Below, piece by piece: positions 1-38,105 of a stretch of DNA of 38,105 nt. Under the pieces are notes generated by a model. It made no database searches. It had not been told where the DNA came from and saw only the letters and a program-made list of their open reading frames with translations. The position numbers and the translations under genes were made by a program. The stretch is from Candidatus Kryptoniota bacterium. GTDB lineage: Bacteria; Bacteroidota; Ignavibacteria; Kryptoniales; JAKASW01. Location of the stretch: positions 1-38,105 of the forward strand of contig JAHECO010000037.1 of NCBI GenBank assembly GCA_024641705.1. Reading direction: 5' to 3'. How positions within the stretch are numbered: position 1 is the first letter of the stretch; the number at the start of each line of letters is the position of its first letter.

Positions 1-252
1 GTCTCCGAGACACTCCGGACCGTCAGTTTACCGCTCCCGACCGTCTCCGAGACACTCCGGACCGTCAGTTTACCGCTCCCGACCGTCTCCGAGACACTCC
101 GGACCGTCAGTTTACCGCTCCCGACCGTCTCCGAGACACTCCGGACCGTCAGTTTACCGCTCCGGATCGTCTCCGTGACACTCCGGACCGTCAATTTACC
201 GCTCCCGACCGTCTCCGAGACGCTCCTGACCGTCAGTTCACCGCTCCCGGCC
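1..252. repeat. 42-bp tandem repeat array, six copies, cut by window edge
   Basis: Six head-to-tail copies of a 42-bp unit start at 1, 43, 85, 127, 169 and 211. Copies 1-3 are identical, copy 4 differs only at its last bases (GGATC for CGACC), and copies 5-6 carry scattered point changes, so the array decays towards its right end. There are no unique spacers. Each unit can be read as two diverged 21-bp halves with the same GTC start and a similar CTCC-GACC ending. It also holds the 11-bp near-palindrome GTCTCCGAGAC. Because 42 is a multiple of three, several frames stay open. On the minus strand one frame gives a 14-residue periodic peptide. The array probably extends beyond position 1. Confidence 0.97.
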
Positions 253-257
253 ACCAT
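1..257 (-). CDS. possible repeat-peptide ORF across the tandem array (partial)
   Basis: A minus-strand frame starts with ATG at 257-255 and runs without a stop to the window edge (85 codons). It encodes a 14-residue repeat, consensus VGSGKLTVRSVSET. Among copies in this frame about three of eight base changes are silent and several others are conservative (V to I, S to T). The best plus-strand frame shows seven replacement changes and one silent change. The ribosome site is poor, with GGA abutting the ATG. The gene would lie downstream of the ABC-F gene and in the same direction. It may equally be non-coding minisatellite DNA; the sample of differences is very small. Confidence 0.2.
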   Translation of the reverse strand, partial: MVAGSGELTVRSVSETVGSGKLTVRSVTETIRSGKLTVRSVSETVGSGKLTVRSVSETVGSGKLTVRSVSETVGSGKLTVRSVSE

Positions 258-264
258 TCCTATT

Positions 265-280
265 CGCCGCGCCTGCGGCG
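265..280. other. GC-rich hairpin between repeat array and ABC-F gene
   Basis: CGCCGC and GCGGCG form a perfect 6-bp stem around a 4-base loop. It lies about 105 bases past the stop of the minus-strand ABC-F gene. There is no T-run, so it is at best a weak or factor-assisted terminator. The rest of 281-384 is low-complexity ATC/CATT-rich sequence with no gene seen. Confidence 0.35.
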
Positions 281-384
281 TGTCACCCGTGGAATTTCCC
301 TGAGCTATCCTGATTACCCTGCAGCCCCACCAACCAACAACTCATCTATCAGATAATTCATCAATCCATTGATCCATCATTCCA

Positions 385-2379
385 CTACTCCAGCTTTCCG
401 CCATTCCCTGCGGACGACTCTTCCGTGATCCGCTCGATCTTATCGGTGAGTTCTCCCCATCTGAAATACTCATCTTCCAACTTGCTTTCCAACTCCTTGT
501 ATTCGATTGAGGCGCTCTTTGCCTCCTCGCCGTTCCTGTAAAATTCCGGATCCGCCATCATTGCCTCTATCTCTTTCCGCCGCGACTCCATTTCCGAGAT
601 CTCTGCCTCGACTTTCTTCAGCTTCTCTTTTAGCGGCCGAAGTCTCTTCGAAAGCTCGTTCCTCTTCTCCGCTTCAATACGACGCCGTTCTTTCGTGGAC
701 AAATCCGTGCTCCGTTCTCCGTTGCTCCGTGTTGCCCCGTCTTGGACACCTGCGTCGGTGCTCATAGATTCGGTTTCCGCTTTTTTCCTGTAAAGATAGT
801 CGCTGACATTCCCCGTGAAAGTCCTGACACCGCCTCGACTGAATTCCGCAACCTTTCTCACTATCGGATCGAGAAACGACCGGTCGTGCGACACGATTAC
901 AAAAGTCCCCTCATATTCCTTGAGGGCATCCTGAAGAACCTTCTTGGATCGCATGTCGAGGTGGTTCGTGGGCTCGTCCATGATAAGGAGGTTTGCCGGC
1001 TGGAGTAGCATCTTGGCAAGGGCAAGGCGGCTCTTTTCGCCGCCTGAGAGGACGGCGACTTTTTTAAAGACGTTGTCGCCGTGGAATAAAAACGCGCCGA
1101 GCAAAGAGCGGAGTCTCGTGCGGATTCCCCCGGTGGCTACACTGTCCACCACTCCCAGCACATCGCTCGACAGATCGAGCTCTTCAGCCTGGTGCTGGGC
1201 GAAATAGGACGGGATGACGTTGTAACCCATGACAATCTCGCCCGAATCGATAGGCTCCACCCCGGCGAGCATCCTGACAAATGTGGATTTGCCCGCCCCG
1301 TTCACGCCGACAACCGCAATCCTGTCGCCGCGCTCGATGGTGTAGTTCAGGCCGCTGAACACCAGTTTCGATCCATAACTCTTGTTGACCCCCTTGACTT
1401 CAGCCACTATGCTCCCGCTCTGGCGGGCCTGGGGGAAGTGAAAATGAATCTCTTCTCCTTCCTCCTCTATTTCTATCTGTTCTATCTTCTCAAGTTGCTT
1501 TATCCTGCTCTGAACCTGGCGGGCCTTCGTGGCCTTGTACCTGAAGCGTTCTATGAACTGCTCGGTCTGCTTGATCTGCTGCTGCTGGTTCTTGTATGCG
1601 TTGAGCTGTTGTTCGCGCCGGATTTCCTTCTCCTTCTCGAAGAAGGTGTAATTCCCCGAATACTCTTCCATCTTTCCGAGACCGAGAGCCCATGTTTTCT
1701 TCGTGATATTGTCCAGAAATGCGCGATCATGCGATACCAGCAGTACTGCACCGTTGTAACCCTTGAGCCTTTCCTCGAGCCACTGAAGCGATTCGATGTC
1801 AAGATGATTGGTGGGTTCGTCGAGCAAAAGGACCGACGGCTCTTTGAGGAGAAGCTTGGCCATCTCGATCCTCATCTGCCATCCGCCGCTGAACTCGTCG
1901 GTCTGTCTGTCGAAATCTTCCGCAGAGAAACCGAGGCCGATAAGCACCTGCTCGATCTTCGATTTCATCCTGAATGCATCGAGGTCTTCAAGCTTGTGCT
2001 GCAGCTCCCCGAAGACCTCGAGCACATCCGCATGTTCGGCACTCGCCGGGTCGAGCGTCTCGAGCTGCTCACGGGCCTCCTCAATTTCTTCTCTGACCTG
2101 CAGGATGTCTTCGAATGCCGTCTCAGCTTCCCGGTACAGCGTCCTGCCGGATGACACGATGCCTTCCTGGGGGAGATACCCCACCGTGACGTAACGCGCT
2201 TTGTTTATACTGCCGCCGTCGGGTTGGGAGATGCCGGTAAGGATCTTCAGGAGCGTGGATTTGCCCGCGTCGTTCGGACCGACGAGCCCGATGCGGTCGT
2301 GCGGTCCTACTGTGAACGATACCTCGCGGAAGAGGAACCGTTCGCCGAATTGTACCGTGATGTCTTTAGCACTTATCAA
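385..2379 (-). CDS. ABC-F family ATPase (ribosome-associated, two ABC domains)
   Basis: This is a soluble protein of 664 residues with two ABC ATPase domains and no membrane segments, the layout of ABC-F translation factors. Domain 1 has a Walker A at 34-42 (GPNDAGKST), a signature at 163-168 (FSGGWQ) and a Walker B at 184-189 followed by the TNHLD motif. The charged linker at about 245-315 is the usual P-site tRNA-interaction region. Domain 2 has a Walker A at 358-366 (GVNGAGKST), a signature LSGGEKS and a Walker B LLIMDEP. A lysine- and glutamate-rich coiled coil fills about 565-650. The first Walker A has Asp37 where Gly is usual. The start is TTG at 2379-2377 with GAGG about 8 bases upstream. 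ABC-F proteins act on stalled ribosomes, and some confer antibiotic resistance; the subgroup cannot be fixed here. Confidence 0.93.
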   Translation of the reverse strand: MISAKDITVQFGERFLFREVSFTVGPHDRIGLVGPNDAGKSTLLKILTGISQPDGGSINKARYVTVGYLPQEGIVSSGRTLYREAETAFEDILQVREEIEEAREQLETLDPASAEHADVLEVFGELQHKLEDLDAFRMKSKIEQVLIGLGFSAEDFDRQTDEFSGGWQMRIEMAKLLLKEPSVLLLDEPTNHLDIESLQWLEERLKGYNGAVLLVSHDRAFLDNITKKTWALGLGKMEEYSGNYTFFEKEKEIRREQQLNAYKNQQQQIKQTEQFIERFRYKATKARQVQSRIKQLEKIEQIEIEEEGEEIHFHFPQARQSGSIVAEVKGVNKSYGSKLVFSGLNYTIERGDRIAVVGVNGAGKSTFVRMLAGVEPIDSGEIVMGYNVIPSYFAQHQAEELDLSSDVLGVVDSVATGGIRTRLRSLLGAFLFHGDNVFKKVAVLSGGEKSRLALAKMLLQPANLLIMDEPTNHLDMRSKKVLQDALKEYEGTFVIVSHDRSFLDPIVRKVAEFSRGGVRTFTGNVSDYLYRKKAETESMSTDAGVQDGATRSNGERSTDLSTKERRRIEAEKRNELSKRLRPLKEKLKKVEAEISEMESRRKEIEAMMADPEFYRNGEEAKSASIEYKELESKLEDEYFRWGELTDKIERITEESSAGNGGKLE

Positions 2380-2398
2380 GTTTGAACCTCGAATTCAA

Positions 2399-2428
2399 AA
2401 TATACTAAAGGACGGCGGACTGTTTCAC
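2399..2428 (-). promoter_or_regulatory. possible promoter of the ABC-F gene
   Basis: On the minus strand GTGAAA (2428-2423) is followed after 18 bases by TATATT (2404-2399), about 20 bases before the TTG start codon. The -10 box matches the consensus at five of six positions and the -35 box at four of six. It is the only good candidate in this gap. Confidence 0.35.
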
Positions 2429-2533
2429 CGTACTCAGGAATAGGGGTCGTGTGGCTGTACGCTGTGAAGAGGGGGAACCGACAACTTCAGGATGTGCCGT
2501 CCAGGCCTGAGCGGCACGGGGTCCCGGAGGGGG

Positions 2534-2580
2534 TGCCGCGGAGACGAAACGTACCGATACCCGGTATTGTCTCCGCAGCA
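2534..2580 (-). terminator. long hairpin after the M28 peptidase gene
   Basis: Arms at 2534-2545 and 2569-2580 pair over 12 positions with one mismatch (core GCGGAGAC with GTCTCCGC), and a smaller TACCG/CGGTA stem sits inside. The hairpin starts 22 bases beyond the stop of the minus-strand peptidase gene. No U-run follows, so its role as terminator is inferred from position and stability only. Confidence 0.45.
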
Positions 2581-2601
2581 CCCTGGGCTAGTGTTTACTT
2601 C

Positions 2602-4690
2602 TCAATCCTTGATCAGGTTTAGAACTTCCTGTTCCTTCAGTGTCGCGTTCTTCAAGGCTGTCGTAAGTATGGTCACCTCTTCGCGCAGCAGCGCCGGATC
2701 ATTCTCTTCCGTAGCCCTGGCTACGCCCGGCAGCGGCTGGCTGGCGTAGCCCGTATAGAAGCCCGGTGCGTAAATCTGGTGTTTGAACCAGGGGCTCTTG
2801 GGCAGGCCGGCCTTGTGAACGAATGCGCGCTCGACTTCCATGAGTGCCGAGTTGACTTTGGCATAGGCTCCGGGTTTTATGCTCCCGACATTGGCGTCGA
2901 CGTTCTCAGCCACTTTTTGGAACTCCGCGCAAGCTTCGAGGGCTGGAGAGAAGTCCACAGATTTCAGCGAACTGTTCTCCTCCGCGCGTTTCTGTCTCTC
3001 CTTGATATAATCGGAAATCTGGCGGGCATAATCCGAATACCTGAACGGCAGTACGGCATCGTCCGCGAGGCGAATTGCCGCAATTCCGAGGACTTTCGCG
3101 ACGGTGGCGTGATATTCGAACGTCGGATCTCCCCAGTGTTCCATCCAGTAAAAGTCGTCAAGTACGGAGTGGTATACACCGTAGGGACCTCCGAACCCGA
3201 AGTCGAAAGCCGGCACGCCGAGATGATCGATGAAGACAGTGAAGTCGGAACCGCTCCCTAACCGTCCTAACTTCGTTACGGCGGTATCGGGGACGGTGTT
3301 GTCCTTCTCAAAGGCCTTCTTGTTCTGTTCCGCATACCAGGTGTCGAACACACTCATGCCGGTTTTCGGATCCTTCACGGCTTTGGTGACGTTCATGATG
3401 AACCTGTCGAGCGACGGAACTGCGCTTGAGCTGAAATTCGTCCCGCTGACAGGCGCATCGATGTTTATGTAGGCTACCGCATCCTTCGCAAGCTCTTCGG
3501 CGTTCTGTTCGCCCCATTCGGTGGAGCCGAGGAGACCGTACTCTTCACCATCCCAGGAACAGAGCACGATGGTACGGTTAGGCTGCCAACCCGATTTCAC
3601 CAGGGCTCCGAGTCCGCGCGCCGTTTCAAGGAGTGACGCCGTGCCGCTGTTTGGGTCGACCGCACCATACACCCACGCATCGCGATGGTTGCCGATGACA
3701 ACTTTCTCGCTCGGGTATTCCTTCCCGGGGATGGTACCGATTACATCCCATATGGGCTTTATCTTGTAATCCATGTCGAGCTTCATGTGGACCTCCGTGC
3801 CGCCGGGGCCGATGTGATACGCGAAAGGTAATCCGCCCTGCCAGTCATGGGGTACGACGGGGCCTGCCAGGTTGCTCAGAAGCTTCTCTGCATTGCCGTA
3901 CGAGATCGGCATACATGGGAATGTGGGGGATATCGGTAACTTCGCTCAACGGGATGCGCTTGGCGTCCTTGGTGGAAGCGTATCCGGGAGTCAACGGATC
4001 ACCCGGGTAAACCGTCAGGTCCTGTATGCTGCCGCGCTGTACTGCGCTCCACGGCCGCATGGGCCCATTCGGGTAAATGTCGCCGCGGTCGTAACCGTCG
4101 TCGGCAGGATCGGAATAGATGATCACTCCGGCCGCGCGGTGCTCCTCCGCGACTTTCACTTTTATCCCGCGGAAACTTCTTCCGTATCTGACGAGCATTA
4201 TCTTGCCTTTGACATCGATGCCGAGCTTGTGAAGCATCTCGTAGTCTTCAGGCAGACCGTAATTGGCGTAGACTATCTGTCCCGAGATGTCGCCGCTGGG
4301 TGAATAGGCATTGAACGGTATCACCACGTTCGAATTGTAAGTGTCTTTGTCCCACTTCCACCCTTTCTCGTTGAGGTCGAAGTTACATTTTTCCGGCTCC
4401 GTCATCTCGAGGGTCTCTGACTTTGGGTAGGGGAGGTAAACGTAGTAGGTGACGATCTTTGCATTTATGCCGTATGTCTCGAACCGGTTTCTTACGAAGA
4501 CGGCCAGCTCGCTGTCGTCCGCGCTCCCCGCGACGTGCGGCTGTTGGGTGAGGATGAAAAGATTCCTTCTGCAGCTGTCCGCTTTCGGAATCCCGAGGAA
4601 TTCCTGCTCGACGCCTGCATTTTGCTGGGCGAGAAGTCCGGACGTGGAGAGGAGCAAAAAGATCGAGGTGAAAATAACGTGCTTTCGCAT
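2602..4690 (-). pseudogene. Secreted M28 peptidase, glutamate carboxypeptidase II-like, frameshifted
   Basis: Two reading frames together encode one protein of about 695 residues like glutamate carboxypeptidase II (PSMA type). The start is ATG at 4690, with AGGAG 9 bases upstream and a signal peptide (MRKHVIFTSIFLLLSTSGLLA). The first frame holds the N-terminal part and the PA insert domain. It runs through IPHIPM at about 3914 and then goes out of frame. The second frame continues at once with PISYGNAEKLL and the catalytic domain. That domain has all the expected zinc ligands: His and Asp in NHRDAW and GAVDPNSG, the Glu pair in SWDGEEYG, Asp in YINIDAP and His in GVYHS. Removing base 3913 gives IPMMPISYG and one uninterrupted protein. 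It could be a recent mutation or a sequencing error. The intact protein would be an exported zinc aminopeptidase or carboxypeptidase. Confidence 0.88.
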
Positions 4691-4915
4691 TTGAGAGGGC
4701 TCCTTTTTTGACAAATCAAAGGAAAAGTTAGGGTGCGGGGCGCGTAAATCCAATCGCATTCATCGTTCGGTAGTGTCCTAGTCTATTTATTATCCTGAAT
4801 CCAAAACCTTCCTCTGTATTTCGCGTCCCGCCCCGCGAAACGCGTGGTAAATTCAAGCGTGGTGAAGCGCCGTACCATCCACGCATCTGCCTCTTTGCAT
4901 CCAACCATCAAACAC

Positions 4916-5036
4916 GTCATTCTGAACCTCGCGAAGCGAGGTGAAGAATCCAGTCCCAGGGAAACTTGTTGATCCTACTGTTCTGGATTCTTCAGTCGTC
5001 CGTCCCACTTCACGGGACGGACTCCTTCAGAATGAC
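4916..5036. repeat. palindromic repeat unit A
   Basis: The left half (4916-4953) runs from GTCATTCTGAA to GAAGAATCCAG. The right half (4983-5036) is its inverted partner, from CTGGATTCTTC to TTCAGAATGAC. Each half contains its own perfect hairpin: CCTCGC-GAA-GCGAGG at 4927-4941 and CCGTCCC-N7-GGGACGG at 5000-5020. Such CATTCTGA...GAAGAATC palindromes are a widespread dispersed repeat type in environmental genomes; that statement is from general knowledge, the pairing is seen directly. Confidence 0.75.
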
Positions 5037-5174
5037 ATTTTGTTTTTCAAAATAAGCGCATGTGAGCATTCATTTGGCCAAAATAGGCGGTATTTAAACT
5101 AGAACGCTAGCCTTCTCTTGATACCTCCTCCGAATCAGTTCTTAACCTGAGGTTGTCCCAAAACAAGGAAAATG

Positions 5175-5254
5175 TCATTCTGAAGGAGCGGAGCGACTGA
5201 AGAATCCACTTATTCGTTCTGAAAAATGGATGCTTCACTTCGTTCAGCATGACA
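5175..5254. repeat. palindromic repeat unit B
   Basis: The same repeat type as unit A. The left half starts GTCATTCTGAAGGAGCGGAG and reaches GAAGAATCCAC near 5210. The more diverged inverted half (5229-5254) starts GGATGCTTCACTTCG and ends CAGCATGAC. It is nested inside the GAGGTTGTCC/GGACAGCCTC pair. Confidence 0.65.
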
Positions 5255-5291
5255 GACAAGACTTTCTGGACAGCCTCATTAGGACACTACC

Positions 5292-5491
5292 CACCAGCCT
5301 GTGTGTACGGCGCTGATCAAACGGCATCTCAGATTGAGTCAAGAAGTCATTTCAAATCAACCGCATAGAATTCCGCCCTATGTGGACTGTGTTTCTCCCG
5401 TTCATCGATGTCATAATGGATATGCGGGACGCCGCAGAGCAGCATATATGGTTCAATTTCCGACCGAAGGCCTATCGGCCACGGTATTCTC
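5292..5491. other. intergenic stretch, nothing recognised
   Basis: The 200 bases between the palindrome mosaic and the tetR promoter hold no convincing gene. A short open frame on the plus strand has no ribosome site and no family resemblance. Confidence 0.5.
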
Positions 5492-5520
5492 TTGACACGA
5501 GCCAGTACAACTAGTTAACT
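5492..5520 (+). promoter_or_regulatory. possible promoter of the efflux operon
   Basis: TTGACA (5492-5497) is a perfect -35 box. After 17 bases it is followed by TTAACT (5515-5520), a poor -10 match (three of six). The adjacent operator-like dyad supports the placement. Confidence 0.4.
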
Positions 5521-5530
5521 TCAGTTCAGC

Positions 5531-5549
5531 CGCTGACCCGCAGTCAGCG
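5531..5549. promoter_or_regulatory. operator-like perfect inverted repeat upstream of tetR
   Basis: CGCTGAC-CCGCA-GTCAGCG is a perfect 7-bp dyad with a 5-base centre. It ends 31 bases before the tetR start codon and just downstream of the putative -10 box. Size, symmetry and position fit a TetR dimer binding site, implying autoregulation of the whole efflux operon. No second copy was noticed elsewhere in the window. Confidence 0.6.
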
Positions 5550-5580
5550 TATGTCACAGGGCTTATTGTCAGGATAAATC

Positions 5581-6324
5581 ATGGGAATTGCCGAGCGCAA
5601 AGAGCGCGAGAAGGAAATGCGCCGCAAGTCGATACTCGAGGCCGCGGGAGTCGTGTTCTTCGAGAAGGGGCTGCGTGCTGCCACACTCGATGAGATTGCC
5701 GAGAAGGCGGAGGTAAGCAAGGGGACGATCTATCTCTACTTCTCGAGCAAGGAAGATCTGTACTGTTCCCTGATGACCAAAGGGCTTCTGATGCTCCTTG
5801 AGACGTTCCGCCAATCGAACCCGGATGAATCGGATCCGACCGGAGCGATAAGGCTGTTTGGAGAAGCTTACCTGCAGTTCAGTCGGCAGCATTCACACTT
5901 GTTCAAGATGCTGGCCGCTGTCGAGAACCCAGCGATTGCGGACCATGTCTCACCGGAAGTCTTTGCGGCACTCGAGCAGTCAAGTGATGACGTCCTTAGC
6001 TATGTGGCTACGTTCGTGCAGAGAGGCATCGACACTGGCATCTTCAGGAGAGATATCTCCGCGCATGAAGCGGTAGTACTGTTTTGGGTATCGCTGAGCG
6101 GCCTCCTGAATCTCAGAGAGCGTTCCTATACGATGAGGAAGGACAACGTCCTGAAGGCAGACTCTATAATCGGGTCGGTCGATTTTGACTGCCTTTACGG
6201 AAAATGTCAGGAGTATCTCCTCAATTCCCTCGCACCTGTCGATGGGGGCAGCGGGAGCGAGCGCGGCTTGCCCTCAGATTCAAAAGCAGCTGGGAAACAA
6301 ACCAGGGCAGCGAGACGAAGATGA
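5581..6324 (+). CDS. TetR/AcrR family transcriptional regulator
   Basis: A 247-residue regulator. The N-terminal helix-turn-helix spans about residues 12-60, with the typical TetR pattern: an ILEAAGVVFFEKG helix, then TLDEIAEKAEVSKGTIYLYF and SSKEDLY. The rest is a variable helical ligand-binding domain, and the last 25 residues are a basic, probably disordered tail. The start ATG has AGGA 6 bases upstream. It overlaps the next gene by ATGA (6321-6324), so it leads the MFP-RND operon. It most likely represses that operon through the dyad at 5531-5549 and releases it when a pump substrate binds. The ligand is unknown. Confidence 0.93.
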   Translation: MGIAERKEREKEMRRKSILEAAGVVFFEKGLRAATLDEIAEKAEVSKGTIYLYFSSKEDLYCSLMTKGLLMLLETFRQSNPDESDPTGAIRLFGEAYLQFSRQHSHLFKMLAAVENPAIADHVSPEVFAALEQSSDDVLSYVATFVQRGIDTGIFRRDISAHEAVVLFWVSLSGLLNLRERSYTMRKDNVLKADSIIGSVDFDCLYGKCQEYLLNSLAPVDGGSGSERGLPSDSKAAGKQTRAARRR

Positions 6325-7427
6325 TGAAAAGAAGAGTGGTTGCTTATTCGATTGCATCGATCGTTTTTCTCGGTGCGATCATCATGATCAGAATGCGCTC
6401 TCAGGCATCTACCGATAAGAGTGCGGAAGGGGCGAGACCTGTTACGGTGAGCGTCGTGGCCGCACAATACGGGACGATCACCGGGAGGATTTGGGCCACG
6501 GGGGCACTCGAGGGAATTCATGAAGCCGAGATTATTTCGGAGACATCCGGCAGGATCGTTAGGATTGACGCGGAGGTCGACAGCCGATTGCCGGCGAACG
6601 GTCGCATCGGCCAGGTAGAGAACGAGCTCCAGGAAATCTCACTCGACCGGGCGCGGGCGCAGACTGCGGCGGCCGTTGCCAACAGTCAGAAAGCTGCCGC
6701 CGACCTGAAACGGATAAAGAGCCTCTTCGACCAGAATGCAGTGTCCGAAAGCCAGTTGGAGAATGCTGAGCTCGCGGCAAAATCTGCCCTTGCACAGCTT
6801 AGAGGAGCCCAGGCGGCGGAGAAGTTGGCCCAGAAGCAGTTCGACGATACGATTCTTCGGACGCCGATCGAAGGGAGGCTCGCGCAGAAGTTCATCACCG
6901 TCGGTAAGATGATTACTCCCGGAGTGAAGGTCGCAACGGTGGTAGATGACAGCCGGATGAAGCTCGTTGCAGGGATCCCCGAGGAGAGTGTCTCCTCTGT
7001 GAGGACCGGCGACAAGGTTGAGGTAACGAGCGATGCGGTTCCGGGAGAAGCGTACAATGGAGTAGTGAAAAGCGTAGCTCTCAAAGCAGACCCAATGACG
7101 CGGACGTTTCAGGTCGAGATCGAGTTTCCTAACGACCGGGCTCGCTCCATGAAAAGCGGCATGTTTGCCCGGGCAGTGATTACGACCTACGTCAGCGACA
7201 GCCTGCTCCTGATACCGTCCGTCGCCCTGATCGAGTCAGGGACTTCCGGTTACGGAGTGTTTGTGGTAAAGGGTGCACGCGCGGTCCGGAGGGAGATCAC
7301 GATAGGCGCCAGGAATGATTCGTTGGTCGCCGTCATGTCGGGCCTCGTCCCCGGCGATACGGTGGTGACCTTCGGTCAGCTCAACCTTCGGAACGGTACG
7401 ATCGTGCGATACGGGACATCGGACTGA
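6321..7427 (+). CDS. Efflux RND transporter periplasmic adaptor (membrane fusion protein)
   Basis: A 368-residue adaptor that would bridge the inner-membrane RND pump to an outer-membrane channel. An N-terminal membrane anchor (VVAYSIASIVFLGAIIMI) is followed by the barrel-sandwich half-motif, ATGALEGIHEAEIISETSGR. An alanine-rich alpha-helical hairpin follows (about 115-185), with the LFDQNAVSESQLENAE pattern. The returning lipoyl half contains TILRTPIEGRLAQKFITVG. Beta-barrel and membrane-proximal domains complete it. The start at ATG 6321 overlaps the tetR stop. A longer reading from upstream is possible but lacks a ribosome site and would duplicate tetR sequence. It sits nine bases upstream of the RND gene. 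Confidence 0.92.
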   Translation: MMKRRVVAYSIASIVFLGAIIMIRMRSQASTDKSAEGARPVTVSVVAAQYGTITGRIWATGALEGIHEAEIISETSGRIVRIDAEVDSRLPANGRIGQVENELQEISLDRARAQTAAAVANSQKAAADLKRIKSLFDQNAVSESQLENAELAAKSALAQLRGAQAAEKLAQKQFDDTILRTPIEGRLAQKFITVGKMITPGVKVATVVDDSRMKLVAGIPEESVSSVRTGDKVEVTSDAVPGEAYNGVVKSVALKADPMTRTFQVEIEFPNDRARSMKSGMFARAVITTYVSDSLLLIPSVALIESGTSGYGVFVVKGARAVRREITIGARNDSLVAVMSGLVPGDTVVTFGQLNLRNGTIVRYGTSD

Positions 7428-7436
7428 GGAAATGTC

Positions 7437-10400
7437 ATGCGTCTGACTCAACTGGCGATCAAGCGGCCTGCGTTCATAACGATGGTATTCGTCGCGCTGG
7501 CGGTTCTGGGGATCTATTCGTACAACCAGATGGGGGTCGATCTCCTGCCGAGGATGGACTGGCCGATCGTTTCCGTCGTCACCGTTTATCCGGGTGCGGG
7601 GCCGAGAGAGGTAGAAAATGATGTCTCTAAACCTCTTGAAGACGCGCTCAGCTCTCTGAACAACCTCGACAACATCCGCTCGTATTCGAGGGAGAACGTC
7701 TCGGTGGTAGTCGTCCAATTCTCGTTCAGCACTGACGTCAATACGGCAGCGAACGACGTCCAGAGAAACGTCGACATCGCACGCTCTAAGCTGCCCAAGG
7801 ACGCGGAGGCGCCGCGCGTGCAGAAGGCCGACCTGAACTCCTTCCCGATAGTAAGGATCTCTGCACAGGGTGACATGGAACCGACCGCCTTGTATCAATT
7901 CGTTAAAGACTATATAAAGCCTGCCCTGGAACATGTTCCCGGTGTAGCGACGGTCGAGCTTGTCGGCGGCAGGCAGCGCGAAATAAAGGTGGAGGTCAAC
8001 AACGCGAAACTTCGGGCATGCAATGTCTCTCTCATGCAGGTGGCGCAGGCACTTGCCAGCGACAACCTGGATTTCCCGGCCGGCACGGTCACGGGATCGA
8101 CAAAAGAGTACACCGTTCGACTTTCAGGGAAGTTCCAGAATCTGGGGCAGCTTCGCAACATGGTAATCGCTTCGACATCCCAGGGGGTAGTTCATCTCGG
8201 CGATATTGCCGAAGTCAGGGATTCCTACAAAACGGAGGGACAAACCTACAGCCGCATCAACAGCGATCCTGCGATAGGAATTATCATACAGAAGACTTCC
8301 GATGCAAATTCCGTGAAAACCAGCGACGGTATCCGACAGGAATTGAACAGGCTGGAAGAAGAGTATGCCGGAAGCGGACTCAAGTTTGCCGTGGCGCAGG
8401 ATATCACGCAGTTCACGCGCAACTCGATAAACGAGGTACGCCGGGATCTCGGCCTCGCGATCCTGATGGTGGCAATTACGCTTTTCCTCTTTCTGCACTC
8501 CGTTCGCAATTCGTTCATCGTTCTCCTTTCCATACCGACTTCACTCATAAGCACCTTCGTTTTCATGTATGCCATGGGTTTTACGCTGAATCTTGTCTCC
8601 ATGATGGCGCTGGCACTCGTGATAGGAATACTTGTGGACGATTCGATCGTGGTACTCGAGAATATTCACAGGCATCTCGAACTCGGGGAAGAGAAGCGGA
8701 CCGCGGCGCTCAACGGCCGGAGCGAGATCGGTTTCGCCGCCATCGCAATAACACTTGTCGATGTGGTGGTTTTCCTCCCAATCGCGATGGTCGGGGGACT
8801 CGTGGGGAAAATCTTCCGCGAATTCGGGCTGACGATTGTCGTGTCGACTCTAATTTCCCTTTTCGTCTCGTTCACCCTCACTCCGATGCTGGCTTCGAGA
8901 TGGTCCAGTGTAAAGCACTACTCGGCTGAGAGTGCCGTCGGCAGGCTCATTAACCGGATCGAACGGTACCAGAAGGCCCTGGACGCCGGCTACAGAAGAC
9001 TTCTTGGGTGGGCATTGTCAAGGAGGAAGAGCGTCCTTGCGATCAGCGGCGGGGCGCTGCTGCTCAGTCTGCTCCCGATGCCGCTTCACCTCATCGGCAC
9101 CGAGTTCATGACGCAGCCCGACAGGGGCGAGTTCGCCCTGATAATCGAGATGCCGGTGGGGACGCCCCTGGACAAGACTTACGGTACGCTGGCCAAGATC
9201 GAGAGCCGGCTTAAGGAAGATCCCTCCATCGAGAAGTACTTCAGCACGGTCGGAGTGTCCGAGCAGACCTTCCAGAAATCGACTCAACCTAATCTGGGTC
9301 AGATTCAGATAAAACTCGTTCCCGCATGGGAACGCCGGCTTTCCACAGAGAAGGAAATGGCCCGAGTTAAGGAGATCGCCGACAGCTATCCCGGTGTAAT
9401 TTCAAGAACGAGCGTGATAGGAATGTGGGGTACCGCCAACTATTCGCCGCTTGAAGTTGAGGTCCAGGGAGAAAACCTTCCGCAGGTGGTTGCGGCTTCG
9501 GAGAAGATAGGCGACATCATGCGGAAGACCGACGGCGTTACCGATGTAAAGAGCACGTGGCAGACTGCCCGGCCCGAATTGCAGGTTGTTGTCGACAGGG
9601 AGAAGGCGGCATCTTTCGGATTGACTCTCGGAGATGTCGCCGCGGTACTGCAGACCGCTATACAGGGGGTGGTGGTAACGAAATACAACGACAACGGGAC
9701 AGACTATGATATCAGGCTTCAGCTGGCCGAACGCGACAGGGACCAGGCCTCAGAGCTGCAGAACCTCACATTGATGTCGAGAAGCGGGGGACAGATTTAC
9801 CTGGGCCAGATCGCCGAGGTCATGAGTGGAAACGGCCCGGTAGAGATCGACAGGAAAGACAGGGAACGGCTCGTGACAATCCTCGGGAATCTTACCGGTG
9901 CGAGAAGCCTCGGTGATGCCACCAGAGATATAAGGGCGGGCATAGTTTCGCTCGGTCTTCCTTCGAACATCAAGGTCTTCTTCGGAGGCGACAACGAAAA
10001 CATGTCGGATATGTTCAGCGATATGATGCTTGCCCTCGCGATGGCGATCCTTTTTGTCTACATGATTATGGTGTCTCTGTTTGAATCGTACGCGCATCCG
10101 TTTACGATAATGTTCTCTCTGCCGGTCGCGCTGGTCGGCGGGATGCTGATCCTCTTACTCACCGGCCAGACATTGAACACATTCTCCATGATAGGCGTGA
10201 TCATGTCCATGGGACTCGTGACGAAGAACGCCATTCTGCTCGTCGACTACACCAACACTCTTCGCGCGCGGGGTCACAGCATGGTCGATGCAATTCTCGA
10301 AGCCGGGCCGACAAGGCTGCGGCCGATCGTGATGACTACCGCGACGATGGTCTTCGGGATGCTTCCGCTCGCACTCGGGCTGGGCGCGGGAAGCGAAATC

Positions 10401-10604
10401 CGTCAGAGTATGGCACTGGTCGTCATCGGCGCGCTGATAAGCTCGACACTGCTCACATTGATCCTCGTGCCTGTGATGTACACATATGTCGACGGGTTCA
10501 AGGCGAGGTTCCCCGTCCTTTTTGCGCAGATCAGGTGGTTGTCGTCGATGAAGGGGAAAGCGAGGCCGGCTTCTTCACAGCCTCAGACGGGTTTTGAGAA
10601 GTAG
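7437..10604 (+). CDS. RND multidrug efflux transporter, AcrB/HAE1 type
   Basis: A 1055-residue inner-membrane proton-driven pump with the duplicated RND layout. It has TM1 at the N-terminus (FITMVFVALAVLGIYSYNQ), a large periplasmic porter/docking loop, TM2-6, a second half starting around residue 535 and a second large loop, then TM8-12. The proton-relay residues are present: Asp401-Asp402 in TM4 (LVDDS) and Lys930 in TM10 (LVTKNA). The conserved PTSLISTFVFMY and GPTRLRPIVMTT stretches are also seen. The start ATG is preceded by GAGG at 7-base spacing. It follows the adaptor gene directly. Substrates are probably drugs, bile-like amphiphiles or lipids. No TolC-type gene follows, so the outer-membrane partner must be encoded elsewhere. 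Confidence 0.96.
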   Translation: MRLTQLAIKRPAFITMVFVALAVLGIYSYNQMGVDLLPRMDWPIVSVVTVYPGAGPREVENDVSKPLEDALSSLNNLDNIRSYSRENVSVVVVQFSFSTDVNTAANDVQRNVDIARSKLPKDAEAPRVQKADLNSFPIVRISAQGDMEPTALYQFVKDYIKPALEHVPGVATVELVGGRQREIKVEVNNAKLRACNVSLMQVAQALASDNLDFPAGTVTGSTKEYTVRLSGKFQNLGQLRNMVIASTSQGVVHLGDIAEVRDSYKTEGQTYSRINSDPAIGIIIQKTSDANSVKTSDGIRQELNRLEEEYAGSGLKFAVAQDITQFTRNSINEVRRDLGLAILMVAITLFLFLHSVRNSFIVLLSIPTSLISTFVFMYAMGFTLNLVSMMALALVIGILVDDSIVVLENIHRHLELGEEKRTAALNGRSEIGFAAIAITLVDVVVFLPIAMVGGLVGKIFREFGLTIVVSTLISLFVSFTLTPMLASRWSSVKHYSAESAVGRLINRIERYQKALDAGYRRLLGWALSRRKSVLAISGGALLLSLLPMPLHLIGTEFMTQPDRGEFALIIEMPVGTPLDKTYGTLAKIESRLKEDPSIEKYFSTVGVSEQTFQKSTQPNLGQIQIKLVPAWERRLSTEKEMARVKEIADSYPGVISRTSVIGMWGTANYSPLEVEVQGENLPQVVAASEKIGDIMRKTDGVTDVKSTWQTARPELQVVVDREKAASFGLTLGDVAAVLQTAIQGVVVTKYNDNGTDYDIRLQLAERDRDQASELQNLTLMSRSGGQIYLGQIAEVMSGNGPVEIDRKDRERLVTILGNLTGARSLGDATRDIRAGIVSLGLPSNIKVFFGGDNENMSDMFSDMMLALAMAILFVYMIMVSLFESYAHPFTIMFSLPVALVGGMLILLLTGQTLNTFSMIGVIMSMGLVTKNAILLVDYTNTLRARGHSMVDAILEAGPTRLRPIVMTTATMVFGMLPLALGLGAGSEIRQSMALVVIGALISSTLLTLILVPVMYTYVDGFKARFPVLFAQIRWLSSMKGKARPASSQPQTGFEK

Positions 10605-10688
10605 TCAGGACAGAGATACCCGCTGCCGGAAATGCCGGGCTAACAGACGTAGCCGATGTTGAATGCGATGCCCCTCGGTGGGGAAGGA

Positions 10689-10835
10689 TTACCCGTAAAT
10701 GTTCTGTTCGTCGAACTCTTGGACGAAGAAGCTCTTCCCATTCTTCGAAGGTTTACCACTAAGCAGCGCGAAAACGAATATGATGGCTGCTACGGGCAGG
10801 AAGAGTAATCCAATGACTTTAACGAGTCTGCTCAT
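10689..10835 (-). CDS. possible 48-residue single-pass membrane peptide
   Basis: A small minus-strand frame runs from ATG at 10835-10833 to TAA at 10691-10689. It encodes 48 residues: a short basic N-terminus (MSRLVKVIG), one hydrophobic span (about residues 8-26, LLFLPVAAIIFVFALL) and a polar tail ending in FDEQNIYG. This is the layout of small bitopic membrane proteins. The upstream sequence has only a weak AGAA ribosome-site candidate and an AT-rich TAAAAT. No family was recognised. It lies alone and opposite to the RND and GT genes, so its function is unknown. It could also be a chance frame. Confidence 0.35.
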   Translation of the reverse strand: MSRLVKVIGLLFLPVAAIIFVFALLSGKPSKNGKSFFVQEFDEQNIYG

Positions 10836-11129
10836 GATTCTTGTCGGATCTTTATTTTAGACTGGTCGGAAATTGAACCGAATGGGTCTAACCTGACCGC
10901 TTGTGTACCACTAAACAGATAGTTAATTTTTCGGTTCCTCTTCATGCCGAAATTTATTACCATTTCTTTCCCAAATCAAGATTATCGTGCATAATTGGGT
11001 TGTATCGTGTGGTTTCTGTGCACGCGCGCACACTTCCACTGCGCTTCCATTCCCGCCCCCTGGGGTGGCCAATCTCGTTGCATTTTTGCATTGCTGACGG
11101 TATTTTTCTAAGAAACGATTGGTCATGCG
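10836..11129. other. intergenic region before the glycosyltransferase operon
   Basis: About 290 AT-richer bases without a clear gene. They hold the inverted repeat TGTGC-N6-GCACA (11017-11032) and a CCCCCTGGGG block near 11057. A weak promoter candidate, TTGCAT (11078-11083) then 17 bases and TATTTT (11101-11106), lies 24 bases before the GT2 start. The GT2 start has no clear Shine-Dalgarno site. None of these elements is strong. Confidence 0.35.
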
Positions 11130-12128
11130 ATGAGCGATAACTATCAAAAGCCGAATGAAGAACATAGTCAAAGACAGTTCAGGGACAGGCCTCCCAAAAG
11201 GATCGACGTCTCGGTCGTAGTTCCGCTCTACAATGAAGAGCAGTCGCTTATGCCTCTTTCGCTCGGCATTCGTGACGCGCTCGACAGGATGAACGTTACC
11301 TACGAGGTGATCTTTGTGGATGACGGCTCGACCGACAATTCCATAAAAGTCCTCAGGGAGATCCACCGCAAGAACAGACGGTACAAGTTCATAAGTTTCA
11401 GACGGAACTACGGCAAGTCCGCAGCCCTGTCTGTCGGATTCCAGCATGCGGTGGGGCGCATTATCGTCACGATGGACGGCGACCTTCAGGACGATCCGAA
11501 CGAGATACCCCGTCTCATAGACAAACTTGAGGCGGGATATGATCTCGTGAACGGATGGAAAAAGAAGAGACACGATCCCATCTCCAAGACCATCCCATCG
11601 AAGCTGTTCAACTACACGACGTCCGTAATGATAGGGATAAAGCTCCGCGACTTCAACTCGGGGCTGAAAGCGTACAGACGGGAAGTCGTGCAGGACATAA
11701 AAGTCTACGGTGAAATGCACCGATTCCTCCCGGTGTTCGCTCACTGGGCAGGATACAAAGTCGCCGAAATACCGGTCGTCCACCATCCGAGAAAGTACGG
11801 GAAGACGAAATTCGGAGCGAACCGCTTCTGGCATGGACTGCTGGATCTCCTCACGGTTATCTTCACGACGAGGTACAGCAAGCGTCCGCTCCATTTCTTC
11901 GGTATAATCGGCCTCCTGTCGTTCCTTCTCGGCCTCGCCATCGACCTGGAGCTGACTGTCGAGTGGTTCCTGGGGAAGACCGCAATAAGCAACAGGCCGT
12001 TGTTCACCGCGGGTGTCCTGCTGATTATTGTGGGCGTACAATTCGTTTCCATCGGGCTGCTGGGTGAAATGATTACAAGGACAAACAAGGTCGAAGAATA
12101 CGTGATCAAAGAAAAGGTATTCAACTAA
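11130..12128 (+). CDS. Glycosyltransferase family 2, polyprenyl-phosphate sugar transferase type
   Basis: A 332-residue protein with a GT-A catalytic domain: VVVPLYNEEQSL at the nucleotide-binding strand, the VDDGSTD motif, and TMDGDLQDDP carrying the metal-binding DXD-like acids. The FRRNYGKSAAL segment and the HHPRKYGKTKFG stretch are typical of DPM1/ArnC-like enzymes. Two C-terminal membrane helices (about 250-270 and 285-310) follow, as in ArnC and GtrB. Such enzymes move a sugar from a nucleotide donor to undecaprenyl phosphate on the cytoplasmic face. This would supply the lipid-linked donor used by the GT-C protein encoded three genes downstream; that link is inferred. It is the first gene of a six-gene operon. 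Confidence 0.92.
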   Translation: MSDNYQKPNEEHSQRQFRDRPPKRIDVSVVVPLYNEEQSLMPLSLGIRDALDRMNVTYEVIFVDDGSTDNSIKVLREIHRKNRRYKFISFRRNYGKSAALSVGFQHAVGRIIVTMDGDLQDDPNEIPRLIDKLEAGYDLVNGWKKKRHDPISKTIPSKLFNYTTSVMIGIKLRDFNSGLKAYRREVVQDIKVYGEMHRFLPVFAHWAGYKVAEIPVVHHPRKYGKTKFGANRFWHGLLDLLTVIFTTRYSKRPLHFFGIIGLLSFLLGLAIDLELTVEWFLGKTAISNRPLFTAGVLLIIVGVQFVSIGLLGEMITRTNKVEEYVIKEKVFN

Positions 12129-12132
12129 GAAC

Positions 12133-13245
12133 GTGGCCGGGGAAGATAGAAGCGTCGTCAAGGTTGATTGCAGGCACTACAGGGGTTACATCCCGTGTAA
12201 ACCTCATAAGCTTCACGGAGTCCATTGCGCCGATTGCAGATTTTACGAACCGGTAACGGAGAGATTCCTTATAATAAAGTTGGGAGCCCTCGGGGACGTG
12301 ATCCGGACGACTCCGCTTGTCAGGAAAATCAGGGCACTCCATCCGCAGGCCGAAATATGGTGGCTGACGCTAACTCCCGATTTTCTCCCGGACGAAGTGG
12401 ACCGCAAACTGAAATTCAACCTGTCTTCGATTCTCCAGATAGAAGAGACGGAGTTCGATTACCTGTTCAGTCTTGATAAGGATTATGAAGCGGCTGCCCT
12501 CGCCAACCGGGTGAACGCGAGAGTGAAGCGAGGGTTCCTGCTCAAAGATGGGAAGACGGCACCGGCCGACGAATTGGCCTACAGGAAGTATCTCACCGGA
12601 GTCTTCGACGACGTGAACAAGGCGAACACGCAGAGTTATCCTGAAGAAATTTTCGAGATATGCGGCTTCACTTTCGGAGGAGAAAAATACATGCTCCCGA
12701 ATTTCGACTCGGACGGATATACATGGGATATCGACTCGCCGGGTCAGGTTGTCGGGCTGAACACCGGTTGCGGCGGAAGGTGGACAAGCCGCCTCTGGGC
12801 CGAAGAGCGGTGGGCCGATGTGGCGAAAGGTTTGATTTCGAGGGGGCACAAGGTCATCCTGCTCGGCGGTGAGCAGGAAGACGAGAGGAACAAGAGAATC
12901 GCTGCATTGAGCGGAGCTGACTATCTCGGTTTCTTTCCGTTGCGACAGTTCGTCAACCTTGTCGACCAGGTCGACCTTGTAGTCACGGGCGTGACGATGG
13001 GGATGCACATTGCCATCGGGCTGAATAAGAAAATCGTGCTGATAAACAACATCTTCAACAGGAACGAGTTCGAGTTGTACGGACTCGGCAAGATAGTGGA
13101 GCCCGACAAGGAGTGCCGGTGTTTCTTCATGCCGAAATGTGTCAATAGGGATTATTTCTGTCTCGATCATCTCCCATCCGAAAAGGTCCTCGATGCAGTG
13201 CTGGAAGTGATGGAGCTTCCCACCTTGGCAGCTCCCGCTAAATGA
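12133..13245 (+). CDS. Glycosyltransferase family 9 (heptosyltransferase-like) with Cys clusters
   Basis: A 370-residue GT-B enzyme of the heptosyltransferase family. It has the family N-terminal strand LIIKLGALGDVIRTTPLV at about 46-63, the nucleotide-sugar site near LNTGCGGRWTSRLW, HKVILLGGEQED and a DLVVTGVTMGMHIAIGL motif. It adds a Cys-rich N-terminal extension (Cys13, Cys22, Cys32, Cys35) and a second Cys group near the C-terminus (Cys328, 330, 336, 343). Together these suggest a structural metal site or disulphides. The start is GTG at 12133, four bases after the GT2 stop, with a weak ribosome site. Its stop overlaps the next start (ATGA). It probably adds a heptose or other sugar to a surface glycan or lipooligosaccharide; the acceptor is unknown. 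Confidence 0.9.
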   Translation: MAGEDRSVVKVDCRHYRGYIPCKPHKLHGVHCADCRFYEPVTERFLIIKLGALGDVIRTTPLVRKIRALHPQAEIWWLTLTPDFLPDEVDRKLKFNLSSILQIEETEFDYLFSLDKDYEAAALANRVNARVKRGFLLKDGKTAPADELAYRKYLTGVFDDVNKANTQSYPEEIFEICGFTFGGEKYMLPNFDSDGYTWDIDSPGQVVGLNTGCGGRWTSRLWAEERWADVAKGLISRGHKVILLGGEQEDERNKRIAALSGADYLGFFPLRQFVNLVDQVDLVVTGVTMGMHIAIGLNKKIVLINNIFNRNEFELYGLGKIVEPDKECRCFFMPKCVNRDYFCLDHLPSEKVLDAVLEVMELPTLAAPAK

Positions 13246-14387
13246 AGATTGCGATAGTAAGCACGGCTTTTCCGCTGCGCGGCGGAATCGCGCACTATGT
13301 TTCTCTCCTTCGCAGTCACCTGGCGCCACGTCACAGCGTGTCGGTGATTACCTTCAAACGGCAATACCCCAAGCTTCTCTTCCCTGGAAAGTCGCAGGAT
13401 GAGAAGGGAGAGCTGACAGGCGAGCAGCCGAATCCCCGGATCGTCGATACGCTTAATCCTCTGACATGGTTCAAGGCGGGCAGAATGGCTGCGAAACTGA
13501 ATCCCGACCTCCTGATCTTCAAGTACTGGATGCCGTTCTTCGCCCCGGCGTTCGGCACAATCGCGAGAGTGACGAAGAAGAGATCCGGGTGCAGGGTCCT
13601 CTTCATCTGTGACAACGTACTTCCGCATGAGCGGACACCTGTGGACAGGATGCTGACGAAGTGGGCGTTGAAAGCGGGGGACAGTTTCATTGTCCAATCG
13701 AAATCTGTAGAGAAGGATCTCCTTCAGTTATTCGACTCGCCTCGTTACAGGCTTGTGCCTCACCCTGTGTACGAGATATTCGGAAAAGGTATTGGCAAAG
13801 CGGAAGCCAGAAAGAAACTCGGGCTTGGGGAGGATCGGAAGGTCGTGCTCTTTTTCGGCTACGTCAGGAAGTACAAGGGACTTCACGTCCTCCTCGACGC
13901 CGTCAAACAGACGCTCGCCTCGATGGACCTGACACTCCTGGTGGCCGGCGAGTTTTACGAAGACGAACGTCCGTACCGTGGGCAGATAGAGCGGTTGGGC
14001 ATTTCTGAGAATGTGAGAATCTTCTCCGACTACATTCCCAATGAGGAGGTCCCGACTTATTTCTCTGCCTCGGATGCGGTGGTTCTTCCGTATATAGATG
14101 CGACACAAAGCGGCATTGCGCAGATAGCCTATAATTTTAACAGGCCTGTCATAACTACCGATGTCGGCGGCCTTTCCGAGGTGGTTCTCGACGGGAAGAC
14201 GGGACTTGTCGTCCGCCCGAACTCTTCCGGTGAACTGGCATCCGCTCTCGTACGGTTCTTCACCGAGAATCTTGCGGAACGTTTTACGGCAGGAGTATCC
14301 GAACAAAAGAAATTATACTCGTGGGACAACCTCGTGAACGCCATCGAAGAGCTGGCGGGTGGATCGACAGAACGAAAGGTCGGATGA
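13242..14387 (+). CDS. Glycosyltransferase family 4 (GT-B)
   Basis: A 381-residue cytoplasmic GT-B glycosyltransferase. The N-terminal acceptor domain starts MKIAIVSTAFPLRGGIAHYV, with the glycine-rich loop. The C-terminal donor domain has KVVLFFGYVRKYKGLHVLLDA and VRIFSDYIPNEEVPTYF. The usual EX7E region appears as an altered form in YIDATQSGIAQIAYNFNRPVI, with Gln-Ser in place of the common Glu-Gly. It then has TTDVGGLSEVV and GKTGLVV. Its ATG overlaps the GT9 stop, so translation is likely coupled. It would extend the same glycan as its neighbours. Donor and linkage cannot be read from sequence. Confidence 0.92.
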   Translation: MKIAIVSTAFPLRGGIAHYVSLLRSHLAPRHSVSVITFKRQYPKLLFPGKSQDEKGELTGEQPNPRIVDTLNPLTWFKAGRMAAKLNPDLLIFKYWMPFFAPAFGTIARVTKKRSGCRVLFICDNVLPHERTPVDRMLTKWALKAGDSFIVQSKSVEKDLLQLFDSPRYRLVPHPVYEIFGKGIGKAEARKKLGLGEDRKVVLFFGYVRKYKGLHVLLDAVKQTLASMDLTLLVAGEFYEDERPYRGQIERLGISENVRIFSDYIPNEEVPTYFSASDAVVLPYIDATQSGIAQIAYNFNRPVITTDVGGLSEVVLDGKTGLVVRPNSSGELASALVRFFTENLAERFTAGVSEQKKLYSWDNLVNAIEELAGGSTERKVG

Positions 14388-14409
14388 CACGCGGCCGAAG
14401 GGAGACTTT

Positions 14410-15984
14410 GTGAACACGAGTGAAACGGGAAACGGACCGAAGCTTCTTCATCAGGTGGAGCAGATCTACGAATCGAAGTATTTTTCCATTGCCTTTGCGC
14501 TGATCTTCCTTCTGATTATGACCGTTCTCGCATTGGTATTCCACAAAGTAGGGGGTTTTGGAGTGGAGACCGATTTCTACTGGGGATATGCGCCGGAGGC
14601 AAAGGCATTTCTTCACGGCAAGATAACGATCGATGCCTTCCATGGCCCTCTTTATCCGTGGCTGCTTGCTCTCGTCGCCAGGGCTATTGGAGACCTTTTC
14701 ACGTCGGGGGTTCTGATTTCAGTTTTCTCCGCCTCGGTCACAGTGTATTTCGTTTTCGAGATCATGAAATCTCTGTTCTCCTCCGATGTAGCGTTCGCAG
14801 CCACGGTTCTTGTTGCGGTAAACAAGAGCTTCGTGGAGTATAGCTACACGGCTGGAACCGACATGGTTTTCGTGGCTCTTTCGATGGCGGGCTTGTTTCT
14901 GCTTTTCAGGAAACCCACTATCACCGCGGTGGAGCTCGCCCTGTCCGCCTTATTTGCGGCGTGTGCGTACCTCGTCAGATACAACGGACTTGTCTTCCTG
15001 GTCGCGATTCCACTTGTTCTTGTTGTCGCCTCGGTAGAAATCAAAGGGATGAAGAAATATATCGCGGCCCTCACGTGGGCGAGTGTGTTCATCGTGGTCG
15101 CGGCAGCATGGGCTATTTACCTGAAGCTTCACGTCGGGAGCTTTGTCTACGATAAGAACTACCAGAACATTGCCTACGAACTCTTTGCAAAGGGAAAGAT
15201 GACCTGGGACCAATTCTGGTTTCAGTCTTCTCACAGGTACACATCTTACATGGATGTGATACTGGGGGCTCCCGTCGCGTTTGCCGGAATGCTCGCACGG
15301 AACGCCGGCATTCACCTCTTCGGCGATGTCTCGAGGCTGAATAATATTGTCGTAGGAGTTCCAGCGCTCGTCGGTTTTGTGTTCTTTGCCCTTTCAAAGC
15401 CGGGACGGAGGCAGGCGGGGTTTGCGGCGATATTTGTCCTCTTCTTCTGTGTGCTGCTGACGGTCTACTATGCCGAACGGTTTTCTCTTCTGCTTATTCC
15501 GCTCTATTCTTTCGCGGCCGTTTTCGCATTCAAAGCGATTGCGAGCCGCCTGCGCCTGAAACGGAATGCGGTCGTGCTGGTCAACGTTCTCGTCGCCGGC
15601 CTCATAGCGATATCGTACGCGGATTCGTTCGCGTTCAATTCGGGACAGATCGACGCGGGCCCGAAAGACATGCTCCTGATCCGAAACTGGTTTCATAAGG
15701 AGTATGGAGATAAATATGACGGTAGCTTGTTGGCGGCGAGAAAGCCGCACTTGGCTCACCTCCTTAAGATGAGACTCTACGAGTTTCCGATGGTCGACAG
15801 CTACGATTCGCTTATGAGTACCCTTCGCCGCGACAGCGTGAAGTTTCTCTATTACGGCGATTTCGAGGAGCGATTCAGACCGCAGTTCTTCAACCTTTTC
15901 AACATCGACACGGCGCACGCGGGATTGAAACCTCTGTGCATAACCCGGACTCCGCCTGCGGTTTTGTACGAGCTGACAAAATGA
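14410..15984 (+). CDS. Membrane GT-C glycosyltransferase (PMT/ArnT-like)
   Basis: An integral membrane protein of 524 residues with about ten or eleven hydrophobic helices. The first periplasmic loop has an acidic motif, GVETDFYWGYAPEAKAF, and an HGPLYPW segment, as in GT39/ArnT and related GT-C enzymes that use polyprenyl-phosphate sugars. The soluble C-terminal end (about 430-524) faces the periplasm by the usual topology. I chose GTG at 14410 because GGGAG lies 5 bases upstream. An earlier in-frame GTG at 14359 would overlap the GT4 gene and has no such site. The GT2 enzyme encoded upstream could make its lipid-linked donor. The acceptor is unknown. Confidence 0.85.
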   Translation: MNTSETGNGPKLLHQVEQIYESKYFSIAFALIFLLIMTVLALVFHKVGGFGVETDFYWGYAPEAKAFLHGKITIDAFHGPLYPWLLALVARAIGDLFTSGVLISVFSASVTVYFVFEIMKSLFSSDVAFAATVLVAVNKSFVEYSYTAGTDMVFVALSMAGLFLLFRKPTITAVELALSALFAACAYLVRYNGLVFLVAIPLVLVVASVEIKGMKKYIAALTWASVFIVVAAAWAIYLKLHVGSFVYDKNYQNIAYELFAKGKMTWDQFWFQSSHRYTSYMDVILGAPVAFAGMLARNAGIHLFGDVSRLNNIVVGVPALVGFVFFALSKPGRRQAGFAAIFVLFFCVLLTVYYAERFSLLLIPLYSFAAVFAFKAIASRLRLKRNAVVLVNVLVAGLIAISYADSFAFNSGQIDAGPKDMLLIRNWFHKEYGDKYDGSLLAARKPHLAHLLKMRLYEFPMVDSYDSLMSTLRRDSVKFLYYGDFEERFRPQFFNLFNIDTAHAGLKPLCITRTPPAVLYELTK

Positions 15985-17330
15985 AGAAAGTCCTTGTGGT
16001 CTCATACTACTTTCCGCCTTCTGGCGGACCGGGCGTGCAGCGCGTGCTCAAGTCCGTCAAATACCTGCCGCAGTTTGGATTCAAACCCGTCGTCCTGACG
16101 GTCGCCAACGGCGACTTTCCCGCGGTGGACCGATCGCTAATGAACGAAATTCCCTCGGACGTTAAAGTTGTCAGGACGCGGATCTATGAGCCGTACGGGC
16201 TTTACAGGAAATTGACGGGGAGAAAACCGGGATCGGCGGTCGACGTGGAGAACATACCTTCCGGCGGCAGGAAGAAATCAGCCGGCCCGGCAGAACGGAT
16301 CGCGGAGCTTATACGGTCGACCCTGTTCATACCCGATGCAAGGATTGGCTGGTTTCCGGGAGCAGTCACGGGCGGAATGCGGGCGATCAGGGAAGAGGGG
16401 ATCGACATTATCTACTCGAGCTCTCCACCCTACACCTCATCTCTGATTGCCAGGAGGATCAAGAAGAGAACCGGCATACCCTGGGTGATGGGGCTGCGGG
16501 ACCCGTGGACCGGTTTCATATCTACTCCCCGGCGCTGGTTTCTGCCCGCGGCGGTTGACAGGCATATGGAACGAAGTTGTATCGAGCGGGCCGACGCGGT
16601 TGAGATAGCATGGGAGGGAATCGGGAAGGACCTGTCGGGGAAATATCCGGAAATCGGCTTGTCAAAAATTGTCCACATTCCTAACGGGTTTGACTCCGAA
16701 GATTATCCCGAAACCGCCAGACCTGAGGGAGGCAAATTCACAATCACCTACACCGGATCACTTTACGGGAGGAGAAATCCCAGGACTCTTCTGAATGCGG
16801 TCAAGTCGCTTCTGAAAGAAGGGAGGCTGTCGCGTGACGATTTTCAACTGGTCTTTGCAGGCCGGTTCGGTGCAGAAGTACGCGAAATGTTTTCGGAGCC
16901 GGAGTTGAAGGGGGTTATCGACGTAAAGGGATATCTGCCGCACGAGGAGAGCATAAGATTGCTTCTGCAGTCGGACCTCCTTGTACTCATCGTCGACGAA
17001 TCCGAGCTGAGCGGTGAGATTGTTCCTGGTAAAGTCTTTGAATATATTGGTGCAAGAAGGCCGGTCATCGCCTTTGCGCCGGAGGGTGCGGCGGCGGGCA
17101 TAATCCGCTCGACACGAAGCGGAGCTGTCGTCTCTCCCGCAGATTCGGAGAATGCGAAGACAGCTATCATGGCTGTCTACTCCGATTTCACCCGGAAGAA
17201 AGGGAAGTCTACAGGACCCAATGGTGTCTTCAATCCGAACGAAGAAGTCATCAGGGGATACGAGAGAAAAGAGGCGGCGAAGAAACTGTCCCAACTTTTC
17301 AACAAGATATTAGAGAGGGAAGATGAGTAA
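15981..17330 (+). CDS. Glycosyltransferase, GT4-like
   Basis: A 449-residue GT-B-fold protein. It begins MKKVLVVSYYFPPSGGPGVQR, the typical start of GT4 enzymes with an N-terminal glyco_trans_4 domain. A DIIYSSSPPYTSSLIA stretch and GLRDPWTG follow, then a donor domain with FTITYTGSLYGRRNP, FAGRFG, GYLPHEES and the acidic stretch SGEIVPGKVFEYIGARRPVIAF. The start ATG overlaps the preceding stop (ATGA), and GAG lies about 8 bases upstream. It overlaps the YfhO-like gene by eight bases. It is probably cytoplasmic or peripheral, and extends the operon's glycan. Confidence 0.9.
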   Translation: MKKVLVVSYYFPPSGGPGVQRVLKSVKYLPQFGFKPVVLTVANGDFPAVDRSLMNEIPSDVKVVRTRIYEPYGLYRKLTGRKPGSAVDVENIPSGGRKKSAGPAERIAELIRSTLFIPDARIGWFPGAVTGGMRAIREEGIDIIYSSSPPYTSSLIARRIKKRTGIPWVMGLRDPWTGFISTPRRWFLPAAVDRHMERSCIERADAVEIAWEGIGKDLSGKYPEIGLSKIVHIPNGFDSEDYPETARPEGGKFTITYTGSLYGRRNPRTLLNAVKSLLKEGRLSRDDFQLVFAGRFGAEVREMFSEPELKGVIDVKGYLPHEESIRLLLQSDLLVLIVDESELSGEIVPGKVFEYIGARRPVIAFAPEGAAAGIIRSTRSGAVVSPADSENAKTAIMAVYSDFTRKKGKSTGPNGVFNPNEEVIRGYERKEAAKKLSQLFNKILEREDE

Positions 17331-19833
17331 GCGTCCCAGCAAACGAGCAAGCGAAAGAAATGAAGCACAGGATAAACCGATCGTGCCTCAGAAGTATGAG
17401 ACTTCGATCCTCATTGCCCTGATAATCGTCCTGTTCATTGTCTTCCTGCACCAGGCTTTCTTTGAGAATAAGGTATTCATCTCTGTCGACATCAACGCAT
17501 CCAAGAGTCTCAACGCCTTTCTTGAGGAGGCAAAGAGCGAAGGTTTCTTCCCTCTCTGGATACCTTATATATTCAGCGGAATGCCTTCGTTTGCCAGCCT
17601 GCTGACCGGCGCAAACAGGTGGTACGACCTGGTGGGCCAGGTTTGGCAGGTAGTGGACCGTGGAGTTGCGACGCTGCTTGTTAACCAAGATGTCGGTTGG
17701 GTTTCCGCTTATTATTTCCTCTTCGGGATCGGACTGTTTCTTCTGGCGCGTCGGCTTGGGCTCGGCAAATTCCCGGCCTTCTTCGGAGCCGTCGCCACAC
17801 TCTTTTCGACCTTCATAATAGACTGGATCATGGCCGGGCACAACACAAAGATAGCCGCCATAGCATTCTTTCCGTTTATCCTCCTCCTGACGATGGAGCT
17901 GACCCATCGCTTCAGATGGTCGTACCTGCTCGGATTGATAGTCGCTCTGCACCTGCAATTCTCGTCGACTCATATCCAGATGATCTTCTATTCATTTGTC
18001 GGCCTGGCGATATATCTCATCTATTTCTTTGTCCGCGCGCTGGCGAAGAAAGAACAGCTCGGCGGGGTGACAAGGGCAGGGTTGTTGCTTCTGGGCGCGA
18101 GCGCGGTTGCCTTCATTATGTCCGGAGACCTCTACCTGTCCACATACCAGTACAGCAAGTATTCGATCCGCGGGGCGCCGCCGATTGTTCAGAATCCCCA
18201 GGACAAAATCCAGTCCGGCGGAGGGCTCGACTATCAGTACGCCACAAATTGGTCGTTCAGCCCGAAGGAGATCATGTCGTTCTTTGTACCGTCTTTCTAC
18301 GGCTTCGGCGACATCGAATACAACGGGCCGCTGTCAAATAACCAGACGGTTCGTGTCAACACTTACTTCGGCCCGGAACCGTTTATGGAGGCGTCTCCCT
18401 ACATGGGGGTGATGGTCATTCTGCTCGCCTTTGTCGGATTTATCCGGAACAGGAAGAAACCGTTCGTGATATTCAGCCTGGTCGTCGTCGTCTTCGCTCT
18501 CTTCGTCTCGTTCGGCAGAGAGTTTTCCGTCGTTTACGACCTCATGTTCGATTACTCTCCCTATTTCAACAAGTTCAGATCTCCCAACATGATCCTCGTA
18601 CTCGTGCAGATATTCATACCGATCCTAGCAGCGTACGGGTTGAATTCTATAGCGGAAGCGAGGCGTGATTCGGACGATTCGCTCGCGCGGAAGATGTTCA
18701 TTACTGCGGGCGTGTTTGGAGGGCTGATACTCCTCGCCCTTGTGATGCAGGGTCCGCTGCAGGATTTTTACAACGGCGTGATTCAGGGCGGCAGGTTCGG
18801 AAACTCTCCGGCGCAGGTTCAGAAACTGCTCTTCGACAACATGATGAGCGATCTCTACATTTCGCTTTTCCTTTGTATGCTGACGGCCGGCCTCGCCGCT
18901 TTCTATATCCGGAGAAAAGTCACTACGCTCGTGGCGGGCGCCGGATTCACGGCACTGCTGCTTCTCGACCTGTGGAGGGTCGACTACCGGCCGATGCAGC
19001 TCTATGATCGCAAGACGCAGTCCGAGCAATTCATGACTCCCGATTATGTGAAGTTCATCAAGGAAGATACTTCCCTCTGTCGCGTCCTTCAGCTTCAAAA
19101 CGGCCAGGCGGCGACTTCGAACGACTTAGCTTACTACCTCGTTCAGGACGCGGGAGGCTATTCGGCTGCGAAGATCCGCATCTATCAGGATATGATCGAC
19201 GTCGACGGCTTGACGAACCCGAACATCATGAGACTTCTCGGAATCAAGTATATAATCACAGACAAGCCGCAGCCCGCTTACGGAAGGGTTGTCTTCACCG
19301 GTTCGAGGGCCGTGGAGGAGAACGACAACATACTGCCGCGCGCCTTCTTTGTTGATAACTACAGGGTTGCACCCGGTCTCGAGATCCTGAACACGCTGAA
19401 AGAGAGCTCGTTCGATCCTGCGAAGACGATATATTTTCAGGAAGATCCGGGACTCAAGATAGATGCGCCTGATTCCGGTGCATCGGTCAAGTTCGAAGAC
19501 TACACCATCCAGTCGATGAAGCTGCACGTGAATGCAACGGGGAACAACCTGCTTCTGCTCAGCGAGGTTTACTATCCCGCAGGATGGAGGGCTTACATCG
19601 ACGGAAAGCCGGCGGAGATCTACAGAGCGGACTATTTCCTCCGAGCGATCGTGGTTCCTAAAGGAACTCATGAGTTGGAGCTGAAGTTCGAACCGAGGAT
19701 GTACGCGCTCGGCAAGTCGCTATCGCTGGGCTCGAACGCGCTGGTGTTGTTGATGCTGGTCGGGATGCTGCCGGCGGTCTTGAGGAGAAAAAACAAGGTC
19801 GACGGCGGGCAGGGAAACCCGGTCGGCGCGTAA
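17323..19833 (+). CDS. YfhO-like polytopic membrane protein (GT-C superfamily)
   Basis: An 836-residue protein. A charged cytoplasmic N-terminus is followed by about a dozen hydrophobic helices up to residue 550, a soluble periplasmic domain (about 555-800) and one last C-terminal helix. The first external loop FISVDINASKSLNAF and the LWIPYIFSGMPSFAS segment match the YfhO family. Members help glycosylate lipoteichoic acid in Gram-positives and occur widely in Bacteroidota glycan clusters. The C-terminal part (SEVYYPAGWRAYIDGKPAEI) is also diagnostic of this family. The ribosome site GAGAGGGAAG lies just before the ATG. It ends the operon. It is probably a glycan-modifying transferase or flippase-like partner; the substrate is unknown. 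Confidence 0.88.
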   Translation: MSKRPSKRASERNEAQDKPIVPQKYETSILIALIIVLFIVFLHQAFFENKVFISVDINASKSLNAFLEEAKSEGFFPLWIPYIFSGMPSFASLLTGANRWYDLVGQVWQVVDRGVATLLVNQDVGWVSAYYFLFGIGLFLLARRLGLGKFPAFFGAVATLFSTFIIDWIMAGHNTKIAAIAFFPFILLLTMELTHRFRWSYLLGLIVALHLQFSSTHIQMIFYSFVGLAIYLIYFFVRALAKKEQLGGVTRAGLLLLGASAVAFIMSGDLYLSTYQYSKYSIRGAPPIVQNPQDKIQSGGGLDYQYATNWSFSPKEIMSFFVPSFYGFGDIEYNGPLSNNQTVRVNTYFGPEPFMEASPYMGVMVILLAFVGFIRNRKKPFVIFSLVVVVFALFVSFGREFSVVYDLMFDYSPYFNKFRSPNMILVLVQIFIPILAAYGLNSIAEARRDSDDSLARKMFITAGVFGGLILLALVMQGPLQDFYNGVIQGGRFGNSPAQVQKLLFDNMMSDLYISLFLCMLTAGLAAFYIRRKVTTLVAGAGFTALLLLDLWRVDYRPMQLYDRKTQSEQFMTPDYVKFIKEDTSLCRVLQLQNGQAATSNDLAYYLVQDAGGYSAAKIRIYQDMIDVDGLTNPNIMRLLGIKYIITDKPQPAYGRVVFTGSRAVEENDNILPRAFFVDNYRVAPGLEILNTLKESSFDPAKTIYFQEDPGLKIDAPDSGASVKFEDYTIQSMKLHVNATGNNLLLLSEVYYPAGWRAYIDGKPAEIYRADYFLRAIVVPKGTHELELKFEPRMYALGKSLSLGSNALVLLMLVGMLPAVLRRKNKVDGGQGNPVGA

Positions 19834-20004
19834 CGGCGTCGAATCGGTGCAGGCTCGACCCTGTTTCCGGCCATGCCGGGTTCACATTGACTAAGGCATG
19901 CGCGTTTCTTAATTTCTAAGCAGATGACAGTCGGGAATTCTTTCAACGGCCTGTCCCGCTCGCGCATCGGATGGATGTACGGGATAACATATAAATTTTG
20001 ACGC
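19834..20004. other. intergenic gap with weak promoter candidate for nadE operon
   Basis: TTGACT (19887-19892) followed after 17 bases by TAATTT (19910-19915) is a possible promoter, with a good -35 box and a poor -10 box. A second AT-rich block, TATAAATTTTG, lies just before the nadE ATG. A small CCGG...CCGG hairpin near 19867 may end the glycan operon but has no T-run. Confidence 0.25.
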
Positions 20005-20838
20005 ATGGAAACCCAAACCAACGATCTCAGAATCAATCCGACACTCGTAAAAGATCTCCTCTTAAGATTTATCAGCGAGGAGACACACAAGGCTGGTGTT
20101 CGTAAGCTCGTTGTGGGCCTTTCCGGCGGTGTTGACTCCGCGCTGTCGGCGGCGCTCGCCGCGGAGGCGATAGGCAAAGAAAACGTCCTGTGCCTGATCC
20201 TTCCTTACAAGTCGTCTTCGAAAGATAGCCTCGGCGACGCGAACCTGTTTGCAGAAAAATTCGGAGTGAGGACTGAAGTCGTTGATATCAGCGCCGCTGC
20301 CGACGCAGCCATTGCGCGCGAGCCTTCGATGGGAAGGGTCCGGATAGGGAATATTCTCTCCAGGACGAGAATGATAATCCTCTACGACACATCTGCCCGG
20401 GAGAAGGCGCTGGTCCTCGGGACAAGCAACAAGACCGAAATGCTCCTCGGTTACGGGACTATCTACGGAGACATGGCCCACGCCATAAACCCGATCGGAG
20501 ACCTTTACAAGACGCAGGTTTGGCAATTGGCCGAATTCGTCGGGGTGCCTGATAGGATCGTAAAAAAGAAGCCGAGCGCCGACCTCTGGGCGGGTCAGAC
20601 CGACGAGGATGAGCTCGGTTATACGTACGAAGACATCGACAAAGTCCTCTATCTTCTCGTTGACCAGAAAATGAAACCTGAGGAGGTCATCTCTCTCGGC
20701 CATCGGACGAAGCTTGTCAGGGATATTCAAAAGATGATCGTGAGAAGTCAGTTCAAGCGGACCCCTCCGATCATTGCAAAGGTCGGTCACAGAACTATAA
20801 ATATCGACTTCAGGTATCTGCGAGATTGGGGAGCGTAG
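20005..20838 (+). CDS. nadE: NH3-dependent NAD+ synthetase
   Basis: A 277-residue enzyme that amidates deamido-NAD+ to NAD+ using ATP, the last step of NAD synthesis. The PP-loop ATPase motif SGGVDS is at 40-45. The family blocks GNILSRTRMIILYD, GTSNKTEMLLGYGTIYGDMA and INPIGDLYKTQVWQLA all appear. The KKPSADLWAGQTDEDELG segment covers the nicotinate-side binding loop. There is no glutaminase domain, so it should use free ammonia. It is the first gene of a run in which rsmI begins on its last base. No strong Shine-Dalgarno site precedes the ATG. Confidence 0.96.
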   Translation: METQTNDLRINPTLVKDLLLRFISEETHKAGVRKLVVGLSGGVDSALSAALAAEAIGKENVLCLILPYKSSSKDSLGDANLFAEKFGVRTEVVDISAAADAAIAREPSMGRVRIGNILSRTRMIILYDTSAREKALVLGTSNKTEMLLGYGTIYGDMAHAINPIGDLYKTQVWQLAEFVGVPDRIVKKKPSADLWAGQTDEDELGYTYEDIDKVLYLLVDQKMKPEEVISLGHRTKLVRDIQKMIVRSQFKRTPPIIAKVGHRTINIDFRYLRDWGA

Positions 20839-21545
20839 TGGCCGAAGAGTCCCTCCAGGAATCCAGGAAAAAAGGGGGGATGCTTTTCGTCGTTTCGACA
20901 CCCATCGGCAACCTTTCAGACATGACTTACCGGGCTGTTGACACTTTGAAGGAAGTTGACTTCATAATTGCGGAGGATACGAGGACGAGTTCCGTCCTTC
21001 TCAAGCACTATGGCATAACGAAACCCATGATGAGCTTCCACAGCCACAGCGGGGCGGGCAGGTCGGACGAAATCATCGACCGGATTGCGCGCGGGTCGAG
21101 CGCTGCCCTCATCACCGATGCCGGGACTCCGGGAATCTCCGATCCCGGTTACACGCTGGTTAGAGACGCTCTGGCTGCGGGTGTCGAAGTCGTACCCATA
21201 CCGGGTCCGACCGCATTTGTCACGGCGTTGTCTTCGAGCGGTTTACGGACAGATCGATTCATTTTCGAAGGCTTCCTCCCGTTGAAAAAGGGAAGGCAGA
21301 AGAAGCTTCAGCAGCTTTCTTCTGAGAAGCGGACGATAATTCTGTACGAATCGCCCCACCGGATCGAGAAAACCCTGCTCGAGCTTTCGTGGCATTTCGG
21401 TGAACGTCGTTGCGTGGTGGGGAGGGAGCTGACCAAGGTACATGAGACTTTTTACAGGGGCACGTTCTCCGAAGTCCTGAAAATGATGAGCCCCGGCGAA
21501 AAGCGCGGGGAGTTCGTGATAATCGTGGAAGGCTCGGAGGAATGA
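20838..21545 (+). CDS. rsmI: 16S rRNA (cytidine(1402)-2'-O)-methyltransferase
   Basis: A 235-residue SAM-dependent methyltransferase of the tetrapyrrole-methylase fold that acts on C1402 in the 16S decoding centre. Its landmarks are LFVVSTPIGNLSDMTYRAV, IIAEDTRTSSVLLKHYGI, the ALITDAGTPGISDPGY loop and PIPGPTAFVTALSSSGL. The late EGFLPLKKGRQKK, TIILYESPHRI and VVGRELTKVHETFYRG also match. I chose GTG at 20838 because GGGGAG lies 5 bases upstream and it overlaps the nadE stop (TAGTG). ATG at 20880 is an alternative that would begin right at the core fold, but its purine run abuts the ATG. It overlaps the next gene by ATGA. Confidence 0.95.
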   Translation: MAEESLQESRKKGGMLFVVSTPIGNLSDMTYRAVDTLKEVDFIIAEDTRTSSVLLKHYGITKPMMSFHSHSGAGRSDEIIDRIARGSSAALITDAGTPGISDPGYTLVRDALAAGVEVVPIPGPTAFVTALSSSGLRTDRFIFEGFLPLKKGRQKKLQQLSSEKRTIILYESPHRIEKTLLELSWHFGERRCVVGRELTKVHETFYRGTFSEVLKMMSPGEKRGEFVIIVEGSEE

Positions 21546-22219
21546 GAAGCTTGATCCCGAATTCTGTGGAGAACGGCTTCAAGAGAGGATTGGAGCCGCT
21601 GGCACAATGGCTCGGCAGGCGGAATGCCAATCCCAACTGGCTGACCACTCTCGGTTTCCTTCTGAGTATCTTCTGCGCGTGGGAAATAGCGGCCGGGAAA
21701 CTGGTTACGGGCGGGTTCCTCGTGCTTATCAGCGGGTTGTTCGATACTATAGACGGTGCGGTCGCCCGCAAGACCGGACGTGTCACCCGGTTCGGTGCGG
21801 TTTACGACTCCACGATGGACAGGTACTCGGAGGTGACGGTATTCTTCGGGCTTGGCTTTTATCTCATTGGAAATCATTTTTATTTAACGTCAGTGGCGGC
21901 TGTGTTCGCGGTGGGCGGCTCGATTATGGTCAGTTACATAAGAGCGCGCGCCGAAACTCTCGGGTTCAAGGCCAATGTCGGGCTTGCCAGGCGGCAGGAA
22001 CGCGTGGTCATTCTCGGTGTCGGGCTGATCCTGAATGCGCTGGACCCTTTTTTTGACAGAGTCTACGACGGCATGATTGAACAGGCGTTCGGCAAAGGGT
22101 TCATTCATCCCCCGCTTGCTCTTGCTGCAACGGTCTTTCTGCTGGCGATTCTTACTAACTTAACAGCAATCCAGAGGTTGTTCTATGTCTACAAACAATT
22201 CAAAGAAGAAAATCAATAA
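21542..22219 (+). CDS. CDP-alcohol phosphatidyltransferase, probable inositol lipid synthase
   Basis: A 225-residue inner-membrane enzyme with about five or six helices. The complete CDP-alcohol phosphotransferase signature is present: Asp68, Asp71-Gly72, Ala75-Arg76, Gly85, Asp89 and Asp93, with the required spacings. The early NPNWLTTLGFLLS is also typical. The family swaps CMP of CDP-diacylglycerol for an alcohol. The next gene, overlapping by 35 bases, makes inositol phosphate. The best guess is therefore phosphatidylinositol-phosphate (or phosphatidylinositol) synthase, rather than a glycerol-phosphate or serine enzyme. That choice rests on context. Its start overlaps the rsmI stop (ATGA), with GGAGG very close to the ATG. 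Confidence 0.9.
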   Translation: MRSLIPNSVENGFKRGLEPLAQWLGRRNANPNWLTTLGFLLSIFCAWEIAAGKLVTGGFLVLISGLFDTIDGAVARKTGRVTRFGAVYDSTMDRYSEVTVFFGLGFYLIGNHFYLTSVAAVFAVGGSIMVSYIRARAETLGFKANVGLARRQERVVILGVGLILNALDPFFDRVYDGMIEQAFGKGFIHPPLALAATVFLLAILTNLTAIQRLFYVYKQFKEENQ

Positions 22220-23552
22220 AGCGGAAGGGCCTTTAACCGTTTTCACTCCCGGAATAGGGGCGGTCTCCACGACGTTCATGGCCGGCGTCGAACTGATCAG
22301 GAAAGGCTTGCGTGAGCCCGTCGGTTCTCTGACGCAGATGTCTGCCATCCGGTTAGGAAAAAGGACGGAAAAGAGAAACCCGCTCATAAAGGACTTTGTC
22401 CCCCTTGCGCCGCTGGAGAATCTGAAATTTGCGGGCTGGGACATCTTCGGCGGGACCGCGTACGAGGCCGCGAAGAAGTCGAGCGTGTTAAGTGGAAACG
22501 ACCTTGAGCTGGTGAAACCGTTTCTGAAAGGCATCGAAGTCATGCCGGCGGTTTTTGAGCAGAATTACGTGAAGCGGCTGCGCCCGAAAGTCATCAAGAA
22601 GGCAAAGACCAAGATGGAGTTCGCGGAGCAGCTCCGCGATGACATAAGAGCAACGATGAAGAGGCACGGATCGAAGCGGGGAGTTATGGCATGGTGCGGA
22701 AGCACTGAAGTCTACATAGAAGAGAGCGATGTGCACGGCAGCCTGAGAAATTTCGAGAAGGGGCTTGCGAAGAACGACCCGCGGATCGCACCGAGCATGG
22801 TCTATGCCTACGCGGCATTGAAGGAAGGCATTCCTTTCGCCAACGGAGCACCCAACCTGACGGTCGATATGCCTGCGATGCATGAGCTTGCCGCGAAGGA
22901 GGGACTCCCGATCGCGGGGAAGGACTTCAAGACGGGGCAGACTCTGCTCAAGACGGTCCTCGCTCCGATGCTTAAAGCGAGGATGCTCGGGTTGAACGGC
23001 TGGTTCTCGGCAAATATCCTGGGGAATCAGGATGGCGAGGTGCTCGACGAGCCGGGTTCTTTTAAAACCAAAGAGGTCAGCAAACTCTCCGTGCTCGAAC
23101 ACATCCTGCAGCCTCATCTTTATCCGCGGCTTTATTCCGATTACTATCATAAGGTCAGGATAAACTACTATCCTCCGAGGGGAGACGACAAAGAGAGCTG
23201 GGACAATATCGATATTTTCGGTTGGCTCGGTTATCCGATGCAGATAAAGGTCAATTTCCTCTGCCGCGATTCGATCCTCGCGGCACCGGTCCTCCTCGAT
23301 CTGGTACTCTTTCTCGATTTTGCGCATCGCGCCGGGCTATCGGGCATTCAGGAATGGCTCTCTTTCTACTTCAAGAGCCCGATGTGTGCTCCGGACCTGT
23401 ATCCGGAACACGATCTGTTCATTCAGCTGACGAAACTCAAGAACTATCTTCGTTACCTCATGGGAGAAGAGCTGATAACGCACCTGGGAGTCGAGTATTA
23501 TTCCGACACTTCCGGAAGAAGACCGACACACCGGCGTTCTCCGAACAAATAG
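22185..23552 (+). CDS. Myo-inositol-1-phosphate synthase
   Basis: A 455-residue NAD-dependent enzyme that converts glucose 6-phosphate to 1D-myo-inositol 3-phosphate. The N-terminal Rossmann part has FTPGIGAVSTTFMAGVELIR and FAGWDIFGGTAYEAA. A central WCGSTE motif is followed by FANGAPNLTVDMPAMHELA and the active-site blocks IAGKDFKTGQTLLKTVLAPM and LGLNGWFSANILGNQDGEVL. The late HKVRINYYPPRGDDKESWDN and LGYPMQIKVNFLCRDSILAAP agree. The start ATG lies inside the end of the CDP-alcohol transferase gene, with AGAGG about 7 bases upstream. The overlap implies joint production, which supports an inositol-lipid pathway. Confidence 0.94.
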   Translation: MSTNNSKKKINKAEGPLTVFTPGIGAVSTTFMAGVELIRKGLREPVGSLTQMSAIRLGKRTEKRNPLIKDFVPLAPLENLKFAGWDIFGGTAYEAAKKSSVLSGNDLELVKPFLKGIEVMPAVFEQNYVKRLRPKVIKKAKTKMEFAEQLRDDIRATMKRHGSKRGVMAWCGSTEVYIEESDVHGSLRNFEKGLAKNDPRIAPSMVYAYAALKEGIPFANGAPNLTVDMPAMHELAAKEGLPIAGKDFKTGQTLLKTVLAPMLKARMLGLNGWFSANILGNQDGEVLDEPGSFKTKEVSKLSVLEHILQPHLYPRLYSDYYHKVRINYYPPRGDDKESWDNIDIFGWLGYPMQIKVNFLCRDSILAAPVLLDLVLFLDFAHRAGLSGIQEWLSFYFKSPMCAPDLYPEHDLFIQLTKLKNYLRYLMGEELITHLGVEYYSDTSGRRPTHRRSPNK

Positions 23553-23558
23553 GAGCGG

Positions 23559-24158
23559 ATGAAGGAAGAAGAACGTCACAGGAGAGCTGAAGAGGACGCG
23601 GTACTCGTCAAGCGGGCCATGGCCGGCGATGAGAAGGCATTCAAGGCTCTCATAAGAAGATACAAGAACCCGATTGCCCAGATAGTCTACAAGCTGATAA
23701 GGGATCGGAGCCAGGTTGAAGACCTCACCCAGGAGGTCTTCATCAAAGCCTTTCAACATCTCGGGGACTTCGACTACGAACACCAGTTTGCCTCGTGGCT
23801 GTTCAAGATCGCGAACAATCACTGTATAGACTATATAAGGAAAAAGAGACTGAGGGTTTACTCCATAGACGAGCAGATCCGCACGGAAGAAGGGCAGATG
23901 GAGCATGAGATTCCGGACTCGACATACGAGCCCGATCTGAATATGCTCCGCGAGCAAAAAACGAGGCTCATACGAACCGCAATCGACTCCCTTCCCAAGA
24001 AGTATCGCGAGGTGATCATTCTAAGGCACCAGGAAGAGTTGAGTTATGAGGAAATCGCGAAAAAAACGGGGCTGCCGGTGAACACAATAAAGGTACAACT
24101 GTTCCGGGCCAGAGAGATGATGTACAAGTTTCTCAAGGATAAAATCAGGCATTACTGA
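23559..24158 (+). CDS. ECF-type RNA polymerase sigma factor
   Basis: A 199-residue sigma-70 family protein with only regions 2 and 4. Region 2 (about 20-95) includes LIRRYKNPIAQIVYKLI, VEDLTQEVFIKAFQ and FASWLFKIANNHCIDYIRKK. A short acidic linker is followed by region 4 (about 135-190), with SLPKKYREVIILRHQEELSYEEIA and the recognition helix in LPVNTIKVQLFRAREMM. It starts six bases after the inositol synthase stop, with AGGAG just upstream. No anti-sigma factor with a membrane span follows. The next gene is a secreted toastrack-type protein. The regulon is unknown. Confidence 0.94.
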   Translation: MKEEERHRRAEEDAVLVKRAMAGDEKAFKALIRRYKNPIAQIVYKLIRDRSQVEDLTQEVFIKAFQHLGDFDYEHQFASWLFKIANNHCIDYIRKKRLRVYSIDEQIRTEEGQMEHEIPDSTYEPDLNMLREQKTRLIRTAIDSLPKKYREVIILRHQEELSYEEIAKKTGLPVNTIKVQLFRAREMMYKFLKDKIRHY

Positions 24159-24193
24159 AACTTATGCTGAAATCCCCCGTAATCGGAGTTAGC

Positions 24194-25024
24194 ATGAAGA
24201 CCCTATTGACCATATTGGTGTTGGCATCGGTAGCTTTCGGCCAGCGATCCCTCAGGACGGGGGAGGATCTGGGCGGTGCTAAGGCGATCAAGGCCGTCAT
24301 CAAGGTCGGCGCAGTCGACCTGAAGCTGAAGGGAACGGACAATCCCGAAAAGGCATTCCAGCTTTATTACAGCTATACCAATGATGAGAAGGTCCCGAAG
24401 CTCATGTACGAGGTGGACGGGGACAATGGGCTCTTCAAGTTGTCCAACGACAGGCAGCACACGAATTTCCCGTTCCTTGGCTTCGGGAAAGACAAAGACT
24501 CGGTGGATCTTGAACTTGCCAACTCCGTTCCCGTTTCTCTGGAGATGGCCTTTGGTGTTTGCGATGCGGCCGTTGACCTTGGTGGGATGGAGATTTCGGA
24601 CGCGAGCTTCTCGACAGGGGTGTGCAGCTTTGACCTGAATTTCTCGACCCCCAACAAGATCGAGTGCGACCATATCGTGGTCAAGACAGGGATATCCAGC
24701 GTGACGGTCGAGAACCTCGCCAATGCGCATGCTAAGACCGTGGAGTTCAACGGCGGACTGGGTTCCATGAAGATCGACTTCGGGGGAAAACTTGTGAGCG
24801 ACTGCGACGTAAGGATAAAGACCGGTTTGGGATCCGTAGACATAGCGATCCCGTCGGATATCAACACCACGATCACGACGCCGGAGAGCTTCCTGACATC
24901 GGTGGACGTAGCGGGCTTCTATTCCCAGGGCGGCGGCGTCTACCGCTCAAGCGAGAAGAAGGGACCGAAACTCAGTATCTTCATCGACTCCGCGATGGGC
25001 GGCGTTAAGATAAAGAGCTACTAG
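24194..25024 (+). CDS. Secreted toastrack-type (DUF4097-like) beta-repeat protein
   Basis: A 276-residue exported protein. I chose ATG at 24194 because GGAG lies 5 bases upstream and it opens directly into a signal peptide (MKTLLTILVLASVAFGQ). An earlier in-frame ATG at 24164 would place ten extra residues before it. The mature part is made of short beta-strands with repeated motifs such as GVCSFDLNFSTPN, KTGISSVTVENL, NGGLGSMKIDFGG and KTGLGSVDIAIPS. This is the parallel toastrack fold seen in DUF4097/LiaF-like domains. In other bacteria such proteins accompany ECF sigma systems and envelope-stress circuits. A link to the sigma factor encoded 35 bases upstream is inferred. Its 3' end overlaps the convergent GH57 gene by four bases. 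Confidence 0.75.
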   Translation: MKTLLTILVLASVAFGQRSLRTGEDLGGAKAIKAVIKVGAVDLKLKGTDNPEKAFQLYYSYTNDEKVPKLMYEVDGDNGLFKLSNDRQHTNFPFLGFGKDKDSVDLELANSVPVSLEMAFGVCDAAVDLGGMEISDASFSTGVCSFDLNFSTPNKIECDHIVVKTGISSVTVENLANAHAKTVEFNGGLGSMKIDFGGKLVSDCDVRIKTGLGSVDIAIPSDINTTITTPESFLTSVDVAGFYSQGGGVYRSSEKKGPKLSIFIDSAMGGVKIKSY

Positions 25025-27126
25025 AAAAGTCTGAACTTAGCCAGTCCCTGCCGGGGCAGGGAATCCACGAGCGTGTTCGAATCAAAGGCGGCGACATTGA
25101 AGGCTGCCTCGCCCGGCTTCACCTCTTCGTAAGAGATCCCGACCTGCAGTGTCTTTCCCGACCTAGCGTACTCCAGTGAGCAGCGCCCTGCATCGCCTGC
25201 CTTGTCCCGTCTGTACGAGAGCCCGTTTCCGATCTCAAGGGTCATCCTGAAGGGAGAGAAGAATTCGATGACGATCCTTCCAGAAGGCGGTTGTTCGCTC
25301 GTTTCGATCATCAGATAAATTGTCTTCCTGTCATTGCCGAAACTTACCCTCTTGATCTGCAATCCCGTCCTCTGCATCGCACCCGCGGGACGCTCCTGCT
25401 CCACGTACCCCGCATCTTTCCACTCTTCGCCGGTACGTCCGGCTGCGATCTTCGGTGAGACAGTTCGCGACGGCTGGCGATAACTGAGCATCTCGATTCT
25501 TCTCTTGATCGGCTCATCCAGCGACGCGGGAGGCCGGACATCTATCGCAACATAAATCTGCTTCAGGTGGTATCTGAAAAGCTCGTCGAACTCGGGAGCC
25601 TGAACCGACTTGTGGTCGTCGCCGTACCACCAGCACCAGTCCGATCCCTCGGCTATCGTGATTTCCCGGAATGCCTGAGTCCGTTGTTTTGGCGACAGTT
25701 TGCCTGATTTCTTGTCGAAAGTCTTTCGCGCTTCGTGCAGCAGGTCCCACGCCCGGTTGTCTTCCTCCTGGCCGATCCATATGTCGAAGTTTCCGTTTAT
25801 CCACGAACCCGGTTCGATATGCCGGAGGGTATTTTCTTTTTCTACCTTTATACCTGAAGGAAGGACTGTCTGAACGCGAGTCTCGTTCGAAAGGAGGTAA
25901 TAGAGGGTCCTGAGAAAGTCCTTGCCGTCGCTCTGGTAGAATTCCCACGCATTTTCCCCGTCGAGAATCACCGGCACTACTGCCGCCTCCAGACCCTTCT
26001 CGCCGTACGTGTCGACGATGGAGGTCCTGATCCTGATGAGGTGGGACATGAAGTCGTGCGCCGCGTCGTCGGGGCTTCGGCCCGAATAGACGAACCCGAT
26101 TTTGTCTGAAAGATCGTGATCGCGAAAGAATATCCTGACGCTGCCATTCTCGGAGTTGAAGTTGTACGGGAAGTATTTCTCCAGAAAATTCTCCGATGAG
26201 ATCTTACCGGACCTGGCGAGCGTTTTGTGCAGGATCGCCTCATCGGTCGCTACCCAGGCGACACGGTTCGCGGCCATCAGTTTCAGTGCTGCGTCGCTGA
26301 CGGAGCCCTCGCTGGGCCACATGCCCGCGGGCCGCGCGCCGAACACGATTTTTCCGTAGTCGAGGGCGGATTTTATTTGGCGCTCGGCATCCTCCGCATA
26401 TCTGAACCTCGACTGCGGAAGGAGGGCATGAGGATTAGCGGCAGAGGCAACGTTGCTGTCGCACAGAAGAGGGAGTATCGGATGGTAAAACGGCGACACG
26501 GATATTTCGATCTGCCCCCGTTTTGCCGCCTTTATGTGGTGAGGGATAATCCTGCCGATTATTTCCATGTGTGCGGCAAGGAGCCGCTGTTTCTCGGCCT
26601 CGGTGAAGTTCCGCTGTTTGTCCAGGTATGATTTGAACGGCGGATCGAACCTGGAATACTCCCCGACCCAGGCCAGGTTCCACCAGACCTGAAGATCCCG
26701 GAAGTCCTGCGCGCTGAACCTGTCCCTGGCTGAGTACAGATCGCTCTCGCTCCTGATGTTCCCGCGCTTTGACAGGAGCTCCGAGTAACGCGGGTAGCGC
26801 CGGATCATCCGCTCGTGGTTGGCGAGGAAGAATGTCTTCAGCGCGCTCAACTTGTCCGCTTGTGTGAATGTCTCCGGATTCTTTCGCGAGAGAACATAAG
26901 CATCGTCAGTGGCGTTGCCGTCCAGATAATCCTTGATTTGTTCGAGGAGGGACGGCGCGAAGTTGAAAGTCTGTTTTATGCTCGGGTAGTCGTCCAGTAT
27001 TCGCACCATGTCCCAGTAGTCCTTGATCCCGTGCATTCGCACCCAGGGCATAAGAAAAGTGCCGTCGGTTTTGTAGTACGGCTGGTGATGGTGCCAGATG
27101 AAGAGAACTCTAAGTGGTGGAGTCAA
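25021..27126 (-). CDS. Glycoside hydrolase family 57 (alpha-amylase/glucanotransferase type)
   Basis: A protein of about 701 residues with a GH57 seven-stranded barrel at the N-terminus. It starts LRVLFIWHHHQPYY, the family's first motif. The catalytic pair is present: Glu273 in GMWPSEGSVSD (nucleophile) and Asp389 in VILDGENAWE (acid/base). ATDEAILHKTL precedes and a helical domain and C-terminal beta domain follow. Family members hydrolyse or transfer alpha-glucans such as glycogen, starch and maltodextrins. No signal peptide is seen, so it should be cytoplasmic. I prefer TTG at 27126, which overlaps the upstream stop (TTGA) and starts right at the motif. GTG at 27171 would add 15 residues and overlap the GWxTD gene more deeply. 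Confidence 0.9.
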   Translation of the reverse strand: MTPPLRVLFIWHHHQPYYKTDGTFLMPWVRMHGIKDYWDMVRILDDYPSIKQTFNFAPSLLEQIKDYLDGNATDDAYVLSRKNPETFTQADKLSALKTFFLANHERMIRRYPRYSELLSKRGNIRSESDLYSARDRFSAQDFRDLQVWWNLAWVGEYSRFDPPFKSYLDKQRNFTEAEKQRLLAAHMEIIGRIIPHHIKAAKRGQIEISVSPFYHPILPLLCDSNVASAANPHALLPQSRFRYAEDAERQIKSALDYGKIVFGARPAGMWPSEGSVSDAALKLMAANRVAWVATDEAILHKTLARSGKISSENFLEKYFPYNFNSENGSVRIFFRDHDLSDKIGFVYSGRSPDDAAHDFMSHLIRIRTSIVDTYGEKGLEAAVVPVILDGENAWEFYQSDGKDFLRTLYYLLSNETRVQTVLPSGIKVEKENTLRHIEPGSWINGNFDIWIGQEEDNRAWDLLHEARKTFDKKSGKLSPKQRTQAFREITIAEGSDWCWWYGDDHKSVQAPEFDELFRYHLKQIYVAIDVRPPASLDEPIKRRIEMLSYRQPSRTVSPKIAAGRTGEEWKDAGYVEQERPAGAMQRTGLQIKRVSFGNDRKTIYLMIETSEQPPSGRIVIEFFSPFRMTLEIGNGLSYRRDKAGDAGRCSLEYARSGKTLQVGISYEEVKPGEAAFNVAAFDSNTLVDSLPRQGLAKFRLF

Positions 27127-28418
27127 TTTCGTGTGAAGTCCATTCCTGAATATGGTGAATTGCTGTCCCACGCCGGGCTTCGGAGCCTGTAATCGCCGAA
27201 GCCGGTGTCGTCCACGAATAAAAACCTGCGGGCCTTCCTGTAATACTGCCAGATCTCGTAGGGCTTGCTGTCAATGTTGAAAGGATGCCTGTCGACGTTG
27301 TCGGGAGGGCCGAATAGAATATATATCATCCCCCTGTCGCTTTTCCAGCCGGCGAAGAAATGTGTGAAGTGTTCGTTGGCATAGGAAACCCTGTTATAGT
27401 ACTCTCTCATTGCGAACATCGCGTCGGAGGACAGGTTGGAGTGGTACGAGTGCCAGAATGACAGGAACCTCTTCGCCTTTGTCCCGATGTCGGGCGAAGC
27501 TTTGATGCTGTCTATGGTGGAAGAACTCGCGATGAAAAGCAGTTCGTCCGCCGCTTCGTCGAGGTCGGTTATCGTAGGCGGAAGACCCGGGAAGAATAGA
27601 CTGAAAGCCGTCTCCGCGGTTGCCGTTATCGGTTCACCTTTCTCATTTGAACCTCGGACCGACACCCTGAGAACATAGCCGCTCATTGAAAGCGAAGTCT
27701 TGGGTATTTCGCCAAAAATCTGAGTGACGGGGTAGCGCGAATCGAACCAAGTCGAGTTGGAATAGAGAATCCTGTTTTCAGTGCCGATTATCTCGGTCGT
27801 GACATTGAACGAGTCGAGCTTGTCGGAAGGGTAGACCTCGTAGAAGACCGGGAAAGAATCGCTCTCCGAAAATACGTTGCCCCCGACGTTTGGAACGATA
27901 GTGCGCTTTTCACCGCTGGCGGTGGCGGTGAACAGCAGCATTATATTTGAGATCGAGGTCGCCTGCGAAGTGAAATCTCTCGCCAGTATGTCCCGCTGGA
28001 CCGTGTATGAATCTCCGGTCTCCGGTTCGGTGACGGTCACGTAGAGCGCGTACGGTCCAGGCTTCACGACGAAGTGCCGTTCAGAGGAGGACAATATGTT
28101 CCTGTTTTCCGTTTCGTCGAATCCCCTGCAGTTCACTTTCTCCCCCCAAGACTCGTCGACGGCCACTCTGCCGTCCTTGCCGACGAAGCGCGTGTTTATC
28201 TCGTATGCTGCCGTAAACTCGTTTCCGCTCCTGATGAAATGGAGCTCGCTGTACGGGATCTGGAAGTAAAAATCGAACCTGCTTTCGGAGGAGGGGGTTT
28301 TGAAATTAAGAGCTTCGAAGTGGAAGTGAGGGGCTGTCGCGGAGTATGGGCGCTGCATCTCTACCTGCGCCGATGCCGGTAGAGCCAGCAGAAGCAGGGA
28401 CATTATCGCCCTCGTCAC
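27123..28418 (-). CDS. GWxTD domain-containing exported protein
   Basis: A 431-residue exported protein. The start is GTG at 28418 with a perfect GGAGG upstream. A signal peptide (MTRAIMSLLLLALPASA) is followed by beta-rich domains up to about residue 280. The C-terminal third carries the GWxTD family core: YANEHFTHFFAGWKSDRG, MIYILFGPPDNVDRHP, PYEIWQYY and FLFVDDTGFGDYRL. The name-giving motif reads GWKSD, so the usual Thr is replaced by Ser. GWxTD proteins occur in many Gram-negative phyla and have no proven function. It lies 11 bases downstream of rimO and overlaps the GH57 start, so these three are probably one transcript. Confidence 0.88.
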   Translation of the reverse strand: MTRAIMSLLLLALPASAQVEMQRPYSATAPHFHFEALNFKTPSSESRFDFYFQIPYSELHFIRSGNEFTAAYEINTRFVGKDGRVAVDESWGEKVNCRGFDETENRNILSSSERHFVVKPGPYALYVTVTEPETGDSYTVQRDILARDFTSQATSISNIMLLFTATASGEKRTIVPNVGGNVFSESDSFPVFYEVYPSDKLDSFNVTTEIIGTENRILYSNSTWFDSRYPVTQIFGEIPKTSLSMSGYVLRVSVRGSNEKGEPITATAETAFSLFFPGLPPTITDLDEAADELLFIASSSTIDSIKASPDIGTKAKRFLSFWHSYHSNLSSDAMFAMREYYNRVSYANEHFTHFFAGWKSDRGMIYILFGPPDNVDRHPFNIDSKPYEIWQYYRKARRFLFVDDTGFGDYRLRSPAWDSNSPYSGMDFTRN

Positions 28419-28429
28419 GGTTTTCCTCC

Positions 28430-29716
28430 TCAGACAGCTGTGCCGTAAAGGTCGTGCTCGTACGAGTCGTTGATCGTAACATCCGCGAATGTCCCCGCGT
28501 CAAGGGCTTTTGCGGAGGATATTATCACCTCCGAATCGATTTCGGGGGCGTCATGGCTTGTTCGCCCGACATAGTTGTCGCCGTCTTTCCTGTCGACGAT
28601 GACCTGCAGTGTTGCACCGACCTTCTTCTCGTTCGATCCCTTCATGATTGCCCGCTGCGCTTCCATAACGGCGGCGTGCCGCCTTTCCTTCTCTTCCTGC
28701 GGCACGGGATCGCCGAGGATCGCTGCGGTCGTTCCTTCTTCCACGGAATAAGTGAATACTCCAAGCCTGTCGAACTTGAACTCGTTCACGAACCCGAGCA
28801 GCTCTTCGAATTCCTTCTCGCCTTCTCCGGGATATCCGACGATCAGCGTCGTCCGTATCGCGATGCCGGGGACCTTTTCACGGATGGCGTAAAGGAACTC
28901 CTCCAGCCGGCGGCGCGTGATGCCGCGGCGCATCGATTTGAGAAGCTTGTCCGAAATATGCTGAATCGGAATGTCTATGTATTTCAGAATTTTCTTCCCG
29001 TCGCGCATCACCTTCAGAAGCTCCTTCGGAAACTTCGCCGGATATGCGTACATAAGACGGATCCACTCGAGGCCGGCCACCTTGTCCAGCTTCTCCATCA
29101 GTTCCGGCAGCGCCCGTTTGCCTTGCGTGTCGAGACCGTAGTATGTCGTATCCTGTCCGACGACGATCAACTCTTTGACCCCCTTCGCGGCAAGCATCCC
29201 GGCTTCATGTAAAATTTCATCCGCCGGTCTCGATACGTGTTTTCCCCGCATGAGCGGGATCGCGCAGAAGGAACAGGGATTATCGCAGCCTTCGGATATC
29301 TTCAGGTAGGCGTAGTGGGGGGGCGTTGTGAGGACACGGTCCCCGGCCATCTCGTACTTGTACTCGGCCTGAAATTCGTTCAGGACGTTCTTGATCTCGT
29401 TGGTGCCGAAGAAGGCGTCTACTTCGGTCAGTCCCTCTTTGAGTTCCTTCTTGTACCTCTCCACGAGACATCCGGTGACGACGACTTTGCCGACGGTGCC
29501 GGATTTCTTTTGCTGGGCAACATGGAGGATCGTCTCGATAGATTCCTGCTTTGCCGCGTCGATGAAGCCGCATGTGTTGACGACCGCGATGTCCGCCCCG
29601 TCCGGGGTCTCGGAGAGGGTATAGCCGTTCGCCTTCAGTTGCGCCGCGAGCACTTCGCTGTCCACCTGGTTCTTAGGGCATCCAAGTGTTACAATGTGGA
29701 CCTTTTTGGCCTTCAT
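28430..29716 (-). CDS. rimO: Ribosomal protein S12 methylthiotransferase
   Basis: A 428-residue radical-SAM enzyme that methylthiolates an aspartate of ribosomal protein S12. The N-terminal methylthiotransferase domain holds the three cluster cysteines in LGCPKNQVDSE, VNTCGFI and VTGCLVERY. The radical-SAM CxxxCxxC motif is in SEGCDNPCSFCAIPLMRG, followed by VVGQDTTYYGLD, IQHISDKLLKSMRRG and TLIVGYPGEGE. A C-terminal TRAM domain (about 365-428) binds the substrate. The LGCPKN pattern and YxDIPIQH favour RimO over MiaB. I chose ATG at 29716; GTG at 29740 would add eight residues without a better ribosome site. It leads a minus-strand unit with the GWxTD and GH57 genes. Confidence 0.95.
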   Translation of the reverse strand: MKAKKVHIVTLGCPKNQVDSEVLAAQLKANGYTLSETPDGADIAVVNTCGFIDAAKQESIETILHVAQQKKSGTVGKVVVTGCLVERYKKELKEGLTEVDAFFGTNEIKNVLNEFQAEYKYEMAGDRVLTTPPHYAYLKISEGCDNPCSFCAIPLMRGKHVSRPADEILHEAGMLAAKGVKELIVVGQDTTYYGLDTQGKRALPELMEKLDKVAGLEWIRLMYAYPAKFPKELLKVMRDGKKILKYIDIPIQHISDKLLKSMRRGITRRRLEEFLYAIREKVPGIAIRTTLIVGYPGEGEKEFEELLGFVNEFKFDRLGVFTYSVEEGTTAAILGDPVPQEEKERRHAAVMEAQRAIMKGSNEKKVGATLQVIVDRKDGDNYVGRTSHDAPEIDSEVIISSAKALDAGTFADVTINDSYEHDLYGTAV

Positions 29717-29797
29717 ACAACAATTTACCTTGATCGGCACTCGTATTCAATGAGAGACGGCGAGAGGCGAGCGGTGCAAACGAGATACGCCCGAAAA

Positions 29798-29826
29798 TTG
29801 AAAATTCCACGCCCGCAGATTATATT
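29798..29826 (+). promoter_or_regulatory. sigma-70-type promoter of tRNA-Thr
   Basis: TTGAAA (29798-29803), a 17-base spacer and TATATT (29821-29826) match the consensus at five of six positions in each box. Transcription would start about 15 bases before the tRNA. This is among the best promoters in the window. Confidence 0.75.
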
Positions 29827-29847
29827 ATCACCCGATAGAAGATCGTT

Positions 29848-29919
29848 GCTGAAGTAGCTCAGCGGTAGAGCAGCGGTTTCGTAAACCGCAGGTCGTGGGT
29901 TCAAATCCCACCTTCAGCT
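29848..29919 (+). tRNA. tRNA-Thr (anticodon CGT)
   Basis: A 72-base cloverleaf. Acceptor arms GCTGAAG and CTTCAGC pair perfectly. The D arm is GCTC...GAGC, the anticodon stem is GCGGT/ACCGC with loop TTCGTAA, and the T arm is GTGGG-TTCAAAT-CCCAC. Anticodon CGT reads ACG, so it charges threonine. The discriminator base is T and the CCA end is not encoded. It has its own promoter and diverges from rimO. Confidence 0.96.
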
Positions 29920-30212
29920 CAATCGAATTCCGTTTAGTCAAAGTGGTGAAGCGAATGGATTCGTGCCGGTAAGCATCCCGGGCATGGATCCGGATCCCAT
30001 CTTCAATATGAAACGAGTCCCAGGGCCGACACCTTACAATGATTCATCCGCCACTCAAGTCGGTCTGCCACAATATCCTCCCCCCGCCGAGCATTTCCGA
30101 ATGAAAGAGCGACGAATGGATTGGGGCATGAATTTACACTCGAGAGATTGTGTTGAACTAATCAGAGCTGCTTGTTCAAGGAACAATTGCAAACATGGTG
30201 ATAAGACAAGTC
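29920..30212. other. stretch between tRNA-Thr and the truncated YpdA homology
   Basis: This stretch is open in the ypdA frame from about 29963, but the roughly 85 residues it would encode resemble nothing I recognise. Codon use looks unlike the neighbours, with many rare and AT-rich codons near 30120-30200. It contains a GGATCCGGATCC block near 29987. No integrase, attachment-site repeat of the tRNA 3' end, or other gene was seen. Confidence 0.5.
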
Positions 30213-30748
30213 CGAACGTGTCGCACTATTTTCGCGAGCCCGGCAATCATTTCGGTCAGAAGGTAGTCGTAGTGGGCGGCAAGAACAGTGCGGTCGAAGC
30301 CGCATTGGACCTTTACAGGCACGGTGTCGAAGTTGCCTTGCTCTACAGAAAAGAGTGGTTCGGGAAAAGCGTGAAGTACTGGATCCTGCCCGACATAGAA
30401 AACAGGGTGAAGAACGGAGAAATAAAGACCAGGTTCAATTGTAGAGTCGCGGAAGTGCGCCCCGACAGGGTTATTGTCGAGACGGACGGTAAGTCGGAGG
30501 AGATCGAGTGCGATTTCGTTTACGCACTGACAGGGTATCATCCAGACGTGAATTTCCTCCGCGACGTCGGGGTCGAGGTCGATGAGAAGACCGGGATTCC
30601 GAGACACAACGAAGATATTTACGAAACGAACGTTAAGGGCTTGTACGTGGCGGGCTCCATCGTTGCCGGATATGACTGCAACAAGATATTCATCGAGAAC
30701 GGCAGAGAACACGGCAAGTTTATCGCAAAGAGCCTGGCAGCGCAATGA
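29963..30748 (+). CDS. YpdA-like bacillithiol-disulfide reductase family protein, N-terminally truncated
   Basis: The frame encodes up to 261 residues, but recognisable homology begins only at about residue 87 (HYFREPGNHFGQ). From there it matches the NAD(P)H-binding half and C-terminus of YpdA/thioredoxin-reductase-like proteins: VVVVGGKNSAVEAALDLYRHG, SVKYWILPDIENRVKNG, DFVYALTGYHPDVNFL and GLYVAGSIVAGYDCNKIFIE. The N-terminal FAD-binding segment (GxGxxG) and the cysteine that YpdA needs are missing. The preceding 85 residues look non-native. The start shown is the first GTG, with a weak ribosome site; the true start is unsure. It overlaps the next gene by ATGA. It is probably a remnant, perhaps kept because its end drives translation of that gene. 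Confidence 0.72.
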   Translation: MPVSIPGMDPDPIFNMKRVPGPTPYNDSSATQVGLPQYPPPAEHFRMKERRMDWGMNLHSRDCVELIRAACSRNNCKHGDKTSPNVSHYFREPGNHFGQKVVVVGGKNSAVEAALDLYRHGVEVALLYRKEWFGKSVKYWILPDIENRVKNGEIKTRFNCRVAEVRPDRVIVETDGKSEEIECDFVYALTGYHPDVNFLRDVGVEVDEKTGIPRHNEDIYETNVKGLYVAGSIVAGYDCNKIFIENGREHGKFIAKSLAAQ

Positions 30749-31692
30749 CTGTTTACCTGAACGAAGAGGAAGTTTCCCGTCTTGTGAATATCGAAGATGC
30801 CGTGGCGGCGGTCGAAGATGTCGGCCGCTCGATGGCGGCAGGAGAAACGATATTCGTTCCGAGAGAAAGGCTGAGGATGAAGAGCGGTTTCCTCCACCTG
30901 ATGCCCGCGTGTATGGAAAAAGACGGAGTCTTCGGATACAAGGCATACACGAGCTTCAAGGGGAAAGTGCGATTTTTGGTTCACCTGTTCGACTCGAAGA
31001 CCGGCGACCTCCTGGCGATCGTAGAGGGAGACAGGCTTGGACAGCTGAGAACCGGCGCGGCGAGCGCCGCAGCTACGAGGGTCCTTGCACGGCCGGATGT
31101 ATCCACGCTTGGCCTGATCGGTTCGGGCTGCCAGGCCGAAACACAGCTTACAGGACTACTGGGAGTCAGGCCGTTCAAATCGGTGAAGGTCTACAGCAGG
31201 AGTTTTGATCATGCTCAGGCTTTCTGCGAGAAGATGCAAAGATTCTCTCAGGCCAGGCTTGAAGCGGTGAAGCAGGTCTCTGACGCCGCAGCCTGCGACG
31301 TGGTCGTTACGATCACAAGTGCCACGAGCCCCGTGCTATCCGGAGAAATGCTTACGGCGGGTTGTCATGTAAATGCTGCAGGCGGAAACACGCTCATAAA
31401 ACGCGAGCTCGACGAGTCGGTTGTGCTGAGTGCCGACGTGCTTGTCATCGACAGCCGGGAACAGGGAATGAAGGAATGCGGCGATTTTCTCCCGCTCCTC
31501 GAAAAAGGGAAACTTCATTGGAGCGACGTGCTCGAATTCCGGGACCTCTTCAACGGCAACGCTTCAAGGAAAACGGACGACTCGATAACGCTTTTCAAGT
31601 CGCAGGGGATCAGTCCCTGGGATGTTGCTCTGGCGAAGATTATTTATAACCGTGCCGTCGAGCAGAAAATCGGTGTGAGGCTTCCGCTGTGA
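30745..31692 (+). CDS. Ornithine cyclodeaminase/mu-crystallin family protein
   Basis: A 315-residue NAD(P)-dependent enzyme of the ornithine cyclodeaminase superfamily. The substrate-binding part has MTVYLNEEEVSRLVNIEDAV, FVPRERLRMKSGFLHLMPA, the GYKAYTSF lysine segment and EGDRLGQLRTGAASAAAT. The Rossmann part has LGLIGSGCQAETQL. The DVVVTITSATSPVL and HVNAAGGNTLIKREL blocks follow, with a late KSQGISPWDVALAKIIY. The family includes ornithine cyclodeaminase, alanine dehydrogenase and ketimine reductases, and sequence alone does not decide which. Its ATG overlaps the YpdA-like stop and its stop overlaps the rlmN GTG, so all are co-translated. Confidence 0.9.
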   Translation: MTVYLNEEEVSRLVNIEDAVAAVEDVGRSMAAGETIFVPRERLRMKSGFLHLMPACMEKDGVFGYKAYTSFKGKVRFLVHLFDSKTGDLLAIVEGDRLGQLRTGAASAAATRVLARPDVSTLGLIGSGCQAETQLTGLLGVRPFKSVKVYSRSFDHAQAFCEKMQRFSQARLEAVKQVSDAAACDVVVTITSATSPVLSGEMLTAGCHVNAAGGNTLIKRELDESVVLSADVLVIDSREQGMKECGDFLPLLEKGKLHWSDVLEFRDLFNGNASRKTDDSITLFKSQGISPWDVALAKIIYNRAVEQKIGVRLPL

Positions 31693-32834
31693 GCGGAATT
31701 GTGAAGACACCGGCCCGGACCGGCGGACGCGTCAACCTGCTCGGCAAATCCGAGCAAGAGCTGAAGGATTTCTTCGGTGAAATCGGCGAAGCACCGTACA
31801 GGGGGAAGCAGATGTTCGGGTGGATTTACAAGAAGCATATCGAGGATTTTACTGCGATCACCGGCTTCACAAAATCGCTGCGCGCGAGGCTGGATGAAAT
31901 TGCCGAAATAAAATATCCGGACGTCGTCAACGTTGAGGAATCAGGATCCGATGGTACTTTGAAGTTCCTCCTCCAGCTCGCCGACGGGAACAAGATCGAG
32001 ACGGTACTGATCCCGAGGGAGAAGTCGCCCGAGGATGAGGGCTCATTGCGGGAGACTGTGTGCGTCTCCACGCAGGTCGGATGTCCGCTCGACTGCAAGT
32101 TCTGCGCGACGGGGGCGATGAAGTACACGCGGAACCTTACGCCGGGTGAAATTATCTCCCAGGTGTTCATCGCACAGAGGTATGCAAGGAAACGCATTAC
32201 AAACGTCGTCTTCATGGGTATGGGAGAGCCGCTGCTCAATCATGAAGCGGTCACCGGAACCATAAAGATCCTGACGGACGACAATTCCGTCAACATACGG
32301 GCGAAGGCCATTACCGTCTCCACGGCGGGAATAGCCGACAAGATTCCGGTGATCGCCAGGGAGCCCGTCAAATTCAGGCTGGCAATCTCGCTCCACAGCC
32401 TCGACGACGATGTCAGGACATTGCTGATGCCGATAAACAAGAAGAACGGCCTCGCGAAGCTTCTCCCGGCCGTAAAGGAATTCCACAGGCTAAGGCATGA
32501 CAGGATTACTTTCGAATACATTCTCTTTGATGGTCTGAACGATACAGAATCGGATCTCGCACGGCTGGTGAAATTGTCGCGTGAGATCCCGCTTAAGATA
32601 AATCTGTTGCGCTACCATCCGCTGGATCATCTCGGTAGACTCGGTCTCGAGGTCGATCCAGTGGCGCTTAAACTCAAGCCGAGCAACCGCACGGAGGAAT
32701 TCGCCGACAGGCTCCGCGAGAACGGGGTTACGGTCTTCGTCCGGTCAAATTCCGGTGAGGACATAGACGGTGCGTGCGGACAGCTCGCTGCGAGAAACGT
32801 AAAGAAGAACAAAAAATCTACGGTGAATCAATGA
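31689..32834 (+). CDS. rlmN: Dual-specificity 23S rRNA/tRNA adenine-C2 methyltransferase
   Basis: A 381-residue radical-SAM methyltransferase that methylates C2 of A2503 in 23S rRNA and often A37 of tRNAs. The N-terminal helical domain begins NLLGKSEQELKDFFGEIGE and contains YRGKQMFGWIYKK. The CxxxCxxC motif is in STQVGCPLDCKFCATG. It then shows VVFMGMGEPLLNHEAV, ITVSTAGIADKIP and LAISLHSLDDDVRTLLMPIN. The second catalytic Cys lies in the late GEDIDGACGQL. The start is GTG at 31689, with GAGG about 8 bases upstream, overlapping the preceding stop. A lysine-rich tail follows the core and its stop overlaps the adk start. Confidence 0.96.
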   Translation: MSGIVKTPARTGGRVNLLGKSEQELKDFFGEIGEAPYRGKQMFGWIYKKHIEDFTAITGFTKSLRARLDEIAEIKYPDVVNVEESGSDGTLKFLLQLADGNKIETVLIPREKSPEDEGSLRETVCVSTQVGCPLDCKFCATGAMKYTRNLTPGEIISQVFIAQRYARKRITNVVFMGMGEPLLNHEAVTGTIKILTDDNSVNIRAKAITVSTAGIADKIPVIAREPVKFRLAISLHSLDDDVRTLLMPINKKNGLAKLLPAVKEFHRLRHDRITFEYILFDGLNDTESDLARLVKLSREIPLKINLLRYHPLDHLGRLGLEVDPVALKLKPSNRTEEFADRLRENGVTVFVRSNSGEDIDGACGQLAARNVKKNKKSTVNQ

Positions 32835-33469
32835 GAATCATTCTATTCGGCCCTCCCGGAGTCGGGAAAGGAACACAGGCAAAGATCCTATCAGGTGAAC
32901 TCGGTATAGTACATATCGCTTCGGGCGATATACTAAGAGCGGCCATATCCAACGGCACGGAGCTCGGGAAGAAAGCAAAGACTTATATGGACAAAGGGGA
33001 ACTCGTACCGGATGACGTCGTGATCGGGATTATACAGGAAAGGTTGAAAGAGGATGATGCCCGCAAAGGGTTTATCCTCGACGGCTTCCCGCGTACACTT
33101 GCGCAGGCGGAAGCGCTCGACAAGGTGTTTGAAAAATCCGGTATCAAGGTCGACAGGGTCGTTAGCATGGAAGTCGACAGAGAAATGCTTCTGAGAAGAC
33201 TTACGTCGCGGCGTGTGTGCAGGAACTGCGGCTCGATATTCAATCTGTCCATCGACAGGATAGAGGGATCGAAGTGCCCGAAATGCGGCGGTGAATTATA
33301 CCAGAGGGACGACGACAAGGAAGAGACGATCATGAGGAGATTCGACGTTTACACCAAACAGACACAGCCGGTCAAAGAATACTACTCACAGAAGAAATTA
33401 CTTGTTGAAGTTGACGGTATTGGTGAAATTAGGGACGTTACGAGTCGCCTGAATAAGGCCTTGAAATAG
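32831..33469 (+). CDS. adk: Adenylate kinase, zinc-lid type
   Basis: A 212-residue enzyme that interconverts ATP + AMP and 2 ADP in the cytoplasm. The P-loop GPPGVGKGTQ is at 7-16, the AMP-binding HIASGDILRAAI at 29-39 and GFILDGFPRTLAQAEAL at 80-96. The long lid (about 125-165) carries four cysteines, Cys130, Cys133, Cys149 and Cys152, that should bind zinc. The RRFDVYTKQTQPVKEYY segment follows. The ATG overlaps the rlmN stop (ATGA). This placement, away from secY and ribosomal genes, is less usual for adk. It closes the operon. Confidence 0.97.
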   Translation: MRIILFGPPGVGKGTQAKILSGELGIVHIASGDILRAAISNGTELGKKAKTYMDKGELVPDDVVIGIIQERLKEDDARKGFILDGFPRTLAQAEALDKVFEKSGIKVDRVVSMEVDREMLLRRLTSRRVCRNCGSIFNLSIDRIEGSKCPKCGGELYQRDDDKEETIMRRFDVYTKQTQPVKEYYSQKKLLVEVDGIGEIRDVTSRLNKALK

Positions 33470-33529
33470 CGATTTTGCCCAGGCTCGCGTTGATTTAGGG
33501 CACATTGGCTCTCCGTAAGGAGGACTAAA

Positions 33530-33553
33530 TTGTTCAGAAAAATCAGGAGGTAA
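33530..33553 (+). promoter_or_regulatory. possible seven-codon leader ORF with its own ribosome site
   Basis: AAGGAGG (33518-33524 region), a six-base gap and TTG at 33530 would start the peptide MFRKIRR, ending at TAA (33551-33553) one base before the next gene's ATG. The last codons AGG AGG are also the Shine-Dalgarno site of the following gene. Ribosomes on the leader would cover that site. It may instead be a duplicated ribosome site with no translation. Confidence 0.35.
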
Positions 33554-33554
33554 G

Positions 33555-34499
33555 ATGCGAAAGGCAGTTTCCGCAACTTTGGTTGTCCTTGCACTCGCGG
33601 GCTTTGCGCGTGCTCAGGATCTGTCTAGCACTCTATCGAAGGTGGGTTCGCAATACGGCCAAGCATATGTAGCTCCGGCGGTGGATGCTTTTGGGATGGA
33701 CTTGAATTCAGGTCTCTTTCACGGTGCAAGCATGAGCGGTCTTCTTCCGCTCGGACTGCACGTGTACGTGGGCGTGCAGATCAGCGGAGCGCTAATCCAG
33801 GGCTCCGAAAAGTCGTTCAATCTGAGTTATCTGGACACCCTGAACGGGCAGCCAGCGAATTTTGTTGTGACAAATGCGCCGACAATCTACGGCAACAAGG
33901 ATAGAGGGACCGTTGTCATAACACCGACAAACACCGCCTTGCCTCAGCAAACCGATTCCACCATTGGCGGGCTGATCAGCACGAGTATCGTTCCGGTGCC
34001 GATACCGCAGATCGGGCTGGGCAGTTTGTTCGGCACGGACGTTCTAGTTCGGTTCCTCCCGCAGGTCAAGATATCGGATTACGGTAAGGTGCAGCTCTTT
34101 GGGATAGCAGTGAGGCACAGCATAAGTCAGTACATTCCTCTCGTCCCAATCGATATCGCGGTGCAGCTCGGATTTCAGAATCTCTCGGTGACTGATACTT
34201 CGGGCGGCGATTTGATGAAAGCGTCGACGTTCGCGGCGAACCTGGAGATAAGCAAGACTTTCCTGATGCTGACTCTCTACGGCGGCCTGCAGGTAGAAAG
34301 TTCATCTGTCGACGTCAGTTACACCTATAACCCCGGCCAGAGCCTCCCGTCGGTCCCGGTCTCCTTTTCGCTGAAAGGGAAGAACAAGTTCCGAGCGCTG
34401 GCTGGTTTGAGCTTCAGCCTTGGCCCTGTATTGATAAACGGGGATTACAGTTTCGGATCGATGAGTGCCGCTACACTGGGTATCGGGATAGCGATTTAG
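33555..34499 (+). CDS. Exported protein, probable outer-membrane beta-barrel (DUF6588-like)
   Basis: A 314-residue protein. The start ATG has a perfect AGGAGG 4 bases upstream, and a signal peptide follows (MRKAVSATLVVLALAGFARA). The mature chain alternates polar and hydrophobic residues in short strands rich in Gly, Ser, Thr and aromatics. Examples are LFHGASMSGLLPLGLHVYVG, LMLTLYGGLQVESSSVDVSY and FRALAGLSFSLGPVLINGDY. It ends in a strand (ATLGIGIAI), as outer-membrane barrels often do. It resembles Bacteroidota proteins of the DUF6588 type, but I am not certain of the family. A strong terminator follows, so it is probably a single-gene unit with its own leader. The function is unknown. Confidence 0.75.
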   Translation: MRKAVSATLVVLALAGFARAQDLSSTLSKVGSQYGQAYVAPAVDAFGMDLNSGLFHGASMSGLLPLGLHVYVGVQISGALIQGSEKSFNLSYLDTLNGQPANFVVTNAPTIYGNKDRGTVVITPTNTALPQQTDSTIGGLISTSIVPVPIPQIGLGSLFGTDVLVRFLPQVKISDYGKVQLFGIAVRHSISQYIPLVPIDIAVQLGFQNLSVTDTSGGDLMKASTFAANLEISKTFLMLTLYGGLQVESSSVDVSYTYNPGQSLPSVPVSFSLKGKNKFRALAGLSFSLGPVLINGDYSFGSMSAATLGIGIAI

Positions 34500-34547
34500 T
34501 CGCGTCGATCAGGCGCTGCTCCTTATCGCGCCGACCTTTTCTTTTTC

Positions 34548-34582
34548 GGGGCTGTCAAGGCAGAACCTTGCAGCCCTTTTTT
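34548..34582 (+). terminator. rho-independent terminator
   Basis: GGGCTG-T-CAAGG pairs with CCTTG-CAGCCC around the loop CAGAA, with one bulged T, and is followed at once by six T residues and an AT-rich tail. It lies 49 bases after the stop of the beta-barrel gene and just before the subtilase promoter. This is the clearest terminator in the window. Confidence 0.92.
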
Positions 34583-34587
34583 ATTTG

Positions 34588-34616
34588 TTGAAAGACATGC
34601 CCGACGGATTTAGATT
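34588..34616 (+). promoter_or_regulatory. promoter of the subtilase gene
   Basis: TTGAAA (34588-34593), a 17-base spacer and TAGATT (34611-34616) match the consensus at five and four of six positions. The site sits between the terminator and the ribosome site AAGGAG at 34627-34632. Confidence 0.6.
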
Positions 34617-34639
34617 CAAGCGTCATAAGGAGTAGGACA

Positions 34640-37570
34640 TTGAGATCAAAATTCTTTTCCTTGAATGCTTTTGCCTGTGCTGCGGTCGTCTTCCTGGTTT
34701 CCGTGAGCGCAATTAATGCCTACGCCTCGACGCAATCGGTCGCGGGCGGGGCAAGGCTATACAAGGGGCAGTCGGCCATCGACGCGAACAAGCTCGCTCT
34801 TCCCGGCGTGGTCGTCGTGAAGTTCAAGGCAGGTGTCGTTCCATCGATCCAGGATCTCTTTCAAGTCCCGGGGCTGCAGAAGCAGATCGTGACCGAGGCG
34901 AACCCGACGCGGATGGAGCCTCTTCTCCAGAGATTGCAGGTCAGGCAGGATAAGGCCTCCGCAATCCTCAACGGCATTTACATCGTGCACTATACGAATC
35001 CCGTGACGCCTGCCCTTATGGCGAGATCACTTCGTGATAACCCGGCGGTAGAGTACGTGGAACCGCATTATATATACAAAGTCAGCGACGTCAATTTCAC
35101 TCCGAACGACTCGCTGATCTCCGAGCAGTACGCTCTTTCAAAGATTCAAGCCTTTCAGGCATGGAACATGACTGAAGGAGATTCAAGTGTGGTCGTCGGG
35201 ATTGTCGATACGGGAGTCAACTGGATGCATCCCGATCTCTATGGCAACATCTGGCACAACCCGAACTGGCGGATCGATACCCAGTATCCGGGGGATTCCA
35301 TCGGCTGGGATTTCGGCGGTAACGGGACGGGGAATCAAGTCGCGACTCCGGACAACGATCCCAGGGAAGATTTTCCGCCGCCCTACGAACACGGTACTCA
35401 CGTCGCCGGTATCGTCGCGGCAGTCGCGAACAACACGATCGGTGTCGCGGGTGTTGCACCGCGCTGCAAGATCATGGCAGTCAAAGTATCGGAAGCGGAT
35501 GCGACAGATCCCAGTACGGGTGATCCCTATGTTGTCTACGGTTTCGAGGGAATAATCTATGCCGCCAACCACGGTGCCAGGGTGATAAACTGCAGCTGGG
35601 GGGGTGTCGGATATTCCCAGTACGAGCAGGACGTCATCGATTATGCGACGGCGGAAGGAGCGCTCGTAGTGGCCGCAGCCGGGAACGACGGTTCGACAGA
35701 GTACCAGACTCCCGCTTACTACGACAACGTCCTTTCTGTAGCCGCCACGGACTCAGGCGACCTTGCCACATACTTCACCAATTACAGTTACAATGTTTCT
35801 GTATCGGCCCCCGGTCTCGGGATCTGGTCGACTTACGGTACCGACACCTACGCACAGCTTAGCGGCACTTCGATGGCTTCACCGTGTGCCGCCGGGGTCG
35901 CTGCGCTCGTGGCAAGTCAACATCCGGACTATACGCCTCAGCAAATCCTTGAACAGGTACGCGTGAGCGCGGATAACATTGATGATCTCAACCCCAGCAA
36001 GGCCTACATGCTGGGCTTCGGCAGGGTGAATGCATACAGAGCACTGACGGTTAATTCCCCGGCGGTTATGCTCAACGATGTCACGCTCAGCGACTCCGTG
36101 GGTGGGAACAACGACGGGGCGTTCACCGATGGCGAGACCGTGCGTGTGCTCGGTACGGCTACCGATTGGCTTGCCCCCACCTCGAACTTACAGCTGAAGC
36201 TTACCACGATGGATCCCTATGTCACAATCGTGAACAGCAGTATCCAGGCCGGGGCTCTTCAGACTAAGGGCACCTATGACATGGGGAAGAACCCGCTCAG
36301 CTTTAAGGTGAACGCCGATGCTCCCGCCGGCCATGTTTCGATTTTCATGATCGAAATAACCGACGGAAGTTATAGTGATTACAAGGAATTTGATGCCCTC
36401 CTCAACCCGACGTTCAGGGCGTTGAAGATAAACAACATCGCCACGTCCGTCACGGCGAAAGGGAATATCGGTTACAACGACTACCCCAACAATACTCAGG
36501 GTAACGGCTTCATCTATCTACCCGACGACGACAGCATACTTTTCGAAGGAGCTTTCATGGCGGGGACATCTGCGGAGCGCGTCGTGGATGTGGCCAGGGA
36601 TTCCACCCCGACCGCCGCAGAGGAAGACAATGATTTCAGGCCCGTCGGGATGGTTAGCGTCCAAGCGCCGGGCGCGACGGCCGACCAAGAGGCGGTCCTG
36701 GTTTTCAACGACAGCAATGCCACGTCGAACCGGGTCGGCATACAGGTGACGCTCCACACGTATGCCTACCACCGGGATTCGACGGACAACTTCGTACTGC
36801 TGAGGTATAAGATCCACAACCTTAACCAGACTAAGATTAACAACTTCTTTGCGGGGTTGTTCCTCGACTGGGATATCGGTCCGAACGGCCAGAACAATGT
36901 CGCCTCTTTCGACAGCGTGTACCAGCTTGGCTACGCTTATAATACGACGAGAGCTCCGAAGACATTTGCCGGCTGCGCATTGATAAGCGGGGCCTCTGTT
37001 AATTACATGGCGATAGACAACGCCGCGGCCAACGGGATATACAACGGTTTCTCAAGATTGTATAAGTGGGAAGCACTCTCCGGCGGAACCTCCAATAACT
37101 ATGCGGGGCCGAGCGACATTTCAATGGTGGTCTCCGGCGGTCCCGTGACAATCGCCCCAGGATCGGACACGCTGCTTGCATTCATTCTGGCGGCGGGGGA
37201 CACACTTCAGGATCTGGAACAGGCAGTGACGGCTGCGAGAGCCCTGAACATTGAATTGGGCGGAGTAAGCGAGCCACCTCTGAATCTGCCGACGCTCGCG
37301 GAGCTCTACCAGAATTATCCGAACCCGTTCAATCCGACTTCCGTGGTTTCGTTCGCTCTGAAGGCACAGTCGAGGGTGACCATCGATGTGTATGACGTGA
37401 TCGGTCAGAAGGTGAGGACTCTTGTGGACCGAAGTTACTCGGCCGGCGGCCCGTATTATGCCTCGCTTTCCAGCAAAGGACTATCGAGCGGTGTTTACTT
37501 CGTGAGGCTTATCGCGACTTCCGGTAGTCAGAGTTATATCCAGACAAGGAAGGTTATGATCCTCAAGTAA
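34640..37570 (+). CDS. T9SS-exported subtilisin-like serine protease (S8)
   Basis: A 976-residue secreted protease. The start is TTG at 34640 with AAGGAG at 7-base spacing. A signal peptide ends near residue 29, and an inhibitor-type propeptide (about 55-148) carries VVVKFKAGVVP and the NPAVEYVEPHYIY end typical of fervidolysin-like prodomains. The S8 domain (about 160-470) has the full triad: Asp190 (GIVDTG), His251 (HGTHVAG) and Ser411 (GTSMASP), with oxyanion Asn349. A long beta-rich region follows (about 475-885). The last 90 residues are a type A T9SS sorting domain, starting LYQNYPNPFNPTS and ending in basic TRKVMILK. This implies passage by the Sec and type IX routes and release or anchoring at the cell surface. 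It has its own promoter. Confidence 0.95.
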   Translation: MRSKFFSLNAFACAAVVFLVSVSAINAYASTQSVAGGARLYKGQSAIDANKLALPGVVVVKFKAGVVPSIQDLFQVPGLQKQIVTEANPTRMEPLLQRLQVRQDKASAILNGIYIVHYTNPVTPALMARSLRDNPAVEYVEPHYIYKVSDVNFTPNDSLISEQYALSKIQAFQAWNMTEGDSSVVVGIVDTGVNWMHPDLYGNIWHNPNWRIDTQYPGDSIGWDFGGNGTGNQVATPDNDPREDFPPPYEHGTHVAGIVAAVANNTIGVAGVAPRCKIMAVKVSEADATDPSTGDPYVVYGFEGIIYAANHGARVINCSWGGVGYSQYEQDVIDYATAEGALVVAAAGNDGSTEYQTPAYYDNVLSVAATDSGDLATYFTNYSYNVSVSAPGLGIWSTYGTDTYAQLSGTSMASPCAAGVAALVASQHPDYTPQQILEQVRVSADNIDDLNPSKAYMLGFGRVNAYRALTVNSPAVMLNDVTLSDSVGGNNDGAFTDGETVRVLGTATDWLAPTSNLQLKLTTMDPYVTIVNSSIQAGALQTKGTYDMGKNPLSFKVNADAPAGHVSIFMIEITDGSYSDYKEFDALLNPTFRALKINNIATSVTAKGNIGYNDYPNNTQGNGFIYLPDDDSILFEGAFMAGTSAERVVDVARDSTPTAAEEDNDFRPVGMVSVQAPGATADQEAVLVFNDSNATSNRVGIQVTLHTYAYHRDSTDNFVLLRYKIHNLNQTKINNFFAGLFLDWDIGPNGQNNVASFDSVYQLGYAYNTTRAPKTFAGCALISGASVNYMAIDNAAANGIYNGFSRLYKWEALSGGTSNNYAGPSDISMVVSGGPVTIAPGSDTLLAFILAAGDTLQDLEQAVTAARALNIELGGVSEPPLNLPTLAELYQNYPNPFNPTSVVSFALKAQSRVTIDVYDVIGQKVRTLVDRSYSAGGPYYASLSSKGLSSGVYFVRLIATSGSQSYIQTRKVMILK

Positions 37571-37573
37571 GGG

Positions 37574-38047
37574 TCACCGTCGGTATTCAGCCCCGAGGAA
37601 ATTCTTCAGCTCGTCGAAGCCGTCGAATATCCTCTCGGCGCAGCCGATTACCCAGCTCGGGATGTCGGGTACAACCATCCCCCTTATGAGATAGACCGGC
37701 TTGCCGGTCAGTGCGGCAATCGTAAGTTCCCCTTTGGTGCCCGCGCCGCGCTGAGCGCTCTCGTCGTAGTAACAGATGACATAGTCGCTGCGAAGTATTA
37801 TCTCACGCGAATCGAGCAGGACGATTTCTTTCGCTATCTGCCTGTGTTTCTCGAAGTCGTTGACCTTCGAGAGCCGAAAGTCGACGTCGGGGTAACGTGA
37901 TCCGAGGAACTCTTCGCTCGCGCGCACCGGGTTGAAAGCGTCGTGGTTCAGGTTCTTCTTCAACCAGGATTCGATCTCCGTCCGCCAGTCAGCTCCATAA
38001 TTCTCCGCGTATTCCATTCCGCCCGACAGGTAAGCCGTAAGTTTCAT
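37574..38047 (-). CDS. Nucleoside 2-deoxyribosyltransferase-like protein
   Basis: A 157-residue soluble protein with a Rossmann-like layout. It begins MKLTAYLSGGMEYAENYGADW, with the YLSGGM strand-loop seen in nucleoside 2-deoxyribosyltransferase and DUF4406-type proteins. The middle has REIILRSDYVICYYDESA, then RGAGTKGELTIAALTGKPVY, which holds the Glu expected at the NDT active site and the GKPVY strand. The family cleaves or transfers deoxyribose of nucleosides, but many members are uncharacterised, so the substrate is open. The start ATG has no strong ribosome site. Its stop lies three bases from the convergent subtilase stop. The last 58 bases of the window show nothing more. Confidence 0.8.
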   Translation of the reverse strand: MKLTAYLSGGMEYAENYGADWRTEIESWLKKNLNHDAFNPVRASEEFLGSRYPDVDFRLSKVNDFEKHRQIAKEIVLLDSREIILRSDYVICYYDESAQRGAGTKGELTIAALTGKPVYLIRGMVVPDIPSWVIGCAERIFDGFDELKNFLGAEYRR

Positions 38048-38105
38048 AGATGAAAATAGTACAAATCACCCTGAGAAATTTAGTCCTATTGAAAAATTTT
38101 GTGGG

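Follow-up and report, generated by a model that had tools for sequence, protein, structure and literature searches.

Stop/start overlaps of the ATGA type appear as a general coupling device in the accessible parts of two reports (PMC6728339, PMC10666635), and the title of the second states that coupled pairs often encode subunits of complexes. For the GH57 glycoside hydrolases, the accessible part of another source (PMC6037648) assigns catalytic roles to a Glu and an Asp, and gives a terminal WW in CSR-5 as a mark of the amylopullulanases, 'although not unambiguously'. A literature search on the GWxTD family (PF20094/TIGR04514) found no paper, its two matches being unrelated clinical case reports.

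The window considered here (i.e., the whole 38,105-nucleotide stretch of DNA that was analysed) brings these subjects together in one locus, where a GH57 gene overlaps the end of a GWxTD gene that itself follows rimO. The locus has the four-base stop/start overlap, and lacks the separate ribosome-binding site, in the manner of the termination-reinitiation NTGA pairs presented in the accessible parts of PMC6728339 and PMC10666635. It differs from those pairs in that the register stays fixed although the start codon varies within the genus of the window (ATG, GTG, TTG), and in that the upstream partner has been swapped from GWxTD to rimO in one clade. The explanation that we consider likely, with good confidence, is a rimO-GWxTD-GH57 operon in which GH57 is a lineage-specific tenant reinitiating on the preceding stop, the coupling existing without joint function and the GWxTD protein probably serving the envelope.

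Gene order and protein families

All three genes lie on the reverse strand, and each of the three family assignments exceeds its curated cut-offs in profile searches. The first, rimO, encodes the ribosomal protein S12 methylthiotransferase (28430–29740; TIGR01125, 490.8 bits against a cut-off of 356.95) and is followed by a gap of 11 bases (28419–28429) in which a GAGGAGG Shine-Dalgarno sequence adjoins the rimO stop. The GWxTD-domain protein comes next (27123–28418; 431 aa, GTG start), and its stop TGA (27125–27123) shares two bases with a TTG of the GH57 frame (27126–27124), forming the TTGA overlap at 27123–27126. From this TTG, the GH57 glycoside hydrolase has 701 aa (25021–27126); read from an upstream GTG, the same ORF covers 25021–27171. 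The 11-base spacing, the TTGA overlap and the GWKSD form of the family motif, all described in the earlier note, are borne out by these coordinates and by the protein sequence.

The GWxTD protein scores 76.5 bits on PF20094 (cut-off 26.9) and 97.3 bits on TIGR04514 (cut-off 28). Its GWxTD domain is encoded by 27231–27587 (reverse strand), as placed by a search match over 27231–27578 and by the domain model, and in its GWKSD motif Ser replaces the Thr. Across 122 aligned domains the Gly and Asp of the motif are invariant and the Trp is kept in at least 90%; the protein shares with its family both the scores above cut-off and the nearly or fully invariant Trp and Asp. What sets it apart from other family members is its place in a rimO-linked orthologue group that precedes GH57 in its genus only, where orthologues range down to 48% identity. 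Some sequences were removed from the alignments. Alignment A1 lost L111:14762-16000, an unrelated ORF that had been chained, and alignment A3 lost L126 and L127, which duplicate G001 and G011, as well as L200, whose stretch contains two stops.

Two beta-sandwich domains (residues about 33–146 and 160–273) precede the C-terminal GWxTD domain (about 278–416), and the AlphaFold model of the full protein (pLDDT 84.9, 45 sequences) likewise shows two beta sandwiches, followed by a C-terminal domain of helices and strands. The GWxTD domain modelled alone reached a pLDDT of 89.1 and a pTM of 0.85 (122 sequences), and a Foldseek search with this model gave 81 matches to solved structures at E values up to 10, none of them at E ≤0.001. 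A BamE/SmpA/OsmE (BLIP-like) fold had been guessed ahead of that search; the weak matches to 4dm5 (OsmE; E 2.8, Z 3.2) and to the BLIP-like 3d4e (E 1.6, Z 3.4) are not significant, and a sequence-profile search of solved structures with GWxTD returned one chance match (E 1.2). The N-terminal domains resemble common sandwich folds, including those of the generic kind present in GH2 and other proteins, a likeness that says nothing on GWxTD function.

The GH57 protein scores 189.7 bits on PF03065 (cut-off 21.2). Numbered from the TTG, E273 (WPSEGS) and D389 (DGEN) are invariant in 23/23 aligned relatives (alignment A2, from which G005 was dropped for its shorter GH57 frame), and by our own reading they would represent CSR-3 and CSR-4. 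With these catalytic residues and a CSR-5-like stretch, AEGSDWCWW, ending in two tryptophans, the protein agrees with the amylopullulanase type as given in the accessible part of PMC6037648 and is predicted to belong to it, although it has no visible signal peptide and no curated NCBIfam name at cut-off. Solved GH57 chains (9iht, 8zyi, 9jlq and others) match at about 270 bits over residues 21–537 (counted from the GTG); those chains have about 477–485 aa, whereas the protein of the window is longer, with an additional C-terminal region that matches nothing in Pfam. By inspection, no signal peptide is seen in GH57, while the GWxTD protein begins with a hydrophobic stretch followed by ASA-Q that is signal-peptide-like, which suggests that the two proteins probably occupy different compartments.

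Neighbours of GWxTD genes

A search of 61 genomes (the window's own, 12 of the same genus, seven of the same order and 41 of the same class) found GWxTD-domain matches in 61/61 and GH57 matches in 45/61. Neighbours were counted in two sets of loci, a relative set consisting of the best GWxTD locus of each of 59 relatives, taken in addition to the window (the G042 locus is not part of it), and a named set of 80 loci, the best 80 of 586 relatives in a genome collection. Loci too short on one side were excluded from the counts, and L223, the second locus of G007, was part of the 144-locus search described below and not of the set A count. It should be noted that the sets (A and B) share some genomes, so that their counts are not to be added, and that relatedness inflates the counts, which are therefore not counts of independent events.

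In the relative set, rimO lies within 700 bases upstream of GWxTD in 41 of the 57 assessable loci, and GH57 lies downstream in 8/58, every one in the genus, with the window additional to these. The named set (best 80 of 586) has rimO upstream in 54/71 assessable loci and GH57 downstream in 2/74, both from the genus. In 35/67, Omp85 is encoded downstream at a distance of no more than 2.5 kb. Among the 48 loci of that same best-80 set with long flanks, rimO was found in 36, Omp85 in 25, CdsA in 19, GH57 in one and none of these in 12. Records that carry the names candidate division KSB1 (L178, L180), Calditrichota/Calditrichia (L183, L198) and others contain rimO paired with GWxTD; among the best 80 of 586, no such pair was seen in the loci of Neomarinimicrobiota, Rhodothermales, Kapaibacterium and Zixiibacteriota that have enough flank. 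In our reading, rimO-GWxTD is an ancient gene pair. Among the fetched loci outside the genus GH57 never adjoins GWxTD, though many of these genomes hold GH57 relatives elsewhere, and the recurrent GWxTD-GH57 neighbourhood for which the earlier note had proposed a survey does not extend beyond one genus.

In many Ignavibacteria-type genomes the order around GWxTD is GT9, DUF3108, a conserved ORF, a CPBP protease, DUF2007, CdsA, rimO, GWxTD, sometimes PfkB, Omp85, UbiA, RNase HII and YraN (the last two named by reading of the sequences), with CdsA upstream of GWxTD and an Omp85 with three POTRA matches downstream. A class-wide form of the block (GT9-DUF3108-CPBP-CdsA-rimO-GWxTD-(PfkB)-Omp85-UbiA) is present in many of L077–L103 and L128–L205, and rimO-GWxTD is its most persistent pair. 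Envelope genes are frequent near GWxTD, and housekeeping genes are present too. Further afield, the GWxTD gene of Neomarinimicrobiota (L176, L187, L191, L195) shares an overlap with the gene upstream of it, which encodes about 555 aa and in L176 has a PorZ-type propeller match, and in Kapaibacterium (L194) an upstream M50 protease gene overlaps GWxTD. MreB lies downstream of GWxTD in L187. Other GWxTD genes of the window's genome adjoin a heptosyltransferase-family gene, an M50 protease gene with CBS domains, an acyl-CoA dehydrogenase gene and pdxA; a second GWxTD group in the genus sits behind an M50 site-2-type protease, with overlap (L207:8972-11315; L219).

These neighbourhoods bear on the strongest alternative, in which GWxTD assists outer-membrane assembly from the periplasm, acting with the adjoining three-POTRA Omp85, and GH57 is incidental. 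Such a role would refine the operon explanation and does not exclude it. The downstream Omp85 in about half of the assessable named loci, within a block that includes CdsA, GT9, DUF3108 and UbiA, is consistent with it, as are the putative export signal seen by inspection, the heptosyltransferase-family and M50 neighbours of the paralogues and the PorZ-type match in Neomarinimicrobiota. However, Omp85 lies on another contig in the window's own genome (there followed by an ORF that reads as UbiA-like), linkage to rimO reaches further than linkage to Omp85, the block also holds the non-envelope genes rimO, RNase HII and YraN, and the GWxTD domain lacks a significant fold match. On balance, the accessory role is a tentative reading, with perhaps one chance in four of being correct. 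Somewhat less likely still, and speculative, is its fuller version, in which the three-POTRA Omp85 machine has the rimO-linked GWxTD proteins as its partners in the periplasm, the GWxTD domain, its fold unsolved, is the working part, and GH57 is a late passenger; if true, this would add a new outer-membrane biogenesis factor of Ignavibacteria, KSB1, Calditrichota and related bacteria, placed in an ancient CdsA-rimO-Omp85 block.

Returning to GWxTD within the rimO-led operon, the protein is probably periplasmic, with a part in envelope biogenesis. The envelope is a more promising place than alpha-glucan metabolism to look for its role, but this second point is a lead and not a result. Outside the genus, GH57 neighbours tatC and polyprenyl synthetase genes or has priA or pseudouridine synthase genes nearby. 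It adjoins an Omp85 gene in G055, G046 and G028, three genomes of another family. This adjacency is the sole result tying GH57 to the envelope block; as GH57 and GWxTD are each neighbours of Omp85, it might hint at an envelope link that would speak against GH57 as a mere passenger. In two of these three genomes (loci L124, L125, L059, L060 and L062 for the three together), checked at length, RNase HII and YraN matches come next, and GH57 beside Omp85 there is near the place held elsewhere by GWxTD.

Loss of GWxTD and the proposed alpha-glucan link

Three genomes of the genus (G003, G010, G012) have GH57 and, by genome search, GWxTD only as distant paralogues. In all three, GH57 comes directly after rimO, and the overlap of its TTG with the rimO TGA keeps the register seen with GWxTD. 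A tree built from rimO, GH57 and three neighbouring proteins places them in one supported clade inside a group (support 1.000) that otherwise keeps GWxTD, indicating a single GWxTD loss after which GH57 was re-coupled to rimO. G007 is uninformative on this loss, its assembly also lacking rimO.

The alternative implied by the earlier note, that GWxTD and GH57 are functionally paired in the handling of alpha-glucan, where GWxTD senses, binds or exports glucan, GH57 processes it and coupling keeps their ratio, is consistent with the exact NTGA coupling throughout the genus genomes that have both genes together, and might draw on the resemblance of the GWxTD beta sandwiches to generic ones of GH2 and other proteins. 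It is nonetheless highly unlikely. GH57 persists without GWxTD in the clade described above, 3/3 re-coupled to rimO; outside the genus, all fetched loci keep GWxTD without an adjoining GH57, despite GH57 relatives in most of the genomes searched; and the predicted compartments of the two proteins differ.

For glycogen genes near GWxTD, 144 loci were searched with six proteins, on which the neighbour test outside the genus depends: the window GH57 and five proteins of its own genome (one phosphorylase, three GH13 and the second GH57). Clear glycogen-type matches in the catalytic range were found in 2/144 loci (L215 and the edge of L193), and a glycogen-gene neighbourhood of GWxTD was rejected on this count. 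Most GH13 matches fall on the C-terminal stretch of two long GH13 queries, which may be a type IX sorting tail; one match, in L140, runs from outside this stretch into it, and in L073 and L127 the GH57b query simply recovers the GH57 gene. The window's own genome has a second full-size GH57 (C37), a partial GH57 match (C93), GH13 genes and one phosphorylase, and no match to PF08323 (bacterial glycogen/starch synthase type) was found in the whole genome (G000). The window cluster holds no further alpha-glucan genes, the PF00343, PF00128 and other PF03065 genes lying off the window contig (C18). The survey removes the alpha-glucan lead for GWxTD outside one genus and offers in its place a more widespread one, rimO and an envelope block with Omp85.

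The probable coupled start of GH57

Nine genomes of the genus have the two genes together (the window genome, G001, G002, G004, G005, G006, G008, G009 and G011), and in 9/9 a start codon stands at the exact -1 register of the GWxTD TGA (ATG in two, GTG in five, TTG in two). That GH57 truly starts at the GTG at 27171, with a 49-base overlap and a TTGA due to chance, is very improbable, as this codon, which in the window is open and in the GH57 frame and which recurs at the same place in G008, is absent in the other 7/9, with stops in frame closing off such a start in G009, G001 and others, and GH57 relatives outside the genus begin near the TTG position, just ahead of the same first strand (e.g., M-EPIRVAFLWHQHQPYYK). 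The coupled TTG start put forward in the earlier note is therefore well supported by the relatives, and the condition it had set against itself, that the upstream GTG is the start in all GH57 orthologues, proves false.

At the usual distance before the GH57 start, AGGA, GGAG and GAGG are absent in 12/12 junctions (G004 has GGGG), unlike the GWxTD start of the window with its GAGGAGG. Given the conserved overlap, translational coupling, as claimed in the earlier note, is probable, and reinitiation is its natural reading. The architecture is not rare in the window's genome: among close co-directional ORF pairs from the window and six other stretches (mechanical ORFs of at least 120 aa), 22/56 have an NTGA overlap, the focal pair counted, suggesting that it is normal there.

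A sequence of events consistent with the operon explanation can be proposed. A cytoplasmic amylopullulanase-type GH57 gene would have landed directly behind the ancient rimO-GWxTD pair in one genus, and would have lost, or never had, a ribosome-binding site of its own. Ribosomes finishing the upstream gene would reinitiate at the overlapping NTG of the NTGA, and GH57 output would then track translation of the preceding cistron, which is GWxTD in nine genomes and rimO in three. GH57 would be the last cistron, a passenger, of a rimO-led operon presumably read as one shared transcript, and the coupling would be an expression device and no proof that GWxTD and GH57 work together. As the old and widespread neighbours of GWxTD are rimO and envelope genes, the GH57 overlap looks like ordinary operon packing. 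Conversely, order and overlap persist while the GWxTD orthologues diverge as far as they do within the genus, so that some benefit of joint expression is possible, and what the title of PMC10666635 says on subunits of complexes likewise counts against a mere passenger. The locus is ordinary as a coupling and modestly interesting as a lead on GWxTD, and the swap of the upstream partner with the register unchanged shows cleanly, in a natural case, that NTGA coupling can be conserved without implying shared function.

Two observations concern the flanks of the locus. At 25021–25024 the palindrome CTAG forms the overlapping stops, on opposite strands, of GH57 and a convergent LiaF-like gene, which belongs to a run of genes (21542–25024; phosphatidylinositol-phosphate-synthase-like, inositol-1-phosphate synthase, ECF sigma factor, LiaF/toast-rack protein) that is mostly conserved across the genus. 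On the other side, a pyridine-nucleotide oxidoreductase-like ORF (29963–30748; 261 aa) covers no more than the C-terminal half of its Pfam model, and counterparts in relatives have 331–335 aa; its N-terminal part looks to be out of frame, through either an assembly error or a broken gene.
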